DNA from: Haladaptatus sp. ZSTT2
GTDB lineage: Archaea > Halobacteriota > Halobacteria > Halobacteriales > Halococcaceae
DNA length: 64,000 nt
Direction: 5' to 3'
Assembly: GCF_037081775.1 (NCBI RefSeq)
Contig: NZ_JBAMHQ010000001.1
Coordinates: 2,294,001-2,358,000 of the forward strand
This document shows positions 1 through 64,000 of the stretch, piece by piece. Both the position numbers and the translations under genes were made by a program. Every line of letters starts with the position of its first letter. Within the stretch, counting starts at the first letter, position 1. The notes under the pieces were generated by a model that worked only from the letters and a program-made list of their open reading frames with translations, searched no databases and had not been told where the DNA came from.

Positions 1-508
1 GTCCGAACGCAGCAAACAACAACCCGAACTCAAAGATGAGGTAGGCTGTGGCTTCCGGCGTTCCAAGCACGTCTACGTACTGGCCAAAGTAGTAGAAGAA
101 GTTCGCAAGCAAGCCTTGGCGCGTACTCGACTCGACCTGAATGAGCGGCCAGAAAAACGAATCGAACTTCGGCGGGCGGCCAAGGGCGAGCGGATACAGG
201 GCGTCGGCCGGCAGGTGAAGCAGGTAGCCAACGCCGAACGCGGTTCCCACGTCGCGCCGCCCGCGAAACAGCGCGACGATCCAGACGAGCGTGACCACCG
301 GAACGGCGATGAGCACCGAATGGGCAAGCGATGTGCCACTCGGGAGGATGGCGAACGTCCAGCCAAGCGGTTTGTCGATCAGGTCTGGGAACTGCGAACC
401 GAACGCTACGGCGAGTGCGGCACCCGCAGAGGGGCCTTTGCGGTGGGTGAGTCGAACGGACAGTGAATAGACGAGATAGCCAACCGCGAGGTGTTCCCAG
501 GGCCACAT
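1..508 (-). CDS. Membrane-bound metal-dependent hydrolase-like protein (DUF457/YdjM type), 3' end outside window
   Basis: Reading the reverse strand from ATG at 508 gives an open frame to the window edge (about 169 residues, C-terminus missing). It is hydrophobic with several membrane segments and carries the scattered His/Asp residues typical of the DUF457 family: H6, D42 and D45 in FPDLID, H63 in LAHS, H98 and D102 in LHLPAD. Members are integral membrane proteins named as putative metal-dependent hydrolases; the substrate is unknown. The start lies 2 bases after the stop of the DUF1616 gene, so the two are almost certainly one transcript. The family call is from motif pattern only. Confidence 0.75.
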   Translation of the reverse strand, partial: MWPWEHLAVGYLVYSLSVRLTHRKGPSAGAALAVAFGSQFPDLIDKPLGWTFAILPSGTSLAHSVLIAVPVVTLVWIVALFRGRRDVGTAFGVGYLLHLPADALYPLALGRPPKFDSFFWPLIQVESSTRQGLLANFFYYFGQYVDVLGTPEATAYLIFEFGLLFAAFG

Positions 509-510
509 GC

Positions 511-1500
511 TCAAGCAGCCTCAGTAACCGTCACCCAGAGATAGAGTTGCCGGTAGGCGTTTGCCTGCGTCGGCGTCTCCGGGGCATCCCCCTTGTAGAG
601 GAGGTACGCGATTCTGAGGTCATCGCCCGTCGTCTCGGGCGTCACCGTGTGTGGGGCGACCCAGCGGTCGCCGTCCGCGACTGTCTCTGAAAATCGATCG
701 AGTTCGGCGGTTCCCGTCACCTGCCCGGCGTCGTTTACGCGCTGTATCTGGACAACGACGGTGTACGTGACTGATCCTTGCTCGTAGTTCGAAACGGCGA
801 AGACGAGGTTAGCTGGCTCGCTGCGAACCAACTCAGTCGGATAGCCTCCAGCGATGAGCTGGCCGTTTTCCTCTGCGAGTAACTGGAAATCCGTGTACGA
901 TTCGCCCGATTCCGGTGCGATGAGCGCGAAGCCAAGCCCGGTAAGCGACCCGGCGATTGCGACCACCAACACGAGCGTGATGGCGACATCGACGGAGTCG
1001 GTTTGCTGTCGCCAGCGGTGAATCGCTTCGTACTGTTCGTGTGGGACGACTGCAAACCGAACGGCTTCTGGCACGCGCAACCGGCGCAACGCCCCGAGCA
1101 GCGAGAAGCCAATCGTCAGAAACGAGACGGCGGTGACGAGCGGGCCAACCGAGAGGCCGAACGCCGTCTGCGAGATGAAAAACGCGGTGAGAACCACGAC
1201 GATGAGGCTGAACGCGACCGAGAGCGCGAGTCGCTCTGCGGTGTCGAGACTCGGCACCACGCGGTCTGTGGCCGCCGCCTCGTCGTGGCGGTAGACGTGT
1301 CCGGGAAACGCAACCGTCGTCAGGGCGAAGCCGGGAAGGAAGGCTAACGCAAGCAACGAAAGGAGGATACGAACCGGCGATGCCGCGTCGAGCAGGATGA
1401 TTGCCTGTGAGATGAGGACGAGAACGATGACGATGCTCACGTCCCACGGCAGTCGACGGTCGCTCGTCTCTTGGCCGAGGCCGATGCTCAACGGTTTCAT
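511..1500 (-). CDS. DUF1616 family membrane protein
   Basis: 329 residues. The N-terminal part has four predicted membrane helices (about residues 20-38, 42-65, 89-110, 117-138) and a fifth at about 170-194, followed by an extracytoplasmic C-terminal domain of about 135 residues rich in beta-type sequence. The pattern LSLLALAFLPGFALTTVAFP near residue 45 is characteristic of the DUF1616 family, which in haloarchaea is often found near cell-surface or polysaccharide genes. Function is unknown; an envelope role is inference. It heads a transcript with the DUF457-like gene that follows 2 bases later. Confidence 0.8.
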   Translation of the reverse strand: MKPLSIGLGQETSDRRLPWDVSIVIVLVLISQAIILLDAASPVRILLSLLALAFLPGFALTTVAFPGHVYRHDEAAATDRVVPSLDTAERLALSVAFSLIVVVLTAFFISQTAFGLSVGPLVTAVSFLTIGFSLLGALRRLRVPEAVRFAVVPHEQYEAIHRWRQQTDSVDVAITLVLVVAIAGSLTGLGFALIAPESGESYTDFQLLAEENGQLIAGGYPTELVRSEPANLVFAVSNYEQGSVTYTVVVQIQRVNDAGQVTGTAELDRFSETVADGDRWVAPHTVTPETTGDDLRIAYLLYKGDAPETPTQANAYRQLYLWVTVTEAA

Positions 1501-1674
1501 CAGCTCCCTCTGGCCATCGGTTTCCCCCCACTCAGACCGTGCGTCTCCTGACTCATTTGTCTGTTACACGCGAGGAATGTGCTTTGTTAGTCGGCAGCTA
1601 TCTGCCCGCTGGCTGTGGCTACTGGCACTGAGACGGTTGTTGAGAAAAAGCGGTCGTGTCCGTGTATTACTGCG

Positions 1675-1723
1675 ATAGGAGTGTTCGAACTGTGACAGCC
1701 CGCGGACAGTCTGTCGCTCCTAT
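1675..1723. terminator. Nested inverted repeat just past the PadR gene
   Basis: ATAGGAG at 1675-1681 pairs with CTCCTAT at 1717-1723, and a shorter GACAG/CTGTC pair lies inside. The dyad begins 8 bases after the stop of the reverse-strand PadR gene, a position suited to transcript 3' end formation. There is no long T-run, so termination is inference; it could also be a protein-binding dyad upstream of the DUF1616 gene. Confidence 0.35.
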
Positions 1724-1730
1724 GTTCTGG

Positions 1731-2009
1731 TTACATCACGGCGCTTAGGTACTGGCGTTCCCATTCGCGGCGCTTTTCGATGAGGTCTTTCCCCCGCTGG
1801 GTGATGTTGTAATAGTTTGTGCGCCGGTCGATTTGCCCCTTCTCTACCAGCTCCTTTTCGACGAGTGTATCGAGATTCGGATACAGCCGCCCATGGTTAA
1901 TCTCGCCTACGTACTGCTCGAGTTCTTCTTTGATCGTTTGCCCTGATGGCTTGTCCTTGCCGTTTATGACGTACAGCAGGTCGCGCTGGAAGCCAGTCAG
2001 TTCGAACAT
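1731..2009 (-). CDS. PadR family winged-helix transcriptional regulator
   Basis: The core begins FELTGFQRDLLYVI and runs through a winged helix with the family pattern GRLYPNLDTLVEKELVEKG, then RRTNYYNITQRG; about 92 residues, the usual size of haloarchaeal PadR proteins without a long C-terminal helix. Four in-frame ATGs exist at 2030, 2021, 2015 and 2009. I chose 2009 because a TATA-like AGTATATG at 2028-2035 (reverse strand) sits about 25 bases upstream, giving a leaderless message, and because family members start at this point. It lies upstream of the DUF1616 and DUF457 membrane genes on the same strand, so it may control them (inference). Confidence 0.85.
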   Translation of the reverse strand: MFELTGFQRDLLYVINGKDKPSGQTIKEELEQYVGEINHGRLYPNLDTLVEKELVEKGQIDRRTNYYNITQRGKDLIEKRREWERQYLSAVM

Positions 2010-2389
2010 CTCCATTGACATGTAGAGCATATACTGGCGCTAGGGATTTTGTTATCCACCCGTGAATGTCTGTTAATTGCGAAACACTATTCGGGTTGTA
2101 TCTGCCCGCTGTCGTGTAATACATGCTTTCTTGTACAGGTTCTTGGCAATCTGACAAAACGTCTGCTCGCGGCTCAATCGGGCGAATTGTGGCCATTGGG
2201 GACGAATAGTGTGTGCTTGAATCCCCCAGAACTCAGCGATTAGGAGATACCTGTTCTCGACGTATCATTAATCGGTGGTTTATAACGACTCTGTAACAAA
2301 GATGGTCGCTCAAGTATAGTTGGTTGTTCGGGCACATGATGCACACAAGGGTGGGCAGGGATGTCCGTGGTCGCTCTCAGGAGCTGAAC
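2010..2389. other. Divergent intergenic region, PadR / DUF7344 genes
   Basis: About 380 bases, AT-richer than its surroundings, with no convincing ORF or RNA gene. It holds the reverse-strand PadR promoter at 2028-2035 and a forward TATA-like TTTATAA at 2279-2285 that probably drives the gene starting at 2390, implying a leader of about 80 bases. A second TATA-like AGTATAG near 2313 could give a shorter leader. Confidence 0.5.
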
Positions 2390-2941
2390 ATGTCACAGAC
2401 GACGGATACACTCTCAAAAGATAACATATTCGAGGTATTGAGCAGTTCTCGGCGTAGATACGTCATCTACTACCTCTACTCGCACGAGGGAACAGCGGAG
2501 CTGAAAGATTTGGCGACACATATCGCAGCGTGGGAAAGTGGTGAGCCACTCGACGCCATCACTGACGAAGAGACCAGACGAGTCTACATCTCACTCTACC
2601 AGACGCATCTGCCCAAGCTCGCAGAGTTCGACATCGTTCGCTACGATAGCGACGCCCGGATTGCAGAACTCACCCCGAAAGCAGACCAGCTGTCTCGCTA
2701 TCTCGACTCAGAGCCAGCGCCGACGCTTCCGTGGCCGCTCTACTACGCGGTGCTCTCGGTCGTGAGTTTGTTCTTGCTCGTCGGGCTGTGGCTGCAGTTT
2801 CCACCGTTCGATTCGATGAACGGCACCTCTGTGGCGTTCATCATTGCGATTGGCGTCATCGGCATCACGGTCGTCCACTATCTCTACACGCGCCAGCGCG
2901 GGGGCAATGATATGTCCTCTATTGAGTCGTTGATCGAATGA
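2390..2941 (+). CDS. DUF7344-type protein: N-terminal wHTH-like domain with two C-terminal membrane helices
   Basis: 183 residues from ATG 2390, preferred over an upstream in-frame ATG at 2324 because an AG-rich ribosome site (CAGGAG, 2378-2383) precedes it and because FEVLSSSRRRYVIYYL is the usual N-terminal part of this haloarchaeal family. Residues about 14-100 look like a winged-helix domain. Residues about 106-128 and 138-158 are membrane helices. The layout suggests a membrane-anchored DNA-binding or sensing protein; the target is unknown. It stands alone between PadR and a NUDIX gene. Confidence 0.8.
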   Translation: MSQTTDTLSKDNIFEVLSSSRRRYVIYYLYSHEGTAELKDLATHIAAWESGEPLDAITDEETRRVYISLYQTHLPKLAEFDIVRYDSDARIAELTPKADQLSRYLDSEPAPTLPWPLYYAVLSVVSLFLLVGLWLQFPPFDSMNGTSVAFIIAIGVIGITVVHYLYTRQRGGNDMSSIESLIE

Positions 2942-3005
2942 CCAACAATCGAGAGGGTCTTTAGGTCGAGAGTAACTAATGTGGCAGCTCTCGTCTTTGT
3001 TTTCC

Positions 3006-3443
3006 ATGATTTCACAATGGGTGGACACTGTCCCCAAAGCCTGTGCATACATCACCCGCGAGGTCGATGGCTGCCCGCAGTTGCTCGTGTTCCACGAGGC
3101 TGCGGTTTCCGGCCTGCAAGTCCCGAAAGGCACCATCGAACACGCAGAGTCGCCGTATGACGCCGTGCTCAGAGAGGTCGCAGAAGAAAGCGGCCTCACC
3201 GACTTCTCGGCCATCCGCCCGCTCGGTGCAGATACGTGGACGCGCGAGAAAGCAGACCGTCTGAAACACTATCGTCGATATTTCTTCCACCTTGAAGTAG
3301 ACGAACCGCGCGACGCCTGGGAGCACACCGTCACGGGCCGGGGCGAAGAGGTCGGTGACGTATATTCGTACTCGTGGGTGCCACTGCCGACCGATGCCGC
3401 GTTCAGACAGAACCTCGACGCACAGCTCTCGAAGCTCGGCTAA
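3006..3443 (+). CDS. NUDIX hydrolase
   Basis: About 145 residues. A complete Nudix box (GX5EX7REVXEEXG) is present at about residues 42-64: G, five residues, E, seven residues, REVAEESG. The glutamates bind the divalent metal used to cleave a nucleoside diphosphate linked to another group. Substrate cannot be told from sequence. An upstream in-frame ATG at 2979 would add nine residues; I prefer 3006 because the TTTAGG at about 2957-2963 would place the transcript start near 2987. It runs convergently with the HalOD1 gene, overlapping by 4 bases at the 3' ends. Confidence 0.88.
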   Translation: MISQWVDTVPKACAYITREVDGCPQLLVFHEAAVSGLQVPKGTIEHAESPYDAVLREVAEESGLTDFSAIRPLGADTWTREKADRLKHYRRYFFHLEVDEPRDAWEHTVTGRGEEVGDVYSYSWVPLPTDAAFRQNLDAQLSKLG

Positions 3444-3784
3444 CGCTGGTCTGCGAGGCGTACCGTGTTTTCGTGGTGGGGGGTAATCGAGATGTGGCCG
3501 CTACTGTGGACGCTCACCTCGTAGTTTTGGATTGAAAAGTGGATGTATCCAGAGCCACGCGGTCGCCCGTCCGGTTGGGAGTGAAACAGGCGGTCAAGGG
3601 CGTCAGGGTCGATGACGTCGTTGAGCGGGCCAAGCTCGCTCGGCGATTGCTCACTAATCGACGTGAGCGCATCCATGATTGTCGCTCCGATTCCGTCGTT
3701 GCCCGGTTCGTGGTAGCTGTGATACGTGTTTGCGTGTTGCTCGTGCAACGGTACCGTTCGGTTAGCAGTTTGGTGTGAGTCCAT
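3440..3784 (-). CDS. HalOD1 output-domain protein
   Basis: 114 residues. The C-terminal two thirds match the HalOD1 output domain of haloarchaea, with the pattern LGPLNDVIDPDALDRLF and a terminal strand region ending in YEVSVHSSGHISI. HalOD1 domains often sit behind response-regulator receivers, but this one is free-standing with no receiver domain or kinase nearby. No enzymatic activity is known. The 359-base upstream stretch is AT-rich and holds repeated motifs that may regulate it. Confidence 0.8.
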   Translation of the reverse strand: MDSHQTANRTVPLHEQHANTYHSYHEPGNDGIGATIMDALTSISEQSPSELGPLNDVIDPDALDRLFHSQPDGRPRGSGYIHFSIQNYEVSVHSSGHISITPHHENTVRLADQR

Positions 3785-4143
3785 CGTAGGTGGGGTGAAA
3801 TATCGAGTGCTCAGATACGTGGTCGCATTGTGGTGACTGCGGGTTTTCTACATTCGCTTGTGCGTCAAACCAGTATATAGTCATTCGGGTTTTGCTGGCA
3901 CATAAATACCATATCGTTTTGAAATGCTGAGTGTCAGGAATATCTAGATGGGCGTTCTAGAGGTAGTGTGTTCGGGTTAACCCCTATAGTGGTTCAAATA
4001 CCATACGTCCGAAATTTGGTATATTTGTCTGACTATCAGCTGTCGACCACATTGTTTAAATACGACTTTCTGCGCAGTCTCCGGCACACATTGCCGACAC
4101 CGGGGGCTGTCTGGTCGTCGAACGCCGGAAAATCGGTCGCCGG
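3785..4143. other. AT-rich intergenic region upstream of the HalOD1 gene
   Basis: 359 bases, visibly lower in GC than the flanks, no ORF or tRNA fold seen. It contains the perfect palindrome GGGTTAACCC at 3974-3983, a 10-base direct repeat AAATACCATA at 3904-3913 and 3996-4005, a related inverted copy near 4017-4026, and two CTAG sites at about 3943 and 3957. A reverse-strand TATA-like stretch lies near 3874-3880. These look like regulatory sites for the HalOD1 gene or the residue of an old insertion. Confidence 0.4.
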
Positions 4144-4848
4144 TTACTTCGCGTCTTTCGCGCCACGAACGGTCGCTTCGACGGCATCGACGCCCTCATC
4201 GTGGACGAGGTCGCCAACGATGACCGTATCGGAGACGGACGCCATCTCGTAGGCCGCGTCGTAATCACCGATACCACCGCCGTAGAACAGCGTCGCGTCG
4301 TCAAGGGCGTCGTGGGCTGCGTTCACCGTTTCAGGGTCACCAAGCATGCCCGAGTACTCGATGTAGACGATTTCTTGGCCGAACATGTGCTCTGCCACCT
4401 CGGCGTACGCCGCCACGTCGTCCGGTTCGAGGTCGCAGTTCGCTTGGGTGTACTCAGCGACAGAGGAGTCGGGGTTGAGGACGATGTAGGCTTCGGTCGT
4501 CGTCATCTCCCAGTCGATGCTGTCGTCTATGCGCACCCACTCTTTGTGTGCGCCGGTCATCCACGTCATATCGCCCGCGTTGAACACGACTGGGATGAGA
4601 TAGCCGTCGAGATAATCAGAGTGGACGACTGCCCCGGCGTGACTCGGCTCGATGTAAAGCGGCGTGTCGTACTTCCCACAGGCATCGACGACGCGAGACA
4701 TCTTCTCCTCGGTCATGCCCGTCGTGCCACCGATTTCGATGGCGTCGGTTCCCGTCGCACACACGTCTTCGAACGTCTCGCCGTCGGCGAGTGTCTTGTC
4801 TGGGTCGAGCTTCACGATGTGGTCCCAGTCATCCCACGGATTTCGCAT
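4144..4848 (-). CDS. Phosphoglycerol geranylgeranyltransferase (GGGP synthase)
   Basis: 234 residues, the usual length for the haloarchaeal group. A TIM-barrel prenyltransferase of the PcrB/GGGPS family, recognised by [11 protein letters not shown] at the N-terminus, [28 protein letters not shown] and the phosphate-binding GGGIGDYD and IVGDLVHD loops near the C-terminus. It joins geranylgeranyl diphosphate to sn-glycerol-1-phosphate, the first committed step of archaeal ether lipid synthesis, in the cytoplasm or at the membrane face. Starts at ATG 4848, 41 bases after the topA stop on the same strand, so co-transcription with topA is likely. Confidence 0.95.
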
Positions 4849-4888
4849 ACGCTTTCAAATCCGATGGCTGACTAAAACCCCTTCGGCC

Positions 4889-7372
4889 TCAGTCTGCTTG
4901 GGCTTGCCACTCGCGGACGCGGTCTGCGCTCACGCCCTGAACCTGGTCTGCAACGTCTTCCGGGCTGGCGTTTTTGAGGTCTTCGAGACTCTTGATACCG
5001 GCATCCTTGAGCTTGTCTGCGGTCTTCTTTCCAACCCCCGATAAATCTTCGATGTCTGTCACTTCGTTGCGCGACTTGTACTCCTCGTAGTTACAGATGG
5101 GACAGCCGAGTTGCCACGGCTCGTCGCCGCTGTGGACGACGAGTTCGGGCAAGTCGTGTTCCTCACAGCGCTCTTCGGTGACCTCAATTTCGCCGCGTCG
5201 AGGGAGCGGGAGCGAGTAGTCACAGTCTGGATAGCGCGTACAGCCGACGAGCCGCGACCCCGTCCGCAGGCGTTTGATGGCGAGTTCGCCGTCGTGTTCC
5301 TCGCCACATTCCGGGCAGACGCCGATGACTTCGTCTTCCTGTTCGTCGGCCTCGTCTGCCTTACACTGGGGGCAGCCGTGGACGAACGTCTGGCGACCGG
5401 CGAGCATCTTGACGTGGCGCAGCTCGTGGTCTTCACACGTTTCATCTAAGATGAGCGGCTTGCCCGTCGAAGGCAGTGGCAGCGTGTACGTACACTCGGG
5501 GTAGCCGTCACAGCCGACGAAGTAGGAGCCGCGTCGGGAGCGGCGCACCAGCAGGTCGTTGCCACACTCAGGGCATGGTCCGAGCGTTTTGTCCGCCTTG
5601 AGCGACTTCTGGATGTGTTCGCCAATCTCCTCGCGGGAGGCTTCGAGCTCCTCGAACACCTTTTCGAGCATCTCCCGCGATTCGGTGGTCACCTCGTCTA
5701 AGGTGGCCTCGCCGCGGGCGATTTTCTGCATGTCGGCTTCGAGTTGGCTCGTCATCTCCTCGGTGACGAGGTTCTCCGCGTAGTCTTCGCCCGCTTCGAC
5801 CACCGCCATGGCGAGGCGGGTCGGACGCGGCGGGTCGGATTCGACGTAGCCACGGTCGTACAGTTTCTCTAAGGTTTCGTGGCGCGTCGCCTTGGTGCCG
5901 ATGCCCATCTTCTCCATCGTCTCGATGAGCCGTGACTGACCGTATCTGCGCGGCGGCTGGGTCTGTTTGTAGTCGTTTCGCACGTTGCTGACCGCGAGTT
6001 CTTCGCCTTTGTCCACGTCGGGGACGAAGTTCTCGTTGGTCGAATAGTACGGATAGACGGCGTGGTAGCCGGGGTCGAGCAGGCGTTTGCCGTTTGCTTT
6101 GAGGCTGAGGCCTTCTGCCTCCGCGACCACGCGCAGGTGCTCCCACTCCGCGGGGTCTGCACACGTCGCGAAGAAGCGCCGAACGACGAGTTCGTACACT
6201 TCCCACTCTGCCTCGCTGAGTTCGGTCGGCGTCGGAATCTCTCCCGTCGGGTGGATCGGCGGGTGGTCGGTCGTCTCGCTGTCGCCGCGCGTCGGCTCGA
6301 TGGCTTCGACCTCAAGCAGCGATTTCGCGTCCTCACCGAAGGTGCGGTGGTTCTGGAACGTTTCCAGTAAGTCGCGCACGTCCAAGTCGTTCGGGTACAC
6401 CGTGTTGTCCGTCCGTGGATAGGTGATGAACCCGGAGGTGTAGAGGTCTTCTGCGATGCTCATCGCCCGCTTTGCCGAGTGGCCAAGCGACCCCGCCGCG
6501 CGGATGAACTGCGTGGTGTTGAACGGCGCTGGCGGGTCGTCGGTGCGCGTCCGGCGGTTGACCGAGGTGACCGTCGCAGCCGTCACTTTCTGGAGCGTCT
6601 CGAACACGTCTGCTGCCGTCTGTTCATCCCAGACGCGTTCTGCTTCCGTGCCGTCCTCTGCCTCGTAGAAGTACTGCGCTTCGAACGCCTCGTCGTCTTT
6701 GGTGAGGTCTGCGAACAGTTCCCAGTAGTCTTCGGGGTCGAACGCCTCGATTTCGCGCTCGCGGTCGACGATGAGTTTGAGCGTCGGACTCTGCACCCGG
6801 CCGACGCTGATGAAGTCGTTGCCCAGCTGTCGGGCCGAAAGCGAGAGGAAGCGCGTGAGCGCTGCGCCCCACACGAGGTCGATGATCTGTCGGGCCTCGC
6901 CGGAGGCCGCGAGGTCGAAGTCGAGGTCGTCCGGTTCATCGAACGCGTTGGTGACCTCGTTTTTCGTAATCGAGGAGAAGCGCACGCGCCTGACGGGTAC
7001 GTCCTCGTTCACCTCGCGGACGAGTTCGTAGGCTTCCTTGCCAATCAGTTCGCCTTCGCGGTCGTAGTCGGTCGCAATCGTGACCGTGTCTGCCTTGCGC
7101 GAGTAGAGGCGCAGGGTGCGGACGATGTTCTCTTTGGTCGCCGTTTTGACGACCTGTGCGCCGATGAGTTCGACCGGTTCGACGTCGCGCCAATCCGAGT
7201 ACTCGGGCGGGAAATCCACGTCCACGACGTGGCCGGACAGCCCGATGACGCGCTTGTCGGCCCAGCGATAGACGTTGACGCCGTGTTCGCGCTCGACGCT
7301 CGCGTGTTCGCCGGAGAGAATGTCGGCAATACGCCGGGCGGCGATGTCCTTTTCTGTAATTATCAGCTCCAC
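4889..7372 (-). CDS. topA: DNA topoisomerase I (type IA)
   Basis: 827 residues, GTG start at 7372 directly at the canonical MELIITEKD beginning. An N-terminal TOPRIM domain (about 1-140) includes the metal-binding DYDREGE. The strand-cleaving tyrosine is in FITYPRTDN near residue 318. The C-terminal third carries tetracysteine zinc ribbons (CPECGND..., CPQCK, CPECGEE..., CPICN), and the last 50 residues are helix-hairpin-helix (LSGVGKKTADKL). The enzyme relaxes negative supercoils by single-strand passage. An inverted repeat overlaps its putative promoter. GGGP synthase follows on the same strand. Confidence 0.96.
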   Translation of the reverse strand: MELIITEKDIAARRIADILSGEHASVEREHGVNVYRWADKRVIGLSGHVVDVDFPPEYSDWRDVEPVELIGAQVVKTATKENIVRTLRLYSRKADTVTIATDYDREGELIGKEAYELVREVNEDVPVRRVRFSSITKNEVTNAFDEPDDLDFDLAASGEARQIIDLVWGAALTRFLSLSARQLGNDFISVGRVQSPTLKLIVDREREIEAFDPEDYWELFADLTKDDEAFEAQYFYEAEDGTEAERVWDEQTAADVFETLQKVTAATVTSVNRRTRTDDPPAPFNTTQFIRAAGSLGHSAKRAMSIAEDLYTSGFITYPRTDNTVYPNDLDVRDLLETFQNHRTFGEDAKSLLEVEAIEPTRGDSETTDHPPIHPTGEIPTPTELSEAEWEVYELVVRRFFATCADPAEWEHLRVVAEAEGLSLKANGKRLLDPGYHAVYPYYSTNENFVPDVDKGEELAVSNVRNDYKQTQPPRRYGQSRLIETMEKMGIGTKATRHETLEKLYDRGYVESDPPRPTRLAMAVVEAGEDYAENLVTEEMTSQLEADMQKIARGEATLDEVTTESREMLEKVFEELEASREEIGEHIQKSLKADKTLGPCPECGNDLLVRRSRRGSYFVGCDGYPECTYTLPLPSTGKPLILDETCEDHELRHVKMLAGRQTFVHGCPQCKADEADEQEDEVIGVCPECGEEHDGELAIKRLRTGSRLVGCTRYPDCDYSLPLPRRGEIEVTEERCEEHDLPELVVHSGDEPWQLGCPICNYEEYKSRNEVTDIEDLSGVGKKTADKLKDAGIKSLEDLKNASPEDVADQVQGVSADRVREWQAQAD

Positions 7373-7407
7373 GAGGGGACACCCCGCGAGATTGCAGTCA
7401 TTACCAC

Positions 7408-7436
7408 CGACCTACGCGCAGGTCGTTTCTATACTT
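7408..7436 (-). promoter_or_regulatory. topA promoter region with inverted repeat
   Basis: On the reverse strand a TATA-like GTATAGAA lies at 7429-7436, followed by the inverted repeat CGACCT-N6-AGGTCG at 7408-7425, which covers the expected transcript start. The topA GTG is 36 bases further. The placement suits a repressor site; the binding factor is unknown. Confidence 0.4.
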
Positions 7437-7472
7437 TTCGCCGTAAAACCGCCACACAGCGCCCGTGCGCGT

Positions 7473-7488
7473 CGTGCGCTTGCGCACG
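7473..7488. repeat. Inverted repeat between topA and the 7539 gene
   Basis: CGTGCGC-TT-GCGCACG, seven-base perfect arms with a two-base centre, in the divergent intergenic region 50 bases upstream of the forward gene. Could be an operator or a stable cruciform; no function shown. Confidence 0.35.
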
Positions 7489-7538
7489 CGAGAGTGAGAA
7501 TCGATTGCCTCTTACCCTATGGTGCCAAAGCCGCGGGC

Positions 7539-8015
7539 ATGGACAAGGGAACCGTCCGCGTCCTCGAATTCATCGCGGCGCAACTCGTTCTCATCTCGGT
7601 GGGCGTTCACCTCTTTCTTGGTATTCCCCGCGTGCTCGTCTACTCCCGGCCGAGCGCCGTCTCCTACTACCTGAACTCGGCGGCATTCCCTGACCCACGC
7701 CCCTTCTTGTTCACGGCGTCCGCCATCGTCGTCCTCGTTGGCCTCTACGCGCTGTTCAACGGCCTACTCGACCGCAAGCTGCTCTACCTCCTCGGAATTG
7801 CCATGATGTGCACCTACATCGGAAGCTGGGTGCTTTGGCACACCGTCATCAACCACGGCCAAGCGTTCCTCGCGGCGGGCGGCCACACCCACGGCGGCGG
7901 CATCCTCACGACGGTCGTCCAGCACCTCGTCGAAGTGCCCTTAGACGCCGCCTCGAAACTCTCTGAGGCGGGCGCTGCGCTCATCCTTGGCCTGCTCTAC
8001 TGGAAAACGGATTAG
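7539..8015 (+). CDS. Small integral membrane protein, unknown function
   Basis: 158 residues from ATG 7539. Four hydrophobic segments are visible: about 8-28, 58-78, 86-108 and 136-155. There is a histidine-rich loop (HTHGGG) near residue 118. I do not recognise a named family; the size and four-helix layout recall DoxX-like or other small four-helix membrane proteins, without a diagnostic motif. It is divergent from topA and its 3' end overlaps the reverse-strand protease gene by 4 bases. Confidence 0.75.
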   Translation: MDKGTVRVLEFIAAQLVLISVGVHLFLGIPRVLVYSRPSAVSYYLNSAAFPDPRPFLFTASAIVVLVGLYALFNGLLDRKLLYLLGIAMMCTYIGSWVLWHTVINHGQAFLAAGGHTHGGGILTTVVQHLVEVPLDAASKLSEAGAALILGLLYWKTD

Positions 8016-9595
8016 GGTTCGGTGGCCATGCCGGTGTCGCGCGGTTCGTAGGTCTCTGTTGCCCGCTCGTAGGCCGATGAGACGTTTATCTCGCCGTAGC
8101 CGCTCGCCGCATCCACCCCGTCTCTATCGATGTCGGTGGCCGAATCGGTGAGCAACGCGGTGATTTCGTCGCTCGACAGGCTCGGATACGCGGATTTCAA
8201 CAGCGCGGCCGACCCAGCGACGTAGGACGCAGATACTGAGGTTCCCGCAGAGACGCCCGCAATGTCGACGCCGCCGACGCCACCCGGCGCGACGAGGTCA
8301 ACGCCGGGGTCGCCCGCCGCGGTCGGCCCGCGCGAACTAAACGCGGCGACGGTGCCGTTTTCACTCGCCCCCACGGTCACCACCGACGGCGTGGTTGCCG
8401 GGGCAGCGAGGCTTCCCGCCGCGGTCGCATACGAGAGCGTGTGACTGGTCGAAAACAGGTTGAGCGTCGCGTTCCCGGTGGTGTCCTCGCCGTAGATAGC
8501 GACGTAGTACTTGCCTTCGGGCACCACCACGGAGATGCGCTCGACACCGTCTGTCCCTTCGCTGGTCGATTTGGCAACCACGGTGTCTTGGCCGCCGGTC
8601 TCACGAAGCAAGTAGAGGTCGTAATCTTCGCTCGTGTTCCACGTCAGCGTGAGGTGAACTTCGCCGCGGACGGGGTCGCCACCGGCGAGCGAGTTGCCTT
8701 CGACGCCGTCTGCAAACGCAACCCACGGTTCGTCTGTCGGCTGTAACTGCCCATGCCAGTGGCGCTCTGCGTAGTTTCCGGCGGAAGTGACGAACAGCAC
8801 CTCTTCGCTCGCGCGGGCAGCGATATCGTTGATTTCTGACTCGCGCTCCCCGTGGTCGAAGTAGCTGCCCGCATCGAGGATGATTTCCACCTTTGCGTCG
8901 AGCAGCCACGTCACCGCCGCGTCGTACTCGTCGGAGGTGGTCTCCGTGCCCACGTCAGCGAGATACAACGATGCATTGGGGGCGGTGTCCGCGACGATGC
9001 TCGCAACCGCCGTGCCGTGGGCGTCTACAGCGGGCGGCGAGTCTTCGGTCGAGAACGTCCGATACGCGCCGACGGAATCTGCGATTTCGGGGCTGCTCAC
9101 GCGAAAGCCCCGGCCGACGATACCAACGGTCACGTTCTCACCGGTGATGCCGTGGCGGTGTAACTCGGTCGCGCCAATCGTCTCGACGCCTGCAGCCACG
9201 CGATTTTTGAGTCGTGGCATGTGCGGTTGGCTCTCGATGAGGATGGTTTCGGTACTCGGGTCTCGAGAGAGCATGGTAATCTCGGAGTACGGAATCGAGC
9301 CGTGGAGATACTGGCTGCCTTTGCGCTCCTCTACGCGCTCTATCTGGAGGCTATGGCCCGTTGGCACTGGTGCGCCCTGTTTCAACATCACGACGACTTG
9401 CGCGTCGCGGTCTACCTGCTCGTGGCGAAACTCCTCTTCGACGGGGCGAAGCTGCTCTTCGAGTTGCGCAAGTCGCTCCTGACTCGGCCCGTCGAACTGG
9501 TCGCCCGTATCGAACACGAAACCGGGAGCGACGGCGACAGCCACCAGTGCGAACACCAGTGCAAAAACTGCAAACTGCCCCCCGCGCTCCCGCAT
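8012..9595 (-). CDS. S8 (subtilisin) family protein, catalytic Asp apparently absent
   Basis: 527 residues with an N-terminal signal-like hydrophobic segment (about 8-28), so probably exported. The subtilase fold is clear: the His block DAHGTAVAS near residue 192, the oxyanion-hole Asn in TSAGN near 272, and the Ser block GTSVSASYVAG with Ser near 453. An insert of about 300-380 resembles the beta-sandwich PPC domain (LTLTWNTSEDYDLYLL). At the first block the usual V-x-V-x-DTG reads VGIVGRGF near residue 161, with Gly where the catalytic Asp belongs. It may be inactive, weakly active, or use another acid. It follows the ArsR-type gene by 23 bases and is probably co-transcribed. Confidence 0.85.
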   Translation of the reverse strand: MRERGGQFAVFALVFALVAVAVAPGFVFDTGDQFDGPSQERLAQLEEQLRPVEEEFRHEQVDRDAQVVVMLKQGAPVPTGHSLQIERVEERKGSQYLHGSIPYSEITMLSRDPSTETILIESQPHMPRLKNRVAAGVETIGATELHRHGITGENVTVGIVGRGFRVSSPEIADSVGAYRTFSTEDSPPAVDAHGTAVASIVADTAPNASLYLADVGTETTSDEYDAAVTWLLDAKVEIILDAGSYFDHGERESEINDIAARASEEVLFVTSAGNYAERHWHGQLQPTDEPWVAFADGVEGNSLAGGDPVRGEVHLTLTWNTSEDYDLYLLRETGGQDTVVAKSTSEGTDGVERISVVVPEGKYYVAIYGEDTTGNATLNLFSTSHTLSYATAAGSLAAPATTPSVVTVGASENGTVAAFSSRGPTAAGDPGVDLVAPGGVGGVDIAGVSAGTSVSASYVAGSAALLKSAYPSLSSDEITALLTDSATDIDRDGVDAASGYGEINVSSAYERATETYEPRDTGMATEP

Positions 9596-9618
9596 ACCTA
9601 TACCCCCGTTATTAATCG

Positions 9619-10260
9619 TTAAATTCTTTCTCTTTTAGGTGTGCCCCGTTCGTTGACGTAGAGCCAGCCCGCGACGAGCGCGAGGACGAGCGCGCCACCG
9701 GCGAAGAACAACGCGCCGGGTGGCACGGCGTCGAAGAACGACAGCACACTTCCCGACGACCCGACCGAGTCGGGCACGCGCGGGAGGCTGCCGGGGCTGC
9801 CAACGCCAACGACGGTCGTTTGGACGAGCAGTTGGACGAGCAAGCTGGCGACGGCGAGCACGCCAACGGCGGCGAACAGCCGCTTTAACGAGTCGACGAA
9901 GCCGTCTTTTTTCTCTTCACGCCCGACGAACACTACGAGCGGTTCCTGTGCCGGGGCATAGACGTTCATCTCACGACCCTTTGGCGAATAGCGCATGTCC
10001 GCGACGCGAATCAGCCCCGCGTCGTCTAAGTTGGTGAGGTGATGGCGTACGTTCTGGAGCGAGGTTCCCACGGAATCGGCCAGCTCAGAGGCTGCTTGTG
10101 GCTCTTTGTGGAGTTCCGTGAGAATCGCCCGTGCCGTCTCGGAGGCGAGCGACGATAGCAGGTCACCCGCGTCCTCGTTGTCTAGCCAGAGCGTTCGCAG
10201 CTCGCCCTCTTGGTTCGAGAGAGCATCGCTGTCGGAGGGCATCAACCCTGACATTGTCAT
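9619..10260 (-). CDS. ArsR-type winged-helix protein with C-terminal membrane helices
   Basis: 213 residues. Residues about 35-100 form an ArsR-like winged helix (ARAILTELHKEPQAASELADSV, NVRHHLTNLDDAGLI). Two hydrophobic segments follow at about 137-158 and 185-207, so the DNA-binding domain would be cytoplasmic and membrane-anchored. Possible starts are ATG 10260 and, six bases on, 10254. A TATA-like element is not obvious. Immediately upstream of the exported subtilase on the same strand; the pairing suggests regulation linked to the cell surface, which is inference. Confidence 0.8.
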   Translation of the reverse strand: MTMSGLMPSDSDALSNQEGELRTLWLDNEDAGDLLSSLASETARAILTELHKEPQAASELADSVGTSLQNVRHHLTNLDDAGLIRVADMRYSPKGREMNVYAPAQEPLVVFVGREEKKDGFVDSLKRLFAAVGVLAVASLLVQLLVQTTVVGVGSPGSLPRVPDSVGSSGSVLSFFDAVPPGALFFAGGALVLALVAGWLYVNERGTPKRERI

Positions 10261-10322
10261 GGATACGGTGTGGAGCCATATTAAGCCCCATTGCCACTCG
10301 TCTGTTATCGTGAACGTTCGCC

Positions 10323-11810
10323 TCAGGCGTTGAGGCGCTCGCGTAACAGCTTGTTGACGGTTCCGGGGTCTGCACTGCCGCCGGTTTTCTGCATCACCTG
10401 CCCGACGAGGAAGTTGAGCGCGCTCCCCTCGCCGCTGTGGTAGTCGGAAACGGCGTCTTCGTTCTCCTCGATGGCCGCCTCGACTGCCTGCTCGACCTCG
10501 CCCGTATCGGCCTTACCGAGGCCTTCTTGCTCGACGATGGTGTCGGGGTCTGTGCCCTCGTCGAGCATCGCTCGGATGACGGTTTCCTGGGCGTGTTTGA
10601 CCGTGATTTCTTCGGTGTCGACGAGTTCGATGAGTCGCATGAACTCGTCTAAGCGGTCTGCAACGTCCGTAATCGCCATGTCGCGGTAGTTGAGTTCGCC
10701 AAGCAGGTTGTCCGCGACCCACGTCGCCGCGAGGTCGGGGTCGAACTCGGTGGCGACCTGCTCGTAGAAGTCTGCCACCTGCTTCGTCGACGTGAGTTTC
10801 GAGGCGGCTTCGGCGGAGAGGCCGTACTCCACCTGGAACCGTTCGCGGCGGGCGTGTGGGAGCTCTGGGATGTCGAGTTCTGCTTTCCAGTGGGCGACTT
10901 GCAGCGGCGGCAGGTCTGCTTCACCGAAGTAGCGGTAGTCTTTTTCCTCCTCTTTCGAGCGCATCGAGACGGTGATGCCGCGCGATTCGTCCCAGTGGCG
11001 GGTCTCCTGTTCGACCTCGCGCCCGCGCATGACGGCGTTCTTCTGGCGGGTGACTTCGTAGGCAAGCGCCTTCTCTGCGCCCTTGTGACTGGAGATGTTC
11101 TTCACCTCGGTGCGGTTCGCGGCGGCGAGGTTCTCGTCGCTAATCGACCCGTCGGCTTCGACCTTGTCCGCGCCGATGAGCGAGATGTTCGCGTCGATGC
11201 GCAGCGAGCCGTCGCGCGTGGAGTCGAACACGCCGAGGTAGTCGAGCACTTCCTCTAGCTTCTTCAGGAAGGCGCGCACCTCGCCCGGCGAGCGGAAGTC
11301 GGGCTTGGTTACGATTTCCATGAGCGGCGTGCCCGCGCGGTTGTAGTTCACGAGGACGTAGTCTGCGGTGTCGATGGAGCCGCCGACGTGCTGGAGGCTG
11401 CCGGGATCTTCCTCAAGGTGGGCGCGCTCGATGCCGATGACGCGTGCGTCGCCTTTGACGTTCACTTCGAGTTCGCCGTCTTGGCAGATTGGCGCGTCGT
11501 ACTGCGTAATCTGGAAGTCTTTGGGCAGGTCGGGGTAGAAGTAGTTTTTCCGGTGGAAGGTGGTCTCTTCGGGAATGGTCGCCTTCAGCGCCTTGCCGAT
11601 TTTGACGGCGGCTTCGACGGCTCCCTCGTTGAGGACGGGCAGCGCCCCCGGGAGGCCAAGACAGACGGGACACGTGCGCGAGTTTGGCTCCGCGTCGGCG
11701 GCGTCGGTCGAACACCCACAGAAGATTTTCGTGGCAGTCTCTAGCTGGACGTGGACCTCTAACCCAATCACGACGGCGAGGTCCTGCGTCTCGGCAGCTT
11801 GTGCGGTCAT
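10323..11810 (-). CDS. gatB: Aspartyl/glutamyl-tRNA amidotransferase subunit B
   Basis: 495 residues, full length. The N-terminal GLEVHVQLET, the cysteine set around CGCSTDAADAEPNSRTCPVCLGLPG, the FYPDLPKDFQITQYD block, and the C-terminal YqeY-like tail (LNFLVGQVMQKT) identify GatB. With GatA and GatC it converts Glu-tRNA(Gln) or Asp-tRNA(Asn) to the amidated form; GatA and GatC are not in this window. Start ATG 11810, with CTTTAG about 30 bases upstream on the reverse strand acting as a plausible TATA for a leaderless message. Single gene with its own promoter. Confidence 0.96.
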   Translation of the reverse strand: MTAQAAETQDLAVVIGLEVHVQLETATKIFCGCSTDAADAEPNSRTCPVCLGLPGALPVLNEGAVEAAVKIGKALKATIPEETTFHRKNYFYPDLPKDFQITQYDAPICQDGELEVNVKGDARVIGIERAHLEEDPGSLQHVGGSIDTADYVLVNYNRAGTPLMEIVTKPDFRSPGEVRAFLKKLEEVLDYLGVFDSTRDGSLRIDANISLIGADKVEADGSISDENLAAANRTEVKNISSHKGAEKALAYEVTRQKNAVMRGREVEQETRHWDESRGITVSMRSKEEEKDYRYFGEADLPPLQVAHWKAELDIPELPHARRERFQVEYGLSAEAASKLTSTKQVADFYEQVATEFDPDLAATWVADNLLGELNYRDMAITDVADRLDEFMRLIELVDTEEITVKHAQETVIRAMLDEGTDPDTIVEQEGLGKADTGEVEQAVEAAIEENEDAVSDYHSGEGSALNFLVGQVMQKTGGSADPGTVNKLLRERLNA

Positions 11811-11936
11811 TAGCCGCGATTTGACGGCTGGCGGCTAAAGACTAACGGGAACGGCCGGCCGCCGGATTTGGAATCTCGTCCAACTTTCGTCCGCATATTA
11901 TGTGGTTATATCAACATTATCTCTGGTGGCTGAATA

Positions 11937-11947
11937 TTCTTATATAC
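11937..11947 (+). promoter_or_regulatory. Promoter of the DUF3100 operon
   Basis: CTTATATAC at about 11939-11947 is a good archaeal TATA box, about 43 bases before ATG 11989, predicting a leader near 20 bases. The region around it (11880-11950) is AT-rich. Confidence 0.5.
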
Positions 11948-11988
11948 TAGTGTGATAACCTCACAACTCACACGAGAAAAAGTAACAC

Positions 11989-12840
11989 ATGACTTCTGAC
12001 TCATCACGGTGGGAGCCAATCCGCACCGCCGGGCGCTGGTCTGCACACCTGCGGACCCACGGAACCGTTTTCGCAATCGTCGTCGTCGCAGAACTCATCG
12101 GAACACAGGTCTTCCCCCTCGGACCGGGGCAGGTCGTTTTACTCCCGATGCTGTTCGCCGTCATCTTCGGCATTCTGCTCAGCTACAGCGTGCTCGGCAA
12201 AGTCGTCGAGCCGCTTCGCAACGTCGTTTCGAAGGACGTGAGCAAGATTGCCTCGCCGCTGCTCATCATCGCGCTCATGCCACTCGGCGTGAAGTACGGC
12301 TCACTCGTCGCCCCTGCCTTCTACAGTCTCGTCGAAGCAGGCCCGGCGTTCGTCCTCCAAGAGTTCGGCAACCTCGCCACGATTCTGTTCGCGCTGCCAC
12401 TCGCCCTTGCGCTCGGACTGAAGCGCGAAGCAATCGGTGGGGCAGTGAGCATCGCTCGGGAGCCGACCCTCGGCGTCATCACCGACAAGTACGGAATCGA
12501 CTCGGCTGAGGGCCGTGGCGTTCTCGGTACCTACATGACCGGAACCGTCCTCGGCACCGTCTTCTTCGGCATCCTCGGCGGGTTCGCCCCCGCAACGGGC
12601 CTGCACCCACTGTCGCTGTCGATGGCCTGTGGGATGGGGTCTGCGAGCATGATGACGGCGTGTTCGTCGTCACTCGCAAACGTCGTCACGACCGTCCCCA
12701 AAGAGGACATCCTCGCATTTGCAAGCACGAGCAACCTGCTGACCGGCATCACGGGCCTGTACATGGTGCTGTTCATCGGTCTGCCGGTCATCAACCGACT
12801 CTATGCGAAACTCGCTCCGCTGTTCGGAGGTGACGACTGA
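11989..12840 (+). CDS. DUF3100 family membrane permease
   Basis: 283 residues, eight or more hydrophobic helices starting at about residue 26. The conserved stretch HPLSLSMACGMGSASMMTA and a REPTLGVITDKYG loop are typical of DUF3100 proteins. The family is uncharacterised, but its topology is that of a transporter. It overlaps the next gene by one base (TGATG) and stands with a second small membrane protein and an M20 amidohydrolase, which suggests import of an amide- or peptide-linked substrate that the hydrolase then cleaves. That role is inferred from the operon, not known. Confidence 0.82.
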   Translation: MTSDSSRWEPIRTAGRWSAHLRTHGTVFAIVVVAELIGTQVFPLGPGQVVLLPMLFAVIFGILLSYSVLGKVVEPLRNVVSKDVSKIASPLLIIALMPLGVKYGSLVAPAFYSLVEAGPAFVLQEFGNLATILFALPLALALGLKREAIGGAVSIAREPTLGVITDKYGIDSAEGRGVLGTYMTGTVLGTVFFGILGGFAPATGLHPLSLSMACGMGSASMMTACSSSLANVVTTVPKEDILAFASTSNLLTGITGLYMVLFIGLPVINRLYAKLAPLFGGDD

Positions 12841-13298
12841 TGGAAACCTCAGAGTTCACCACAGAATCGCTGAAAATGTTGCTCGTCATTGGTTTCCTTA
12901 CGCTCACGGCGAACACCATCGCCACGGACACCGGCCCGATTGCGGCCCTCCCGGGAATGCTCATCATCATCGCCATCGGCCTCGCCGCACTCTTGCTCGG
13001 GCGGGTCGTTCCGCTCGACCTTCCGGCGTTCGCCTACGCCATGATAATCTCGTTCTTGCTGGCGATTCCGTTTTCGCCAGTGCAGGGCGTGTTTCTCGAA
13101 TACGTAGAACGGATCGGCTTCCTCGCTACGACGACGCCGATTCTCGCCTACGCCGGACTCTCGATTGGTCTGCAGACCGGGCGCATGAAAGAGGTGAGTT
13201 GGAAGCTCGTCATCGTCGCCGTGTTCGTCTTCTTCGGGACGTTCTTCGGCTCTGCCCTCATCGCAGAACTCATCTTGAGCGCACAGGGGATTATCTGA
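12840..13298 (+). CDS. Small membrane protein, predicted partner of the DUF3100 permease
   Basis: 152 residues with about five hydrophobic segments (roughly 13-28, 33-53, 59-80, 95-115, 120-145). I do not recognise a named family. ATG 12840 overlaps the DUF3100 stop by one base and the stop is directly followed by the GTG of the amidohydrolase, so all three are translationally linked. The tight coupling suggests it is the second subunit of a two-protein transporter. Confidence 0.8.
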   Translation: METSEFTTESLKMLLVIGFLTLTANTIATDTGPIAALPGMLIIIAIGLAALLLGRVVPLDLPAFAYAMIISFLLAIPFSPVQGVFLEYVERIGFLATTTPILAYAGLSIGLQTGRMKEVSWKLVIVAVFVFFGTFFGSALIAELILSAQGII

Positions 13299-13299
13299 C

Positions 13300-14622
13300 G
13301 TGACCGACGCCCTCAAACGGCGCGTCTGTGCCGCTATCGACGACCACCGCGAGGAGATTATTGCACTCGCACAGTCGATTCAAGCCGAACCGGAACTCGG
13401 CTTCAAGGAAGTCGAAACCACGAAGAAGGTCGCCGCGGTGTTCGAATCGCTCGATTTAGAGGTGGAGACGGACATCGCCATCACCGGCGCTCGCGCTCGC
13501 GCTGGCTCTGGTGAGTTCACCGCCGCGGTGTTCGGCGAGCTCGACGCGCTCGTCAACCCCGAACACCCGCTCGCAGATCCCGAGACCGGCGCGTGTCACG
13601 CCTGTGGCCACCACGCGCAGGTGGCGAATTTGGCCGGCACGGCGTTCGGCCTCATCGCAAGCGACGTGGTAGACGAACTTGACGGCGAAGTCGAGTTCAT
13701 TGGCGTCCCCGCAGAGGAGTATCTCGACCTTGGCTATCGCCGCGAACTGGTCGAATCCGGTGACATCGAGTTTTTCGGCGGGAAACAGGAACTCATCCGT
13801 CGCGGCTATCTCGATGACATCGACATGGCGATGATGATGCACGCGGGCAGCGACGAACCCGACCGCGTCATCACGAGCAACTTCTCGACCAACGGGTTTG
13901 TGGGCAAATTCGTCACCTACACCGGGAAAGAAGCCCACGCGGGGGCCGCTCCCGAAGAAGGTATCAACGCGCTCAACGCCGCGATGATTGGGATGAACGC
14001 GGTTCACGCCCAGCGTGAGGTGTTCAAAGACGACGACGCCGTGCGCGTCCACCCGATTATCACGAAGGGTGGCGACGGCGTGAACGTCGTCCCGAGCGAC
14101 GTGCGCATGGAGTCGTACGTTCGGGCGAAAACGGTGGAAGCCGTCACGGAGGCAAACGAGACGGTCAACCGGGCGCTCACATCGGGCGCGCTCGCGGTCG
14201 GCGGCGACATCGAAATCAACGACTTCCCCGGCTACATGCCGCTTCGAACCGACCAGACCATCGTCTCAGCGTACGACGAAAACGCCCGCGAACTGGTGGG
14301 CGAGGATGCGGTCACACCGGGCCGTCCGCACATCACCGGTTCGACAGACATGGGCGACGTGACGCAGATTCTGCCGGGCATCCACCCGTGGACGGGCGGT
14401 TTCGAGGGCAGCGTCCACTCTCGGGAGTTCGGCGTCGTAGACGAGGAGATGGCGTACATCCTGCCGGCCAAACTCACCGCCTGCACGCTGGTTGACTTGC
14501 TCACCGACACCGAAGCCATGGACACCTTGCGGGCCGAAAAGGCCGAAAAACTCTCCTCCGACGAGTATTTGTCCATGATTCGGTCGATTCGAGCCGACGT
14601 CGCCGAATCCTACCGCGACTAA
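13300..14622 (+). CDS. M20 family amidohydrolase (AbgB/HipO-like)
   Basis: 440 residues, GTG start at 13300. The metal-binding CHACGHHAQ block is near residue 99, the catalytic Glu pair in VPAEEYLD near 138, and a dimerisation domain with KEAHAGAAPEEGINALNA near 205. This arrangement matches M20D aminoacyl/aminobenzoyl hydrolases, which cut amide bonds of N-acylated amino acids or p-aminobenzoyl-glutamate. No signal peptide, so cytoplasmic. It closes the operon after the two membrane genes, fitting uptake followed by hydrolysis. Confidence 0.9.
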   Translation: MTDALKRRVCAAIDDHREEIIALAQSIQAEPELGFKEVETTKKVAAVFESLDLEVETDIAITGARARAGSGEFTAAVFGELDALVNPEHPLADPETGACHACGHHAQVANLAGTAFGLIASDVVDELDGEVEFIGVPAEEYLDLGYRRELVESGDIEFFGGKQELIRRGYLDDIDMAMMMHAGSDEPDRVITSNFSTNGFVGKFVTYTGKEAHAGAAPEEGINALNAAMIGMNAVHAQREVFKDDDAVRVHPIITKGGDGVNVVPSDVRMESYVRAKTVEAVTEANETVNRALTSGALAVGGDIEINDFPGYMPLRTDQTIVSAYDENARELVGEDAVTPGRPHITGSTDMGDVTQILPGIHPWTGGFEGSVHSREFGVVDEEMAYILPAKLTACTLVDLLTDTEAMDTLRAEKAEKLSSDEYLSMIRSIRADVAESYRD

Positions 14623-14729
14623 TCGACTCTCCGATTTCACTGGTTATTTCCCCGAACCATCTCCAAACCTGTCATGTTTTTTCACAATGTCTGACGTATG
14701 TTTATGGGTGTAGAAAGGCGGGTATAAGT

Positions 14730-14999
14730 ATGACTCGCGGCAACCGTGTCGAGGAACTCGAAACGCGCGTGAAAGAACTCCAGGCCTCCGTCTCAGGGCT
14801 GACCGACGAACTCATCGAGACCAAAGAGCGTGTCAAAGCGCTCGAGGAGGAGGTACAACCAGAAGATCTGCTCGACCGGAAACTCACCCGAAAAACCGAA
14901 GCCGAGGACACCTCCGAAGCCACTAAAGGGCAGGAGAGCGAGGATGCAGACAGCACCGACGAGGAATCGACGCAGACGGACGACATCATCGTCGCATAA
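14730..14999 (+). CDS. Small acidic coiled-coil protein upstream of smc
   Basis: 89 residues. Residues about 5-50 form a heptad-like coiled coil (VEELETRVKELQ, TKERVKALEEEV) and the C-terminal half is a disordered acidic Ser/Thr/Glu/Asp tail. TTTATGG at 14700-14706 lies about 26 bases before the start, so the message is probably leaderless. A haloarchaeal family (DUF7518-like) often found before smc; function unknown. It ends 74 bases before smc and may share its transcript. Confidence 0.75.
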   Translation: MTRGNRVEELETRVKELQASVSGLTDELIETKERVKALEEEVQPEDLLDRKLTRKTEAEDTSEATKGQESEDADSTDEESTQTDDIIVA

Positions 15000-15073
15000 C
15001 ACAGCCGACCCCGTCGTCACCCAAGATTCCTGGCCGCGTCGCGCGCCAGCTATGCGCGACATCTCGCTGACCT

Positions 15074-18000
15074 ATGCATATCAAAGAAATCGTCCTTGAC
15101 AACTTCAAAAGCTTCGGGCGCAAGACGCGCATTCCGTTCTACGAGGACTTCACCACGGTCTCTGGCCCGAACGGGTCGGGGAAGTCGAACATCATCGACA
15201 GCGTGCTGTTCGCCCTCGGACTCGCTCGAACGCGCGGTATTCGCGCGGAAAAACTGACTGACCTTATCTACAACCCCGGCGACGACGGCGACGCCCGCGG
15301 CGACGAAACCCGCGAAGCCAGCGTCGAAGTCGTCCTCGACAATTCAGAGCGGACGCTCAGCCGTCAACAGGTCGTGAGCGCCGCTGGCACCGAGAACATC
15401 GGTGAAGTAGACGACATCTCCATCCGTCGACGGGTGAAGGAGACGCCCGAGAACTACTATTCGTACTACTATCTGAACGGCCGTTCGGTGAACCTTTCTG
15501 ACATTCAAGGGCTGCTCGCCCAAGCGGGCATCACACCTGAAGGCTACAACGTCGTCATGCAGGGCGACGTGACCGGCATCATCCAGATGACGCCGTATGA
15601 ACGACGGGGCATCATCGACGAAATCGCCGGTGTGGCCGAGTTCGACGCGAAAAAAGACGCCGCCTTCGAGGAACTCGAAGTCGTCAAAGACCGCATCGCA
15701 GAAGCCGAACTCCGCATCGAAGAAAAACAGGCCAGACTCGACCAGCTCAAAGACGAACGCGAGACAGCGCTCGAATACAAGGGCTATCGCGAAGAGAAAC
15801 AGGAGTACGTAGGCTACCTGAAAGCCGCGGAACTCGAAGACAAGCGCGCGGAGTTAGCGAAAACCGAAAAGCGCATCGAGCGCCACGAAAAGAAGCTCGA
15901 ATCGCTCCAGTCCGACTTAGACGAAAAGCAGGGCCGTGTGCTTCGCTTAGAGGAAGAACTCGAAACCCTCAACGCCGAAATCGAGACGAAAGGCGAAGAC
16001 GAGCAACTGCGAATCAAGCGCGAAATCGAGGAGGTCAAAGGCGAAATCGCCCGCCTCGAAGACGCCATTTCGGCGGCCGAAGAACGGATTCAAGAGGCAG
16101 AACAGCGCCGCCGCGAGGCGTTCATCCAAATCGACCGTAAACAGGAGACGGTCGATGACGTCGAAAGCGAAATCCGCGAGACGAAAGTCGCAAAGGCCTC
16201 CGTCGTTGCTGAGATTCAGCAACACGAAGCCAACCTCGCAGAGTTGCAGGCAGAAATCGACGCGGTGGACACCGAGTACGACGAGGTGAAAGCCGAACTG
16301 ACCGAGAAACGCGAGGCCTTGGAAGAAGCGAAGACGGCGAAAAACGCCACCCAACGCGAGCAAGACCGACTGCTCGACGAGGCACGACGGCGCTCGAACG
16401 AGCAGGCAGAAAAGCAGGCAGAAATCGAGACCGTTCGCGAGGAGGTTCCCGCGCTCAAAGCCGCCGTCCGCGACTTAGAGGACGAACTTGAGAAGGCGAA
16501 GAAGAATCGGGAAAACATCTCACAGGTCGTAGACGACCTCAAACAGCAAAAACGCGAGTTGCAAGACGAATTAGACGAGGTCGAACAACAACTGCGCGCC
16601 CGCCAACAGGAGTACGCAGAACTCAACGCACACGCAGACGAGTCCGGCGATTCGTCTTATGGGCGCGCAGTCACGACCATCCTGAACGGGGACCTCGATG
16701 GGGTTCACGGCACGGTTGGCCAACTCGGCGGCGTCTCCCAGCAGTATGCGACGGCGTGTGAAACCGCCGCAGGAGGCCGACTCGCGCACGTCGTCGTCGG
16801 TGACGACGGCATCGGTCAGCGGTGTATCGAGTACCTGAAACGCCGGAACGCGGGTCGCGCGACGTTCTTGCCCATCAACAAGATGCACACGCGGCGCTTG
16901 CCGAGCGTGCCGAACCACGACGGTGTCGTTGACTTCGCCTACAACCTCGTTGACTTCGACAAAGAGTACGCGGGCATCTTCTCGTACGTCCTCGGCGACA
17001 CGCTTGTCGTGGACTCCATCGAAACCGCCCGCGACCTGATGGGTGATTTCCGACTCGTCACGCTCTCTGGCGAACTCGTCGAAAAGAGCGGCGCGATGAC
17101 CGGTGGGTCGTCCAGTGGCTCGCGCTACTCGTTTTCGAAATCCGGCAAGGGCCAACTCGAACGCGTCGCGGAGAAAATCGCCTCGCTCGAAGACGAGCGC
17201 CGGGAGTTGAACGAGGAGATTCGTGGCGTCGAAGAGCGCCTTGACGACGCCCGTGACCGGAAAACGGACGCGACCGACCAAGTCCGGGACATCGAAGCCG
17301 ACGTAGAGCGCGTCCAAGGTGAACTCGACAGCACGGACGAGCGCATCGAAGCGCTCGAAGCGCGCATCACGGAAATCGAGAGCGAGCGCGAAGACGTAAA
17401 CGAGGAGATGCAGTCGCTCGAAGCCGACCTGACGGCCCACGACGAGCGCATCGCGGAGATTGAGTCGGCCATCGCGGAGCTGGAATCGGAACTCGCAGAC
17501 TCGAAGATTCCACAGCTCACGAACGAGATGGACGAGATTCGCGCGAGCATCGAGGAGTACGAGGCTCAACAGGACAAGTTCGACGCGCGGCTCAACGAAC
17601 TCGGCTTGGAGAAACAGTATGCAGAGGAGTCCATCGAAGACCTCCATGGCGAAATCGAGTCCGCCCAGAACAAGAAGGCAGACCAGCAAGAGCGGATTGC
17701 CGACCTCGAAGGCAAAATCGAAGACCAGCACGCCGTTCTCGAAGAAAAAGAGAGCCAAGTCGAGGACTTAGAAGACGAACTCGCAGACCTCAAAGCAGAG
17801 CGCGAGGAACTCAAAGGCGACCTCAAGGCAGCCAAACAGACCCGCGACGAGGCCCGCGAGAAGGTTTCAGGGGTCGAATCCAAACTCGACAGCGCGAAGA
17901 GCGCCGCAGACCGCCTCGAATGGGAGGTTGACGAACTCGCCGCGCAGGTGGGTGAGTACGACCCCGAGGAGATTCCAGACCACGACGAGGTCAAACGCAC

Positions 18001-18646
18001 CATTGGCCGTTTAGAGCGGAAGATGGAGGCCTTAGAGCCGGTCAACATGCTCGCCATCGACGAGTACGACGAGGTCAAAGACAGCTTAGACGACCTCACT
18101 GACAAGAAGGGGACGCTCGTAGACGAACGAGAGGCCATCAACGACCGCATTGAGTCTTACGAATCCTTGAAAAAGGAGACGTTCATGGACGCCTTCTCGG
18201 ACATCAACGACAACTTCGAGGAGATTTTCGCAAGCCTCTCGCGTGGGTCTGGCACCTTGCATCTCGAAAACGAGGCCGACCCGTTCGACGGCGGCCTGAC
18301 GATGAAAGCCCAGCCGGGCGACAAGCCAATCCAGCGCCTCGATGCGATGTCGGGTGGGGAGAAATCGCTTACTGCGCTCGCGTTCATCTTCGCGCTTCAG
18401 CGCTACAACCCCGCGCCGTTCTACGCGCTCGACGAGGTGGACGCCTTCTTAGACGCGGTGAACGCCGACCTCGTCGGCGAGATGGTGGACGAACTCGCGG
18501 GCGACGCCCAGTTCGTCGTCGTCTCCCACCGCTCTGCGATGCTCGAACGCTCAGAGCGCGCCATCGGCGTCACGATGCACGATGACAACGTGAGCGTCGT
18601 GACTGGTATCGACCTGAGCAGTCAGGAGGTGCCCGCCGATGACTGA
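15074..18646 (+). CDS. smc: Chromosome segregation protein SMC
   Basis: 1190 residues, full length. Walker A GPNGSGKS at residues 31-38, two long coiled-coil arms (about 170-510 and 680-1020), a hinge at about 540-675 ending in the glycine-rich GAMTGGSSSGS, the ABC signature MSGGEKS near 1090, and Walker B ALDEVDAFLD near 1116. It forms the ATP-driven ring of the condensin complex with kleisin ScpA, whose gene overlaps its 3' end by 8 bases. An ScpB gene is not seen here. Confidence 0.97.
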   Translation: MHIKEIVLDNFKSFGRKTRIPFYEDFTTVSGPNGSGKSNIIDSVLFALGLARTRGIRAEKLTDLIYNPGDDGDARGDETREASVEVVLDNSERTLSRQQVVSAAGTENIGEVDDISIRRRVKETPENYYSYYYLNGRSVNLSDIQGLLAQAGITPEGYNVVMQGDVTGIIQMTPYERRGIIDEIAGVAEFDAKKDAAFEELEVVKDRIAEAELRIEEKQARLDQLKDERETALEYKGYREEKQEYVGYLKAAELEDKRAELAKTEKRIERHEKKLESLQSDLDEKQGRVLRLEEELETLNAEIETKGEDEQLRIKREIEEVKGEIARLEDAISAAEERIQEAEQRRREAFIQIDRKQETVDDVESEIRETKVAKASVVAEIQQHEANLAELQAEIDAVDTEYDEVKAELTEKREALEEAKTAKNATQREQDRLLDEARRRSNEQAEKQAEIETVREEVPALKAAVRDLEDELEKAKKNRENISQVVDDLKQQKRELQDELDEVEQQLRARQQEYAELNAHADESGDSSYGRAVTTILNGDLDGVHGTVGQLGGVSQQYATACETAAGGRLAHVVVGDDGIGQRCIEYLKRRNAGRATFLPINKMHTRRLPSVPNHDGVVDFAYNLVDFDKEYAGIFSYVLGDTLVVDSIETARDLMGDFRLVTLSGELVEKSGAMTGGSSSGSRYSFSKSGKGQLERVAEKIASLEDERRELNEEIRGVEERLDDARDRKTDATDQVRDIEADVERVQGELDSTDERIEALEARITEIESEREDVNEEMQSLEADLTAHDERIAEIESAIAELESELADSKIPQLTNEMDEIRASIEEYEAQQDKFDARLNELGLEKQYAEESIEDLHGEIESAQNKKADQQERIADLEGKIEDQHAVLEEKESQVEDLEDELADLKAEREELKGDLKAAKQTRDEAREKVSGVESKLDSAKSAADRLEWEVDELAAQVGEYDPEEIPDHDEVKRTIGRLERKMEALEPVNMLAIDEYDEVKDSLDDLTDKKGTLVDEREAINDRIESYESLKKETFMDAFSDINDNFEEIFASLSRGSGTLHLENEADPFDGGLTMKAQPGDKPIQRLDAMSGGEKSLTALAFIFALQRYNPAPFYALDEVDAFLDAVNADLVGEMVDELAGDAQFVVVSHRSAMLERSERAIGVTMHDDNVSVVTGIDLSSQEVPADD

Positions 18647-19469
18647 AGCCGAACCAAAGCCGATCATCGAAGAAGAGGCCCACGAAGAGCCGGTCGAACT
18701 GCTCGTACAGTTGGCAGAAGAGGGCGAAATCGAGCCGTGGGACATCGACATCGTGGAGGTCACAGACAAGTTCCTCGCCGCGCTCGACGAAGCCGACCTG
18801 CGCACCTCGGGACGGGCACTGTTCTACGCGAGCGTCCTCCTCCGAATGAAATCAGACGCGCTGCTCGAACCGGACGACCCGGAACCCGAAGAGGAGTGGG
18901 TCGAGCCGTGGGAAGCCCCGCCCGGTCAGGAACCCGAGTTCGACGGTCCCGACCCCATCGCCGGACTCGAAGCCGAGATGGAGCGCCGTCTCGACCGCAA
19001 ATCGGTGCGCGGCACGCCCCAGACACTCGACCAACTCGTGCGCGAACTGCGCGAGGCAGAGCGCGGAACGTGGTGGAAAGAGAGTCGCCAGTACGACACC
19101 TCGAACTCGCCAAAGGGCTTTCGTCGCGGCACGCAGACGCTCGACTATCGGTCGGCCGACGACTTCCGGATGGACGACGAACCGACCGAAGAGGAGGTCA
19201 CGGGCACGGCCCACACCGAACACATCGAAGAAGTCATCGACGACGTGTGGCTGATGCTCAAAGAGCAGTACGAACACGGCCGCACCGAAGTGCTGTTCGA
19301 GGAGGTTTCCACGGCAGGCGGTTCGCGGGTCACGACGTTCCTTGCGCTCTTGTTCATGGCACACCGTGGGCGGGTTCATCTGGAGCAAGAGGACATCTTC
19401 GGTGACCTCTGGATTCAGAATCCGTCGGCCGTTTCGACGGCGAGCGATGCGGTGGCGGAGACCGACTGA
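18639..19469 (+). CDS. scpA: Segregation and condensation protein ScpA (kleisin)
   Basis: 276 residues. N-terminal PVELLVQLAEEGEIEPWDIDIVEVTDKFL is the kleisin helix-turn region that binds the SMC neck, and the C-terminal winged helix (about 195-262: VSTAGGSRVTTFLALLFMAHRGRVHLEQED) binds the SMC head. The middle is long, charged and probably flexible. It overlaps smc by 8 bases, so translation is coupled. Confidence 0.93.
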   Translation: MTEAEPKPIIEEEAHEEPVELLVQLAEEGEIEPWDIDIVEVTDKFLAALDEADLRTSGRALFYASVLLRMKSDALLEPDDPEPEEEWVEPWEAPPGQEPEFDGPDPIAGLEAEMERRLDRKSVRGTPQTLDQLVRELREAERGTWWKESRQYDTSNSPKGFRRGTQTLDYRSADDFRMDDEPTEEEVTGTAHTEHIEEVIDDVWLMLKEQYEHGRTEVLFEEVSTAGGSRVTTFLALLFMAHRGRVHLEQEDIFGDLWIQNPSAVSTASDAVAETD

Positions 19470-19550
19470 AGCGGTTTTGTTGTTTTCGGTGTTCTCAGTG
19501 TAGAGTGGCGATACAATTATAATGGAAAACCATGTATGGTAATGTGTAGC

Positions 19551-19655
19551 ATGACTCCAACGAAACTTCAGGAACGGCTCAAAGAGACGGAAGGACGGGT
19601 TGACCACGACGAACTCCTCCGAGCGCTCACGTACGTGCGCCATACCCGTCGGTAA
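19551..19655 (+). CDS. Possible small protein of 34 residues
   Basis: ATG 19551 to TAA 19653-19655 encodes a short, charged, helix-prone peptide beginning MTPTKLQERLKETEG and ending HTRR. An in-frame ATG at 19542 would add three residues. Codon third positions are G/C-rich as in neighbouring genes. No family recognised. It lies between scpA and the convergent mtnP gene. Evidence is composition only. Confidence 0.35.
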   Translation: MTPTKLQERLKETEGRVDHDELLRALTYVRHTRR

Positions 19656-19697
19656 TACCCACTTTACAGCTGTCGAAAAACGCCGTGAGCGACGGCT

Positions 19698-20558
19698 TTA
19701 CAGGTAGTCGCCGACGAGCAGTTCGACGCGCTCGCGAGTTGCTGCTGGAATCGCCTCCGCTGGCGTGTTTATCGTGCCTTCGAGCGCCGTGTGCGCGCCA
19801 CATTCGAAGTCCTCGGGGAGCGTGCGGATGGCTTCCTCGACCGTGCGCTTGATGGCTTCTTGATTCTTTGCTGCGTTCTCTAAGACTTCGGCGAGCGTGA
19901 CTTCGTGGTCTTTTTTCCACACGTCGTAGTCGGTGACGCCGGCGACGGTGGCGTAGGCGATTTCGGCTTCGCGGGCGAGTTTGGCTTCTGGAATCGAGGT
20001 CATCCCAACCACATCCCAGCCCTGTGCGCGGTAGAACTCGGATTCTGCGCGCGTCGAGTACTGTGGGCCTTCGATGCAGACGTAGGTGCCGCCCTCTTGG
20101 ACGTTGGCGTTCGTGACTTCTTTCGCTGCCGCAGAGAGGTGGCTCACGAGTTCGGGGCTGTACGGTTCGGTGATGGGCTGGTGGACGACGATGCCGTCGC
20201 CGAAGAAGGTGGATTTCCGGTGTTTCGTCCGGTCGAAAATCTGGTTCGGGACGACGAGCGTGCCCGGGTGCAGGCTCGATTTCAGGCTGCCGACCGCGTT
20301 GCTCGCGAGGATGTACTTCACGCCGAGTTTTTTGAACGCATAGATGTTCGCGCGGTAGGGCAGATGCGTCGGTGAGCGACCGTGTTTCGAGCCGTGGCGC
20401 GGGAGGAAGGCAACTTCGCGGCCGGTGTCGCCGAACTCCCCGATGGTGACGGGTGCGCTTGGTTCGCCATACGGCGTCTCGACAACCTCCTCGCGGGTGT
20501 TTTCGAGCGGGAGGGCTTCGTAGATTCCACTGCCGCCGATAAAGCCAATCATAGACAA
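19698..20558 (-). CDS. mtnP: S-methyl-5'-thioadenosine phosphorylase
   Basis: 286 residues from ATG 20558 (a second ATG, 20552, begins MIGFIGGSG). The phosphate-binding GGSGIYEAL at the N-terminus, LPRHGSKHGRSPTHLPYRAN, VCIEGPQYSTRAES and GMTSIPEAKLAREAEI are the PNP/MTAP family blocks. It splits methylthioadenosine with phosphate to adenine and 5-methylthioribose-1-phosphate, recycling the by-product of polyamine and other SAM-using reactions. The upstream gene on the same strand encodes a purine-type phosphoribosyltransferase that could use the released base. Confidence 0.92.
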   Translation of the reverse strand: MSMIGFIGGSGIYEALPLENTREEVVETPYGEPSAPVTIGEFGDTGREVAFLPRHGSKHGRSPTHLPYRANIYAFKKLGVKYILASNAVGSLKSSLHPGTLVVPNQIFDRTKHRKSTFFGDGIVVHQPITEPYSPELVSHLSAAAKEVTNANVQEGGTYVCIEGPQYSTRAESEFYRAQGWDVVGMTSIPEAKLAREAEIAYATVAGVTDYDVWKKDHEVTLAEVLENAAKNQEAIKRTVEEAIRTLPEDFECGAHTALEGTINTPAEAIPAATRERVELLVGDYL

Positions 20559-20594
20559 AACTTCTCGACCCCGCCACCTAAGAATTCCGAGACG

Positions 20595-21290
20595 CTACTC
20601 TGTGAGCGTCCACTCGCCCTGCCCGACCGATGCGATGACGCCGCGGCGGTTCATCTCACCGAGGACTTCGTTCAGGCGATTTGGCTGGGCGATTTCCATC
20701 TCGATGCGGTCTACTTCGTGGTAGTGTTTGAGGAAGTGGCGGATGTCCTCTTGGGTATAGCTGTCCTGTCCGGCTTTCTCCATCACACCGCTCGTGAGGT
20801 CAATCATGTCCTCTATGAAGTTCCACGGGTAGACGACCCACGCCCACTCTTCGAGTTTTTCGCCAACGAAATCCGGCTCGAACTCGCTCGTCCCGAGCAG
20901 TTGGAGGGTTGCGGTGCGGACCTCGCCGGGGTTGCGGTCGCGGACGTACTCGTCTGCGCGCTTGATGGAGCCGCCCGTGTCCGCGATGTCGTCGATGATG
21001 AGCACGTCTTTGCCTTCGACGGAGCCTTCCGGCATGGGATAGCGCACTTCGGGGCTGCCCGATTTCTGGGCGGTGCCGACGTAGTGTTCCATCTTGAGGC
21101 TCGTGAGGTCGTCAAGCCCGAGGAAGTCACAGATACAGCGCCCGGCGAACCAGCCACCGCGGGCGAGTGCGACGACCACGTCCGGCTCGAAGTTCGCGGC
21201 TTTGACCTCGTTGCTGACCTCTCTACAGAGGCCATAGATGTATTCCCAATTCGTGATGGTGCACTTGAATTCGTCCGGCAGGTCGCCCAT
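20595..21290 (-). CDS. Purine-type phosphoribosyltransferase
   Basis: 231 residues. The PRPP-binding loop VLIIDDIADTGGS near residue 100 and the N-terminal VVALARGGWFAGRCICDFL are diagnostic of type I phosphoribosyltransferases. The sequence is closest in style to archaeal hypoxanthine/xanthine-guanine transferases with a C-terminal extension of about 70 residues. It probably salvages a purine base. It precedes mtnP by 36 bases on the same strand. Exact base specificity is not readable. Confidence 0.85.
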   Translation of the reverse strand: MGDLPDEFKCTITNWEYIYGLCREVSNEVKAANFEPDVVVALARGGWFAGRCICDFLGLDDLTSLKMEHYVGTAQKSGSPEVRYPMPEGSVEGKDVLIIDDIADTGGSIKRADEYVRDRNPGEVRTATLQLLGTSEFEPDFVGEKLEEWAWVVYPWNFIEDMIDLTSGVMEKAGQDSYTQEDIRHFLKHYHEVDRIEMEIAQPNRLNEVLGEMNRRGVIASVGQGEWTLTE

Positions 21291-21384
21291 ACTAGATGTT
21301 CACCACCACGTCGGAGGTGGCGCGGACAATTAAGTGGTATGAAAGCGCTCAGCGGGGTGCGTGCCAGCGCGAAAAAACGGGGAC

Positions 21385-21549
21385 TCAGACGATAGATCGG
21401 CCACCACGAGCGTGGCAGTTCGGGCATTCGACCTTCGCCATGTGTTGTTCGGGCGATTCGAACTCGGTGTCGCATTCGAGACACCGATACGAGTAGGTTT
21501 TCTCCTCGCCTCCCGGGACGAGGCCTTTTATCTTGTCTGTGAGGCTCAT
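21385..21549 (-). CDS. Small zinc-ribbon protein (54 residues)
   Basis: MSLTDKIKGLVPG start at 21549, then YRCLECDTEFESPE and ECPNCHARGG: two CxxC pairs about 20 residues apart, a one-finger zinc ribbon of the FmdB/CPxCG type. Haloarchaea carry many such very short zinc proteins, some involved in stress or motility responses; the role here is unknown. A start far upstream in the same frame would create an unlikely N-terminus and is rejected. Confidence 0.7.
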   Translation of the reverse strand: MSLTDKIKGLVPGGEEKTYSYRCLECDTEFESPEQHMAKVECPNCHARGGRSIV

Positions 21550-21658
21550 ACGGCTGTCCTCGACAAAATTGCGTGCTGAAATACAATAAAGAAAATGGCC
21601 GTTTTTTTGGACTGTCCCCGTCGGAGACTTGATAGGCGGGGCCGCCAACGGGTGAGCT

Positions 21659-22558
21659 ATGGAGACACGCCGCGCGCTACAGGTGGACGCCTTTACCGAC
21701 GAACCGCTCACGGGTAACGCAGCCGGGGTCGTCCCCGACGCAGACGGTCTTTCTGACGGCCAGATGCAGGCTATCGCCCGCGAGTTCAACCAAAGCGAGA
21801 CGGCGTTCGTCCTCTCGACGGGGAGCGCAGACCGACGGGTGCGTTATTTCACGCCGAAACAGGAAATCGACCTCTGTGGCCACGCCACGATTGCGATGCA
21901 CGCTGCTCTCGCTGAAAACGGCGACCTCGACGTGGGCGACCATACGCTCGAAACGAACGTCGGCGTCCTCGACATTACTGTTGAGGAAGACAGCACTGTC
22001 TGGATGACCCAAGGCCAACCTGCGATTCGTGAAGTGGACGTAGACCCCGCCGAGGTGGCAGACGCCCTCGGTATCGACCCGGCGGCGCTCACAGACATCG
22101 AAGACGAACTGCCACTCGCGCGGGCGACGACCGGCTTGCCGTTTCTCATTGTCCCTGTCACCTTCTTAGAACAGCTCGGACAGGCAGACCCGGACATGGC
22201 GGCGGTTGAGCAACTCAGCGAGGAAGTGGACGTGACCGGCATCTACGCCTTCACGTTCGACGTACTCTCTGCGCAGGCGACGCTCCACGGCCGAATGTTC
22301 GCGCCGCGCGCAGGCATTCCAGAAGACCCCGTGACGGGCACCGCGAGTGGCGCGACGGGCGCGTATCTGCGACACTTTGGTGCGTTCGACACGATGCCCG
22401 ACGAGATGCTGTTCGAGCAGGGGCACTTCGTCTCGCGGCCGGGTACGGTGCGCGTGCGCGTCGGTGACAAGATTCAGGTTGGCGGGCGCGCCGTGACGTC
22501 ATTCGACGGGTCGGTCGTGGTTCCCACGCTCGACGAAGACGAGATTCTCGAAGCCTGA
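21659..22558 (+). CDS. PhzF family isomerase/epimerase
   Basis: 299 residues. QVDAFTDEPLTGNAAGVV at the N-terminus, the catalytic glutamate in FNQSETAFV near residue 46, DLCGHATIAMHA near 75 and, in the C-terminal half, EDPVTGTASGATGAYL are the PhzF blocks. The two-domain fold resembles diaminopimelate epimerase; members isomerise small hydrophobic or amino-acid-like compounds. No phenazine genes are present, so the substrate is unknown. Stands alone. Confidence 0.9.
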   Translation: METRRALQVDAFTDEPLTGNAAGVVPDADGLSDGQMQAIAREFNQSETAFVLSTGSADRRVRYFTPKQEIDLCGHATIAMHAALAENGDLDVGDHTLETNVGVLDITVEEDSTVWMTQGQPAIREVDVDPAEVADALGIDPAALTDIEDELPLARATTGLPFLIVPVTFLEQLGQADPDMAAVEQLSEEVDVTGIYAFTFDVLSAQATLHGRMFAPRAGIPEDPVTGTASGATGAYLRHFGAFDTMPDEMLFEQGHFVSRPGTVRVRVGDKIQVGGRAVTSFDGSVVVPTLDEDEILEA

Positions 22559-22660
22559 ATCCTGTCAGTTTATCGCAACTGAGGAGGCGGATTCCGTCTG
22601 CGAACTTTGCTCAAACCCGCAGTTCATGCTACGTTATCTCATCCATAAGAGCCGGAACCT

Positions 22661-22670
22661 TCTTTATCGC
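22661..22670 (+). promoter_or_regulatory. ppsA promoter
   Basis: TCTTTATCGC is a haloarchaeal-type TATA element. It predicts a transcript start near 22690, just before ATG 22697, and therefore supports the shorter ppsA start over ATG 22688. Confidence 0.5.
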
Positions 22671-22696
22671 ACTTAGTCAGCATATGGATGAAGATA

Positions 22697-24970
22697 ATGC
22701 CTGTACTCTGGCTGGACGAAATCAGGGCTGATGACCTCGAATCCGTGGGTGGCAAGGGCGCGTCCCTTGGTGAGCTTACGAATGCGGGGCTTCCCGTACC
22801 CCCGGGATTCGTCGTAACGGCGGGTACGTACCGAACATTTATCGAAGAAACCGGCATCGACGAGGAGCTGTTCGAAGCAGTTGACGTCGATGCCGATGAT
22901 TCGAAAGCACTCGCGGAAGCCGCACAGCACGCGAGCGACCTCATTCTCAAGACCGAGATGCCCGACGACCTCCGCGAGGAGATCCTCGACGCATACCGGA
23001 ATCTTGGAGAGGGGGATTCGTTCGTTGCGGTGCGCTCGTCTGCGACCGCAGAAGACCTGCCTGATGCGAGTTTCGCGGGCCAACAGGAGACTTTCCTCAA
23101 CATCCGGGAAGACGAACTCCTCGATAAGGTTCGCGAGTGCTGGGCCTCGCTGTTTACCCAGCGGGCGATTTACTACCGGCAACAGCAGGGCTTCGAACAC
23201 GATGTGGTGAACATCGCGGTCGTCGTCCAGCAGATGGTCGATTCTGAGAAAAGTGGCGTCCTCTTTACGAGCCACCCTTCGACTGGCGACCCGCGCGTCA
23301 TCATCGAAGCCGCGTGGGGGCTTGGCGAAGCGGTCGTCTCCGGGTCTGTCTCTCCTGACAACTACGTCGTAGACCGCAAATCCGGCGAGGTCGAGGAAGT
23401 CACCATCGCGGACAAGAAAATCAAGTGCATCAAAGACCCAGAGACGGGCCACACCATCGAAACGGAAGTCGAAGACGACCTCCGAACGAAGCGCGTCTTA
23501 ACCGAGAGCGAAATCGAGCGCCTCGTCGAACTCGGTGAAATCGTCGAAGCCCACTACGACACGCCACAAGACGTCGAATGGGCCATCGTTGACGGCGAAG
23601 CGTTCATGCTGCAATCACGCCCCATCACGACCATCTCGAAGGAGGCCGCGAAAGCCAGCACCGACGGCAACGGGACGGCCACACAGAAACACAAAGACAG
23701 CGTCATCTTGAACGGGCTCGGGGCCAGCCCCGGAATCGCCAGTGGCAAGGTGCGCATCGTCCGCAAGCTCGACCAGCTCGACAAGGTCGGCGAAGGCGAC
23801 ATCATCGTCGCCGAGATGACGACGCCCGACATGGTGCCTGCGATGAAGCGCGCGGCGGGTATCATCACGGACGAAGGCGGCATGACGAGTCACGCCGCCA
23901 TCGTTTCGCGCGAACTCGGTGTCCCTGCCGTCGTCGGAACGGGAAGCGCCTCGCGCGAACTCTCTGACGACCAAGTCGTCACCATCGACGGCGACAAGGG
24001 CACCATCCGCGAGGGCGGTGCAGCGGACAAGGCACAGGAGCGCGACCCAATCGAGGAAGCCCGACCGAAGACGCCGGTCAAGCCGATGACGGCGACCGAA
24101 GTGAAGGTCAATGTCTCCATCCCCGAAGCCGCCCCACGCGCCGCCGCGACGGGTGCAGACGGGGTTGGTCTGCTTCGGCTCGAACACATGATTCTCTCGA
24201 CGGGCAAGACGCCAGCGCGCTACATCGAAGACCACGGCGAGGACGCCTACGTCCAGGAAATCGTCGAGGGCGTCCGCGGGGTCGCAGACGAGTTCTACCC
24301 GCGTCCGGTTCGCGTCCGCACTTTAGACGCCCCGACCGACGAGTTCCGTCAGTTGCAGGGCGGCGAAGACGAGCCGAACGAACACAACCCGATGCTCGGG
24401 TATCGTGGCATCCGCCGCAGCTTAGACCGACCTGAGGTTTTCGAACACGAACTCACCGCCTTCCGTCAGCTCTACGAGATGGGCTACGACAACGTCGAAA
24501 TCATGTTCCCGCTCGTCAACGACGCAGAGGACGTGGTGAAGGCGAAGAACCTGATGGAGGGTGCAGGTATCGACCCACGCAAGCGCACGTGGGGCGTCAT
24601 GATTGAGACGCCAGCGAGCGCGCTGTGCATCGAGGAACTCGCCCAAGCGGGCATCAAGTTCGCCTCCTTCGGGACGAACGACCTCACCCAGTACACGCTC
24701 GCAGTTGACCGCAACAACGAGCGCGTCGCAGACCGCTTCGACGAACTCCACCCGGCGGTTCTCAAGCTTATCGGCCAGACCATCGAGACGTGCCGCGACT
24801 ACGGCGTGAAGACGAGCATCTGCGGGCAGGCCGGTTCGAAGCCACAGATGGTTCGCTTCCTCGTCAACAAGGGTGTCAGTTCCATCAGCGCGAACATCGA
24901 CGCCGTCCGCGACGTGCAACACGAGGTAAAGCGCGTCGAACAGCAACTCCTGCTCGATTCGGTCCGGTAA
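22697..24970 (+). CDS. ppsA: Phosphoenolpyruvate synthase
   Basis: 757 residues from ATG 22697. ATP-grasp N-terminal domain with GGKGASLGEL and RSSATAEDLPDASFAGQQET; central swivelling domain with the phosphohistidine in GGMTSHAAIVSRELG near residue 399; C-terminal TIM barrel with FGTNDLTQYTL and the acid/base cysteine in CGQAG near 708. It makes PEP from pyruvate, ATP and water for gluconeogenesis. T-run 24983-24988 after the stop is a plausible terminator. Pyruvate kinase, the reverse direction, is encoded 5 kb downstream. Confidence 0.95.
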   Translation: MPVLWLDEIRADDLESVGGKGASLGELTNAGLPVPPGFVVTAGTYRTFIEETGIDEELFEAVDVDADDSKALAEAAQHASDLILKTEMPDDLREEILDAYRNLGEGDSFVAVRSSATAEDLPDASFAGQQETFLNIREDELLDKVRECWASLFTQRAIYYRQQQGFEHDVVNIAVVVQQMVDSEKSGVLFTSHPSTGDPRVIIEAAWGLGEAVVSGSVSPDNYVVDRKSGEVEEVTIADKKIKCIKDPETGHTIETEVEDDLRTKRVLTESEIERLVELGEIVEAHYDTPQDVEWAIVDGEAFMLQSRPITTISKEAAKASTDGNGTATQKHKDSVILNGLGASPGIASGKVRIVRKLDQLDKVGEGDIIVAEMTTPDMVPAMKRAAGIITDEGGMTSHAAIVSRELGVPAVVGTGSASRELSDDQVVTIDGDKGTIREGGAADKAQERDPIEEARPKTPVKPMTATEVKVNVSIPEAAPRAAATGADGVGLLRLEHMILSTGKTPARYIEDHGEDAYVQEIVEGVRGVADEFYPRPVRVRTLDAPTDEFRQLQGGEDEPNEHNPMLGYRGIRRSLDRPEVFEHELTAFRQLYEMGYDNVEIMFPLVNDAEDVVKAKNLMEGAGIDPRKRTWGVMIETPASALCIEELAQAGIKFASFGTNDLTQYTLAVDRNNERVADRFDELHPAVLKLIGQTIETCRDYGVKTSICGQAGSKPQMVRFLVNKGVSSISANIDAVRDVQHEVKRVEQQLLLDSVR

Positions 24971-24980
24971 GCGAACGGAG

Positions 24981-24989
24981 TCTTTTTTC
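24981..24989 (+). terminator. T-run terminator after ppsA
   Basis: Six consecutive T at 24983-24988, 13 bases past the ppsA stop and 26 bases before the next gene; archaeal intrinsic termination uses such U-tracts without a required hairpin. Confidence 0.4.
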
Positions 24990-25013
24990 ACACCCCGCCA
25001 CAGACCTGAGCGC

Positions 25014-25766
25014 ATGCAACGGACAGCGACAACGCTCGCGCTCGTCGCGCTCGTCGCGCTCGCGGGGTGTTCACTCCCGTTTGCGGGGAGTGACGCGCCC
25101 GGTGCGGGCGATGCGACAACCGCACCCGGCGTGACCGCGGAGGGAATCACCAACGAAACGGCGCTGTTAGCGGCGCACGTAGACGCCTTAGGAGCCCAGA
25201 GCTACGAAACCGATATCGTCATCAACGGCACCATCATCCGCGAGGAGCAGTCTGTCGAGTTCTCGCGCCACCAACAGGTGCTCGTCGCTGAAGGTTACTC
25301 GCCGTATCAGTATCGCGTGACCGAAACCGCCGGGGCGTCTACGGCGCAGTTCGACGTGTGGGCAAACGAGAGTGCCCAGTTCGTCCGCGTCCAGAGCGGC
25401 GGTAACACCCAGTATCAGCGCGGCAACCCACAACCGCCTGCGAGTCTCGCAAGCGCGTCGTTCATCGACACCTTCGTCGACGACAGCTACACCGTCGAGA
25501 GCACGAAGGAAGAAGACGGGCACACGTACACGACGGTCACCACGGACACCGCACCGGACAATGTGACGAACCTCGTGCAGGGCGCATCAGACGTGTCCAA
25601 CTTCGAGGGGACCATCATCGTCACCGAAGACGGCCGCGTCCACGCCATGTCCATCACGATGGAGTACATGCTGAACGGGTCGAAAGAGACGATGACCGTC
25701 GAGTATCAACTCATCCAGAACGGCGCTCCAGTCGAAAAGCCGTCGTGGGTCTCCGGAGGCGAATAG
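25014..25766 (+). CDS. Haloarchaeal lipoprotein, unknown function (DUF7537-like)
   Basis: 250 residues. A short signal peptide ends in the lipobox LAGC (Cys19), so the protein is probably lipid-anchored on the outside. After a linker rich in Gly, Ala and Thr, the rest is a beta-rich domain (about 45-240) with a pattern recalling LolA/LppX-type lipoprotein folds (sequence like YETDIVINGTIIREEQSVEF). No catalytic motif. The acidic, Thr/Asn-rich surface fits a salt-exposed protein. Confidence 0.8.
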   Translation: MQRTATTLALVALVALAGCSLPFAGSDAPGAGDATTAPGVTAEGITNETALLAAHVDALGAQSYETDIVINGTIIREEQSVEFSRHQQVLVAEGYSPYQYRVTETAGASTAQFDVWANESAQFVRVQSGGNTQYQRGNPQPPASLASASFIDTFVDDSYTVESTKEEDGHTYTTVTTDTAPDNVTNLVQGASDVSNFEGTIIVTEDGRVHAMSITMEYMLNGSKETMTVEYQLIQNGAPVEKPSWVSGGE

Positions 25767-25870
25767 GCTAGTATGTCGTAAATTTGACTCCTGTATATGT
25801 GGTAGGGTGTACCACGATTTCTCGTGCCGTTCCCTCAAGACTTAGGTTCGCTGGGTTCTGACCAACGAGT

Positions 25871-26437
25871 GTGTCACCCGTTGCACTGGTGTCTGTCATC
25901 GAACTTTCCCTCTCCGTCGATGGCTTCTTCCATGCATTAGAACAGGCCGTTCAGACTGCGACGGGACCGCTCGGCCTCTTTATCATCGCGCTGTACTCGT
26001 TTCTCATTGCGATTGTCCTCCCGCTACCGAGCGAAGTCGTCCTCGGCGCGCCACTTGAACTTGGTCTGCCTCACTCGGTCGAACTCGGACTCATTATCTT
26101 AGTCAGCGGGCTTGGGAAAGCCGCAGGGAGCGTGTTCGCCTTCCACATCGGTCATCAGGCGAAGCAAGCCGGGCCAATCGTTCGTGCGCTTGAACGCTCC
26201 GGTATCGACATCGTCGCGTGGTCTGAGCGGCGCATCGTCGCGCTCGCCAAACGCTTCGGGTTCGTCGGCCTTGCCCTCGCGCTGTCCGTGCCCGGCTTCC
26301 CGGACACCCTCTCGATTTACGCATTCACCGTTTTAGAAGAGGACTACGTGAAGTTCGCCGCGGCCACGTTTGCGGGGAGCGTCGGGCGATTGTTGTTCAC
26401 CCTCGGCGTCCTCGGGGCGTTCTCATCAGTGTTCTAA
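25871..26437 (+). CDS. DedA/VTT family membrane protein
   Basis: 188 residues, GTG at 25871 (a second GTG at 25889). Four to five hydrophobic segments. The VTT/DedA core is visible: LPLPSEVVLGAPLELGLP in the first re-entrant region and LVSGLGKAAGSVFAFHIGHQA, then VGLALALSVPGFPDTLSIYAF and a final helix. Bacterial and eukaryotic relatives act in lipid scrambling or undecaprenyl-phosphate recycling; in archaea the substrate is not known. Confidence 0.8.
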   Translation: MSPVALVSVIELSLSVDGFFHALEQAVQTATGPLGLFIIALYSFLIAIVLPLPSEVVLGAPLELGLPHSVELGLIILVSGLGKAAGSVFAFHIGHQAKQAGPIVRALERSGIDIVAWSERRIVALAKRFGFVGLALALSVPGFPDTLSIYAFTVLEEDYVKFAAATFAGSVGRLLFTLGVLGAFSSVF

Positions 26438-26480
26438 CAAAACCATACGCTTAGGCTCTGAGGCGGCGAATTTCACTACT

Positions 26481-27170
26481 ATGGCAGCTAGTCGTCGCAG
26501 GTTCTCTGGCCAACTGCTCACCGGTGGGGTTATCATCATAATTGGGCTGCTGTTGCTCATCCAGACAACGGGTTTGTACGACACCGGCCGGCTCTGGGAG
26601 TTCGTCCCGTCGTTGTTCGTCCTCCTCGGCGTGTGGGCCATCGTCCGCAGCAGGGGGCGCAATCTCGTCGGGCCGGTGTTCCTCATCGTCGTCGCCGGAA
26701 CCATCCAACTGCTCGTCCTCGACGTGCTTTCCGATGCGTTCGTCGCCCAGTGGTGGCCCCTCGGAATCGTCCTCGTCGGCGCAGCAATCATCCTCAACCG
26801 GGCGCGCCGCCGCGATGTGCCTGCCGAACTCGTAGACCGTCTCGATACGATTGTCGCCTTTGGCGGCGTAGAGCGCCGTCTCGCCTCGAAAGCGTTCACT
26901 GGTGGCGAGGTGATGGCGATTTTCGGCGGCGCGGACATCGACCTCCGCGACGCGACGATTGCCCCGCCTGCGACGCTCAACGTCATCGCCATGTTCGGTG
27001 CCGCAGAGTTCAGAGTACCCCCGGAGTGGGACGTTCGCTTGGAAGTGTTGCCCATCCTCGGCGGCGTCGAAGACTCGCGCCTGCGCCACCCGATGGATGA
27101 AGACCGTGAGGCACCAGACCTCGTCATCACGGGCTTTGCGGCGTTTGGTGGCGTCGAAATCACCGACTGA
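26481..27170 (+). CDS. LiaF-like membrane protein
   Basis: 229 residues from ATG 26481. Three to four N-terminal membrane helices (about 10-30, 36-54, 62-82, 88-108) are followed by a cytoplasmic beta-repeat domain with recurring FGG motifs (VAFGGVERRL, AIFGGADIDL, AMFGAAEFRV, ILGGVEDSR, AAFGGVEI), as in the LiaF/YvqF C-terminal domain. In Firmicutes LiaF regulates a cell-envelope stress two-component system; no such kinase is nearby, so only the fold is claimed. Confidence 0.8.
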   Translation: MAASRRRFSGQLLTGGVIIIIGLLLLIQTTGLYDTGRLWEFVPSLFVLLGVWAIVRSRGRNLVGPVFLIVVAGTIQLLVLDVLSDAFVAQWWPLGIVLVGAAIILNRARRRDVPAELVDRLDTIVAFGGVERRLASKAFTGGEVMAIFGGADIDLRDATIAPPATLNVIAMFGAAEFRVPPEWDVRLEVLPILGGVEDSRLRHPMDEDREAPDLVITGFAAFGGVEITD

Positions 27171-27432
27171 GGCGCGAACCTTTTTATCCGATTGCGGACT
27201 ACGGGTTTCTGTGACGCAGACGGCTCCGTCCCAGTTTTCGATGCGTATGTAGCCCGCGCTCCGTTTGGAGCCGTCGTCGGGAGGAAGTCGCGCAAATCGC
27301 CTTCATACGGTGGCTGCGTGGTGGAAACCCGGTTTTCAAGTTCTGTACCGAAGCGCGACCAGCGGCTAATGAACTAATGACACACGACCGAAATCGGCGG
27401 GTTTTACACCGCCACGAGAGTGAGCACAGAGT
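27171..27432. other. Intergenic region before metG
   Basis: 262 bases with no convincing gene. An early TTTTTATCC at 27180-27188 is TATA-like with nothing obvious to drive. The metG promoter sits at the right edge. Confidence 0.4.
27388..27413 (+). promoter_or_regulatory. metG promoter flanked by inverted repeats
   Basis: TATA-like TTTTACA at 27402-27408, about 28 bases before ATG 27433, predicts a leaderless message. It is enclosed by the inverted repeat GGCGG (27396-27400) and CCGCC (27409-27413), and preceded by CCGAAATCGG at 27388-27397 in the BRE position. Confidence 0.45.
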
Positions 27433-29493
27433 ATGAGTCACGATTCGTTTCCGACGGACAATCCCGCGGTGGTGACGTGCGGGTTGCCCTACGCAAACGG
27501 CGACCTGCACATCGGCCACCTGCGAACCTACGTGGGCGGCGACATCTATTCGCGCGGCCTGCGCAAACTCGGCCAGCAGACGGCGTTCGTCTCCGGCTCC
27601 GACATGCACGGGACGCCCGTCGCCGTGAATGCGTGGAAAGAAGGCGTCACGCCCGAGGAGTTCGCACTGCGCTTCCACGAGAAGTACGAGGCGACGTTCC
27701 CGAAGTTCAACATCGCCTTCGACAACTACGGCCACACCCACGACGAGACCAACACGGAACTCACCCAGGAAATCGTCCGCAAACTGGACGAAGAGGGCTA
27801 CATCTACGAGAAGGAGATTATGGTCGCGTGGGACCCCGAAGAAGACCAACCGCTCCCCGACCGCTACGTCACCGGGAGGTGTCCCTACTGTGGGGAAACC
27901 GCACGCGGTGACGAGTGCGACGAGGGGTGTGGTCGCCACTTAGAACCCGGCGAAATTGAGAACCCGACCAGTATCATCACCGGGAACCCCGCAGAGTACC
28001 GCTCGCGGCCACACAAGTTCTTCAACTTGAACGAACTGCAGGGCTATCTTCAGGAGTTCATCGACCGTTTAGAGGGCACGGACAACGCCCGCAACCAGCC
28101 ACGCGAGTGGATTGAAGGCGAACTCCAAGACTGGTGTATCACCCGTGATATGGACTGGGGTATTGACTACCCCGGCGAAGGTGCAGAAGACCTCGTCCTC
28201 TACGTGTGGGTTGACGCACCAATCGAGTACATCGCTTCGACGAAACAGTACAGCGAACGCGTCGGCGCGGACGTGTACGACTGGGAGGAGACGTGGAAAG
28301 AGAGCGGCGAAATCGTCCACGTCATCGGCCGCGACATCATCCAACACCACACCATCTTCTGGCCCGCAATGCTCCACGGCGCGGGCTACAACGAACCGCG
28401 CGCCGTCATGGCGAGTGGGTTTGTGAACTTAGACGGCAAAGGCTTCTCGACCTCGCGAGGCCGTGCGGTCTGGGCTGACGAGTACTTAGACGAAGGCTTC
28501 CACCCGGACCTCCTGCGATTCTACATCGCCACCGGCAGTCGCTTCCAACAGGACATCAACTTCTCGTGGGAGCGCTTCCAAGAGCGCGTCAATTCCGAAC
28601 TCGTCGGGACGGTCGGCAACTTCCTCTACCGCTCGCTGCTGTTTGCCCACCGCAACTACGAGGGGACGCCCGACGCAGAACTCTCTGATGAGGTGCGCGA
28701 GCGCATCCAACAAGCCATCTCCGAGTTCGGCGACGGCCTGAACGACTACTCCATCCGGCAGGCGACGACCGCCGGTGTGCGCCTCGCCCAGTTCGGCAAC
28801 GAGTACATCCAGCGCAACGAGCCGTGGAAGCTCACTGACGACGACCCAGAAAAGGCCGCACAGGTCATCTACGACTGCGTGCAGCTTTCGAAGGCGCTCG
28901 CCGTCATCCTCGCCCCCGCGCTGCCCGAGAAGGCGGATAATCTCTGGAGCCAACTCGGTGAAGACGGCTCGGTCCACGACGTGGGCATCGAGGCCGCCCT
29001 CGATGAACCACAGCCCGATTTCGACGCGCCGAGCGAACTGTTCGAGAAAATTCCGGACGAGCAGGTCGAAAAACTGAACGAGAAATTAGAACAGGCCATC
29101 GCCGCCGCGGCGGCTGAAGACGACGCAGACGAAGACGACGATTCCGACATGCCAGAACTCGAACCCCTCGCAGACGACCGTATCAGCTTCGACGACTTCC
29201 TCGCGCTCGACCTCCGTGTCGGGGAAATCGACCTCGCAGAGCCAATCGAAGGCTCCGACAAACTCGTCCGCCTCGAAGTGGATATTGGGATTGAAACCCG
29301 CCAAATCGTCGCGGGCATCAAGCAACTGCACGACGTAGACGACCTCGTCGGTGAGAAGGTCATCATCGTCGCAAACCTTGAGAAGGCAGAACTGTTCGGC
29401 GTCGAGTCGAACGGCATGTTGCTCGCCGCGGGCGACCAAGCCGACCTGCTGACGACGCTCGGTGACGCAGAACCGGGCACGAAGGTCGCGTAA
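27433..29493 (+). CDS. metG: Methionyl-tRNA synthetase with fused tRNA-binding domain
   Basis: 686 residues. HIGH signature at 26-29 (GDLHIGHL), zinc knuckle CPYCGE...CDEGCG at about 155-171, and FSTSRG near 336 in place of KMSKS, as is usual for this class in haloarchaea. The anticodon-binding helical domain ends near 540; an acidic linker follows, and residues about 585-686 are an EMAP/Trbp111-type tRNA-binding OB fold (LALDLRVGEIDLAEPI, SNGMLLAAGD). It charges initiator and elongator tRNA-Met. Confidence 0.96.
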   Translation: MSHDSFPTDNPAVVTCGLPYANGDLHIGHLRTYVGGDIYSRGLRKLGQQTAFVSGSDMHGTPVAVNAWKEGVTPEEFALRFHEKYEATFPKFNIAFDNYGHTHDETNTELTQEIVRKLDEEGYIYEKEIMVAWDPEEDQPLPDRYVTGRCPYCGETARGDECDEGCGRHLEPGEIENPTSIITGNPAEYRSRPHKFFNLNELQGYLQEFIDRLEGTDNARNQPREWIEGELQDWCITRDMDWGIDYPGEGAEDLVLYVWVDAPIEYIASTKQYSERVGADVYDWEETWKESGEIVHVIGRDIIQHHTIFWPAMLHGAGYNEPRAVMASGFVNLDGKGFSTSRGRAVWADEYLDEGFHPDLLRFYIATGSRFQQDINFSWERFQERVNSELVGTVGNFLYRSLLFAHRNYEGTPDAELSDEVRERIQQAISEFGDGLNDYSIRQATTAGVRLAQFGNEYIQRNEPWKLTDDDPEKAAQVIYDCVQLSKALAVILAPALPEKADNLWSQLGEDGSVHDVGIEAALDEPQPDFDAPSELFEKIPDEQVEKLNEKLEQAIAAAAAEDDADEDDDSDMPELEPLADDRISFDDFLALDLRVGEIDLAEPIEGSDKLVRLEVDIGIETRQIVAGIKQLHDVDDLVGEKVIIVANLEKAELFGVESNGMLLAAGDQADLLTTLGDAEPGTKVA

Positions 29494-29543
29494 GCACCGG
29501 CTGGTCGAGCAACCTATTTGTTGGTAGGGTGACGAATTCACGT

Positions 29544-29741
29544 ATGTCACTCCGCCAGGCGATTGCGTTCCCCCGACTGATTATCGTCGCCGGATTCTTT
29601 TCGATTGTGTCCGTCTCTATTTCGATAAGCATGCAGGTCGAATCGACCGCGTCGCCGCGTCTCACGTAACTCGGCTTCGCCCTTGGGACCATCCTCCTCC
29701 CGATTGGCCTCATCCACCACGCCTACACCCGGCTGTGGTGA
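29544..29741 (+). pseudogene. Small two-helix membrane protein gene interrupted by TAA
   Basis: ATG 29544 opens a frame whose first part (41 codons) encodes MSLRQAIAFPRLIIVAG followed by a membrane helix and MQVESTASPRLT. TAA at 29667-29669 then stops it. Read through, the same frame continues without a shift for 23 more codons as a second membrane helix (LGFALGTILLPIGLIHH) and ends at TGA 29739-29741. The whole would be a 65-codon two-helix protein, so the gene looks intact but for one nonsense codon. Could be a recent inactivation, a sequencing error or, less likely, two peptides. Confidence 0.6.
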
Positions 29742-29787
29742 CGACCTCTCACAGCCTTTTTCCCGTGCTGTCCCTTCGTTTCGAGTA

Positions 29788-31542
29788 ATGCGAAACGCCA
29801 AAATCGTCTGTACGCTCGGCCCTGCTTCTTCTGGGTCCGGCGTCATCCGCGACCTTGCGGACGCGGGGATGTCTGTCGCCCGACTCAACACGAGCCACGG
29901 CTCCACCGAAGCGCGAAAAGACCTCGTCAAAACCGTCCAGCAGGTGGACGACGCGACCACTGAGCCGCTTTCTGTCCTCCTCGACCTCGCCGGGCCGGAA
30001 GTCCGAACTGCACCCTTAGACGACTCCATTGTCCTCGAAACTGGTTCGACCATCGAGTTCTACGAAGGCGACGACGCCACCCCAGAGCGCGTCGGCCTCT
30101 CGGTGAGCATCGACGGTGTCTCCGAAGGCGACCGCGTCCTCTTAGACGACGGCCGCATCGAAACCGTGGTCGAAGCCATCTCCGAGGACGCCGTCACCGC
30201 CCGCGTCGAGAGCGGCGGCGAACTCAAAGGCCGTAAGGGTGTGAACATCCCCGGCGTAGATTTGGGCTTAGACGTGCTCACCGAGGACGACCGCCGCGAA
30301 CTCGATTTAGCGGTCGAAGCTGGCGTGGACTTCGTCGCCGCGAGTTTCGTCGGGAGCGCAGACGACATCTACGCCGTCCGCGAAGCCCTCGAACAGCGCG
30401 GCGCGGCCATTCCTGTCATCGCCAAAATCGAGCGCGCGGATGCGGTCGAGAATTTGGATGAAATCGTCGAAGCCGCCTACGGCATCATGGTCGCCCGTGG
30501 CGACTTGGGCGTCGAATGCCCGATGGAGGACGTGCCAATCATCCAAAAGCGCATCATCCGCGCCTGTCGGGACGCGGGCGTGCCGGTCATCACCGCGACC
30601 GAAATGCTCGATTCGATGATTCACTCTCGGCGTCCCACCCGCGCCGAGGCCTCAGACGTGGCGAACGCCGTCTTAGACGGCACCGACGCCGTGATGCTCT
30701 CCGCTGAGACGGCGGTTGGCGACCACCCCGTGCGCGTGGTCGAAACGATGAATCGCATCATCCGCGAGGCAGAATCGAGCGACGACTACGTCGAAGGCCG
30801 CGAACAGCGCATCCCGAAAGCCGGTGAATCGCGCGCCGAGGCACTTTCTCGCTCCGCGCGCTACCTCGCCCGCGACGTTGGTGCGAGCGCGGTGGTCGTC
30901 GCCTCCGAATCCGGGTACACGGCGCTCAAAACCGCAAAGTTCCGCCCGGAAGTGCCCATTGTCGCCGCCACGCCGAACGACGTGGTGCGTCGCCAGTTGA
31001 CGCTCTCTGCGGGTGTCAACCCGCAGTACGTCGATTTGGGCGCGAGCGAAGGCGTGGGGACCATCATTGACCGCGCCGCACAGGCCGCCCTCGACGCGGG
31101 CGTCGCCCAAAGCGGGGACACCGTCGTCGTGGTGTCTGGGATGATGAGCGAACTTGAAGGGCGTTCGACGAATATGCTCAAGGTGCACGTCGCGGCCGAA
31201 CCGATCTCGACCGGCCGCAGCGTGCACATGGGCCGGGCAGTTGGCCCCGCGGTGACGCTCTCAGACGGCGACCTCTCGGATGTAAAACCCGGTTCGATTC
31301 TCGTCCTCGATGAGAACTTCGACGACGAGTTCGACGGCGACCTCTCGGTGATTGCGGGCATCGTGGCCCGCCAGCCCGGCATGACGGGGTACCCGGCGCT
31401 CGTCGCCCGCGAACTCGACGTACCGATGGTGAGCGACGCGGAGCTGTCGGTACCTGCGGGCACGACGGTAACCCTCGACGCTGAACGCGGTGTCGTCTAC
31501 GAAGGTAACGTGTTGCGCGGCCCGCGACGGGAGCCCTTTTGA
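29788..31542 (+). CDS. pyk: Pyruvate kinase with C-terminal swivel-type extension
   Basis: 584 residues from ATG 29788. Catalytic blocks are intact: RNAKIVCTLGPAS, the active-site lysine region VIAKIERADAVEN, MVARGDLGVE, and VPVITATEMLDSMIHSRRPTRAE. Residues about 470-584 add a PEP-utilising mobile domain like that of Bacillus-type pyruvate kinases, but where that domain has TSHAA this one reads GMTGYPALVARE near residue 531, so the phosphohistidine is missing. It makes pyruvate and ATP from PEP. A TATA-like CTTTTTCC at about 29754-29761 is about 30 bases upstream. Confidence 0.94.
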   Translation: MRNAKIVCTLGPASSGSGVIRDLADAGMSVARLNTSHGSTEARKDLVKTVQQVDDATTEPLSVLLDLAGPEVRTAPLDDSIVLETGSTIEFYEGDDATPERVGLSVSIDGVSEGDRVLLDDGRIETVVEAISEDAVTARVESGGELKGRKGVNIPGVDLGLDVLTEDDRRELDLAVEAGVDFVAASFVGSADDIYAVREALEQRGAAIPVIAKIERADAVENLDEIVEAAYGIMVARGDLGVECPMEDVPIIQKRIIRACRDAGVPVITATEMLDSMIHSRRPTRAEASDVANAVLDGTDAVMLSAETAVGDHPVRVVETMNRIIREAESSDDYVEGREQRIPKAGESRAEALSRSARYLARDVGASAVVVASESGYTALKTAKFRPEVPIVAATPNDVVRRQLTLSAGVNPQYVDLGASEGVGTIIDRAAQAALDAGVAQSGDTVVVVSGMMSELEGRSTNMLKVHVAAEPISTGRSVHMGRAVGPAVTLSDGDLSDVKPGSILVLDENFDDEFDGDLSVIAGIVARQPGMTGYPALVARELDVPMVSDAELSVPAGTTVTLDAERGVVYEGNVLRGPRREPF

Positions 31543-31565
31543 GGCGGGAGCAACTAGAGTAACGC

Positions 31566-31733
31566 ATGTCTGATGGCGACTGGAAATACGAACTCGAAGA
31601 CCTAGAAGACCCCGACGCCGAGGCGGAGGCAGACTCGGGGCTCACCCCTGGCTCGCCGAAGCCAGAGCACATCGCGTTCGTCGTCCTCGGAGCGTTGCTC
31701 GCCATTTTTGCCCTCTCGCGGCTCCTCCTGTAG
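31566..31733 (+). CDS. Small single-helix membrane protein (55 residues, DUF7312-like)
   Basis: ATG 31566 to TAG 31731-31733. The first 33 residues are very acidic (WKYELEDLEDPDAEAEAD), then one C-terminal membrane helix (IAFVVLGALLAIFALSRLLL). Haloarchaeal conserved type; function unknown. It starts 23 bases after pyk and ends 37 bases before nfeD. Confidence 0.72.
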   Translation: MSDGDWKYELEDLEDPDAEAEADSGLTPGSPKPEHIAFVVLGALLAIFALSRLLL

Positions 31734-31770
31734 GCCAAACGTTAATCCACACCCCGGACCAAAGTGGGGT

Positions 31771-32334
31771 ATGGTAGAGCTTCTCGACCAGTCGCTATCG
31801 CTGTTGCTCGTTATCGCGGGCACCATTCTCGTCGTTGCAGAAGCACTGGCACCGGGTGCACACTTCATCGTCCTCGGCGTCGCCCTGCTCGTCTCCGGTC
31901 TCATCGGTCTCTTTCTCGCCTCGTTTATCGGTCCGGCGCTCATGCCCTTCGTCCTCGCTGGGCTCGTCCTCGGCGTTGGTGGGGCTGCCCTCTGGGCGTA
32001 CCGCAACCTCGATATCTACGGCGGAAAGGGGTCGGGACAGACAAGTGACTCTGCCTCGCTCAAGGGCCAAACCGGCCGCGTCACCGAAGAGGTCACCCAG
32101 ACCGCAGGCGAGGTGAAACTCGACGCTGGCGGGTTCAACCCCTACTACGCCGCCCGCTCGGTACACGGAACGATTCCCGAAGGAACCGAAGTCGTGGTCG
32201 TAGACCCCGGCGGGGGCAACGTCATCACCGTCGAATCACTCGAACTCGCAGAAGACGACATCGACCGCGAACTCGCCCGTGGACGCAGCGAAGCAGAACG
32301 CGTAGAGCGGGAGTCTGAGTCGGACGCCATCTAA
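31771..32334 (+). CDS. NfeD family membrane protein
   Basis: 187 residues from ATG 31771. Two or three hydrophobic segments (about 8-30, 32-52, 56-76) followed by an OB-fold domain at about 90-160 (GQTGRVTEEV, GTEVVVVDPGGGNVITVE). This is the short NfeD form without a ClpP-like serine protease domain. NfeD proteins pair with SPFH/stomatin proteins in membrane microdomains, and such a gene follows 114 bases downstream on the same strand. Confidence 0.88.
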   Translation: MVELLDQSLSLLLVIAGTILVVAEALAPGAHFIVLGVALLVSGLIGLFLASFIGPALMPFVLAGLVLGVGGAALWAYRNLDIYGGKGSGQTSDSASLKGQTGRVTEEVTQTAGEVKLDAGGFNPYYAARSVHGTIPEGTEVVVVDPGGGNVITVESLELAEDDIDRELARGRSEAERVERESESDAI

Positions 32335-32448
32335 ATACCTGTGGCGACTGCTGTTTCTCGCACAAACGTACCCACACGCCGATAATACGCCAGTCGGTGG
32401 CCAGTTTCGGAGGAACCCTTTTCAGCCTACCCTTCTAGAGATTCACAT

Positions 32449-33663
32449 ATGCTCCCTGTAATTCCCTTGCAAACGCTGGGGCCGAACTTCGTGTTCTCGA
32501 TTGGAGCGGTCGTGGCGCTGTTGCTCGCCATCATCATCGTTTACCAGATGGTCGAAATCGTCAACGCGTACGAAAAACGCGCGCTGACGGTGTTCGGTGA
32601 GTACCGCCGCCTGCTCGAACCCGGTATCTCCTTTGTTCCGCCGTTTGTCTCCCGAACCTACGGCTTCGACATGCGTACCCAGACGCTCGACGTGCCGCGC
32701 CAAGAGGCCATCACGCGCGACAACTCGCCGGTGACCGCCGACGCCGTCGTCTACATCAAGGTGATGGACGCGAAGAAGGCGTTCCTCGAAGTCGAAGACT
32801 ACAAAACTGCGGTTTCTAACCTCGCCCAGACCACGCTGCGCGCCGTCCTCGGTGACATGGAACTGGACGAGACGCTGAACAAACGCCAAGAAATCAACGC
32901 GCGCATCCGCCGCGAACTCGACGAACCCACCGACGAGTGGGGGATTCGCGTCGAATCGGTCGAGGTGCGCGAGGTCAACCCGAGCGCCGACGTCCAGCAG
33001 GCGATGGAGCAACAGACCTCCGCCGAGCGTCGCCGTCGTGCCATGATTCTCGAAGCCCAAGGTGAGCGCCGCAGCGCCATCGAGCGCGCAGAGGGTGACA
33101 AGCAGTCGAACATCATCCGCGCCCAAGGGGCAAAACAGAGTCAAATCTTAGAAGCACAGGGTGACGCTATCTCGACCGTCCTGCGCGCGAAAGCCGCCGA
33201 ATCGATGGGCGAGCGCGCCGTCATCGACAAAGGCTTAGAGACGCTCGAAGCCATTGGCCAGAGCGAATCGACGACGTTTGTCCTGCCACAGGAACTCACC
33301 TCGCTGTTCTCGCGCTACGGCAAGCACCTCACTGGCAGCGACGTCCAGATGAACGCAGACCAGCTGACGAGTCTCGAATTCGACGACGAAACCCGCGAGA
33401 TGCTCGGGCTTGACGACATCGAGAAAATCCTGGGTGAAATCGACCAAGAGGCCGAAGTCGATATCGAAGCCATGGAGGAAGCCGCCCAAGCCGTCAAAGC
33501 GGGCTCTGCTGACATGCAGAGCATCGACGATGCCATCGAAGAGATGGACTCGAAACTCAGCGACGACCTCGATGTAGACAAGTCGAAACTCAAAGCAGAC
33601 GAAGCCAACGAAACAGAGCCTGAAGCCGAACCTGAAGCTGAACCTGAAGCAGAACGCGAGTAA
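32449..33663 (+). CDS. SPFH domain (stomatin/prohibitin family) protein
   Basis: 404 residues. One N-terminal membrane helix (about 15-36), then the SPFH/Band 7 domain (about 42-200: YEKRALTVFGEYRRLLEPGISFVPPF, MRTQTLDVPRQEAITRDNSPVTADAVVY). Residues about 185-260 form a charged helix rich in Ala, Glu, Arg (QQTSAERRRRAMILEAQGER) typical of stomatin oligomerisation. A long acidic tail ends in EPEAEPEAEPEAE repeats. It probably assembles membrane-attached rings or scaffolds with the NfeD protein. Confidence 0.92.
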   Translation: MLPVIPLQTLGPNFVFSIGAVVALLLAIIIVYQMVEIVNAYEKRALTVFGEYRRLLEPGISFVPPFVSRTYGFDMRTQTLDVPRQEAITRDNSPVTADAVVYIKVMDAKKAFLEVEDYKTAVSNLAQTTLRAVLGDMELDETLNKRQEINARIRRELDEPTDEWGIRVESVEVREVNPSADVQQAMEQQTSAERRRRAMILEAQGERRSAIERAEGDKQSNIIRAQGAKQSQILEAQGDAISTVLRAKAAESMGERAVIDKGLETLEAIGQSESTTFVLPQELTSLFSRYGKHLTGSDVQMNADQLTSLEFDDETREMLGLDDIEKILGEIDQEAEVDIEAMEEAAQAVKAGSADMQSIDDAIEEMDSKLSDDLDVDKSKLKADEANETEPEAEPEAEPEAERE

Positions 33664-33714
33664 ATTTCAGCCAAGCGAAGGCGTTTTATCGCAGAGCGCC
33701 TAATTTCACCGCAT

Positions 33715-34329
33715 ATGTCTGGTGGCCAGAACGTCGACGAAAGCAAGCGGGCGACCCTCAAACGGTTCGCTGCACTGGGTGCGGCAAGCCCGCTCGCCCG
33801 CCTCGTCGATTCCGGCCGAGACACGGGCGAGAGTGACGCTCGTGAGGCCATCGCTGGCTACCTCGCGGCCACCCCCGGCGCACACTTTTCGAAGATTCGT
33901 GACGACCTGAAACTCGGGACTGGCGAAACCCAACACCACCTGCGTCGCCTCATCGAGGCCGGTGCCGTCGAAAGTCGGCGCGACGGCGATTACAAGCGTT
34001 TTTTCGCCGCGGGGCAGTTTACCGAGTTCGAGCAAATCGCGCTTGGCTACCTCCGGCGTGAAACCCCACGCGGGATGCTGATTGCACTCCTGCGCGACCC
34101 CGAAATCACGGCGAGTGTGCTCGCAGAAAATCTGGACGTGTCGCGACCAACGGTGAGCAAGTACGCTGCCGAACTCGAACGCGCGGGCCTCCTTTCGCGG
34201 GCCGATGGCTACGCGGTCTTGAAACCAGAAACTCTGCTCACGCTGCTCGTCCGCTACGCAAACTCCTTTGACGAAGACGCCGCAGCGTTCGCCGCAGACG
34301 CCGCCTCGCTGATTCGCTACGACCCTTAG
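33715..34329 (+). CDS. Two-winged-helix transcriptional regulator
   Basis: 204 residues. Residues about 45-95 form one wHTH (EAIAGYLAATPGAHFSKIRDDLKLGTGETQHHLRRL) and about 105-175 a second (GMLIALLRDPEITASVLAENLDVSRPTVSKYAAELERAGLL). The N-terminal SKRATLKRFAALGAAS resembles a twin-arginine motif by composition but no hydrophobic core follows. ATG 33715 is 52 bases after the SPFH gene. Targets unknown. Its stop overlaps the convergent DUF7123 gene by 4 bases. Confidence 0.82.
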   Translation: MSGGQNVDESKRATLKRFAALGAASPLARLVDSGRDTGESDAREAIAGYLAATPGAHFSKIRDDLKLGTGETQHHLRRLIEAGAVESRRDGDYKRFFAAGQFTEFEQIALGYLRRETPRGMLIALLRDPEITASVLAENLDVSRPTVSKYAAELERAGLLSRADGYAVLKPETLLTLLVRYANSFDEDAAAFAADAASLIRYDP

Positions 34330-34562
34330 ACGGTGACCTTCCACGTCGTCGATGAGGAGTAGCCCCACTTTTCGACGTGAATGTCGAATTCGCCATTTTC
34401 GATGGCCGTCATGTTCGTCCCGACCTCTTTTGCCGACAGTCCGAGATCTTTGCCGATGAGCCGCGATTTGAAGTAGGTCTTCGTCTCGCCGCGTTCGCGC
34501 AGGTACTGGAGGATGCGCCGTTGTTTATCGGAGAGATTGACTGCTGCCGCGCTCGTGCTCAT
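34326..34562 (-). CDS. DUF7123 family wHTH-like protein
   Basis: 78 residues from ATG 34562 (MSTSAAAVNLSDKQRRILQYL). A compact helix-turn-helix of the haloarchaeal DUF7123 group (TKTYFKSRLIGKDLGLSAKEVGTNM) with a C-terminal strand WKVTV. The frame is open further upstream but those residues are low-complexity and unlike the family. Likely DNA-binding; function not known. Its upstream region holds one copy of an 18-base direct repeat. Confidence 0.75.
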   Translation of the reverse strand: MSTSAAAVNLSDKQRRILQYLRERGETKTYFKSRLIGKDLGLSAKEVGTNMTAIENGEFDIHVEKWGYSSSTTWKVTV

Positions 34563-34596
34563 ACTCCATTCTATGCGCGAGGGTACTTTAGCCAGT

Positions 34597-34694
34597 TTGG
34601 TACGGCCAGTTAACACGCCGCAGTCTTGCGGTTCTTGAGTCGAATACCCACTCTGTGACCTCCCCTGTTGGCCCCGTTGGTACAGCCGGTTAAC
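34597..34694. repeat. Pair of 18-base near-identical direct repeats
   Basis: TTGGTACGGCCAGTTAAC at 34597-34614 and TTGGTACAGCCGGTTAAC at 34677-34694 differ at two positions and are exactly 80 bases apart. Both contain GTTAAC. They lie between the divergent DUF7123 and TRAM genes, one near each promoter, which suits a shared regulator (inference). Confidence 0.45.
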
Positions 34695-34795
34695 GTCCAC
34701 GCCCGAGTGAGACTCCACAGTGTGTACGTGTTAGCCGGCGAGCGGCGGTACTTCTTTATCAGTTGCCTTCATTACCTCACGACGGAGGTTTACCC

Positions 34796-35221
34796 TTGGA
34801 GATTTCTGATAAGCTCTTGTGTCTGTTCAGCGCGGACGTGACGGTCACCGACGACACGTACGTCGTCGAGATTCCACGTCGTGAAATTGAAACTGGTTCT
34901 ATCGAAGCCGGCGAAACCTATCGAGTTGCACTCATCTCCCGCCAAGAGGCGGAAGAATCGCAGAGCAGCGACGCTAGCGAACCAGCACCATCGTCCGGGT
35001 CTACGGTCTCATCTGAGCCCCAGCCACCCGTCGAAATCGGTGAAATCCGCTACGTCGAAATCGAAGATATCGGCAAGCAAGGTGACGGCATCGCTCGCGT
35101 CGAGCGCGGCTACGTCATCATCGTTCCGGGCGCTGAAGTCGGTGAACGCGTCAAAATCGAAGTGTCGGAAGTCAAGTCGAACTTCGCCGTGGGCGAAATC
35201 ATCGACGACGACGTCCTCTAG
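34796..35221 (+). CDS. TRAM domain protein with TTG start
   Basis: 141 residues from TTG 34796. GGAGG at 34784-34788 is seven bases before this TTG, and the family begins EISDKLLCLFSA at this point, so I prefer it over the in-frame TTG 34763. Residues about 2-55 are an N-terminal beta domain, then a Ser/Pro linker, then a TRAM RNA-binding domain at about 77-138 (EDIGKQGDGIARVERGYVII, GAEVGERVKIEVSEV). Archaeal TRAM proteins bind RNA and act in RNA chaperoning or cold response; the partner here is unknown. Confidence 0.82.
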   Translation: MEISDKLLCLFSADVTVTDDTYVVEIPRREIETGSIEAGETYRVALISRQEAEESQSSDASEPAPSSGSTVSSEPQPPVEIGEIRYVEIEDIGKQGDGIARVERGYVIIVPGAEVGERVKIEVSEVKSNFAVGEIIDDDVL

Positions 35222-35397
35222 GAACTTTTTGCTGTGGAGGGCCGCGCAGCGACCCCCTCTTGCAAAAACTTCCATGAAAAAGGCCGAGAGCGATACCTCG
35301 CTCTCGGGTGCTAAAACGTGGAGCGAGCGCGCCACACCGCGACGCTCCACAATTCGCTTCGTTCTACGAAAAACAAGCTGCTAATGGAAGTTCTCGG
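35222..35397. repeat. Structured convergent intergenic region with nested inverted repeats
   Basis: Between the TRAM gene and the convergent cupin gene. Perfect hairpin CCGAGAGCGA-TACC-TCGCTCTCGG at 35284-35307 (10-base arms), a second GTGGAGCG (35318-35325) with CGCTCCAC (35343-35350), an enclosing pair AACTTCCAT (35267-35275) with ATGGAAGTT (35384-35392), and GAGGG/CCCTC at 35237-35259. It may act as a two-way terminator, a structured RNA, or be a small non-autonomous mobile-type repeat; I see no second copy in the window. Confidence 0.5.
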
Positions 35398-35778
35398 TCA
35401 GTCTGAGGCTTCCATCTTCTTTACGCCCTCACTGGCGGCTTCGAGAGTATCCTCGTAGGACTCGTCCAGTGGGCTGAACTCGACGAGTTTCGTCCCAGCT
35501 TCGATGGTCACGTTGTGTCCGGGCTTGATGTAGTACACCTCGCCAGCCTCGACAACCTCCTCCTCATCTTCGAATCGGAGGGTCATCTGTCCTTCAATCA
35601 AAAATCCCCAGTGGGACGACTGACAGCGGCCGTCTGGCAGGTCTTTGAACATCTCATCGGTCTCGACGTGGGCGCTAAACGTTTCGTAGCCTACGTTCAT
35701 GTTGCCGAGGTGCATCTCGCGGAGAACCATCTCGTCGTTCGCAATTTCGGTGGGAATCGACTCTATTTTCGTGTGCAT
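35398..35778 (-). CDS. Cupin-domain protein
   Basis: 126 residues. A single double-stranded beta-helix: SSHWGFLIEGQMTLRFED (residues about 55-72), EVVEAGEVYYIKPGHNVTIEAGTKLVEFSPLD. Only one histidine of the usual metal set is in the first motif (SSHWG) and one in PGHNV, so metal binding is possible but not certain. No signal peptide. Function unknown; small cupins act as isomerases, dioxygenases or sensors. Divergent from the MFS gene. Confidence 0.8.
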   Translation of the reverse strand: MHTKIESIPTEIANDEMVLREMHLGNMNVGYETFSAHVETDEMFKDLPDGRCQSSHWGFLIEGQMTLRFEDEEEVVEAGEVYYIKPGHNVTIEAGTKLVEFSPLDESYEDTLEAASEGVKKMEASD

Positions 35779-36021
35779 TTGCGCTTCCCAAGGGAGGGTT
35801 GGGTGCGCGAACGCTTCGTTAGATTCAGACGACCTACCGATTTGACCTATTAATAGTGAGTGTCCATCCTTCTAGCCAGAAGCACGGTCGGCGTGTCGTT
35901 TGCAGCCAGCAGCCCACTATTCAACTTTTCTGGGGTGGCGTCGTGATGACGGAACCGTGTGGGAAAACGGCAAAGGTGCCGCAACCCCCGAGGCTTTACC
36001 GCCGCCGAAACTGGTTCCACT

Positions 36022-37206
36022 ATGACTACAGCGGGAGCATCCTCTAAGCGCCCATGGCTGGCGCTTGTGGGCTGTTTTATCGTCTCAATCGGGTTCAACG
36101 CCTACCTCTTTGCTCCCGCGAGCATCATGCCGTCGTTCGTCGCGGCGTTCGGCATCGACAAACCGACTGCCGGACTTTCAATCAGCGCCGTCTTCCTTGC
36201 GTGGGGGCTGTTTCAGATTCCGAGCGGCTTCCTGATGGACCGCTACGACAATCGGAAACTCGTGTGGGCCGGGGTGTTCCTCTTTCTCGTCGTCTCTGTG
36301 GCAAGCCTGTTCGCCCCGACGTACCCGACGTTTCTCGCAACGCGGTTCGTTGGCGGCATCACGGCCGTCTTTCTCTGGACGGCGAACGCCAACATCGTCA
36401 GCCAGTCGTTTCCACAGTCACATCGGGCCCTCGGGACGAGCCTGTTCGTGGCGAGCGCCCCCGCCGGAGTCACGCTCGCGCAGGCCGCTGGGCCGACGCT
36501 CGAACCACTTCTCGGCTGGCGTGGCGTCGTGGCCGTGTACGCTGTCGTGACGCTCTGTGGCTTGCCGTTGTTCGTCTGGGCGCTCGATGAGCCGGTTCGG
36601 AACTCGTCTGTCCTCTCGGTGTCGAAATTCGTGGCCGCGCTGGGGAATCGCCGGGTGTTGGCCATCGCGGTCAGCAGTTTCTGTGCGTACTCTCTGTTCG
36701 TGTTCTTGAACTCGTGGATGCCCACGTATGCGACCGAAGTGATCGGGGTCGATATCGCCACCGCGGGCGCACTTGCCGCGCTGGTTCCCGCGATGGGACT
36801 GGTCGCCCGGCCGGGCGGCGGGTGGCTCTCAGACCGCATCGGTGGCCGACGGCGACCGGTGATTACCGCCGCGTTCTTACTCGTGCTTCCGGCGCTCATC
36901 GTCGCCGTGTTCACCACATCTGTAGTCGGCTTTGTGGTTGCGCTGGTGCTCGCTGGCATTGGTTCGCAGCTCGGGACGGGCGTGTTCTACGTCTACGTAG
37001 AGGAACTGTCCCCGAGCGAATCCGGCGGGACGAGCCTTTCGGTGTTGATGACCATCTCTATCGCGGGGTCGCTCGTCGCGCCGGTCGCCGCTGGCTGGCT
37101 CATCGACGTCGTCTCGTGGACGATGACCTTCGCCATTGGCGGCTTGGTCGCTGTGTGCGGGATTGCCGCCTTGGCCCGCCTTCCAAAAACAACATCCGGT
37201 CACTGA
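36022..37206 (+). CDS. Major facilitator superfamily transporter
   Basis: 394 residues from ATG 36022 with about twelve membrane helices. MFS motif A-like loops DRYDNRKLVWAG (about residue 73) and SDRIGGRRRPV (about 273) follow helices 2 and 8. No substrate-specific motif; the layout resembles the nitrate/cyanate/sugar-acid type of small-solute MFS proteins. The upstream in-frame ATG (35959) would add a charged, non-membrane stretch and is rejected. Confidence 0.88.
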   Translation: MTTAGASSKRPWLALVGCFIVSIGFNAYLFAPASIMPSFVAAFGIDKPTAGLSISAVFLAWGLFQIPSGFLMDRYDNRKLVWAGVFLFLVVSVASLFAPTYPTFLATRFVGGITAVFLWTANANIVSQSFPQSHRALGTSLFVASAPAGVTLAQAAGPTLEPLLGWRGVVAVYAVVTLCGLPLFVWALDEPVRNSSVLSVSKFVAALGNRRVLAIAVSSFCAYSLFVFLNSWMPTYATEVIGVDIATAGALAALVPAMGLVARPGGGWLSDRIGGRRRPVITAAFLLVLPALIVAVFTTSVVGFVVALVLAGIGSQLGTGVFYVYVEELSPSESGGTSLSVLMTISIAGSLVAPVAAGWLIDVVSWTMTFAIGGLVAVCGIAALARLPKTTSGH

Positions 37207-37230
37207 CAGCCGAATCCAACAGCCCACCCC

Positions 37231-37875
37231 TCAGCGGTCGACCGGTGTTCCGTCCACTTGCTTTGCCCCTTCCGAATCGTGTACCACGATGTCGCCGTCG
37301 TCGGGAGTGGTACCTGTGTAGTTGTCGCGGACGCCGATGGCTTCCTCCAACTCACGAATCGCGCGTTCTTTGAGCGCCGCTGCCAACGCCTCCGCCTCGT
37401 CGCGCGAAATATCGCGGCCCAACCCTTCGCACTCGTGGGCGCGAACCATCCCAGCTTGGTCGACGGCTTCGCCCATTGGCTGGCTGGTGCCGCCAAGCGC
37501 CACGCTGAACGGGTAGGTCTGGCAGATGAGCGGTCGGTCGTCGTGAATCGAACACGCACCCTCGCCGTCTGCTTCGACGTAGAACGAACAGTCGCCACAG
37601 CCTGTGGTCTGGATGGCCCATTCGAAGGTCTCGCCCGCTCCATCATCTAAGCCGTAGGGCATCGGCCGGGCCACGTCGCGCCAGTCGTACTCGTGGGTCT
37701 GCTGGATGTCCCTGATTTCGTCGGGGAAGATGGTCGCCGTGTGTGGGTCTTCGTCGTCGGCTTTACAGCACGCGCCACACCGGGTACACTCGAAGCCAAT
37801 CGACTCGATGGCGTCGGCTAACTCGGAAACAGCGAGCGAGCGGGCCGTTTCGAGTTCGGCTTCGAGGCTTTGCAT
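37231..37875 (-). CDS. YkgJ-type cysteine cluster protein
   Basis: 214 residues. CTRCGACCK near residue 34 and the later CGDCSFY and CSIHDDRPLICQTYPF blocks are the eight-cysteine YkgJ/UPF0153 pattern thought to bind zinc or an Fe-S cluster. The role is unproven in any organism I know; relatives are often annotated as Fe-S oxidoreductases. Ends 25 bases past the MFS stop, convergent with it. Confidence 0.85.
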   Translation of the reverse strand: MQSLEAELETARSLAVSELADAIESIGFECTRCGACCKADDEDPHTATIFPDEIRDIQQTHEYDWRDVARPMPYGLDDGAGETFEWAIQTTGCGDCSFYVEADGEGACSIHDDRPLICQTYPFSVALGGTSQPMGEAVDQAGMVRAHECEGLGRDISRDEAEALAAALKERAIRELEEAIGVRDNYTGTTPDDGDIVVHDSEGAKQVDGTPVDR

Positions 37876-37911
37876 ACGCCTGCTACCGCCCGAGTGCTGA
37901 AAAACGCGTCG

Positions 37912-38694
37912 TCAGCGTGGATTGGCGCGTGCGCCGTCCCAGTACACCTTGTGCTCGACGGCAAGTTTCTCTAGGTGGGCGGCGACGGTTCCCTCCGCGA
38001 GCGGTCGCACCGCAGAGATGTCCTTTTCGTAGGCCGCGTCCGTGATGGCCTCCAGCGTGGTCGCCCCCTCGCGGACGGCGGTGAGCACGCGTTGCTCGCG
38101 GTCGAGTCGGTGGCGAATCAGGCGCGCACAGGTCTCACGCACGTTCTCGATGTCCTCACCGTGGCCCGGATACAGCCGCGGGGGGTTGCGGGCGGCGAGC
38201 CGGCGCAGGGAGGTGAGGTAGGCGCGAATGTCGCCCTCGCCCGCGGCGACGACGACGCTTCCTTCGGCGACGGCGAGGTCGCCCGAGAAGATGCCATACT
38301 CGCTTTCGAGGGCGACGTGGTCACGCGCGTGGCCCGGTGTGTCGAGGACGGTGACTTGCTCGCCACTCCCTGCAGTGAGCGTCGTGCCCTCGATGCAGGT
38401 GCGGTCGGGCGCGACGCCGGTCGCGTCCTCGAAGGCGGCTTCGCGCCCTCGGCGCGCCCACACGGTCGCCCCAGTCTCTGCGGCGTAATCGGCGACGCCA
38501 CCAACGTGGTCGGGATGGGTGTGGGTCACCAAGATGCGTGCGACCGTTCGTCGGGAGACTTCGCGGTCGAGGGCGTCGCTCCGGGCGGCGGGGTCTACGA
38601 GAATCGCGCCGCTTGTCCCGACGAGGTAGGCGTTGGTCGCCCCTTCCGGTGCGTAGGTGGCGACGCTCACGGGGCGTTTACAGACGGGTTCCAT
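37912..38694 (-). CDS. MBL-fold metallo-hydrolase (LACTB2/glyoxalase II-like)
   Basis: 260 residues. Complete metal motif: HTHPDHVGG near residue 58, DTPGHARDHV near 116, GDLAV near 134, YPGHGED near 180. The C-terminal 60 residues form a winged-helix segment (VRPLAEGTVAAHLEKLAVEHKV) as in LACTB2-type nucleases/thioesterases. Likely binds two zinc ions and hydrolyses an ester, thioester or phosphodiester. Follows a small wHTH gene on the same strand. Confidence 0.9.
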   Translation of the reverse strand: MEPVCKRPVSVATYAPEGATNAYLVGTSGAILVDPAARSDALDREVSRRTVARILVTHTHPDHVGGVADYAAETGATVWARRGREAAFEDATGVAPDRTCIEGTTLTAGSGEQVTVLDTPGHARDHVALESEYGIFSGDLAVAEGSVVVAAGEGDIRAYLTSLRRLAARNPPRLYPGHGEDIENVRETCARLIRHRLDREQRVLTAVREGATTLEAITDAAYEKDISAVRPLAEGTVAAHLEKLAVEHKVYWDGARANPR

Positions 38695-38731
38695 ACCACA
38701 AAAACGTGGGTGGGTGACGAAAAGACTGGGT

Positions 38732-39013
38732 TCAGTTTTTCAGCGTGTAGACCTGCTTGCGCGCGTCGTGAAACGAGTAGCGCGAGTTCACGAGGTCGAC
38801 TTCTTCGAGGCGGTTGAGCGCGTAGCGAACCGTGCGGTCTGGGAGCAGCGATTCGTCCGCGAGTTGGCCCTGTGAGAGCGGCGATTCGCCTTCGAGGACT
38901 TTTGCGACGAGCTTTGCGCTTGGGGGGAGCTCCCGCAGTCGCTCGCGGAAGTCAGGATCTGCGAGTGGTGATTCTTCGGCTGTGCGAGTACGTTCCTTGG
39001 TGGTCGTGCTCAT
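38732..39013 (-). CDS. Winged-helix regulator (MarR/TrmB-like)
   Basis: 93 residues. A Glu/Arg-rich N-terminus leads to a wHTH: SAKLVAKVLEGESPLSQGQLADESLLPDRTVRYALNRLEEVDLV. It ends with YSFHDARKQVYTL, the wing. A single-domain DNA-binding protein; target unknown. TATA-like GTATAGAG at about 39053-39060 on the reverse strand gives a short leader, and an ATGCA-N4-TGCAT palindrome lies just beyond it. Confidence 0.8.
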   Translation of the reverse strand: MSTTTKERTRTAEESPLADPDFRERLRELPPSAKLVAKVLEGESPLSQGQLADESLLPDRTVRYALNRLEEVDLVNSRYSFHDARKQVYTLKN

Positions 39014-39074
39014 ACCACTGGCTCAGCGAAGGTCTGTGGTAAATCTTGTCTCTATACACATCCAAATAATAGGG

Positions 39075-39088
39075 ATGCATAAGTGCAT
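39075..39088. promoter_or_regulatory. Palindrome upstream of the wHTH gene
   Basis: ATGCA-TAAG-TGCAT, perfect five-base arms, about 62 bases before the start of the wHTH gene and overlapping an AT-rich TATA-like stretch. Plausible autoregulatory operator. Confidence 0.4.
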
Positions 39089-39146
39089 ATAATCATCCTT
39101 TAAACATAGAAGGTTGACCAGTCACTCTCGTTGTCACGTTCGGGCG

Positions 39147-39311
39147 CTACGCGCGTCGGAAGTGGTCTGTTTGTGGATTGTCACCGTGGCGGTGGTAGCG
39201 ACCAAGCGGTGCGTTACAGCCCGGACAGTGGATGACCACGAGGCGCGGGCGTTCGTGACGGATGAGTTGCTCGGTCGCGTAGTCGTTGCCGCAATGCGTA
39301 CACGTCGGCAT
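39147..39311 (-). CDS. Small zinc-binding protein (54 residues)
   Basis: ATG 39311 begins MPTCTHCGNDYATEQLIRHE. Two CxxC pairs, CTHC and CPGC, are separated by 24 residues, a typical haloarchaeal mini zinc finger, followed by a His/Arg tail (RYHRHGD). Separate from the 21,385 and 62,619 small zinc genes but the same general class. Role unknown. Confidence 0.65.
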   Translation of the reverse strand: MPTCTHCGNDYATEQLIRHERPRLVVIHCPGCNAPLGRYHRHGDNPQTDHFRRA

Positions 39312-39418
39312 CGTACTATGTAGTTTGGTAGCAAGGGGCATAATTATGCCGCTCTTACCCGCTTTGGTCAGACTGTTCCAGTATCGTTTTATCCCCCCAA
39401 CAGAGTAGTGAAGGTAGC

Positions 39419-40123
39419 GTGAAAGGGCAGGAGTGGTACCAGGCGGACGAGGTGGCCGAAGAGTACGATACAAAGCGGTTCTCTCGAGGCGGCCGACTCA
39501 TCGACCGCCGGGAAAAACAGGCGTTGCTCGATGCCATAGGCGACCTCGAAGGCAAAGCCGTCCTCGAAATCGCCTGCGGGACCGGTCGGTTCACCGTGAT
39601 GCTCGCAGAGCGCGGGGCTGACATCATCGGTCTCGACATCTCGACGGCGATGCTCCAACAGGGTCGCCACAAGGCACAGGCCGCGGGCGTCGCAGACCAC
39701 ATCGAGTTCATGCGCGGCGACGCCGCCCGTCTGCCGTTCCCCGACAACCACTTCGACATCGTGTTTGCAATGCGGTTTTTCCACCTCGCAGATACGCCTG
39801 CCTCGTTCCTCTCTGAGATGCGCCGTGTCTCGAAGGAAATCGTCTTTTTCGATACGTTCAACGCGCCGAGTGCGCGTTCTGTGTACAACTGGCTGCTCCC
39901 GATGGGCTCGCGCCTCTACACCGAAGACGAGGTCTCCTCGCTGTTTCGCGAGACCGACCTCTCGCTCGAACACGTCGAACACGACTTCCTCTTGCCCTAC
40001 GGCTTCTACCGAAGCATTCCAAACGGCATCGCCTCGACGGCGCGCCGTCTCGACACCTCGCTTGGCGACACCCCGCTCGGTGATCTCGCTTCCGTGTCCT
40101 ACTGGAAAGCGACGATAAATTAA
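39419..40123 (+). CDS. Class I SAM-dependent methyltransferase
   Basis: 234 residues, GTG start at 39419. Motif I VLEIACGTGRFTVMLAERGADIIGLDIS near residue 45, then FMRGDAARLPFPDNHFDIVFAMRFFHL, the Ubie/Methyltransf_11 blocks. No substrate motif. The glycosyltransferase starts 59 bases downstream on the same strand, so cell-surface or lipid modification is a possible theme (inference). Confidence 0.85.
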   Translation: MKGQEWYQADEVAEEYDTKRFSRGGRLIDRREKQALLDAIGDLEGKAVLEIACGTGRFTVMLAERGADIIGLDISTAMLQQGRHKAQAAGVADHIEFMRGDAARLPFPDNHFDIVFAMRFFHLADTPASFLSEMRRVSKEIVFFDTFNAPSARSVYNWLLPMGSRLYTEDEVSSLFRETDLSLEHVEHDFLLPYGFYRSIPNGIASTARRLDTSLGDTPLGDLASVSYWKATIN

Positions 40124-40181
40124 CAGGTTTGCGGCCCTGAACACCGGGTATTTTTACCTATCCGTGGCGCTATCGAGTACT

Positions 40182-41084
40182 ATGAAGCTCTCGGTGGTCA
40201 TCCCAACGCTCAACGACCGAGAGCGCCTCGTTCGCAGCCTCGATTCGCTGCGTGAACACGCTCCTGCCGTCGAATGCGTCGTCGTAAACGGCCCATCGAC
40301 CGACGGCACGACGGGCATGATTCGTGACCGCGACGACGTCGCGACGCTCGTCGAAATCGCAGACCGAAACCTGAACGTCGCCCGCAACGCCGGGGCCGTG
40401 CGGGCGACCGGCGACGCGATTGCCTTTCTCTCCTCGAATCGCGCCATCGAACCCGGCTGGTACGAAGCCGTCATCGAGCGTCTCGAAACGGCAGATGCCG
40501 CCACGGGCCCGACCCACCGCGAACTGCGGACGGGTCTCGCCTCCGAAGTCGTCGAATCGCGCTCGATTGCGGGCCGCGAGGTCACCTACATAAACGGGTC
40601 GAACGCGGCGTTCCACCGCGACGTGCTCACCGAGTTAGACGGCTTCGACGAATACCTCCAGACAGGGGGTGCCCGCGACCTCTCGCACCGCCTCGCAGCA
40701 AACGGCTTTTCTGTCGGCTGGGCGGGCAAAATGTGCGTTCGAAGTGGCCTCGAAGCAGACGGCGGTCGCCACGAGCGCGACTGGGGGTGGAAGTATCGTG
40801 CCCTCTCGTATCGCCTCGTGAAAAACTACGGCATCCGCCCGACGGTCGCCCGTCGGATGTTCAGCCACGGCGCGTCGGATGCCGTGGGAACGCTTCGTGA
40901 CGTCGCTCGCGGCGAGGCGACGCCCTCGAGTTGGGTGGGCAACGGCCGCGACGTGCTGAGAGGGATGGGTCGGGGCACCGCAGACGCGGTGTTCGCGCGG
41001 CGAAAAGACAAACACACCCGACGCAACCCGAACGGCATTTCCGCACGCGCAGACCGTGCGGTCGAAGTGTACACCTGGCGTTAA
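40182..41084 (+). CDS. Glycosyltransferase family 2
   Basis: 300 residues from ATG 40182. GT-A fold of GT2: MKLSVVIPTLNDRERLVRSL at the N-terminus, VECVVVNGPSTDGTTGM, and the acceptor-side block GFDEYLQTGGARDLSHRLAANGF near residue 160. The usual DxD is not evident; the central region reads AFLSSNRAIEPGW in its place. A GTG 18 bases upstream in frame is less likely. The last 4 bases overlap the convergent amidohydrolase-like gene. Confidence 0.85.
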   Translation: MKLSVVIPTLNDRERLVRSLDSLREHAPAVECVVVNGPSTDGTTGMIRDRDDVATLVEIADRNLNVARNAGAVRATGDAIAFLSSNRAIEPGWYEAVIERLETADAATGPTHRELRTGLASEVVESRSIAGREVTYINGSNAAFHRDVLTELDGFDEYLQTGGARDLSHRLAANGFSVGWAGKMCVRSGLEADGGRHERDWGWKYRALSYRLVKNYGIRPTVARRMFSHGASDAVGTLRDVARGEATPSSWVGNGRDVLRGMGRGTADAVFARRKDKHTRRNPNGISARADRAVEVYTWR

Positions 41085-41905
41085 GGTGCGAGCGCGTCGA
41101 TGACGCGCGAGGGATTTTTCGAGAACACGCGAGCCATGGCGTCTTCCGGCACGTCGAGCGTGAGAATCTCCATCACCGAGACGTTTGGGTGGGTGTCGGG
41201 CGCGCCGCTGCCAAACAGCACCCGGTCTGGATGTTCGCGGATGGCGCGTTCGAGCTGGCCGCGATACCGGACGAAACTCGTGTCGAGATAAAGCGAGTCG
41301 TAGTCGTCTAACAGCGAGATGGCCTCGCCCATCAGGCCGCGGTTGAGCGGATGGCCGCCGAAGTGTGCGAGAATCACGGGCACGTCCCAGTCGAGAAACG
41401 CCTCTGCGACGGCCGCCGGGGGGAAACTCTCGCCCCCGCGCACGAGCAGCGGAAGCGACACGTCTGCGAGTTGCTCGACGACTTCGGTGTCCGGGATGCC
41501 GTCTGCCTTCGGGTCGAGCATGAAGCCGCTGAAGCGGTCGTCGTAGGCGTAGCGTTCGACGTCCTCGGGCGAGGTGTGGTGGGGTTTGCGTCGGGCAGTG
41601 AGATTGCGCACCCGCGCACCGAGTCGCGCGTCCGCATCGAGCGCGCCGTTGATGCGAGCGAACGCGACAAACGGGCGTTCGACGCTCATGCGGGCGACGG
41701 CGTTGTTCGCCCGGAGGTAGTTCCCTTCCACAGAGCCGGGATAGACGACGGCTTTCACGACACCTGCTTGATGAATCTCGCGCTCTAAGTTCTCCGGGCC
41801 GATGGCGCGGCCGCGTTCTGAGACACCTTCTTCCGCCGTGCTGAGACGGGTGTGTACGTCCACAACACGGAATCCGTGTTCCAGCTCCAGCATTTCACAA
41901 GGCAT
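41081..41905 (-). CDS. Amidohydrolase_2-like TIM-barrel protein with altered metal site
   Basis: 274 residues from ATG 41905 (ATG 41893 also possible). The barrel blocks VILAHFGGHPLNRG, SLYLDTSFV and RVLFGSGAPDTHPN are those of amidohydrolase_2 proteins. At the first strand the metal-binding HxH reads VVDVHTRL (H18, R20), so one ligand is missing. The frame is open further upstream, but that stretch contains no family sequence. It is divergent from the thermosome gene. Activity is uncertain. Confidence 0.75.
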   Translation of the reverse strand: MPCEMLELEHGFRVVDVHTRLSTAEEGVSERGRAIGPENLEREIHQAGVVKAVVYPGSVEGNYLRANNAVARMSVERPFVAFARINGALDADARLGARVRNLTARRKPHHTSPEDVERYAYDDRFSGFMLDPKADGIPDTEVVEQLADVSLPLLVRGGESFPPAAVAEAFLDWDVPVILAHFGGHPLNRGLMGEAISLLDDYDSLYLDTSFVRYRGQLERAIREHPDRVLFGSGAPDTHPNVSVMEILTLDVPEDAMARVFSKNPSRVIDALAP

Positions 41906-42069
41906 GGTTGGGGTGGGATATGGTCGTACCGATTCATGTCTGATGAAATACGTGTCGGTAGGGGTGAACACGCCCGCTTTGCCCCACGATTTTCGAGTTG
42001 ACTGGCGGAGACTATCACATAGTTGAACGACCCTCTCACCAGAATGCGCCGCGCTACACCGTCGCTTGC

Positions 42070-42105
42070 GTGCGATTTTTTCGCACAGGCAGCAATCTTT
42101 ATATA
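42070..42105 (+). promoter_or_regulatory. Thermosome promoter with upstream inverted repeat
   Basis: Strong TATA box TTTATATA at 42098-42105, about 38 bases before ATG 42140. Directly upstream, GTGCGA-TTTTT-TCGCAC at 42070-42086 is a perfect six-base inverted repeat with a five-T centre, positioned just before the BRE/TATA. A heat-shock regulator site is a reasonable guess because archaeal chaperonin promoters are heat-regulated. Confidence 0.55.
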
Positions 42106-42139
42106 GAATTGTAAACATTCCTATAGCGAGGTTTCAATT

Positions 42140-43717
42140 ATGTCACAAGCATTCTACGCCGGGGGTCAGCCCCTTTTCATTCTGAGTGAGGGAACGCGAC
42201 GAACCCGCGGGCGCGACGCCCAGGGGTCGAACATCGCAGCAGGCAAAGCCGTAAGCGGCGCGGTTCGTACAACACTCGGGCCGCGTGGGATGGACAAGAT
42301 GCTCGTCTCGTCGTCCGGTGACGTGGTCATCACGAACGACGGCGCGACCATCCTGAACAAGATGGACATCGAGCACCCGGCCGCCCAGATGATTGTCGAA
42401 GTCTCCCAGACCCAAGAGGACGAAGTCGGTGACGGAACGACCACCGCGGCAGTTCTCGCTGGCGAACTGCTCGCCAAGGCAGAAGACCTGCTCGAAGACG
42501 ACGTCCACGCGACCACCATCGTCGAAGGCTACCACGAGGCCGCCCGCCTCGCCCACGAGGCCATCGACGCGCAGGTACTCTCCGACGAACTCGACGACAA
42601 CCTGCTCGAAAAGGTCGCAGAGTCCTCGATGACCGGCAAGGGAACCGGTGACGTGGCCGCAGACGTGCTCGCAAAGACCGTCGTGAAGGCAATCCGCCAC
42701 GTCCAAGGCGAGAAGAAAGTCGAGCGCGACAACGTTCGCATCCACACGCAGGTCGGCTCGTCGTCGTCCGCGACCGAACTCGTAGAGGGCGTCATCCTCG
42801 ACGAGGAACCCGTAAACGAGAACATGCCACGGACGGTCGAAAACGCGACCATCGCCGTCCTCGACATGGAACTCGACGTGCGAAAGAGCCACGTCGATGC
42901 CGAGTACAACATCACCTCCATCGAACAACTAAACGCCGCAATCGAGGCAGAAGAGGGTGAACTCCGCGGCTACGCTGCGGCCCTCAAAGATGCCGGAGTT
43001 GACGTGGTGTTCGCCACCGACGACATCGACGACCGCGTCGGCTCGTTCCTCGCCAAAGCCGACATCCTCGCCTACGAAAACGTGGGCAAGAAGGACGCGA
43101 CGGCCATCGCTCGGGCGACCGGTGCGACCCGCATCGGCACGCTCGAAGACGTCTCCGACGACGACTTCGGCCACGCAGACCGCATCCACGTCCGCCGCTT
43201 TGGCGACGAGGAACTCACCTTCCTCGAAGGTGGCGCGGCCGCAGAGTCCGTGACCGTCTTCGTCCGCGGTGGCACCCAACACGTCTGTGACGAACTCGAA
43301 CGCGCGCTCGAAGACGCCCTCGACGTGGTCACCGCGGCCCTCGACAAGGGTGGTGTCGTGCCCGGTGCGGGCGCGACCGAAATTGCGGTTGCAGACTACA
43401 TCCGTGCGAAATCCGCGGGTATCGAGGGGCGCAAGCAACTCGCCGTCAACGCCTTCGCGGACGCGGTGGACATGCTCCCGCGCACCCTCGCAGAGAACAC
43501 CGGGATGGACCCAATCGACGCGCTCGTCGACCTCCGCTCGCGGTTCGAAGCCGAGGGTCGCGCAGGCGTCATCGCAGAAGGCCAGACCGGCGTCATCGGT
43601 GACCCGCTCGAATACGGCATCATGGACCCAGCCGCCGTCAAGCACGAAGCGGTCGAATCGGCCACCGAAGCCGCAACCATGATCGTCCGCATCGACGACG
43701 TCATCGCCGCAAAATAA
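42140..43717 (+). CDS. ths: Thermosome subunit (group II chaperonin)
   Basis: 525 residues. [27 protein letters not shown], the ATPase [15 protein letters not shown] near residue 97, and [11 protein letters not shown] in the C-terminal equatorial domain are the group II chaperonin hallmarks. It forms the double-ring ATP-driven folding chamber. The C-terminus lacks the GGM-rich tail of some paralogs. Haloarchaea usually have two or three paralogs; which one this is cannot be told. Convergent with the TRIC gene, 2 bases apart. Confidence 0.96.
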
Positions 43718-43719
43718 GC

Positions 43720-44343
43720 TCATCCACCCACTTCGACGCGCGGCAACGACCAGTCGAAGCGAAGGGCCAGTAACCGCAACAACACGACCGTCGCGGCGCA
43801 GACCGCGGCCGAAAGCTGTTCGCCCACGCCATTTATCGTCGCTATCCAAAACACGACTCCACCAGCGATGGCGCACGTCGCGTAGAAATCTTCTTTGAGC
43901 ACGCCGGGCACGCGCAGGAGCAGTATATCAGAGATGAGGCCGCCACCGACGCCCGTGAGCGTGGCGAGCAAGACGATACCGAACCCTGAGACGCCCGCGT
44001 CCGCACCGACGAGCGCGCCCGTGGCGGCGAACGCGGCGAGGCCGATGGCGTCGGGGACGAGAATCGCGGAGTGTTGTACCCAGTTTTTCCGGCTCCGCGA
44101 GAGTACGAGCGCGAGGACGACGCCCACGAAGGCAATCGTCACGTCGTCGGTTGATTGGAGCGCGTTCGGAATCGCGCCGACGAGCACGTCGCGGGTCATT
44201 CCACCGCCGAGGGCGGTGAGGATGCCGAGCACCGCGACGCCGAGCACGTCTAAGCGCTCTTCGATGGCTTTGAGCGAGCCGGTGACGGCGAACGCGAGCA
44301 GGCCGACGATGTTCATGACGGCGAAGGCGTCGAGCATCACCAC
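43720..44343 (-). CDS. TRIC-type cation channel family protein (UPF0126/YadS)
   Basis: 207 residues, about seven hydrophobic helices. The duplicated three-helix unit shows its glycine motifs: LTALGGGMTRDVLVG in the first half and LTGVGGGLISDILLL in the second, the signature of TRIC proteins. Prokaryotic TRIC channels conduct monovalent cations. It starts at ATG 44343 or 44337, overlapping the end of the upstream SAM-hydroxide gene by 7 or 1 bases, so the three-gene operon is translationally linked. Confidence 0.9.
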   Translation of the reverse strand: MVMLDAFAVMNIVGLLAFAVTGSLKAIEERLDVLGVAVLGILTALGGGMTRDVLVGAIPNALQSTDDVTIAFVGVVLALVLSRSRKNWVQHSAILVPDAIGLAAFAATGALVGADAGVSGFGIVLLATLTGVGGGLISDILLLRVPGVLKEDFYATCAIAGGVVFWIATINGVGEQLSAAVCAATVVLLRLLALRFDWSLPRVEVGG

Positions 44344-45086
44344 GACAGTTCGACGCGGTCGCCGGGGTCGAGCGAGAACACCTCGTCGCCGCGCCCGCGG
44401 TTCACCGCGAGTTCGACGTTGCCGTGGCTCCCGACGGTGACGACCTTCGCGCCGATGCCGACGGCCGCGAACGTGTGGCCAACGGGAACCTGCAGGTCGC
44501 CCACGCGCAGCATGTCTTTGTCTGCGAGGACGTGCCCCGGAATGTTCGTAATCACGTTGCCAAAGTCATCGACGACGAGCACCTCACCTTCTGCGCTTCC
44601 GGCGTTGAGGACGGGGTCGGGGAAGCGTTCGATTGCGTAGTCGTCGGTGGGCGTCACGCCGTCTATGTCTGCGAGCGTGTCTAGGCCTGCGTCGTGGATG
44701 GTCGCAGCCCACGGCGCGAACACGTCGCGGCCGTGGAAGGTCGCACTTGCGGGGTTTTCAGCGTCGAGTTCGAACACCTCGATGTCGTCTGCGAGGGAGT
44801 GGGCTGCGGGCAGCGCGACGCCATTGTCGGGCGCGACGATGGCGTGGTCACCCGCGCGCACGGCGAGGGCTTTGCGGTCAGTGCCGACGCCGGGGTCAAC
44901 CACGACGAGGTGGACGGCCGGTGGGAAATGAGGGAGCACCTCGCGGAGCCAAAACGCCGCGGCGCGCACGTCTTGGCGTGGAAACTCGTGGCTCACGTCG
45001 ACGAGGCGCGCCTCACTTTGCTGGAGGATGACGCCTTTCATCGCCGCCGGATAGGGCGAGCCGAAATCAGAGGAGAGCGTAATCAT
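44337..45086 (-). CDS. SAM hydroxide adenosyltransferase (DUF62 family)
   Basis: 249 residues. ITLSSDFGSPYPAAMKGV, VVVDPGVGTDRKALAV, IVAPDNGVAL and VDDFGNVITNIPG are the family blocks shared with fluorinase and chlorinase. Archaeal members split SAM to adenosine and methionine using water, without a halide. ATG 45086 overlaps nadM by 4 bases. The physiological use of this reaction is still unclear in the family; the link with nadM and TRIC is positional. Confidence 0.88.
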   Translation of the reverse strand: MITLSSDFGSPYPAAMKGVILQQSEARLVDVSHEFPRQDVRAAAFWLREVLPHFPPAVHLVVVDPGVGTDRKALAVRAGDHAIVAPDNGVALPAAHSLADDIEVFELDAENPASATFHGRDVFAPWAATIHDAGLDTLADIDGVTPTDDYAIERFPDPVLNAGSAEGEVLVVDDFGNVITNIPGHVLADKDMLRVGDLQVPVGHTFAAVGIGAKVVTVGSHGNVELAVNRGRGDEVFSLDPGDRVELSW

Positions 45087-45601
45087 CCGTCGTTTGCGTC
45101 CGTGTCGCTTACGTGCTGGATGCGCTCGATGCCGTCGATTTCCTCGATGACCTCCGCCACTGCATCTGGGACGAGTTCCTCCCAGTCGGTGCCATCTATC
45201 ATGCGCGCGCGAACTTCGGTTCCTTCGAACACCGCGCGGTTGAACATGGGCGATTGTCGCACCGTGACACCCGCCTCTTTGAACAGGCGGACGACGAGGG
45301 GGTTGTTCGAGTAGGCAACGTCGAACGTCGGGCTCATGCTCTGGACGTGGCTCACCCAGACGGAGTTGCGGTCTAAGTCCTCGATGGGAACGGCGTAGGT
45401 GACGAGGTCTAAGTCGGTGAGCGCTTTCGTTATCATCATGATGCGCTCGCCCGCGGTGAACGGGTCATTGGTGGAGTGGCTGTCACCGGCGCTCCCGATG
45501 CCGAGGACGAGCTCGTCTACGTCTTCTGCGATGCGCTCGACCATCGCAAAGTGTCCGTTGTGGAACGGCTGGAAGCGGCCGATGAAAAACCCACGAGTCA
45601 T
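45083..45601 (-). CDS. nadM: Nicotinamide-nucleotide adenylyltransferase, archaeal type
   Basis: 172 residues, the normal length of archaeal NMNAT. GRFQPFHNGHFAMV carries the nucleotidyltransferase HxGH, and GTEVRARM near residue 130 is the C-terminal phosphate-binding motif. It makes NAD+ from NMN and ATP. ATG 45601 leads the reverse-strand operon nadM, SAM-hydroxide adenosyltransferase, TRIC, with successive 4-base and short overlaps. Confidence 0.94.
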   Translation of the reverse strand: MTRGFFIGRFQPFHNGHFAMVERIAEDVDELVLGIGSAGDSHSTNDPFTAGERIMMITKALTDLDLVTYAVPIEDLDRNSVWVSHVQSMSPTFDVAYSNNPLVVRLFKEAGVTVRQSPMFNRAVFEGTEVRARMIDGTDWEELVPDAVAEVIEEIDGIERIQHVSDTDANDG

Positions 45602-45723
45602 ACCCGGAGTTACAAGCCGGGTTTATAAAATCCGTCGGGTCGGCCGAATCGTCTGGCAAGTTTCTCCGGAACCTCGCTCAGTCCGGGAGTTTCGGTCGTG
45701 TTTGCCCGGGACAATCGGGGAGA

Positions 45724-45732
45724 AAGTATATC
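45724..45732 (+). promoter_or_regulatory. lonB promoter
   Basis: AAGTATATC is a clear archaeal TATA element about 44 bases before ATG 45776; predicts a leader of roughly 20 bases. It lies in the divergent nadM/lonB region. Confidence 0.5.
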
Positions 45733-45775
45733 AAAGGATAGCCCCTGAATCTCAGGTAGCGGAAACCGTAGTTCT

Positions 45776-47806
45776 ATGAGTAACGACATGGATACTGACA
45801 ACGTCTCGTCGGAAGCCGAAGAAGAGGTTTCTCCGGAGCCTGAACGAGACGAATCCAGAGATGAACTCGGCAGTGATGTCGAGGTCGGGGCCGAGTCGGC
45901 GGTTGTCAAAGCGGACGAAGACAGCCTGCTTGGTGGCCTGCAAATCACGTCCACAGAGGACATTGAAATCCCCGACAGATTGGTCGATCAGGTCATCGGC
46001 CAGGACCACGCCCGAGACGTCATCATGAAAGCCGCCAAACAGCGGCGTCACGTCATGATGATTGGCTCGCCGGGTACGGGCAAATCGATGCTCGCAAAGG
46101 CGATGAGTGAACTCCTGCCAAAAGAGGAGATGCAGGACGTCCTCGTCTACCACAATCCGGATGACGGCAACGAGCCAAAGGTCCGCACCGTCCCCGCGGG
46201 CAAGGGTGAACAGATTATTGAAGCACACAAGGAGGAAGCCAGAAAGCGCAACCAGATGCGCTCGTTCCTCATGTGGATTATCATCGCCATCGTGATTGGC
46301 TACTCGCTGCTCGTCGCCCAGCAGATTCTGCTCGGCATCCTCGCAGCGGGTGTTGTCTATCTCGCCTTCCGGTACGGCAGCCGGTCGAGTGACGCGATGA
46401 TTCCGAACCTGCTGGTCAACAACGGCGACACGAAGAGCGCGCCGTTCGAGGACGCAACGGGTGCCCACGCGGGTGCACTGCTCGGTGACGTGCGCCACGA
46501 CCCGTTCCAGTCCGGTGGGATGGAAACGCCAAGCCACGACCGCGTCGAGGCTGGTGCCATCCACAAGTCGAACAAGGGCGTGTTGTTCATCGACGAAATC
46601 AACACGCTCGACATTCGCTCCCAGCAGCACCTCATGACGGCGATTCAGGAGGGCAAGTTCGCCATCACGGGCCAGTCCGAGCGTTCCTCGGGTGCGATGG
46701 TCCAGACCGAACCCGTCCCGACTGACTTCGTCATGGTCGCCGCAGGGAACCTTGACGCGATGGAGAACATGCACCCCGCACTCCGTTCCCGTATCAAAGG
46801 GTACGGGTACGAGGTGTACATGGACGACTCCATCCGCGACTCCCCCGAGATGCGCCGCCGGTACGCCCGGTTCGTCGCACAGGAAGTCGCCAAGGACGGT
46901 CGCCTCCCACACTTCACGGAAGACGCCATCAGCGAGGTCATCCTCGAAGCCCGCCGTCGCGCGGGCCGGAAGGGTCACCTGACGCTGCGCTTCCGTGACC
47001 TCGGTGGCCTCGTCCGCGTCGCGGGTGACATCGCCCGCGCCGAGGATGCACAGGCAACCACGCGCGACCACGTCCTGCAGGCAAAACAGCGCTCGCGCTC
47101 CATCGAGCAACAACTGGCAGACCAGTACATCGAGCGCCGCAAGGACTACGACCTCACCGTCAACGAGGGCGCAGTCACCGGCCGCGTCAACGGGCTTGCG
47201 GTCATGGGAGAGGACTCCGGTATCGTCCTCCCCGTGATGGCAGAAGTGACGCCATCGCAAGGCCCCGGCCGGGTCATTGCGACTGGTCAGCTCCAGGACA
47301 TCGCAGAGGAAGCCGTCCAGAACGTGAGCGCCATCATCAAGAAGTTCTCTGACGAGGACATCTCGGAGAAGGACATCCACATCCAGTTCGTCCAGACCGG
47401 ACAGGGTGGGGTCGACGGTGACTCCGCCTCTATCACGGTTGCGACGGCCGTCATCTCCGCGTTAGAAGACATCCCCGTCGAGCAGAACCTCGCGATGACG
47501 GGCTCGCTCTCGGTTCGTGGCGACGTGCTCCCCGTCGGTGGGGTGACCCACAAAATCGAGGCTGCCGCGAAGGCTGGCCTCACGAAGGTCATCATTCCGT
47601 CTGCAAACGAGCAGGACGTCATGATCGAAGACGAGTACAAAGAGCAGATTGAAATCATCCCGGTCAGCCACATCAGCGAAGTGCTCGAAGTCGCACTCGC
47701 GGGCGAACCGGAGAAAGATTCGCTCGTCGACCGCTTGAAGAGCATCACCGGACAGGCGCTCGACAAGTCGGGCCGTCCCGGACCCGGTAGCCCAAGCCCG
47801 AACTAA
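45776..47806 (+). CDS. lonB: Archaeal membrane-anchored Lon protease (LonB)
   Basis: 676 residues. Walker A GSPGTGKS near residue 97, two membrane helices inserted in the ATPase domain (about 163-200), Walker B VLFIDEINTL near 268, and the proteolytic domain with Ser in GDSAS near 549 and Lys in THKIEAA near 592, the Lon Ser-Lys dyad. Anchored in the membrane facing the cytoplasm; degrades damaged and regulatory proteins and is essential in Haloferax. A CPBP membrane protease gene follows 4 bases later. Confidence 0.96.
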   Translation: MSNDMDTDNVSSEAEEEVSPEPERDESRDELGSDVEVGAESAVVKADEDSLLGGLQITSTEDIEIPDRLVDQVIGQDHARDVIMKAAKQRRHVMMIGSPGTGKSMLAKAMSELLPKEEMQDVLVYHNPDDGNEPKVRTVPAGKGEQIIEAHKEEARKRNQMRSFLMWIIIAIVIGYSLLVAQQILLGILAAGVVYLAFRYGSRSSDAMIPNLLVNNGDTKSAPFEDATGAHAGALLGDVRHDPFQSGGMETPSHDRVEAGAIHKSNKGVLFIDEINTLDIRSQQHLMTAIQEGKFAITGQSERSSGAMVQTEPVPTDFVMVAAGNLDAMENMHPALRSRIKGYGYEVYMDDSIRDSPEMRRRYARFVAQEVAKDGRLPHFTEDAISEVILEARRRAGRKGHLTLRFRDLGGLVRVAGDIARAEDAQATTRDHVLQAKQRSRSIEQQLADQYIERRKDYDLTVNEGAVTGRVNGLAVMGEDSGIVLPVMAEVTPSQGPGRVIATGQLQDIAEEAVQNVSAIIKKFSDEDISEKDIHIQFVQTGQGGVDGDSASITVATAVISALEDIPVEQNLAMTGSLSVRGDVLPVGGVTHKIEAAAKAGLTKVIIPSANEQDVMIEDEYKEQIEIIPVSHISEVLEVALAGEPEKDSLVDRLKSITGQALDKSGRPGPGSPSPN

Positions 47807-47810
47807 GGCC

Positions 47811-48500
47811 GTGGCCAGGTGGGCGGCGTTTTCGGGACTCGTCGCCCTCATTTTACTGCTCTTATTATCGCTCTCCTACGCCTCGCGTTCGGTCGTGAGC
47901 GAGGAGGACGAACCCGAACCGACACAGAACCTCTCGACGGGCTTGTTGCTCGTGAACGTCGCCTTCTCACAGGGTATTCTCGGCCTCTTTTTACTCCTTG
48001 CGGCGTGGATTGCCCAGATTCCGTGGGCTGCGCTTGGCGTTCACCTTCCTGATACAGCAACCGTTGGCCTCGGCCTCGGGCTCGGGGCCGTCCTATTTGG
48101 CGGCAATCAACTCGGCGCGTGGACGATGCGACGGCTCGGCTTCGACCACGAAAACGACCTCCGCGCCGCGCTCGCGCCGACCACGACGCGCGGCTGGCTG
48201 TTGCTCTTACTCGGTGTGTTGCCCATCATCGCAGGCTTCGAAGAACTCCTCTTTCGCGGGGCGCTCGTCGGGGCGTTGAGCGCGGGCTTCGTCGTCTCGC
48301 CGTGGGCGCTCGCCGCCTTCTCCTCGCTCGCATTCGCGCTCGGTCACGGCGCACAGGGCGTCGCCGGCGTCGTCGTCACCGGCCTCGTCGGCTTCGTCCT
48401 CGCCGCCGCGTTCATCGCCACTGGCAGCCTCGTGGTCGTCGTCGTGGCCCACTACGTCGTGAACGCGCTCGAATTCGTGGTGCACGAAGGCATGTTGTGA
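47811..48500 (+). CDS. CPBP family intramembrane metalloprotease
   Basis: 229 residues, GTG start 4 bases after the lonB stop. Six to seven membrane helices. The ABI/CPBP motifs are complete: EELLFRGAL near residue 145, FALGHGAQG near 180 and the distal AHYVVNALEF near 215, supplying Glu and His residues for metal-dependent intramembrane cleavage. The substrate is unknown. The spacing implies co-transcription with lonB. Confidence 0.88.
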   Translation: MARWAAFSGLVALILLLLLSLSYASRSVVSEEDEPEPTQNLSTGLLLVNVAFSQGILGLFLLLAAWIAQIPWAALGVHLPDTATVGLGLGLGAVLFGGNQLGAWTMRRLGFDHENDLRAALAPTTTRGWLLLLLGVLPIIAGFEELLFRGALVGALSAGFVVSPWALAAFSSLAFALGHGAQGVAGVVVTGLVGFVLAAAFIATGSLVVVVVAHYVVNALEFVVHEGML

Positions 48501-48501
48501 A

Positions 48502-49350
48502 TTACGGCTCGACTCGCACACGCAGCTCGATGCTGTCCGGGTCGTGGACTCGAAGCTCGGAATCGGAATCGTCCACGTCGTAGCCCGCATCGGAAAGGCG
48601 CGCAGATAGCGCGGCGAGCGCGTCTGCATCTGGAACGACGAGTTCGAACCAGTCAAGGCCGCGGCCCGTCGCCGGTTCGGTGCGGCCGTTCCATGCGTTC
48701 GCGCCGATATGGTGGTGATACCCACCAGCCGAGACGAACAGCGACGATTCGCCGTACGGCGACGGCAGCCTCACGGGTTCGTCCATGCCGACTACTTCGG
48801 TGTAGAACGTCCGCGACGCTGGAATTTGCGACACTTCGAGGTGGATGTGTCCCACGTCGGTGCCCGCGGGCATTCGGCGCTCTGGGTCGCCCGCCTCGCG
48901 CAGTGACGAAAGCGAGAGCGGGAGCGTGTCCATCCGGAGATTTCCGGCCTCGTCGCGCTCCCACTCCTCGCGGGGGCGGTCTACGTACAGTTCGATACCG
49001 TTTCCTTCCGGGTCTCTGAGGTAGAGTGCCTCGCTCACGAGGTGGTCTGATGCGCCAGAGAGCTGCCAGTCACGCTCTGCGCGCACGAGCGCATCAGCGA
49101 GTGCGGCCCGAGTGGGCACGCGAAACGCGGTGTGAAACAGCCCAGTTTCCTCTCGTGTTCGCTCCGGTAGGTCGGTCGCGGTGAGTTCGAGCAACTGCGT
49201 CTCACCCACGCCGAGGGTGGCTGTCGTGGCCGTCGTTTCGAGCACGTCCAAGCCAATCGTGTCGCGGTAGAAGGACACGAGTTCGTCGAGGTCGGTGACG
49301 TGCAGGGCAACGCGGCCAATGTGTGTATCGGGGGCGATAGAATCAGTCAT
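48502..49350 (-). CDS. VOC family ring-cleaving dioxygenase-like protein
   Basis: 282 residues with two VOC modules (about 10-130 and 160-275). Metal ligand candidates are visible: His in VALHVTDL, His in FHTAFRVP, His in YHHHIGANAW and Glu in WFELVVPD. Resembles CatE-type extradiol dioxygenases, but other VOC activities are possible. The stop is 1 base from the convergent CPBP gene's stop. Confidence 0.85.
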   Translation of the reverse strand: MTDSIAPDTHIGRVALHVTDLDELVSFYRDTIGLDVLETTATTATLGVGETQLLELTATDLPERTREETGLFHTAFRVPTRAALADALVRAERDWQLSGASDHLVSEALYLRDPEGNGIELYVDRPREEWERDEAGNLRMDTLPLSLSSLREAGDPERRMPAGTDVGHIHLEVSQIPASRTFYTEVVGMDEPVRLPSPYGESSLFVSAGGYHHHIGANAWNGRTEPATGRGLDWFELVVPDADALAALSARLSDAGYDVDDSDSELRVHDPDSIELRVRVEP

Positions 49351-49433
49351 CGAAATTCACCGTGATTGTGTCTGGTAGGGGACGTGTTTGGATAGCCCCA
49401 TCGCTCGGTGCAACGTGTGTCGCGTTCTGCCCG

Positions 49434-49895
49434 TCAGAGTCCTTCGAGCGACCGGAGTTTCTGCTCGATTTCCGGCGGTGCGGCGCTCGGTGCGTCGCGC
49501 ACGCGGTGGTCTGGAATCAAAATCGGTGTCGGGTTTTCGTCCAAGGCGGTCCGCACGAGCGTCATATCGTCGTCGTCTTGGGGGTTCAATTCGGGGGTCA
49601 GGCGTGCCACCTTCTCGACGGTGTACTGTTCGCCGTACGGGATTTGTCGGACCGTTTCGAGCACTCGTCGATGAGCGGTGGGCACGGTGAGTGCAATATC
49701 GACCGTGGCGAACGACTCACGAACACCTTCTAAATACGCAAAAATGCGGTCGAGAATTGGGTGTTTCGAGGAGCTCGCAGCATCGACCGTGTCGGGAAAA
49801 GAGACGGAGATGACCCGGTCGCCTGCAACGCCAATCTGAACGTATCGGTCGAGATACTCGGATTCTCGTGCGTAAATACCGGCGGACTCGTCCAT
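49434..49895 (-). CDS. MGMT-like protein with Asp in place of the reactive cysteine
   Basis: 153 residues from ATG 49895; an earlier in-frame ATG at 49934 would add 13 residues. The C-terminal DNA-binding domain follows O6-alkylguanine transferases (VRQIPYGEQYTVEKVARL, DMTLVRTAL), but the active PCHRV reads IPDHRV with D129 in place of the cysteine. Alkyltransferase-like (ATL) proteins have other substitutions there and bind damage without repairing. So it probably cannot remove alkyl groups; a damage-sensing or unrelated role is inferred. Confidence 0.8.
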   Translation of the reverse strand: MDESAGIYARESEYLDRYVQIGVAGDRVISVSFPDTVDAASSSKHPILDRIFAYLEGVRESFATVDIALTVPTAHRRVLETVRQIPYGEQYTVEKVARLTPELNPQDDDDMTLVRTALDENPTPILIPDHRVRDAPSAAPPEIEQKLRSLEGL

Positions 49896-49970
49896 AGCAG
49901 GTAGAGGGTCGTCACGGACTTGAACATTCGGCACTGACGGCCTGACGGCGCAAGTCTTATGTACAAATCA

Positions 49971-49984
49971 GTTCATCATTGAAC
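49971..49984 (+). promoter_or_regulatory. Inverted repeat just before trpC
   Basis: GTTCA-TCAT-TGAAC, five-base perfect arms, ends 4 bases before the trpC ATG, placing it over the expected transcript start of a near-leaderless message. A tryptophan-responsive operator is possible; none is established from sequence. Confidence 0.4.
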
Positions 49985-49988
49985 AACA

Positions 49989-50741
49989 ATGGTAGTTAGA
50001 GACGAGGTCGCCCCCGAAGTGGCGGCCATTCTCGCCTCCGCACGCGAGCGAGATGGGGTCACAGAACGGGTGTCCGTCGACCCGCGGTCGCTCGAATTGG
50101 CGTTTGCAGCCGTCGAGGACGCCGGTCGGGTGCCACTCATCACGGAGGTGAAACCGACGAGCCCGACGACCGAGGGCGTGCGCGCAGACGACCCGGCCGA
50201 ACTCGCCCGCGAGATGGTCGCGGGTGGGGCGGCCGCCATCTCGGTACTCACCGAACCCGACCACTTCGGTGGCTCGCTTTCGAATCTCCGCGCCGTCCGC
50301 GAAGCGGTGGACGTTCCCATCCTTCGCAAGGATTTCATCCTCCGCGAGGAGCAACTCGACGCCGTCGAAGCAGACGTTGTTCTCCTCATCGTCCGCTTCG
50401 TCGATGATTTGGAAAATCTGCTCACCGCCGCCCGCGACCGCGGCTTTCAGGTGCTCGTCGAAGTCCACACCGAAACCGAACTGGACGAAGCTCTTGGCGC
50501 AGGCGCGGACATCATCGGCATCAACAACCGCGACCTGACCTCGCTCAGCGTCGACCTCGGCACGTTCGAGAAATTGGCACCAAAGGTGCCAGACGACGTG
50601 ACACTCATCGCAGAGAGCGGGGTGTCGACGCCGGACGACGTGGCGCGGATGCGCGCCGCTGGGGCGGACGGCCTGCTCATCGGAACGGCAATCATGGACG
50701 GCGACGTGACTGCAAACACGCGACTCCTCTCACAGCTATGA
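49989..50741 (+). CDS. trpC: Indole-3-glycerol phosphate synthase
   Basis: 250 residues. TIM-barrel with [51 protein letters not shown] and the phosphate-binding [10 protein letters not shown] and LIGTAIM. It converts carboxyphenylaminodeoxyribulose phosphate to indole-3-glycerol phosphate. First gene of trpCBA; its stop overlaps the trpB start by 4 bases. The haloarchaeal arrangement separates trpCBA from trpDFEG, and those other genes are not here. Confidence 0.95.
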
Positions 50742-51967
50742 GCGATTCACCTGCGAAATTTGGCGACTACGGCGGCCAGTACGTCCCGGAAGTGCTGATG
50801 CCCGCCATCGAGGAACTGACCGACGCGTACGAACGCTACGTGCTCGAAAACGAAGACGGGTTCATGGACGACTTTCGCGCCCGGTTGCGGGACTTTGGCG
50901 GTCGCCCCACGCCGCTCCAGCACGCAGAACAGCTGAGCGCACGCTACGGCACGGAGGTGTACTTAAAGCGCGAAGACCTCGTCCACGGCGGCGCACACAA
51001 GCTGAACAACGCGCTCGGCCAAGTGTTGCTCGCCAAGTACATGGGCAAAGAACGCATCGTCGCGGAAACCGGCGCGGGCCAACACGGCACGGCGACGGCG
51101 ATGGCCGCGGCCCATCTCGGCATGGACTGCGAGGTGTACATGGGTCGCCGAGACATCACCCGCCAGCGCCCGAACGTTTTCCGCATGCGCATCAACGGCT
51201 CCAAAGTCAACCCCGTCGACGTGGGCCGCGGAACCCTGAAAGAAGCCATCAACGAGACGATGCGCGACTGGGCGACCAACGTCGAAGACACCCACTACGT
51301 CATCGGGTCTGTCGTGGGGCCCCACCCGTTCCCACGGATGGTGCGCGACTTCCAGTCGGTCATCAGCGAGGAAGCGCGCGCGCAAATTCGTGAAAAGACC
51401 GGTGGCCTCCCCGACAGCGTCGTCGCGTGTGCGGGCGGCGGGTCGAACACGATGGGCGCGTTCCACAACTTCGTCCCCGACGAGGACGTGGCGCTGTACG
51501 CCGTCGAAGCCGGTGGCTCCAGTCTCGACGTAGACGAGGAGACGGGCGTTGCGCCGAACTCCGCATCGCTCTCGACGGGGTCGGTCGGCGTGCTCCACGG
51601 TGCGCGCACCCGCCTGCTGCAGTCTCGGGACGGCCAGATTCTCGAATCGCACAGCATCAGTTCGGGTCTCGACTACGCCGGCGTCGGCCCGGAACTCGCC
51701 CACCTCGTCGATACTGGGCGGGTGACGCCCGTGACAGTTCCCGACGACGCCGCACTCGAAGCGTTCCACCGCTTCTCGCAGGAAGAAGGAATTATTCCAG
51801 CACTCGAAACGGCCCACGCGATTGCCTACCTCGAAACGGCCGACGACCTCGGGGAGTCGGTCATCGTGAACATCTCCGGGCGCGGCGACAAGGATTTGGA
51901 GTCCGTGCTTGAGGAGACGGCAAAGCGCGACCTTGCGAACGCGCCGGAGATGGGGGTGTTCGAATGA
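50738..51967 (+). CDS. trpB: Tryptophan synthase beta chain
   Basis: 409 residues. [17 protein letters not shown] start, the PLP lysine in [12 protein letters not shown] (Lys88), [10 protein letters not shown], and [10 protein letters not shown]. This is the TrpB1 form that works with TrpA, joining indole to serine. Overlaps trpC and trpA by 4 bases each. Confidence 0.96.
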
Positions 51968-52776
51968 GCGAGATTGGCGAAGCCTTCCGCGACGGCCCGG
52001 CCCTGATTCCGTACATCACGGCGGGCGACCCGGACGCAGAGAGTACGAAAGCACAGGTTCGCGCGCTCGCCCGCGGTGGGGCGGACATCATCGAACTCGG
52101 CCTGCCCTTCTCGGAGCCAATCGCGGACGGGCCAACCATCCAGAACGCCATCCAGCGGTCGCTTGACGCGGGAATGACGCCACAGTCGTATCTCGACCTG
52201 GTGGCCGACCTCGACGTGGCCGTGCCGATTGTCTGCATGACGTACTACAACCTCATCTACCAGTACGGCGACGAACCCGTCCGGGCGTTCGTCGAAGCGG
52301 CCGCCGAAGCAGGAATTTCGGGGCTTATCGTCCCCGACCTCCCCGTCGAGGAGTCGGACGACCTGCGGGCGGCCTGCGACGAGTTCGGCCTCGACCTCAT
52401 CTTCATCGTCGCCCCGACGACGAAAGGCGAGCGTTTAGACCGCGTCATGGAACAGGTTTCGGGATTCGTCTACGTCCAAGCCCGCCTCGGGACGACCGGG
52501 GCGCAGGCGGACGTGAGCACCCAGACGCACGACAGTCTCGGTCGGTTGGCAACGTACGACGTGCCAAAGGCCGTCGGCTTCGGCGTGAGCGAGGGCCACC
52601 ACGCCCGCGAAATCGTCGCGGCGGGAGCAGACGGGGTCGTCGCCGGGAGCGTCTTCGTCGACCTGATTGCTTCCGGGGAGAATGTCACGTCGAATTTAGA
52701 ACGAAAAGCGAGAGAACTGGCAGAAGGCGCACGGACCGGATTCGAACAACGTGTGCCGCGACCGGAACGCACATAA
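51964..52776 (+). CDS. trpA: Tryptophan synthase alpha chain
   Basis: 270 residues. [11 protein letters not shown], the catalytic Glu in [19 protein letters not shown] with the following Asp, and the [10 protein letters not shown] phosphate loop. Cleaves indole-3-glycerol phosphate to indole, which tunnels to TrpB. Last gene of the trpCBA set; the C-terminus is Arg-rich. Confidence 0.95.
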
Positions 52777-52804
52777 CTAACGCTTGCTACACACTAACAT
52801 ACTA

Positions 52805-53599
52805 ATGACTATCGGAAAAGCAGCTCGGCTCGAACGCATCGGTACACGGGGTCGATTCGTCATCGTCCCGATGGACCACGGCATTACACTTGGGGCTGTA
52901 CAAGGCCTCAAAGACATCGAATCGACAATTGATGCGGTCACACGCGGTGGCGCAGATTGCGTGCTCACCCAGAAGGGGATTGCACCACGCGTCCACGGAA
53001 ACAAAAACGGCAAAGGCTACATCGTTCATCTCAACGCTTCTACGACAATTGGACCGGATTCTAACGACAAACGCATGACGGGCACCGTAGAGGACGCCAT
53101 CCGCGCGGGTGCAGACGCCGTCAGCCTCCACGTCAACGTCGGCTCTGACCATGAGCCAAAGCAGATGGAAGACTTAGCGCGCGTCACCTCCGAGGCAGAC
53201 CGCCTCGGCATCCCCGTGCTTGCGATGACCTACGCCCGCGGTCCCGGCATCGACGAACACGACGCAGAAGCCCTCGGCCACGCCGCTCGCTTCGGTGAGG
53301 AACTCGGCGCGGACATCATCAAAACCGCCTACTCCGGCGACCCGGAGAGCTTCCGACACGTCACCGAATCGACCCGCCTGCCGGTCGTCATCGCCGGTGG
53401 CTCGCGTGGCACTGACTTAGAGACCATCCAGATGGTCCGTGGTGCGATGGACGGCGGTGCGGCGGGCGTCTCGATGGGCCGGTCTATCTTCCAACACGAG
53501 AGTCCAGAAGCAATCGCCCGTGCGGTCACCGACGTCGTCCACAATGACGCCCCCGCGGACAAAGCCCTCGAACGCGCTGGCCTCGCCGTCAAAGCCTGA
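52805..53599 (+). CDS. aroA': 2-amino-3,7-dideoxy-D-threo-hept-6-ulosonate synthase
   Basis: 264 residues from ATG 52805 (TTG/ATG further upstream rejected). Class I aldolase-type barrel: VPMDHGITLG, GADCVLTQKGIAP, the Schiff-base lysine in ADIIKTAYSG, VVIAGGSRG. In archaea lacking the classical DAHP route it condenses the precursor sugar with aspartate semialdehyde; the next enzyme, DHQ synthase II, is encoded directly downstream. It lies 28 bases after trpA. Confidence 0.93.
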   Translation: MTIGKAARLERIGTRGRFVIVPMDHGITLGAVQGLKDIESTIDAVTRGGADCVLTQKGIAPRVHGNKNGKGYIVHLNASTTIGPDSNDKRMTGTVEDAIRAGADAVSLHVNVGSDHEPKQMEDLARVTSEADRLGIPVLAMTYARGPGIDEHDAEALGHAARFGEELGADIIKTAYSGDPESFRHVTESTRLPVVIAGGSRGTDLETIQMVRGAMDGGAAGVSMGRSIFQHESPEAIARAVTDVVHNDAPADKALERAGLAVKA

Positions 53600-53716
53600 G
53601 CCCGACACACTGTTTCTCTCGAAATCCCCATATAGAGCGGCCGCGCTGAAATCGGGCGGTGAGACGGAAGTGCCACTTCCGCCACGTTCAAGAATCCCCG
53701 CCGCGAGCGTCAAAGT

Positions 53717-54889
53717 ATGACACGCTCCGTATGGCTCAAAGCCGACGACACCGTCGGCGACTGGGAGGCGCGACGAAAACGAATCACCGCCGGACTCGAA
53801 GCCGGTGTCGACTGGGTGCTCGTCGATAGCGAGGACGTTTCGAAAGTCCGCGAACTCGGTCAGGTGAACGTCGCGGCGTTCGCAAACGGCGACGTCCACG
53901 TCATGGACGCAGAACCCGACGCCGTCGAAGACCTCCCCGACGTGACCATCGTCGGCAAAGAAGGCGAAGGCGACGGCACGGTCGACCTCCCCGCTGATTT
54001 CTCTGGCTCTGCTGACCTCTCTACCCTGCGTCGGAGCGACGACCGCGCCCACGGCGCGTACGTCCGCATCCTGAACAAAGAGTACGAGGCGTTCGCAGAA
54101 GCCGCCGCCCACGACGCAGAGTACACCATCGTCATCGGTGAAGACTGGACCATCATCCCGCTCGAAAACCTCATCGCTCGGATTGGTGAGGAGACCGAAC
54201 TCGTCGCGGGCGTCCAGACCGCAGAGGAGGCCAAAACCGCATTCGAGACGCTCGAACTCGGCGCTGACGCCGTGTTGCTCGACACCGACGACCCGGACGA
54301 GATTCGCCGGACGGTCGATGTGCGCGACGAATCAGAGCGCGAATCGCTTGACCTCCAGTGGGCGACCGTCACCGCCGTCGAACAGACCGGCTCTGCAGAC
54401 CGCGTCTGCGTCGATACCGGGTCGCTGTTCGAACACGACGAAGGCATGCTCGTCGGCAGCATGAGCCGCGGGCTGTTTTTCGTCCACGCAGAGACCGCGG
54501 AGTCGCCGTACGTCGCTTCCCGGCCGTTTCGGGTGAACGCCGGGGCGGTTCACGCCTACGTCCGGACGCCAGACGGCGGCACGAAGTACCTTGCCGAACT
54601 CAAAAGCGGCGACGAGGTGCAGGTCGTCGATACGGCGGGCCACACTCGTGAGGCAATCGTCGGGCGGGCGAAAATCGAGAAACGTCCGATGTTCCGCGTC
54701 GAAGCCGAAACGCAAAGCGGCGACCGTATCGAAACCCTCCTCCAGAACGCAGAGACCATCAAAGTCGCCACATCTGAGGGTCGCAAGGCAGTCACCGACC
54801 TCGCCGTCGGCGACGAGGTGAAAATCTACTACGAGGACACGGCTCGCCACTTCGGGGAAGCCGTAGAAGAGAGCATCATCGAGAAGTAA
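53717..54889 (+). CDS. aroB': 3-dehydroquinate synthase II
   Basis: 390 residues, typical of the archaeal family, which is unrelated to bacterial AroB. SVWLKADDTVGDWE at the N-terminus, VLLDTDDPDEIR, EGMLVGSMSRGLFFVHAE and RPFRVNAGAVHAYV are family blocks. Uses NAD to oxidise and deaminate the product of the preceding enzyme, then cyclises it to 3-dehydroquinate. Its stop meets the convergent zinc-ribbon gene with no gap. Confidence 0.95.
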   Translation: MTRSVWLKADDTVGDWEARRKRITAGLEAGVDWVLVDSEDVSKVRELGQVNVAAFANGDVHVMDAEPDAVEDLPDVTIVGKEGEGDGTVDLPADFSGSADLSTLRRSDDRAHGAYVRILNKEYEAFAEAAAHDAEYTIVIGEDWTIIPLENLIARIGEETELVAGVQTAEEAKTAFETLELGADAVLLDTDDPDEIRRTVDVRDESERESLDLQWATVTAVEQTGSADRVCVDTGSLFEHDEGMLVGSMSRGLFFVHAETAESPYVASRPFRVNAGAVHAYVRTPDGGTKYLAELKSGDEVQVVDTAGHTREAIVGRAKIEKRPMFRVEAETQSGDRIETLLQNAETIKVATSEGRKAVTDLAVGDEVKIYYEDTARHFGEAVEESIIEK

Positions 54890-55333
54890 TCAGTTTGCGC
54901 CGTCGCCCATCGTGGGCGGCAGTTCCGTCGTACACCAGTGACAGAAGTCGAGTTCGGGGTCGATGTCGCGGCCACACGACGGACACCGCGTCCCCTCGAC
55001 GACGGCTTTGACGGCCTGATTTTTCGTTGCCGCGAGCCGGTAGGCGTCGATCATGCTCAACAGCGTGATGAACAGCACCGTAAACGCCGCTTCGAGCGAC
55101 AGCTGCTCGCTCGCGCGAGTGAGAGCAGCAATCGAGAGGTCGGCCGTCTGGACGGCCTGTTCTGGAATGACGAACGACGCCGTTGCAATCATCAACCCGA
55201 ACCAGAGCAGTGCTCTCAGCCATTCACGGATGTAGACGTGACCAAGGCCGGGATAGACGAACGCCAACAGCGCCGCAAGCCACGGGCGCTTACGCGAGGT
55301 TTGCCCCATTACTTCCTCCGTCTCGGTTGTCAC
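54890..55333 (-). CDS. Membrane protein with C-terminal zinc ribbon (DUF7575-like)
   Basis: 147 residues (ATG 55309, MGQTSRKRP, is an alternative start). Hydrophobic segments at about 18-35, 40-60 and 85-105, then CPSCGRDI and CHWCTTE form a C-terminal zinc ribbon. The N-terminal FVYPGLGHVYI matches the TM2-like small membrane domain. No known function. It sits between DHQ synthase and aroD on the opposite strand to the former. Confidence 0.75.
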   Translation of the reverse strand: MTTETEEVMGQTSRKRPWLAALLAFVYPGLGHVYIREWLRALLWFGLMIATASFVIPEQAVQTADLSIAALTRASEQLSLEAAFTVLFITLLSMIDAYRLAATKNQAVKAVVEGTRCPSCGRDIDPELDFCHWCTTELPPTMGDGAN

Positions 55334-55362
55334 CGTTTGTTAAACTTCCGAAGGTCACTGTC

Positions 55363-56043
55363 TCAGTCATTGCTGTCGAGTTTGTCAACGAGCAGTCGCA
55401 TCGTTTCGAGGTCGTACTGGCCGGGTGCGGTCGCATCTTCCGGCTTAATTGGGGCATAGCCAATCCGCGAGCCGTACAGCGGCGCGACGACGCGTGAGTG
55501 TCTGCCCACCTCGCCCATCGCCATCGTCGCTACGGCGCGGCCGTTCGCATCGAACGTCCGGGTGGCGAACAGCACGTCGAGGACGTCATCGAGCGAGGTC
55601 GCCGTACACGCGAGCTTCGCCACGTCGCCGTGGTCGCTCGCGGTTTTTAGCAGGTGGCGAAGCTCGGCAATCGGTGGCGTCGCCTCGAAATCGTGCATCG
55701 AGACGATGACGGTCGTCTCCGCCTCACGGGCGGCCGCAACGACGCGCTCGCCGTTGCCCGATTCGATGGCTTCGAGTTCGATGTCAACCGCGCAGACGGC
55801 ATCGTGTTCGGCCGCCTCACAGAGCGCGTCGAGGCGGGCTGCGTCGTCTGCGGCCTCACCGCCTTCCCAGTGGACGCGGTTGGTCGCGATGAGTGGCAAC
55901 TCGCCGTCGTAGTCGCGGAGCGCCGAGCGGGGGTTTGTGGCGAGGTCCATCCGGTATTCGACGGCGTCGGCCACGGGGCGGGCGTCGGGTTCGTCGCTGA
56001 GCGTCGCCGTACTCGCGGCGAGGACGAACTCGTCGAAATTCAT
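55363..56043 (-). CDS. aroD: 3-dehydroquinate dehydratase, type I
   Basis: 226 residues. VEYRMDLA, IVSMHDFEATP with the catalytic His, and the Schiff-base Lys in VAKLACTATSLDDV are type I signatures; MAMGEVGRHSRVVAPLYGSRIGYAPI closes the barrel. Converts 3-dehydroquinate to 3-dehydroshikimate. Although on the other strand, it completes the early shikimate steps encoded beside it. Confidence 0.93.
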   Translation of the reverse strand: MNFDEFVLAASTATLSDEPDARPVADAVEYRMDLATNPRSALRDYDGELPLIATNRVHWEGGEAADDAARLDALCEAAEHDAVCAVDIELEAIESGNGERVVAAAREAETTVIVSMHDFEATPPIAELRHLLKTASDHGDVAKLACTATSLDDVLDVLFATRTFDANGRAVATMAMGEVGRHSRVVAPLYGSRIGYAPIKPEDATAPGQYDLETMRLLVDKLDSND

Positions 56044-56079
56044 AGCTGTGTGTACGCGCTCAGATGGAAAAACGTACCC

Positions 56080-57123
56080 CTATTCGGTGTGGCGCTCGTG
56101 GCGGACGAGATAGCCGTCTTCGTGGGGTTCGACCGCGGCGACGTCGTAGAGCAAGATGTTGCGTTCTTGTTTGGTCACGACAGCAAAGTCGTAGTGGGTC
56201 GCGTCGTAGTCGAGCGATTCGCCCGTCGCGGCTCTGGCGGTCACGAAGTCGCGGTGGGAGTCGAGTCGGTTTTCGAGTCGTTCGCTGGCGATTTCAGGGA
56301 CGTTCTCGACGCGGTCGTCGAAGCGCTCGATGAGGGTCTCGTCGAGTTCGTAGCCCACCGAGTTTCGCCCCGCGACCATCGCCGCGAGCGTCGTGGTTCC
56401 GGTTCCCCAAAACGGGTCTAAGACGGTGTCGCCGTACACCGAATACATCTGAATCAGGCGCAGGGGAATTTCGAGCGGGTAGGCTGCAGACCGCTCGCGG
56501 GTCGCCCCGTCAAGCGACTGCCCGGTTCCCTGTACGTCCGTCCAGAGGTCTGAGAACCACTCGTTTCGTTCCTCCCAGAAGAAGGCGCTCTCGTAGCGTT
56601 CTGCACACCCGGGGTCGAACGCCCGGGTGCCGCCGTTTCGAAACACGAGGATGTACTCGTGTTCGAGGGTCGCATACGCGTTCGACGGAAGCATCCCTGA
56701 GCCCATGAACTTCGTCAGCCGGTTCGAGGGCTTTCGCCAGAGGATGTCGGGGAGTACCGAAAACCCGCGGTCGCGCATGGCGTCGATGACGGCGACGTGG
56801 TTCGGAAAGAGTTGAAACTCGCCGCCAATCGAGCGGGTGGCGTCGCCGATGTTGATGCAGGCGATGCCGCCGGGGCGGAGGACGCGCTTGAGTTCGTCCC
56901 AGACCGGGGCGAGGGCGTCGTGCATGGCATCGAAGGCGTCGTCACCCGCGCCCGATTCGAGGTGAGATTCGACCGTCGAATCGAGCGACGAGAACAGCCC
57001 ATCCCACATCTCGATCATCGGATAGGGCGGGGAGGTGACGACGAGGTCGACTGCGCCCTCGTCTACGTGTGCCATCTCGCGGGCGTCCGACGCGTAGATG
57101 GCGTGGTCGGTCTGCATGGACAT
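56080..57123 (-). CDS. zim: DNA (cytosine-N4 type) methyltransferase, probably CTAG-specific
   Basis: 347 residues. Catalytic TSPPYP at 30-35 comes first and the SAM-binding DPFWGTGTTTLAA near 235 comes last: a beta-class order with the SPPY form usual for N4-cytosine enzymes. No restriction endonuclease gene is adjacent, so it is an orphan methylase. In Haloferax the CTAG-modifying orphan enzyme lies in this same trp/shikimate/aglD neighbourhood, so I assign that specificity by recalled synteny, with moderate confidence. A nearby general transcription factor gene follows. Confidence 0.8.
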   Translation of the reverse strand: MSMQTDHAIYASDAREMAHVDEGAVDLVVTSPPYPMIEMWDGLFSSLDSTVESHLESGAGDDAFDAMHDALAPVWDELKRVLRPGGIACINIGDATRSIGGEFQLFPNHVAVIDAMRDRGFSVLPDILWRKPSNRLTKFMGSGMLPSNAYATLEHEYILVFRNGGTRAFDPGCAERYESAFFWEERNEWFSDLWTDVQGTGQSLDGATRERSAAYPLEIPLRLIQMYSVYGDTVLDPFWGTGTTTLAAMVAGRNSVGYELDETLIERFDDRVENVPEIASERLENRLDSHRDFVTARAATGESLDYDATHYDFAVVTKQERNILLYDVAAVEPHEDGYLVRHERHTE

Positions 57124-57203
57124 ACAGTCAGGGGCCTTCCGTACTAGTCTTGCGGTCTCTCGACTCGGCGGTGGTGAAAACGCAAAAACGGTGGTGTCCG
57201 AAC

Positions 57204-58178
57204 TTACGCCATCGGCACGTCCTGCTCGGCTTCGAGCAGTTCGTGGTAGCGGTTGCGGATGGTGACTTCGCTGATGTCTGCGACTTCGCTCACGGCGGCT
57301 TGGGTCGTCTTCTCGTTAGTGAGCAGCGCGGCGGCGTAGACGGCGGCGGCGGCGAGGCCGACCGGCGATTTGCCGCTGTGGACGCCCTGTTCTTTCGCGT
57401 TGCGAAGGAGCTGTCGGGCGCGGTGTTCTGCTTCCTCGGAGAGGTCGAGCGAGGAGGCAAAGCGCGGGACGTAGCTCTCTGGGTCGGCTGGGCGCACTTC
57501 GAGGCCGAGCTCGCGTACGACGTAGCGGTAGGTGCGCGCGATTTCGCTCTTTTCGACGCGGGAGACCTCTGCAATCTCGTCGAGACTGCGGGGCATGCTC
57601 GCTTGCCGGGCGGCGGCGTAGACGGCGGAAGTGGCGACGCCCTCGATGGAGCGGCCGGGGAGGAGGTCTTCGGTGAGCGCGCGGCGGTAGATGACGGAGG
57701 CGGTCTCGCGCACGTTGTTCGGGAGACCGAGGGCGCTGGCCATGCGGTCGATTTCGCCGAGCGCCTGCTTCAGGTTGCGCTCCTTGCTGTCGCGGGTGCG
57801 GAAGCGTTCGTTCCACTTGCGAAGCCGCTGCATCTTCGCGCGCTGGCGGCTGCCAAGGGACTTGCCGTATGCGTCCTTGTCGCGCCAGTCGATGTTGGTT
57901 GAAAGCCCCTTGTCGTGCATGGTGTTGGTCGTCGGTGCGCCAACACGCGATTTTTTATCCTTCTCGCGGGCGTCGAATGCGCGCCACTCCGGGCCGCGGT
58001 CGATTTCGCCTTCGTCGACGACGAGACCGCAGTCCTGACAGACCGTTTCGCCGTGGGTCGAGTCGGCGACGACCTTGCCGGAGCCACATTCTGGGCAGTC
58101 GAGTTTACTGCCCGATTCCTGTTCTTTCTCGCTCTCTTCTTGGTTCGCTCGGGTTCGTGTTCGAGTGTGTTCTCTCAT
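57204..58178 (-). CDS. tfb: Transcription initiation factor IIB (TFB)
   Basis: 324 residues. Zinc ribbon CPECGSG...CQDCG at about 24-44, the B-reader/linker (EWRAFDAREKDKKSRVGAPTT), then two cyclin-type repeats (about 125-215 and 225-315) containing RSIEGVATSAVYAAARQ and SPVGLAAAAVYAAALL. It binds the BRE and TATA-bound TBP and recruits RNA polymerase. Haloarchaea carry several TFBs; which one this is cannot be read from one gene. Divergent from the DUF84 gene. Confidence 0.96.
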   Translation of the reverse strand: MREHTRTRTRANQEESEKEQESGSKLDCPECGSGKVVADSTHGETVCQDCGLVVDEGEIDRGPEWRAFDAREKDKKSRVGAPTTNTMHDKGLSTNIDWRDKDAYGKSLGSRQRAKMQRLRKWNERFRTRDSKERNLKQALGEIDRMASALGLPNNVRETASVIYRRALTEDLLPGRSIEGVATSAVYAAARQASMPRSLDEIAEVSRVEKSEIARTYRYVVRELGLEVRPADPESYVPRFASSLDLSEEAEHRARQLLRNAKEQGVHSGKSPVGLAAAAVYAAALLTNEKTTQAAVSEVADISEVTIRNRYHELLEAEQDVPMA

Positions 58179-58259
58179 GGGTGTGCGCTGGCGGGGGCTG
58201 TCCGGGAAGCGTATCTGGAGAAATCCCGGATGGCTGTCCGTGGCCCGGGCTTCGGACGA

Positions 58260-58355
58260 AACTTATATAACCGTTTTGGTTTACCTCACCGAACCCGGTC
58301 GAAACCAGAAAATATGGCCGTTTCAGGCCAAATCAGCACAAGTGTTATATATTGT
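58260..58355. promoter_or_regulatory. Divergent TFB / DUF84 promoter region
   Basis: TTATATAAC near 58262-58270 and GTTATATATTG near 58344-58354 are strong TATA elements in the 232-base intergenic region. The second would serve the forward DUF84 gene; TTATATAA reads on both strands and may serve TFB. Confidence 0.45.
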
Positions 58356-58410
58356 CATGGTCGGGCCGCGGATACGAACCACCAAGTGCCCGGCCTGCCA
58401 CCGCCCTGCT

Positions 58411-58920
58411 ATGCGAGTGGGCGTTGGCAGTCAGAATCCAGTCAAAGTCAGGGCGACCGAACGCGCCGTGGGCGACGTACTCTCCACGACCGTCGACGCC
58501 GTCTCGGTCGACTCGGGCGTGAGCGAACAGCCCTACGGTCTCACCGAAACCATCTCGGGCGCTGAAAATCGGGCGCGTGCGGTGCTTGCCACGGGCGAAT
58601 ACGACCTCGGCGTGGGTATCGAAGGCGGCGTGGCACCCATCGAAGGCGAGCTGTATCTCGTGATGTGGGCGGCCGTCACCGACGGTGAAACTGTGGGCAA
58701 AGGCGCAGGCCCGAGTCTCGCGTTGCCGGATTCTATCGCCACACGCATCGAGGCGGGCGAGGAACTCGGCCCGGTTATGGACGACGTGCTCGACATGACC
58801 AACGTGGCGAAAAAACAGGGTGCTGCGGGCGCGCTCACGGCGGGCGTCGTCGACCGCGAAGACGCACTGACCCACGCCGTGGCCGGGGCGCTTGGCCCCT
58901 TCGTCACTGAACTTTACTAG
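58411..58920 (+). CDS. DUF84 family inosine/xanthosine triphosphatase
   Basis: 169 residues from ATG 58411. MRVGVGSQNPVKVRATE at the N-terminus, SGVSEQPYGLTETISGAENRA, the DLGVGIEGGV metal/nucleotide loop near residue 70, and TNVAKKQGAAGALTAG. Family members hydrolyse non-canonical purine NTPs (ITP, XTP) to keep them out of nucleic acids. Upstream in-frame sequence is not family-like. The 3' end overlaps the aglD-type gene by 4 bases, convergent. Confidence 0.88.
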   Translation: MRVGVGSQNPVKVRATERAVGDVLSTTVDAVSVDSGVSEQPYGLTETISGAENRARAVLATGEYDLGVGIEGGVAPIEGELYLVMWAAVTDGETVGKGAGPSLALPDSIATRIEAGEELGPVMDDVLDMTNVAKKQGAAGALTAGVVDREDALTHAVAGALGPFVTELY

Positions 58921-60755
58921 TTATCGACGGCCTCGACGTCTGGCACGTCGCGGCTCTCTTTGACCGCCGTCGTGAGCGAGACGTTGAGCAGCAACATCGA
59001 TGCGACGCCGCCGATGACCGTCACGACGTTTTTCACCGCGTGGTCGACGATAGCCGCACCAAGGGCGAGTTCCCACGAGACGGGGAGCAGGGCGACCACG
59101 AGCAGCGAGAACGCCCCTTCGTAGAGGCCGACGCCACCGGGTGAGAGCGGCAGCACTTTCGCCAAGTTCCCGACGCTCACGGCGAAGAAGCCAACCGCGA
59201 GCAGCGTCGTGAACGGCAAGGAGACGCCGAAGGCGGCGAACACGAGGACGGCGGTGAGCACGTCGAGCGTCCAAATGAGGAGGCTACTCGCGCCCACGCG
59301 GGCGAACGCTCGCTTGTCGTTTGCGACGACCTGTACGTCACCGGCGAACCGCTCTAAGACGCCCGCCACGTAGTCCGCATACGAGTCGTTGCTGATGCGG
59401 GTGATGAACGAGCGGACGTAGTTGCTCTCGGTGCGTGCGGAGGCGACGATGAGTGCCGTCGCAGAGATGGCTGCCACGCCGACGAACCCGGCGAGGTAGA
59501 GGGCGTATCTCCCGCTGTTACCCCGTTCGCCACTGATTTGCGTGATGGCTTGAGCGAACCCTTCGACGCTCGTGAAGCCGGTGAGCGCGAGTAGGATGAA
59601 CACCGACCCGGCGAGCACCGTGATGGTGAGCAAGTCGAACACCCGTTCGACGGCGAGCGACGCGAAGCCGGAGGGGTACGGCACTTTCCGCCGGGTTTTC
59701 ACGACGTAGGCGCGCACCCCGTCACCGAGGCGGGCAGGGAACACGAGGTTCCCGGTCTGGCTGATGAAGATTGCGCCGGTGAGAAAGCCGGTCTTCTCGC
59801 GGAAGCCGAGTTTGTCGAGGATATCCTTATACCGTGCCCCGCGAAGCGGCCACGAGACGAGGTAGACAAGCGCGGCCACCCCGATGAGGACGGGGTCTGC
59901 GCCCTCCATCTCCGTGATGACCTGACTGAAGTCGAGGTACTGAGTCATGAAGACGAGCGCGACAAGGGTGAGCACCGTCCCCGCCGCGAGCGTCGTGGTG
60001 CGGTTGATTTTCGGGCTCACGGAGAACTCGTACCAGACGCGCAGAATCTGACTGCCCATCCCGAACACGTCGCGGACGAGGTCGACTTTCGTGTCCTCCA
60101 TCGGCGTCCAGTCGACGGCAAACTCCTTGATGCGGTAGCCCTTCTTCTGGGCGCGAACGAGGACTTCCGTGTCCCAGAACCAGTGGTTGTCCTCTACGTC
60201 GTCCATAATCGAGAACAGCGCCTCGCGGTCGAACGCTTTGAACCCACACTGGTGGTCGAGCAGGTCAGAGCGCAGGAACAGCCGCGTGAGGCCGTTAAAG
60301 CCCTTGCTCGGAATCCCGCGCTTTGCGGGACGGTCTATCTCCTTGCCCGGCATCCACCGCGACCCGGTTGCGATGTCGTACTCGCCGGAGCGAACGCTCT
60401 CTACGAGTTCTTCTAGATGCCGCATATCCGTCGCCAGGTCCGTGTCGAAGTACACCAACGTACTGCCGTGGGACGCCTCGAATGCCCGTTCTAACGCGCC
60501 GCCGCGGCCGAGTCGTTCGTCTGAGTGGAAGTGGCGAACCGCCGGGTAGGCCGCTTCCATCTCGTCTGCGAGTTCTGGGGTGCGGTCGTCACACCCGTCC
60601 TCTGCGACGATGACTTCGAACGAGCCGGGGGGAAGAAATGATGCGAGCGTATCGAGCGTGGTTTTCACCGTGTGCTCGATGGTTTTCTCCTCGTTGTAGG
60701 CGGGGAGAACAACGCTCACTTCAACGTCTTGGCTCATTACCCGAATTTCGGCCAC
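58917..60755 (-). CDS. aglD: AglD-type fusion: family 2 glycosyltransferase plus flippase-like membrane domain
   Basis: 612 residues. N-terminal GT2 domain (about 8-240) of dolichyl-phosphate sugar synthase type: SVVLPAYNEEKTIEHTV, VIVAEDGCDDRT, DxD at D104/D106 in VYFDTDLA, and GFKAFDREALF. The C-terminal half has about eight helices of the lysylphosphatidylglycerol synthetase/flippase fold (GAIFISQTGNLVFPARLGDG, LPLSPGGVGLYEGAF). Haloferax AglD has this architecture and loads the final mannose of the S-layer N-glycan onto dolichol phosphate. Same neighbourhood as zim in Haloferax by recall. Confidence 0.88.
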   Translation of the reverse strand: MAEIRVMSQDVEVSVVLPAYNEEKTIEHTVKTTLDTLASFLPPGSFEVIVAEDGCDDRTPELADEMEAAYPAVRHFHSDERLGRGGALERAFEASHGSTLVYFDTDLATDMRHLEELVESVRSGEYDIATGSRWMPGKEIDRPAKRGIPSKGFNGLTRLFLRSDLLDHQCGFKAFDREALFSIMDDVEDNHWFWDTEVLVRAQKKGYRIKEFAVDWTPMEDTKVDLVRDVFGMGSQILRVWYEFSVSPKINRTTTLAAGTVLTLVALVFMTQYLDFSQVITEMEGADPVLIGVAALVYLVSWPLRGARYKDILDKLGFREKTGFLTGAIFISQTGNLVFPARLGDGVRAYVVKTRRKVPYPSGFASLAVERVFDLLTITVLAGSVFILLALTGFTSVEGFAQAITQISGERGNSGRYALYLAGFVGVAAISATALIVASARTESNYVRSFITRISNDSYADYVAGVLERFAGDVQVVANDKRAFARVGASSLLIWTLDVLTAVLVFAAFGVSLPFTTLLAVGFFAVSVGNLAKVLPLSPGGVGLYEGAFSLLVVALLPVSWELALGAAIVDHAVKNVVTVIGGVASMLLLNVSLTTAVKESRDVPDVEAVDN

Positions 60756-60817
60756 CGACTCCTAAAGCACTTCTGGCCTGCGTTCAGCGGCCAGACCAGT
60801 CGCCCCACAGAGTAGTT

Positions 60818-62539
60818 TTACTGGTTGGGAAGAAGCGTGTCGATGAAGGGGCCAACGTCCGCGCCGACCTGCGATTTCAGGTCGTCCGGCGCCGTGTAGG
60901 GTCGATTGACAATGATGTCGCCAGCACGCTGACGGCCAAGCCCGGGAATCGCCATCAGCTCGTCCATCGACGCCTCGTTGACGTCGAGTGGGTGGCAGAC
61001 GCCCGAAATCGAGCGATAGCCGTGGTCGGTCACCGCGATGTCCACCGACTGCCCGAGTTCGCGTTCGCCCGGTACGGCGACGAGCAGCGGATACGTCCCG
61101 AGTTGGCGGCCGAACGTCTTGCCGTCTTTGTGGTACTCTAAGTGAACGTTCGGGAGGATGGTTCCCGGCGGCGCGACCCGTTTGAGCATCGGGTTGTCGA
61201 TCTCCTCGCGCACCTGTGTTTTGTACTTCTTGAACAGCTTCTTGTGGTCTTTGGCGATGGCCGCACCCGTCTCGGACATCTCGGTTCCAGCAAACGCCAT
61301 GACTTGGCGGATGTTCACCCGACGAACCATCAGCCCCTCGTCGTAGACGCGTCGGAGGAAGTCCAGATTGTGCTGGTAGGTTGCTTTCGTCTCGCCTTTG
61401 AGGCCGTGGAGCAGGTTGATACCGGGGAGCAGCTTTGGGAGCCGGGCTGCTGCGTCCTCGCCGTGGGTGGGCGCGACAGACGGGTCTTCGCCGGGTCGCC
61501 AGCCCGCCTCTTCGTTGACGACTTTCACCGCCTCGAAACACTGTTCTGCGGTGACGTTCAGGTTGTTTTCTTCTTGGACCACGGGGTCTGCGCTTTCGAG
61601 GCCGAACGCCGCGGTGTCGCCGGGCGTGTTGTGTTTGGCGATAATCCGAATGCCCTCTCTCGACAATTCGGGCCACTTCACGACGGTAATCGGGTTCATG
61701 TTGTCGAGGTGGAGCGTCCCGAGGTCGGGGGCTACCTCGCGGATGCCGCCGTAGAGGTCGCGCAGGGCGTCTGGGTTCGGCTTCTCGCCGTCGCCGCCAA
61801 AGGCGAGGATGTCGGCCTGTCGCCCGAGGCGGAAGTGGCGCGCACCGCGGTTGTAGAGCGCTTCGACTTCGCTCACGACCGACTCAGCCGAGCGGAAGGC
61901 GGGATTGCCGTAGAGGGGTTCGGTACAGAACGAACACCGGTAGGCACAGCCCCGAGAGGTCTCCATCTCGCAGATGAGGTACTCGGGGTAGTTCGGGTGG
62001 TTCTCGATGACGAACGCGCCGTTTGCTGCCCAGCGGTCGATTTCCTCGTTCGAGCGCATCCGGTCGCCAAAGCCTTCGAGACCGCTTTCGACGAGGTCGT
62101 GAGCTGCGGCCTCGATGTCGCCTTTGGCGACGAAGTCGTAGTCTAAATCCTTGCGCTCCATGTCGCTGCCGCCCTCGTTCTGTTCGCCGACGCCGAAGCG
62201 GATGGGGCCGCCCATGAGCGTCGTGCCCGTCGCGGTCCACGCGAGGCGTTTCACTTCGTCGGGTTCTGCGGGCGTCCCACCGACGTACTTGCCGGGGACA
62301 GTCATCCCGCCGACGTAGATAAGCAGGTCTGCTTCCTCCACGTCCTGCCAGTTCATCATCTCGTCGCGGAGGGCGTCGATGGTGTGGTAGGTAATCTGGG
62401 CTTCCGGAACCCCGGCGTCTACCAGCGCGCCCGCCGTGTAGCGAGGGTACGTCGAGATGTACGGCGGCACGCCGAAGTGCGCCGGTTCGTCGACGTAGCC
62501 GTCAACGATGGTAACCTGCAGGTCGGCGGGGTCAGTCAT
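60818..62539 (-). CDS. Radical SAM protein with C-terminal helix-hairpin-helix
   Basis: 573 residues from ATG 62539; the open frame continues upstream but is not family-like. CAYRCSFC near residue 204 gives the CxxxCxxC cluster loop after a MiaB/UPF0313-type N-terminal domain (VTIVDGYVDEPAHFGVPPYIS). The final 60 residues form an HhH motif (MAIPGLGRQRAGDIIVNRPY), suggesting nucleic-acid contact. It probably generates a 5'-deoxyadenosyl radical for an unknown reaction, possibly on RNA. Divergent from a small zinc gene. Confidence 0.9.
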   Translation of the reverse strand: MTDPADLQVTIVDGYVDEPAHFGVPPYISTYPRYTAGALVDAGVPEAQITYHTIDALRDEMMNWQDVEEADLLIYVGGMTVPGKYVGGTPAEPDEVKRLAWTATGTTLMGGPIRFGVGEQNEGGSDMERKDLDYDFVAKGDIEAAAHDLVESGLEGFGDRMRSNEEIDRWAANGAFVIENHPNYPEYLICEMETSRGCAYRCSFCTEPLYGNPAFRSAESVVSEVEALYNRGARHFRLGRQADILAFGGDGEKPNPDALRDLYGGIREVAPDLGTLHLDNMNPITVVKWPELSREGIRIIAKHNTPGDTAAFGLESADPVVQEENNLNVTAEQCFEAVKVVNEEAGWRPGEDPSVAPTHGEDAAARLPKLLPGINLLHGLKGETKATYQHNLDFLRRVYDEGLMVRRVNIRQVMAFAGTEMSETGAAIAKDHKKLFKKYKTQVREEIDNPMLKRVAPPGTILPNVHLEYHKDGKTFGRQLGTYPLLVAVPGERELGQSVDIAVTDHGYRSISGVCHPLDVNEASMDELMAIPGLGRQRAGDIIVNRPYTAPDDLKSQVGADVGPFIDTLLPNQ

Positions 62540-62618
62540 TGGGCCTCCTAGCCAGTCGAGCGGTAAAACGGATGCGAAAGCCCTCGCGCTTATACTCGTG
62601 GATACACTATCCACCCCC

Positions 62619-62777
62619 ATGCCCAAGACCGTCGAAGTAGCCTGTACCAACGACGCCTGCGAACTCGACATGTTCGAGCTGCACTACACCTACGACATGC
62701 CAGAGAGCGTCACCGTCGCGGACTTCATCTGTCCGTACTGCGGAGACGGCGATTCGCTGGAGGAAATCACCGTATGA
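62619..62777 (+). CDS. Small zinc protein (52 residues, DUF7559-like)
   Basis: ATG 62619. CTNDAC and CPYCG, separated by about 25 residues, suggest one zinc site; the protein is otherwise acidic. The stop overlaps the Hsp20 start by 4 bases (ATGA), so the two are translationally coupled, which may indicate a shared role. Confidence 0.75.
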   Translation: MPKTVEVACTNDACELDMFELHYTYDMPESVTVADFICPYCGDGDSLEEITV

Positions 62778-63241
62778 TAAAGGAACTTGGCAAATCCATC
62801 GGCAACGTCATCGTCGAGAACGTCGGCCGCGCCTCTTCGCGCGTCCAAGAGCGAAAGCCGCTTCCCGTAGACCTCCTCGAAAGCGACGAGGCCTATCTCG
62901 CCGTCTTTGACGCGCCCGGCGCGACCCAGAGCGACATCCAAGTACGCTTTGCAGAGAACGCCATCCACGTCCGCGTAGACCGCTTTCGTGACTTCCACGA
63001 CGGCTACGAGATGCGGTTTCCCGGCCGCGGCCTCTCGCTCGACGGCAGTGTCACCCTCCCACCAGAGGCCGAGGTAAACACCGACGAAGCGACCGCGACG
63101 CTCACGAAAAGCGGCACGCTCGAAGTTCGCGTGCCGAAAGAACGCGAGACGAACGTCGAAGTCGAAACAGACGAGACGGTCGAAATCGACGCCACGCAAG
63201 GCGAGATGGACGACGGACCTCTCGACGCCGACGAAGAATAA
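62774..63241 (+). CDS. Hsp20/alpha-crystallin family small heat-shock protein
   Basis: 155 residues. A compact alpha-crystallin domain at about 28-125 (PVDLLESDEAYLAVFDAPGA, IHVRVDRFRD, LSLDGSVTLPPEAEVNTDEATATL, GTLEVRVPKE) with an acidic C-terminal tail. It lacks the usual IxI motif at the extreme end, so oligomer assembly may differ. ATP-independent holdase predicted. Co-translated with the small zinc protein. Confidence 0.86.
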   Translation: MIKELGKSIGNVIVENVGRASSRVQERKPLPVDLLESDEAYLAVFDAPGATQSDIQVRFAENAIHVRVDRFRDFHDGYEMRFPGRGLSLDGSVTLPPEAEVNTDEATATLTKSGTLEVRVPKERETNVEVETDETVEIDATQGEMDDGPLDADEE

Positions 63242-64000
63242 TCAGCTCAGCCCTTCGACGATTTCGAACTCCTCGTCGCCGCGGAATCGCCCCGGGTCGA
63301 ATTCCTGTATTCCTTCTCCGCCGAGCACGTGCTCTGCGAGCCGTTCTCCGATTGCTGGCGCGCGCATGAAGCCATGGCCTTGGAACCCACAGGCGACGTA
63401 CAGCCCGTCTCGAAGTTCGCCAACCAGTGGGTCGCAATCCGGTGTCGCGCCGCACATCCCCGCCCACGCACGCGAGACGGTTGGCTCGAACGCAACCCGA
63501 TTTTCGACCCGGGAGCAATTTGTCTCGACAAAGCTGTCGTCGGCGTCTTTCGGGTAATCGTCCGGGTCGCGCTCGAACAACTCTGTTCCATCACCAACCA
63601 GCAGACCGCCCTTTCGCGGTCGGAAGTAGAACCCTTCTGTCGCGTCGTAGGTCATCGGAATCTCGGCGCTCGCCTGCGTCGGCTCGGTAGTGAGCGCCTG
63701 CACGCGGTAGGGTTTCATCGGAATCTGGATGCCACTCTCCGCGAGCACCTGCTTCGTTTGAACCCCGGTTGCGAGCACCACGGCGTCGAACTCCTGAGTC
63801 ACCGCAGGTGTCAGAATCGTTCCCGATTCCCTCAACCGAACCGGCGTGTCCTCTTCGATGCGAACACCAGCCTCTCGCGCTTTCGCCCCCATCGCCCGAA
63901 CGTACGTCGCTGGCTCGGTGTAGCCCGCATCGTCACATCGTGCGGCGACGCCGATACCAACCGTTTCGAGCGCGGGGAACGCAGTACGGAGGGCGTCGGG
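63242..64000 (-). CDS. FAD-dependent oxidoreductase (DAO family), N-terminus outside window
   Basis: At least 253 residues; the start is beyond the right edge. The visible part includes the DAO substrate-domain and second FAD-contact blocks: FDAVVLATGVQTKQVL, GFYFRPRKGGLLVGDG, and the C-terminal CGATPDCDPLVGEL and CGFQGHGFMRAPAIGERLAE, as in glycine/sarcosine-type oxidases. The Rossmann GxGxxG start is not visible. Substrate unknown. Its stop is adjacent to the convergent Hsp20 stop. Confidence 0.85.
   Translation of the reverse strand, partial: PDALRTAFPALETVGIGVAARCDDAGYTEPATYVRAMGAKAREAGVRIEEDTPVRLRESGTILTPAVTQEFDAVVLATGVQTKQVLAESGIQIPMKPYRVQALTTEPTQASAEIPMTYDATEGFYFRPRKGGLLVGDGTELFERDPDDYPKDADDSFVETNCSRVENRVAFEPTVSRAWAGMCGATPDCDPLVGELRDGLYVACGFQGHGFMRAPAIGERLAEHVLGGEGIQEFDPGRFRGDEEFEIVEGLS

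Follow-up and report, generated by a model that had tools for sequence, protein, structure and literature searches.

A DUF3100 membrane protein, its small partner and an M20D hydrolase in Haladaptatus: a putative split transporter for N-acyl amino acids

A carrier can be encoded by two membrane genes, one large and one small, as is the case for the malonate carrier MadL-MadM, whose genes are found in a catabolic operon. This large/small organisation is what the genes described here share with it; MadL-MadM belong to other Pfam families than the DUF3100 pair. On the enzymatic side, the nearest proteins of solved structure are the M20 enzymes HmrA (3ram) and PM20D2 (7yh4, 8xzc), which are not known to have a transporter partner. 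In ectoine catabolism two unrelated deacylase families, DoeB and DoeB2, are named for one N-acetyl amino acid. YxeP, also called ScmP, has a solved structure (1ysj) that matches the hydrolase studied here at E 2.8e-19. In one study, ScmP/YxeP, YhaA and YtnL of Bacillus subtilis are N-acetylcysteine deacetylases, so that a proven N-acetyl amino acid deacetylase exists among the M20D relatives; on N-acetylserine the activity of ScmP is only 2.8%, and the text nowhere uses the word transporter (PMC12757645). No publication naming DUF3100 or PF11299 was found in PMC, and among the titles and abstracts listed for TDH-KBL clusters and for the transport or deacylation of N-acetyl amino acids there was no paper on this gene set.

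The locus belongs to Haladaptatus sp. ZSTT2 and lies in a window of 64,000 nucleotides (contig NZ_JBAMHQ010000001.1, positions 2,294,001 to 2,358,000), this being the whole stretch of DNA analysed, in which all coordinates are counted. Three genes follow each other on the forward strand: a DUF3100 membrane protein of 283 residues (11989-12840), a small membrane protein of 152 residues (12840-13298) and an M20D amidohydrolase of 440 residues (13300-14622). The start of the second gene falls within the stop codon of the first (TGATG, an overlap of 1 base), and the hydrolase begins with a GTG codon after a gap of 1 base; the open reading frame calls agree exactly with the sequence-only reading of this DNA, which had also placed a TATA box near 11940. 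Indeed, a TATA-like element, TTATATA, is read at 11940-11946 on the same strand, about 45 bases upstream of the DUF3100 start; the same box precedes the orthologues in L093, L024 and L027, L022 has TTTTATA, and nothing similar was seen upstream of the orthologue in L030. The dN/dS values against L093, another species of the same genus, are 0.069 for DUF3100, 0.090 for the small protein and 0.066 for the hydrolase; all three genes are intact and coupled, and they evolve under purifying selection.

The flanking genes lie outside the system. Upstream, a divergent gene on the reverse strand (10323-11810) is presumably gatB, to judge from its sequence; it keeps its position in L093, in L022 and in five Haloferax loci, all with the membrane pair, and likewise in five genomes, all from a single genus, that lack the pair. 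Downstream, on the forward strand, an open reading frame of 89 residues (14730-14999) is followed by a gene that we take from its sequence to be SMC-like (15074-18646). The order hydrolase, small frame, SMC is conserved both with and without the membrane pair: in five relatives the gatB-SMC locus is kept, both membrane genes are missing and the hydrolase is retained.

The two membrane genes are strictly associated. The larger protein matches PF11299 with 298.2 bits (gathering cut-off 27, E 4.9e-89) over residues 32-273, and five of its residues, G215, G217, S218, S220 and M221, are invariant among 27 sequences; its GMGS motif (residues 215-218) falls in a helix break of the predicted model. 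The small protein gave no match in a Pfam and NCBIfam scan. Out of 292 Halobacteria genomes PF11299 matches 18, and the small-protein profile A2 matches exactly these, each with one match per genome; a DUF3100 match was also obtained for the named control genome, that of Haloferax volcanii. In all 103 related loci of archaea and bacteria (84 clusters at 95% DUF3100 identity) the small protein adjoins DUF3100 or is fused to it, an arrangement that is not due to chance. The two are separate genes in 93 loci and a single fused gene in 10, the fusion corresponding to three changes on the tree; a fused protein is known, for example, from Brachybacterium. The sequence-only reading had suggested a two-subunit importer and had asked whether the small protein always accompanies DUF3100; as far as sequence comparison goes, it does, and large and small subunits appear to be always encoded together. 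Co-occurrence, adjacency or fusion, joint absence and the carrier-like predicted fold of the fusion support the view that the two proteins form one unit. A repeat shared between them was considered and discarded, since the hhalign result (probability 31, E 5e-4) is too weak.

A natural fusion (L054) offers a view of both halves at once. Its predicted model has a pLDDT of 88.4 and a pTM of 0.86, and the best VIA match is the citrate symporter CitS (9lsk), with 302 residues aligned at an rmsd of 4.4 across model positions 17-467 and a Z score of 14.5; top scores of this order (Z near 14) are also seen with helical models that have no clear match. The other VIA matches listed are NhaP, SOS1, NapA, NHE/NHA2/SLC9C1, NhaA, ASBT-type proteins and SbtA. 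The alignment of the predicted fusion with the CitS/2HCT sodium-citrate symporters and with the NhaP/NapA/ASBT group extends from end to end. The DUF3100 protein of the window, modelled alone (pLDDT 80.7), reaches at best a Z of only 7.7 over 171 residues. In a Foldseek structure search no match was found at E 0.001 or better, and in the top rows, with E above 0.004, CitS was mixed with MFS carriers. A sequence relation to solved carriers was likewise sought and dismissed: with an E limit of 10, profiles A1, A2 and A3 gave 0, 25 and 1 matches to the PDB, none of which had an E value as low as 0.1. Unlike CitS, neither membrane protein showed a 2HCT domain (Pfam, up to E 1) or sequence similarity to that family, and the protein is here split over two genes in most loci. 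The pair is best read as one secondary transporter divided between two genes; according to the predicted models it has a putative CitS/NhaP-type elevator fold that would be complete only when both halves are present. Should the two genes indeed make one carrier, the annotation of the small protein ought to name it as the other half.

The third gene product matches the amidohydrolase family TIGR01891 with 181.5 bits, above the curated cut-off of 153.75, and no segment of its hydropathy profile exceeds 1.5. The residues HACGH, PAEE, MMMH and a C-terminal HS, presumably the M20 metal ligands, are all present and aligned with those of HmrA and PM20D2, in agreement with the intact metal site previously noted from the letters. 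HmrA is the nearest solved relative (E 1.7e-27), followed by the PM20D2 Xaa-Arg dipeptidase entries (E about 9e-27; 9.4e-27), and the window enzyme is closer to these than to the B. subtilis deacetylases; both are remote, with about 96-100 bits over 440 residues. We propose that it is a cytoplasmic N-acyl-amino-acid deacylase, although neither HmrA nor PM20D2 is a proven deacetylase, which counts against this reading. The closeness of the PM20D2 dipeptidases would also suit a pair importing a dipeptide or dipeptide-like amide, with the hydrolase acting as a cytoplasmic dipeptidase. This is fairly improbable: known dipeptide uptake systems belong to other families, which counts against it, and some pairs have as partner an enzyme of DoeB/EutE-like or DapE/ArgE type, from families named for the deacylation of single amino acids.

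Two substrates had been suggested for the supposed uptake and hydrolysis, an N-acyl amino acid and aminobenzoyl-glutamate, and the former is better supported as a candidate. Uptake of aminobenzoyl-glutamate in the manner of AbgT-AbgAB of E. coli would be in keeping with the presence of the utilisation protein 3io1 among the hydrolase matches (E 2.7e-9), but this match is much weaker than those to HmrA and PM20D2. No AbgT domain was found by Pfam in either membrane protein, the large one showing only DUF3100 and one sub-threshold chance match, and the operon has a single M20 gene, not paired genes of AbgA/AbgB type. This substrate is therefore rejected on domain content and on the ranking of hydrolase matches; we regard it as scarcely credible.

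Comparison of loci documents, besides the pairing of the membrane genes, their natural fusions and their joint presence or absence, a recurrent hydrolase. An M20D gene lies within 5.8 kb of the pair in 65 of the 84 clusters and in 1 of 58 random windows, the latter drawn only from haloarchaea and Clostridia while many DUF3100 loci come from other groups; of 60 random windows of 12.8 kb, L192 and L206 had been dropped for overlapping DUF3100 loci. These counts support the M20D hydrolase as the usual partner of the pair. Other deacylase families can take its place at loci that lack it: a Sulfitobacter locus has a DoeB/EutE-like enzyme (290.6 bits to TIGR02994, cut-off 402.7), and haloarchaeal loci have a DapE/ArgE-type M20 enzyme beside the pair. 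Relatives of DoeB2 also adjoin some pairs (367 and 340 bits, cut-off 550); since all these scores are below the curated cut-offs, the enzymes are not called DoeB or DoeB2. The window hydrolase itself scores 53.1 bits against DoeB2 (NF038260), well below the same cut-off.

The claim of a tightly coupled three-gene operon stands for the membrane pair, with M20D as its usual partner; a fixed three-gene order across archaea and bacteria does not, since the hydrolase may be upstream, replaced or absent and only the membrane genes are inseparable. Among haloarchaea, the pair occurs without the window-type hydrolase in 7 of 18 genomes having the pair, and the hydrolase without the pair in 14 of the 25 having that enzyme, which speaks against tight coupling of the hydrolase and indicates that it is separable and has a use of its own. 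Near the pair-less hydrolase no other transporter was consistently seen (among 10 neighbours scanned, taken from 5 of the 14 loci); the genes met there were MatE, EamA, an FAD oxidoreductase, or none.

Because the hydrolase can occur alone, in five cases at the same locus, its substrate may be internal, and the pair could then export the amino acid or organic acid released from it, the fold giving no direction of transport. Against this stand the catabolic neighbours found in several lineages, for conversion of threonine to glycine and acetyl-CoA and for serine deamination, which fit the supply of a nutrient and not its disposal; export is distinctly unlikely. A low probability is also assigned to a transporter for free hydroxy amino acids or organic acids in general, with the hydrolase a frequent but incidental neighbour. 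Loci of Chelatococcus (L071), Comamonadaceae (L082) and Haladaptatus (L072) lack a hydrolase of the tested types beside the transporter, and a HIBADH-type dehydrogenase is near 11 of the 84 clusters and 0 of the 58 controls, both as expected for such a carrier; however, the M20D frequency given above shows that the hydrolase is anything but incidental, and M20 enzymes of several subfamilies occur in different clades of the tree.

The nature of the cargo is suggested by neighbours in other organisms. Four threonine/serine enzyme markers are near 18 of 84 clusters (66 have none) and 1 of 58 controls, or 13 of 79 and 1 of 58 (p 0.0035) when the five clusters from which the first queries had been taken are left out, with the reservation that the markers were picked after the loci had been seen and that related loci are not independent. 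TDH and KBL genes directly follow the hydrolase in two Firmicutes loci (L037, L039) and in one of Dehalococcoidia (L033); in a further Firmicutes locus (L046) only tdh follows, up to the contig end. The TDH genes adjoining the hydrolase in these two groups are of two unrelated types. TDH and KBL are also found beside the fused gene of Psychrobacter (L079), an L-serine ammonia-lyase near L076, L080 and L133, a threonine/serine dehydratase near L069 and L133, and, in haloarchaea that lack the window-type hydrolase, an additional copy of SHMT. The TDH-KBL gene context described in a published account (PMC4349456) concerns other genes. Beside the window operon no serine or threonine enzyme was seen; the genome has a single SHMT, located elsewhere, and gave no match to KBL, for which reason a threonine route is discarded for the window organism itself.

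These neighbours hint that the gene set salvages 'capped' amino acids, although a threonine- or serine-containing dipeptide would fit them equally well. In the deacylase reading, DUF3100 and the small protein would together make up a single secondary transporter, each supplying half of it, and import an N-acylated amino acid, most likely serine, threonine or another small beta-hydroxy amino acid in N-acetylated form; the M20D enzyme would then remove the acyl group, freeing the amino acid for metabolism. The complete sequence of events, from import of a serine- or threonine-like N-acyl amino acid by a split transporter to its deacylation by M20D, stands in our judgement at about even probability. 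Were this correct, N-acetylated hydroxy amino acids would count as a nutrient for which a dedicated uptake route exists. In haloarchaea, according to one review (PMC2946573), 14-19% of the proteins are acetylated, and serine and alanine are the only residues concerned. The wider idea of a broadly shared and so far unrecognised split elevator carrier for N-acetylserine and N-acetylthreonine, salvaging residues from N-terminally acetylated proteins in archaea and bacteria, is rather unlikely.

The reading provides a first testable role for DUF3100 and for a small membrane protein without a family entry, and the neighbours narrow the candidate substrates to a small number of commercially available N-acyl amino acids. 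As to distribution, a sweep of Chloroflexota found 1 positive among 251 genomes, the one already known. Among bacteria the family spans several phyla, and some E. coli plasmids carry it.

The question raised in the sequence-only reading, whether the 152-residue membrane protein always accompanies DUF3100, is answered positively. Among 292 evenly drawn Halobacteria genomes, 18 (6 of 77 genera) have a PF11299 match, and A2, the profile of the small protein, matches those very 18 genomes, once in each. The same holds for the 103 DUF3100 stretches gathered from 46 genome loci, 22 plasmid-record regions and 35 further genome stretches, which form 84 clusters at 95% DUF3100 identity; some of the stretches duplicate genomes among the 46. 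The small gene lies immediately downstream of DUF3100 in 93 stretches and is fused to it in one reading frame in the other 10, so that none of the 103 loci lacks the small protein (weakest match, E 8e-16); since A2 was built from DUF3100 neighbours, the absence of unlinked copies is valid for relatives that this profile can detect. The fused forms (L054, L058, L062, L074, L076, L079, L080, L082, L083 and L084) belong to Brachybacterium, Variovorax, Klebsiella, Psychrobacter, Agrobacterium, Comamonadaceae, Arthrobacter and Burkholderia, and fusion accounts for three changes on the DUF3100 tree.

The window is part of a haloarchaeal chromosome (positions 2294001-2358000), and re-reading of its open reading frames returned the gene positions, overlap and gap first proposed: the DUF3100 gene at 11989-12840 (PF11299, 298 bits), the small gene at 12840-13298, overlapping it by 1 base, and, after a 1-base gap, the M20 hydrolase gene at 13300-14622, which scores above the TIGR01891 cut-off. 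The small protein has no match in Pfam or NCBIfam, while the metal-site residues of the hydrolase align with those of HmrA and PM20D2. The TATA box claimed at about 11940 is also there, as TATATA; it is conserved in front of close relatives and not upstream of the more distant L030, a Haladaptatus plasmid locus. L030 also carries an AtuA-family gene (3054-4478) upstream of the three-gene set. Compared with the L093 copy, from another species of the same genus, dN/dS is 0.069 for DUF3100, 0.090 for the small gene and 0.066 for the hydrolase.

The order gatB (divergent), DUF3100, small gene, M20, small ORF and SMC is common to the window, L093, Halogranum L022 and five Haloferax loci. The gatB-SMC frame is also kept in L213-L217, five genomes of one genus (coded g23). 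There, 100-152 bases separate gatB from the hydrolase, and neither membrane gene was detectable at E 1e-4; the pair is present in six further g23 genomes. The pair is gained or lost as a single piece, and the hydrolase remains without it at this locus in L213-L217. Likewise, window-type hydrolases were found at E 1e-90 in 25 genomes, 11 with DUF3100 and 14 without. The locus with and without the pair inside one genus offers a ready natural comparison. In E. coli, all 8 of 5426 complete genomes carrying the set have it on a plasmid. In one of these plasmids (L065, NZ_CP050863.1) the set lies near F4-type fimbrial genes.

The model of a natural fusion, L054, reached pLDDT 88.4 and pTM 0.86 from 45 aligned rows, with some N-terminal residues misplaced in 14 of the 21 small-protein rows. 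In a second-look alignment the model matches CitS best (9lsk, 302 residues aligned with Z 14.5), followed by NhaP, SOS1, NapA, NhaA, ASBT-type proteins and SbtA, and the best 50 matches all belong to the CitS/NhaP fold group and cover both halves. These matches are not proof of the fold, because Foldseek gave nothing at E 0.001 or better and helical models that match nothing clearly also reach best Z values near 14. The window DUF3100 modelled alone (pLDDT 80.7) gave a best Z of 7.7 over 171 residues; the fuller match of the fusion supports a carrier built from both proteins, but is not a clean test, since neither the protein nor the quality of the model was the same in the two runs. The motif GMGS, at residues 215-218 of the window DUF3100 and with three residues invariant, lies in a break of a helix in the model, as it does at 220-223 of the L054 fusion. 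In L046, from a metagenome assembly, DUF3100 (4443-5492) has about 70 additional residues between window residues 178 and 183, either an assembly error or an insert.

In 65 of 84 clusters an M20D gene is found no more than 5.8 kb from the pair; among random windows drawn from carrier genomes the figure is 1 of 58. On the 85-row tree (84 clusters plus the window), the window-type hydrolase, common to haloarchaea, Chloroflexota, Clostridia and Bartonella, adjoins the pair in 29 rows; other M20D types are near in 35 and more distant in 3, with a DoeB/EutE-like enzyme as stand-in in 1 and a DapE/ArgE-type M20 in 7. The last type is clear taken singly (9 clusters versus 0 controls). M20D belongs to an enzyme family cutting amides of amino acids, and the families of the stand-ins have the same chemistry. 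No hydrolase of the tested kinds lies beside the pair in 10 rows, three of them short or cut contigs (L040, L058, L152) and seven others (L019, L031, L071, L072, L074, L082, L087). In Variovorax L074, genes for an ACC deaminase (4048-5064) and an M14-type peptidase (2549-3640) are divergent to the gene of the fused transporter and may supply a further exchanged partner enzyme.

Further neighbours point to serine and threonine. In Firmicutes L037 and L039, genes for L-threonine 3-dehydrogenase (TDH) and glycine C-acetyltransferase (KBL) lie immediately behind the hydrolase, as does TDH in L046, where the contig ends after it. Both steps also come after the hydrolase in Dehalococcoidia L033, with an unrelated TDH type (7ol1, E 1.3e-138), and Psychrobacter L079 has both genes annotated directly behind the fused gene. 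L-serine ammonia-lyase is near the pair in Klebsiella L076, A. leguminum L080 and Clostridia L133, and Thr/Ser dehydratase in L133 and, with Rid, in Sulfitobacter L069. Seven of the 18 sampled pair-bearing haloarchaea lack the window-type hydrolase, and five of these (L095, L097-L100) have an extra serine hydroxymethyltransferase (SHMT) copy beside the pair, as do L020, L021, L023, L031 and L032; Clostridia L135 has an SHMT relative. Pooled, these markers, which were picked from the loci themselves, occur in 18 of 84 clusters versus 1 of 58 controls (Fisher p 3e-4) and, minus the five clusters supplying the first queries, in 13 of 79 versus 1 of 58 (p 0.0035), both uncorrected for kinship; they represent 11 changes on the DUF3100 tree. 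The beta-hydroxy amino acid theme is commoner among pair neighbours than in random windows. Taken singly, SHMT is clear (9 versus 0), while TDH/KBL (5 versus 0, p 0.07), serine ammonia-lyase (3 versus 0, p 0.20) and Thr/Ser dehydratase (2 versus 1) are not significant. A HIBADH-type dehydrogenase is also clear (11 clusters versus 0 of 58: L070, L071, L073, L075, L079, L080, L082, L084, L085, L101, L149), comes with an aldehyde dehydrogenase everywhere except in L080, and possibly marks a serine-type oxidation route.

Next to the window operon no Ser/Thr gene was seen, its genome gave no KBL match, and its single SHMT is located elsewhere; the assignment is extended to the window because its hydrolase is related (45-50% identical) to those preceding TDH-KBL. 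The simplest account would be that the pair imports N-acylated amino acids, N-acetyl-serine or N-acetyl-threonine first, and that the hydrolase then deacylates them. Operons of a transporter and a hydrolase are an already known kind, as are two-gene carriers, such as MadLM; the novelty lies in assigning the small protein to a carrier as its second half, in the spread observed and in the narrowed substrate class. A search of 5.39 million papers found no mention of DUF3100 or PF11299. As for the source of substrate, a review gives 14-19% of haloarchaeal proteins as acetylated, only at N-terminal serine and alanine (PMC2946573), and acetyl caps therefore exist in haloarchaeal surroundings; that these caps are the source is a guess.

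Some neighbours of the pair fall outside this theme, namely DUF1177 (5 clusters), agmatinase, alanine racemase and ACC deaminase. In Clostridia and relatives (L042, L043, L044, L064, L145) the DUF1177 gene is close both to the pair and to an M20b-type hydrolase; in Neobacillus L149 it is more distant. A DUF1611 gene (DgcN-like, under the NCBIfam cut-off) lies close to the pair in haloarchaea lacking the window-type hydrolase (L031, L095, L097 and L019/L089).
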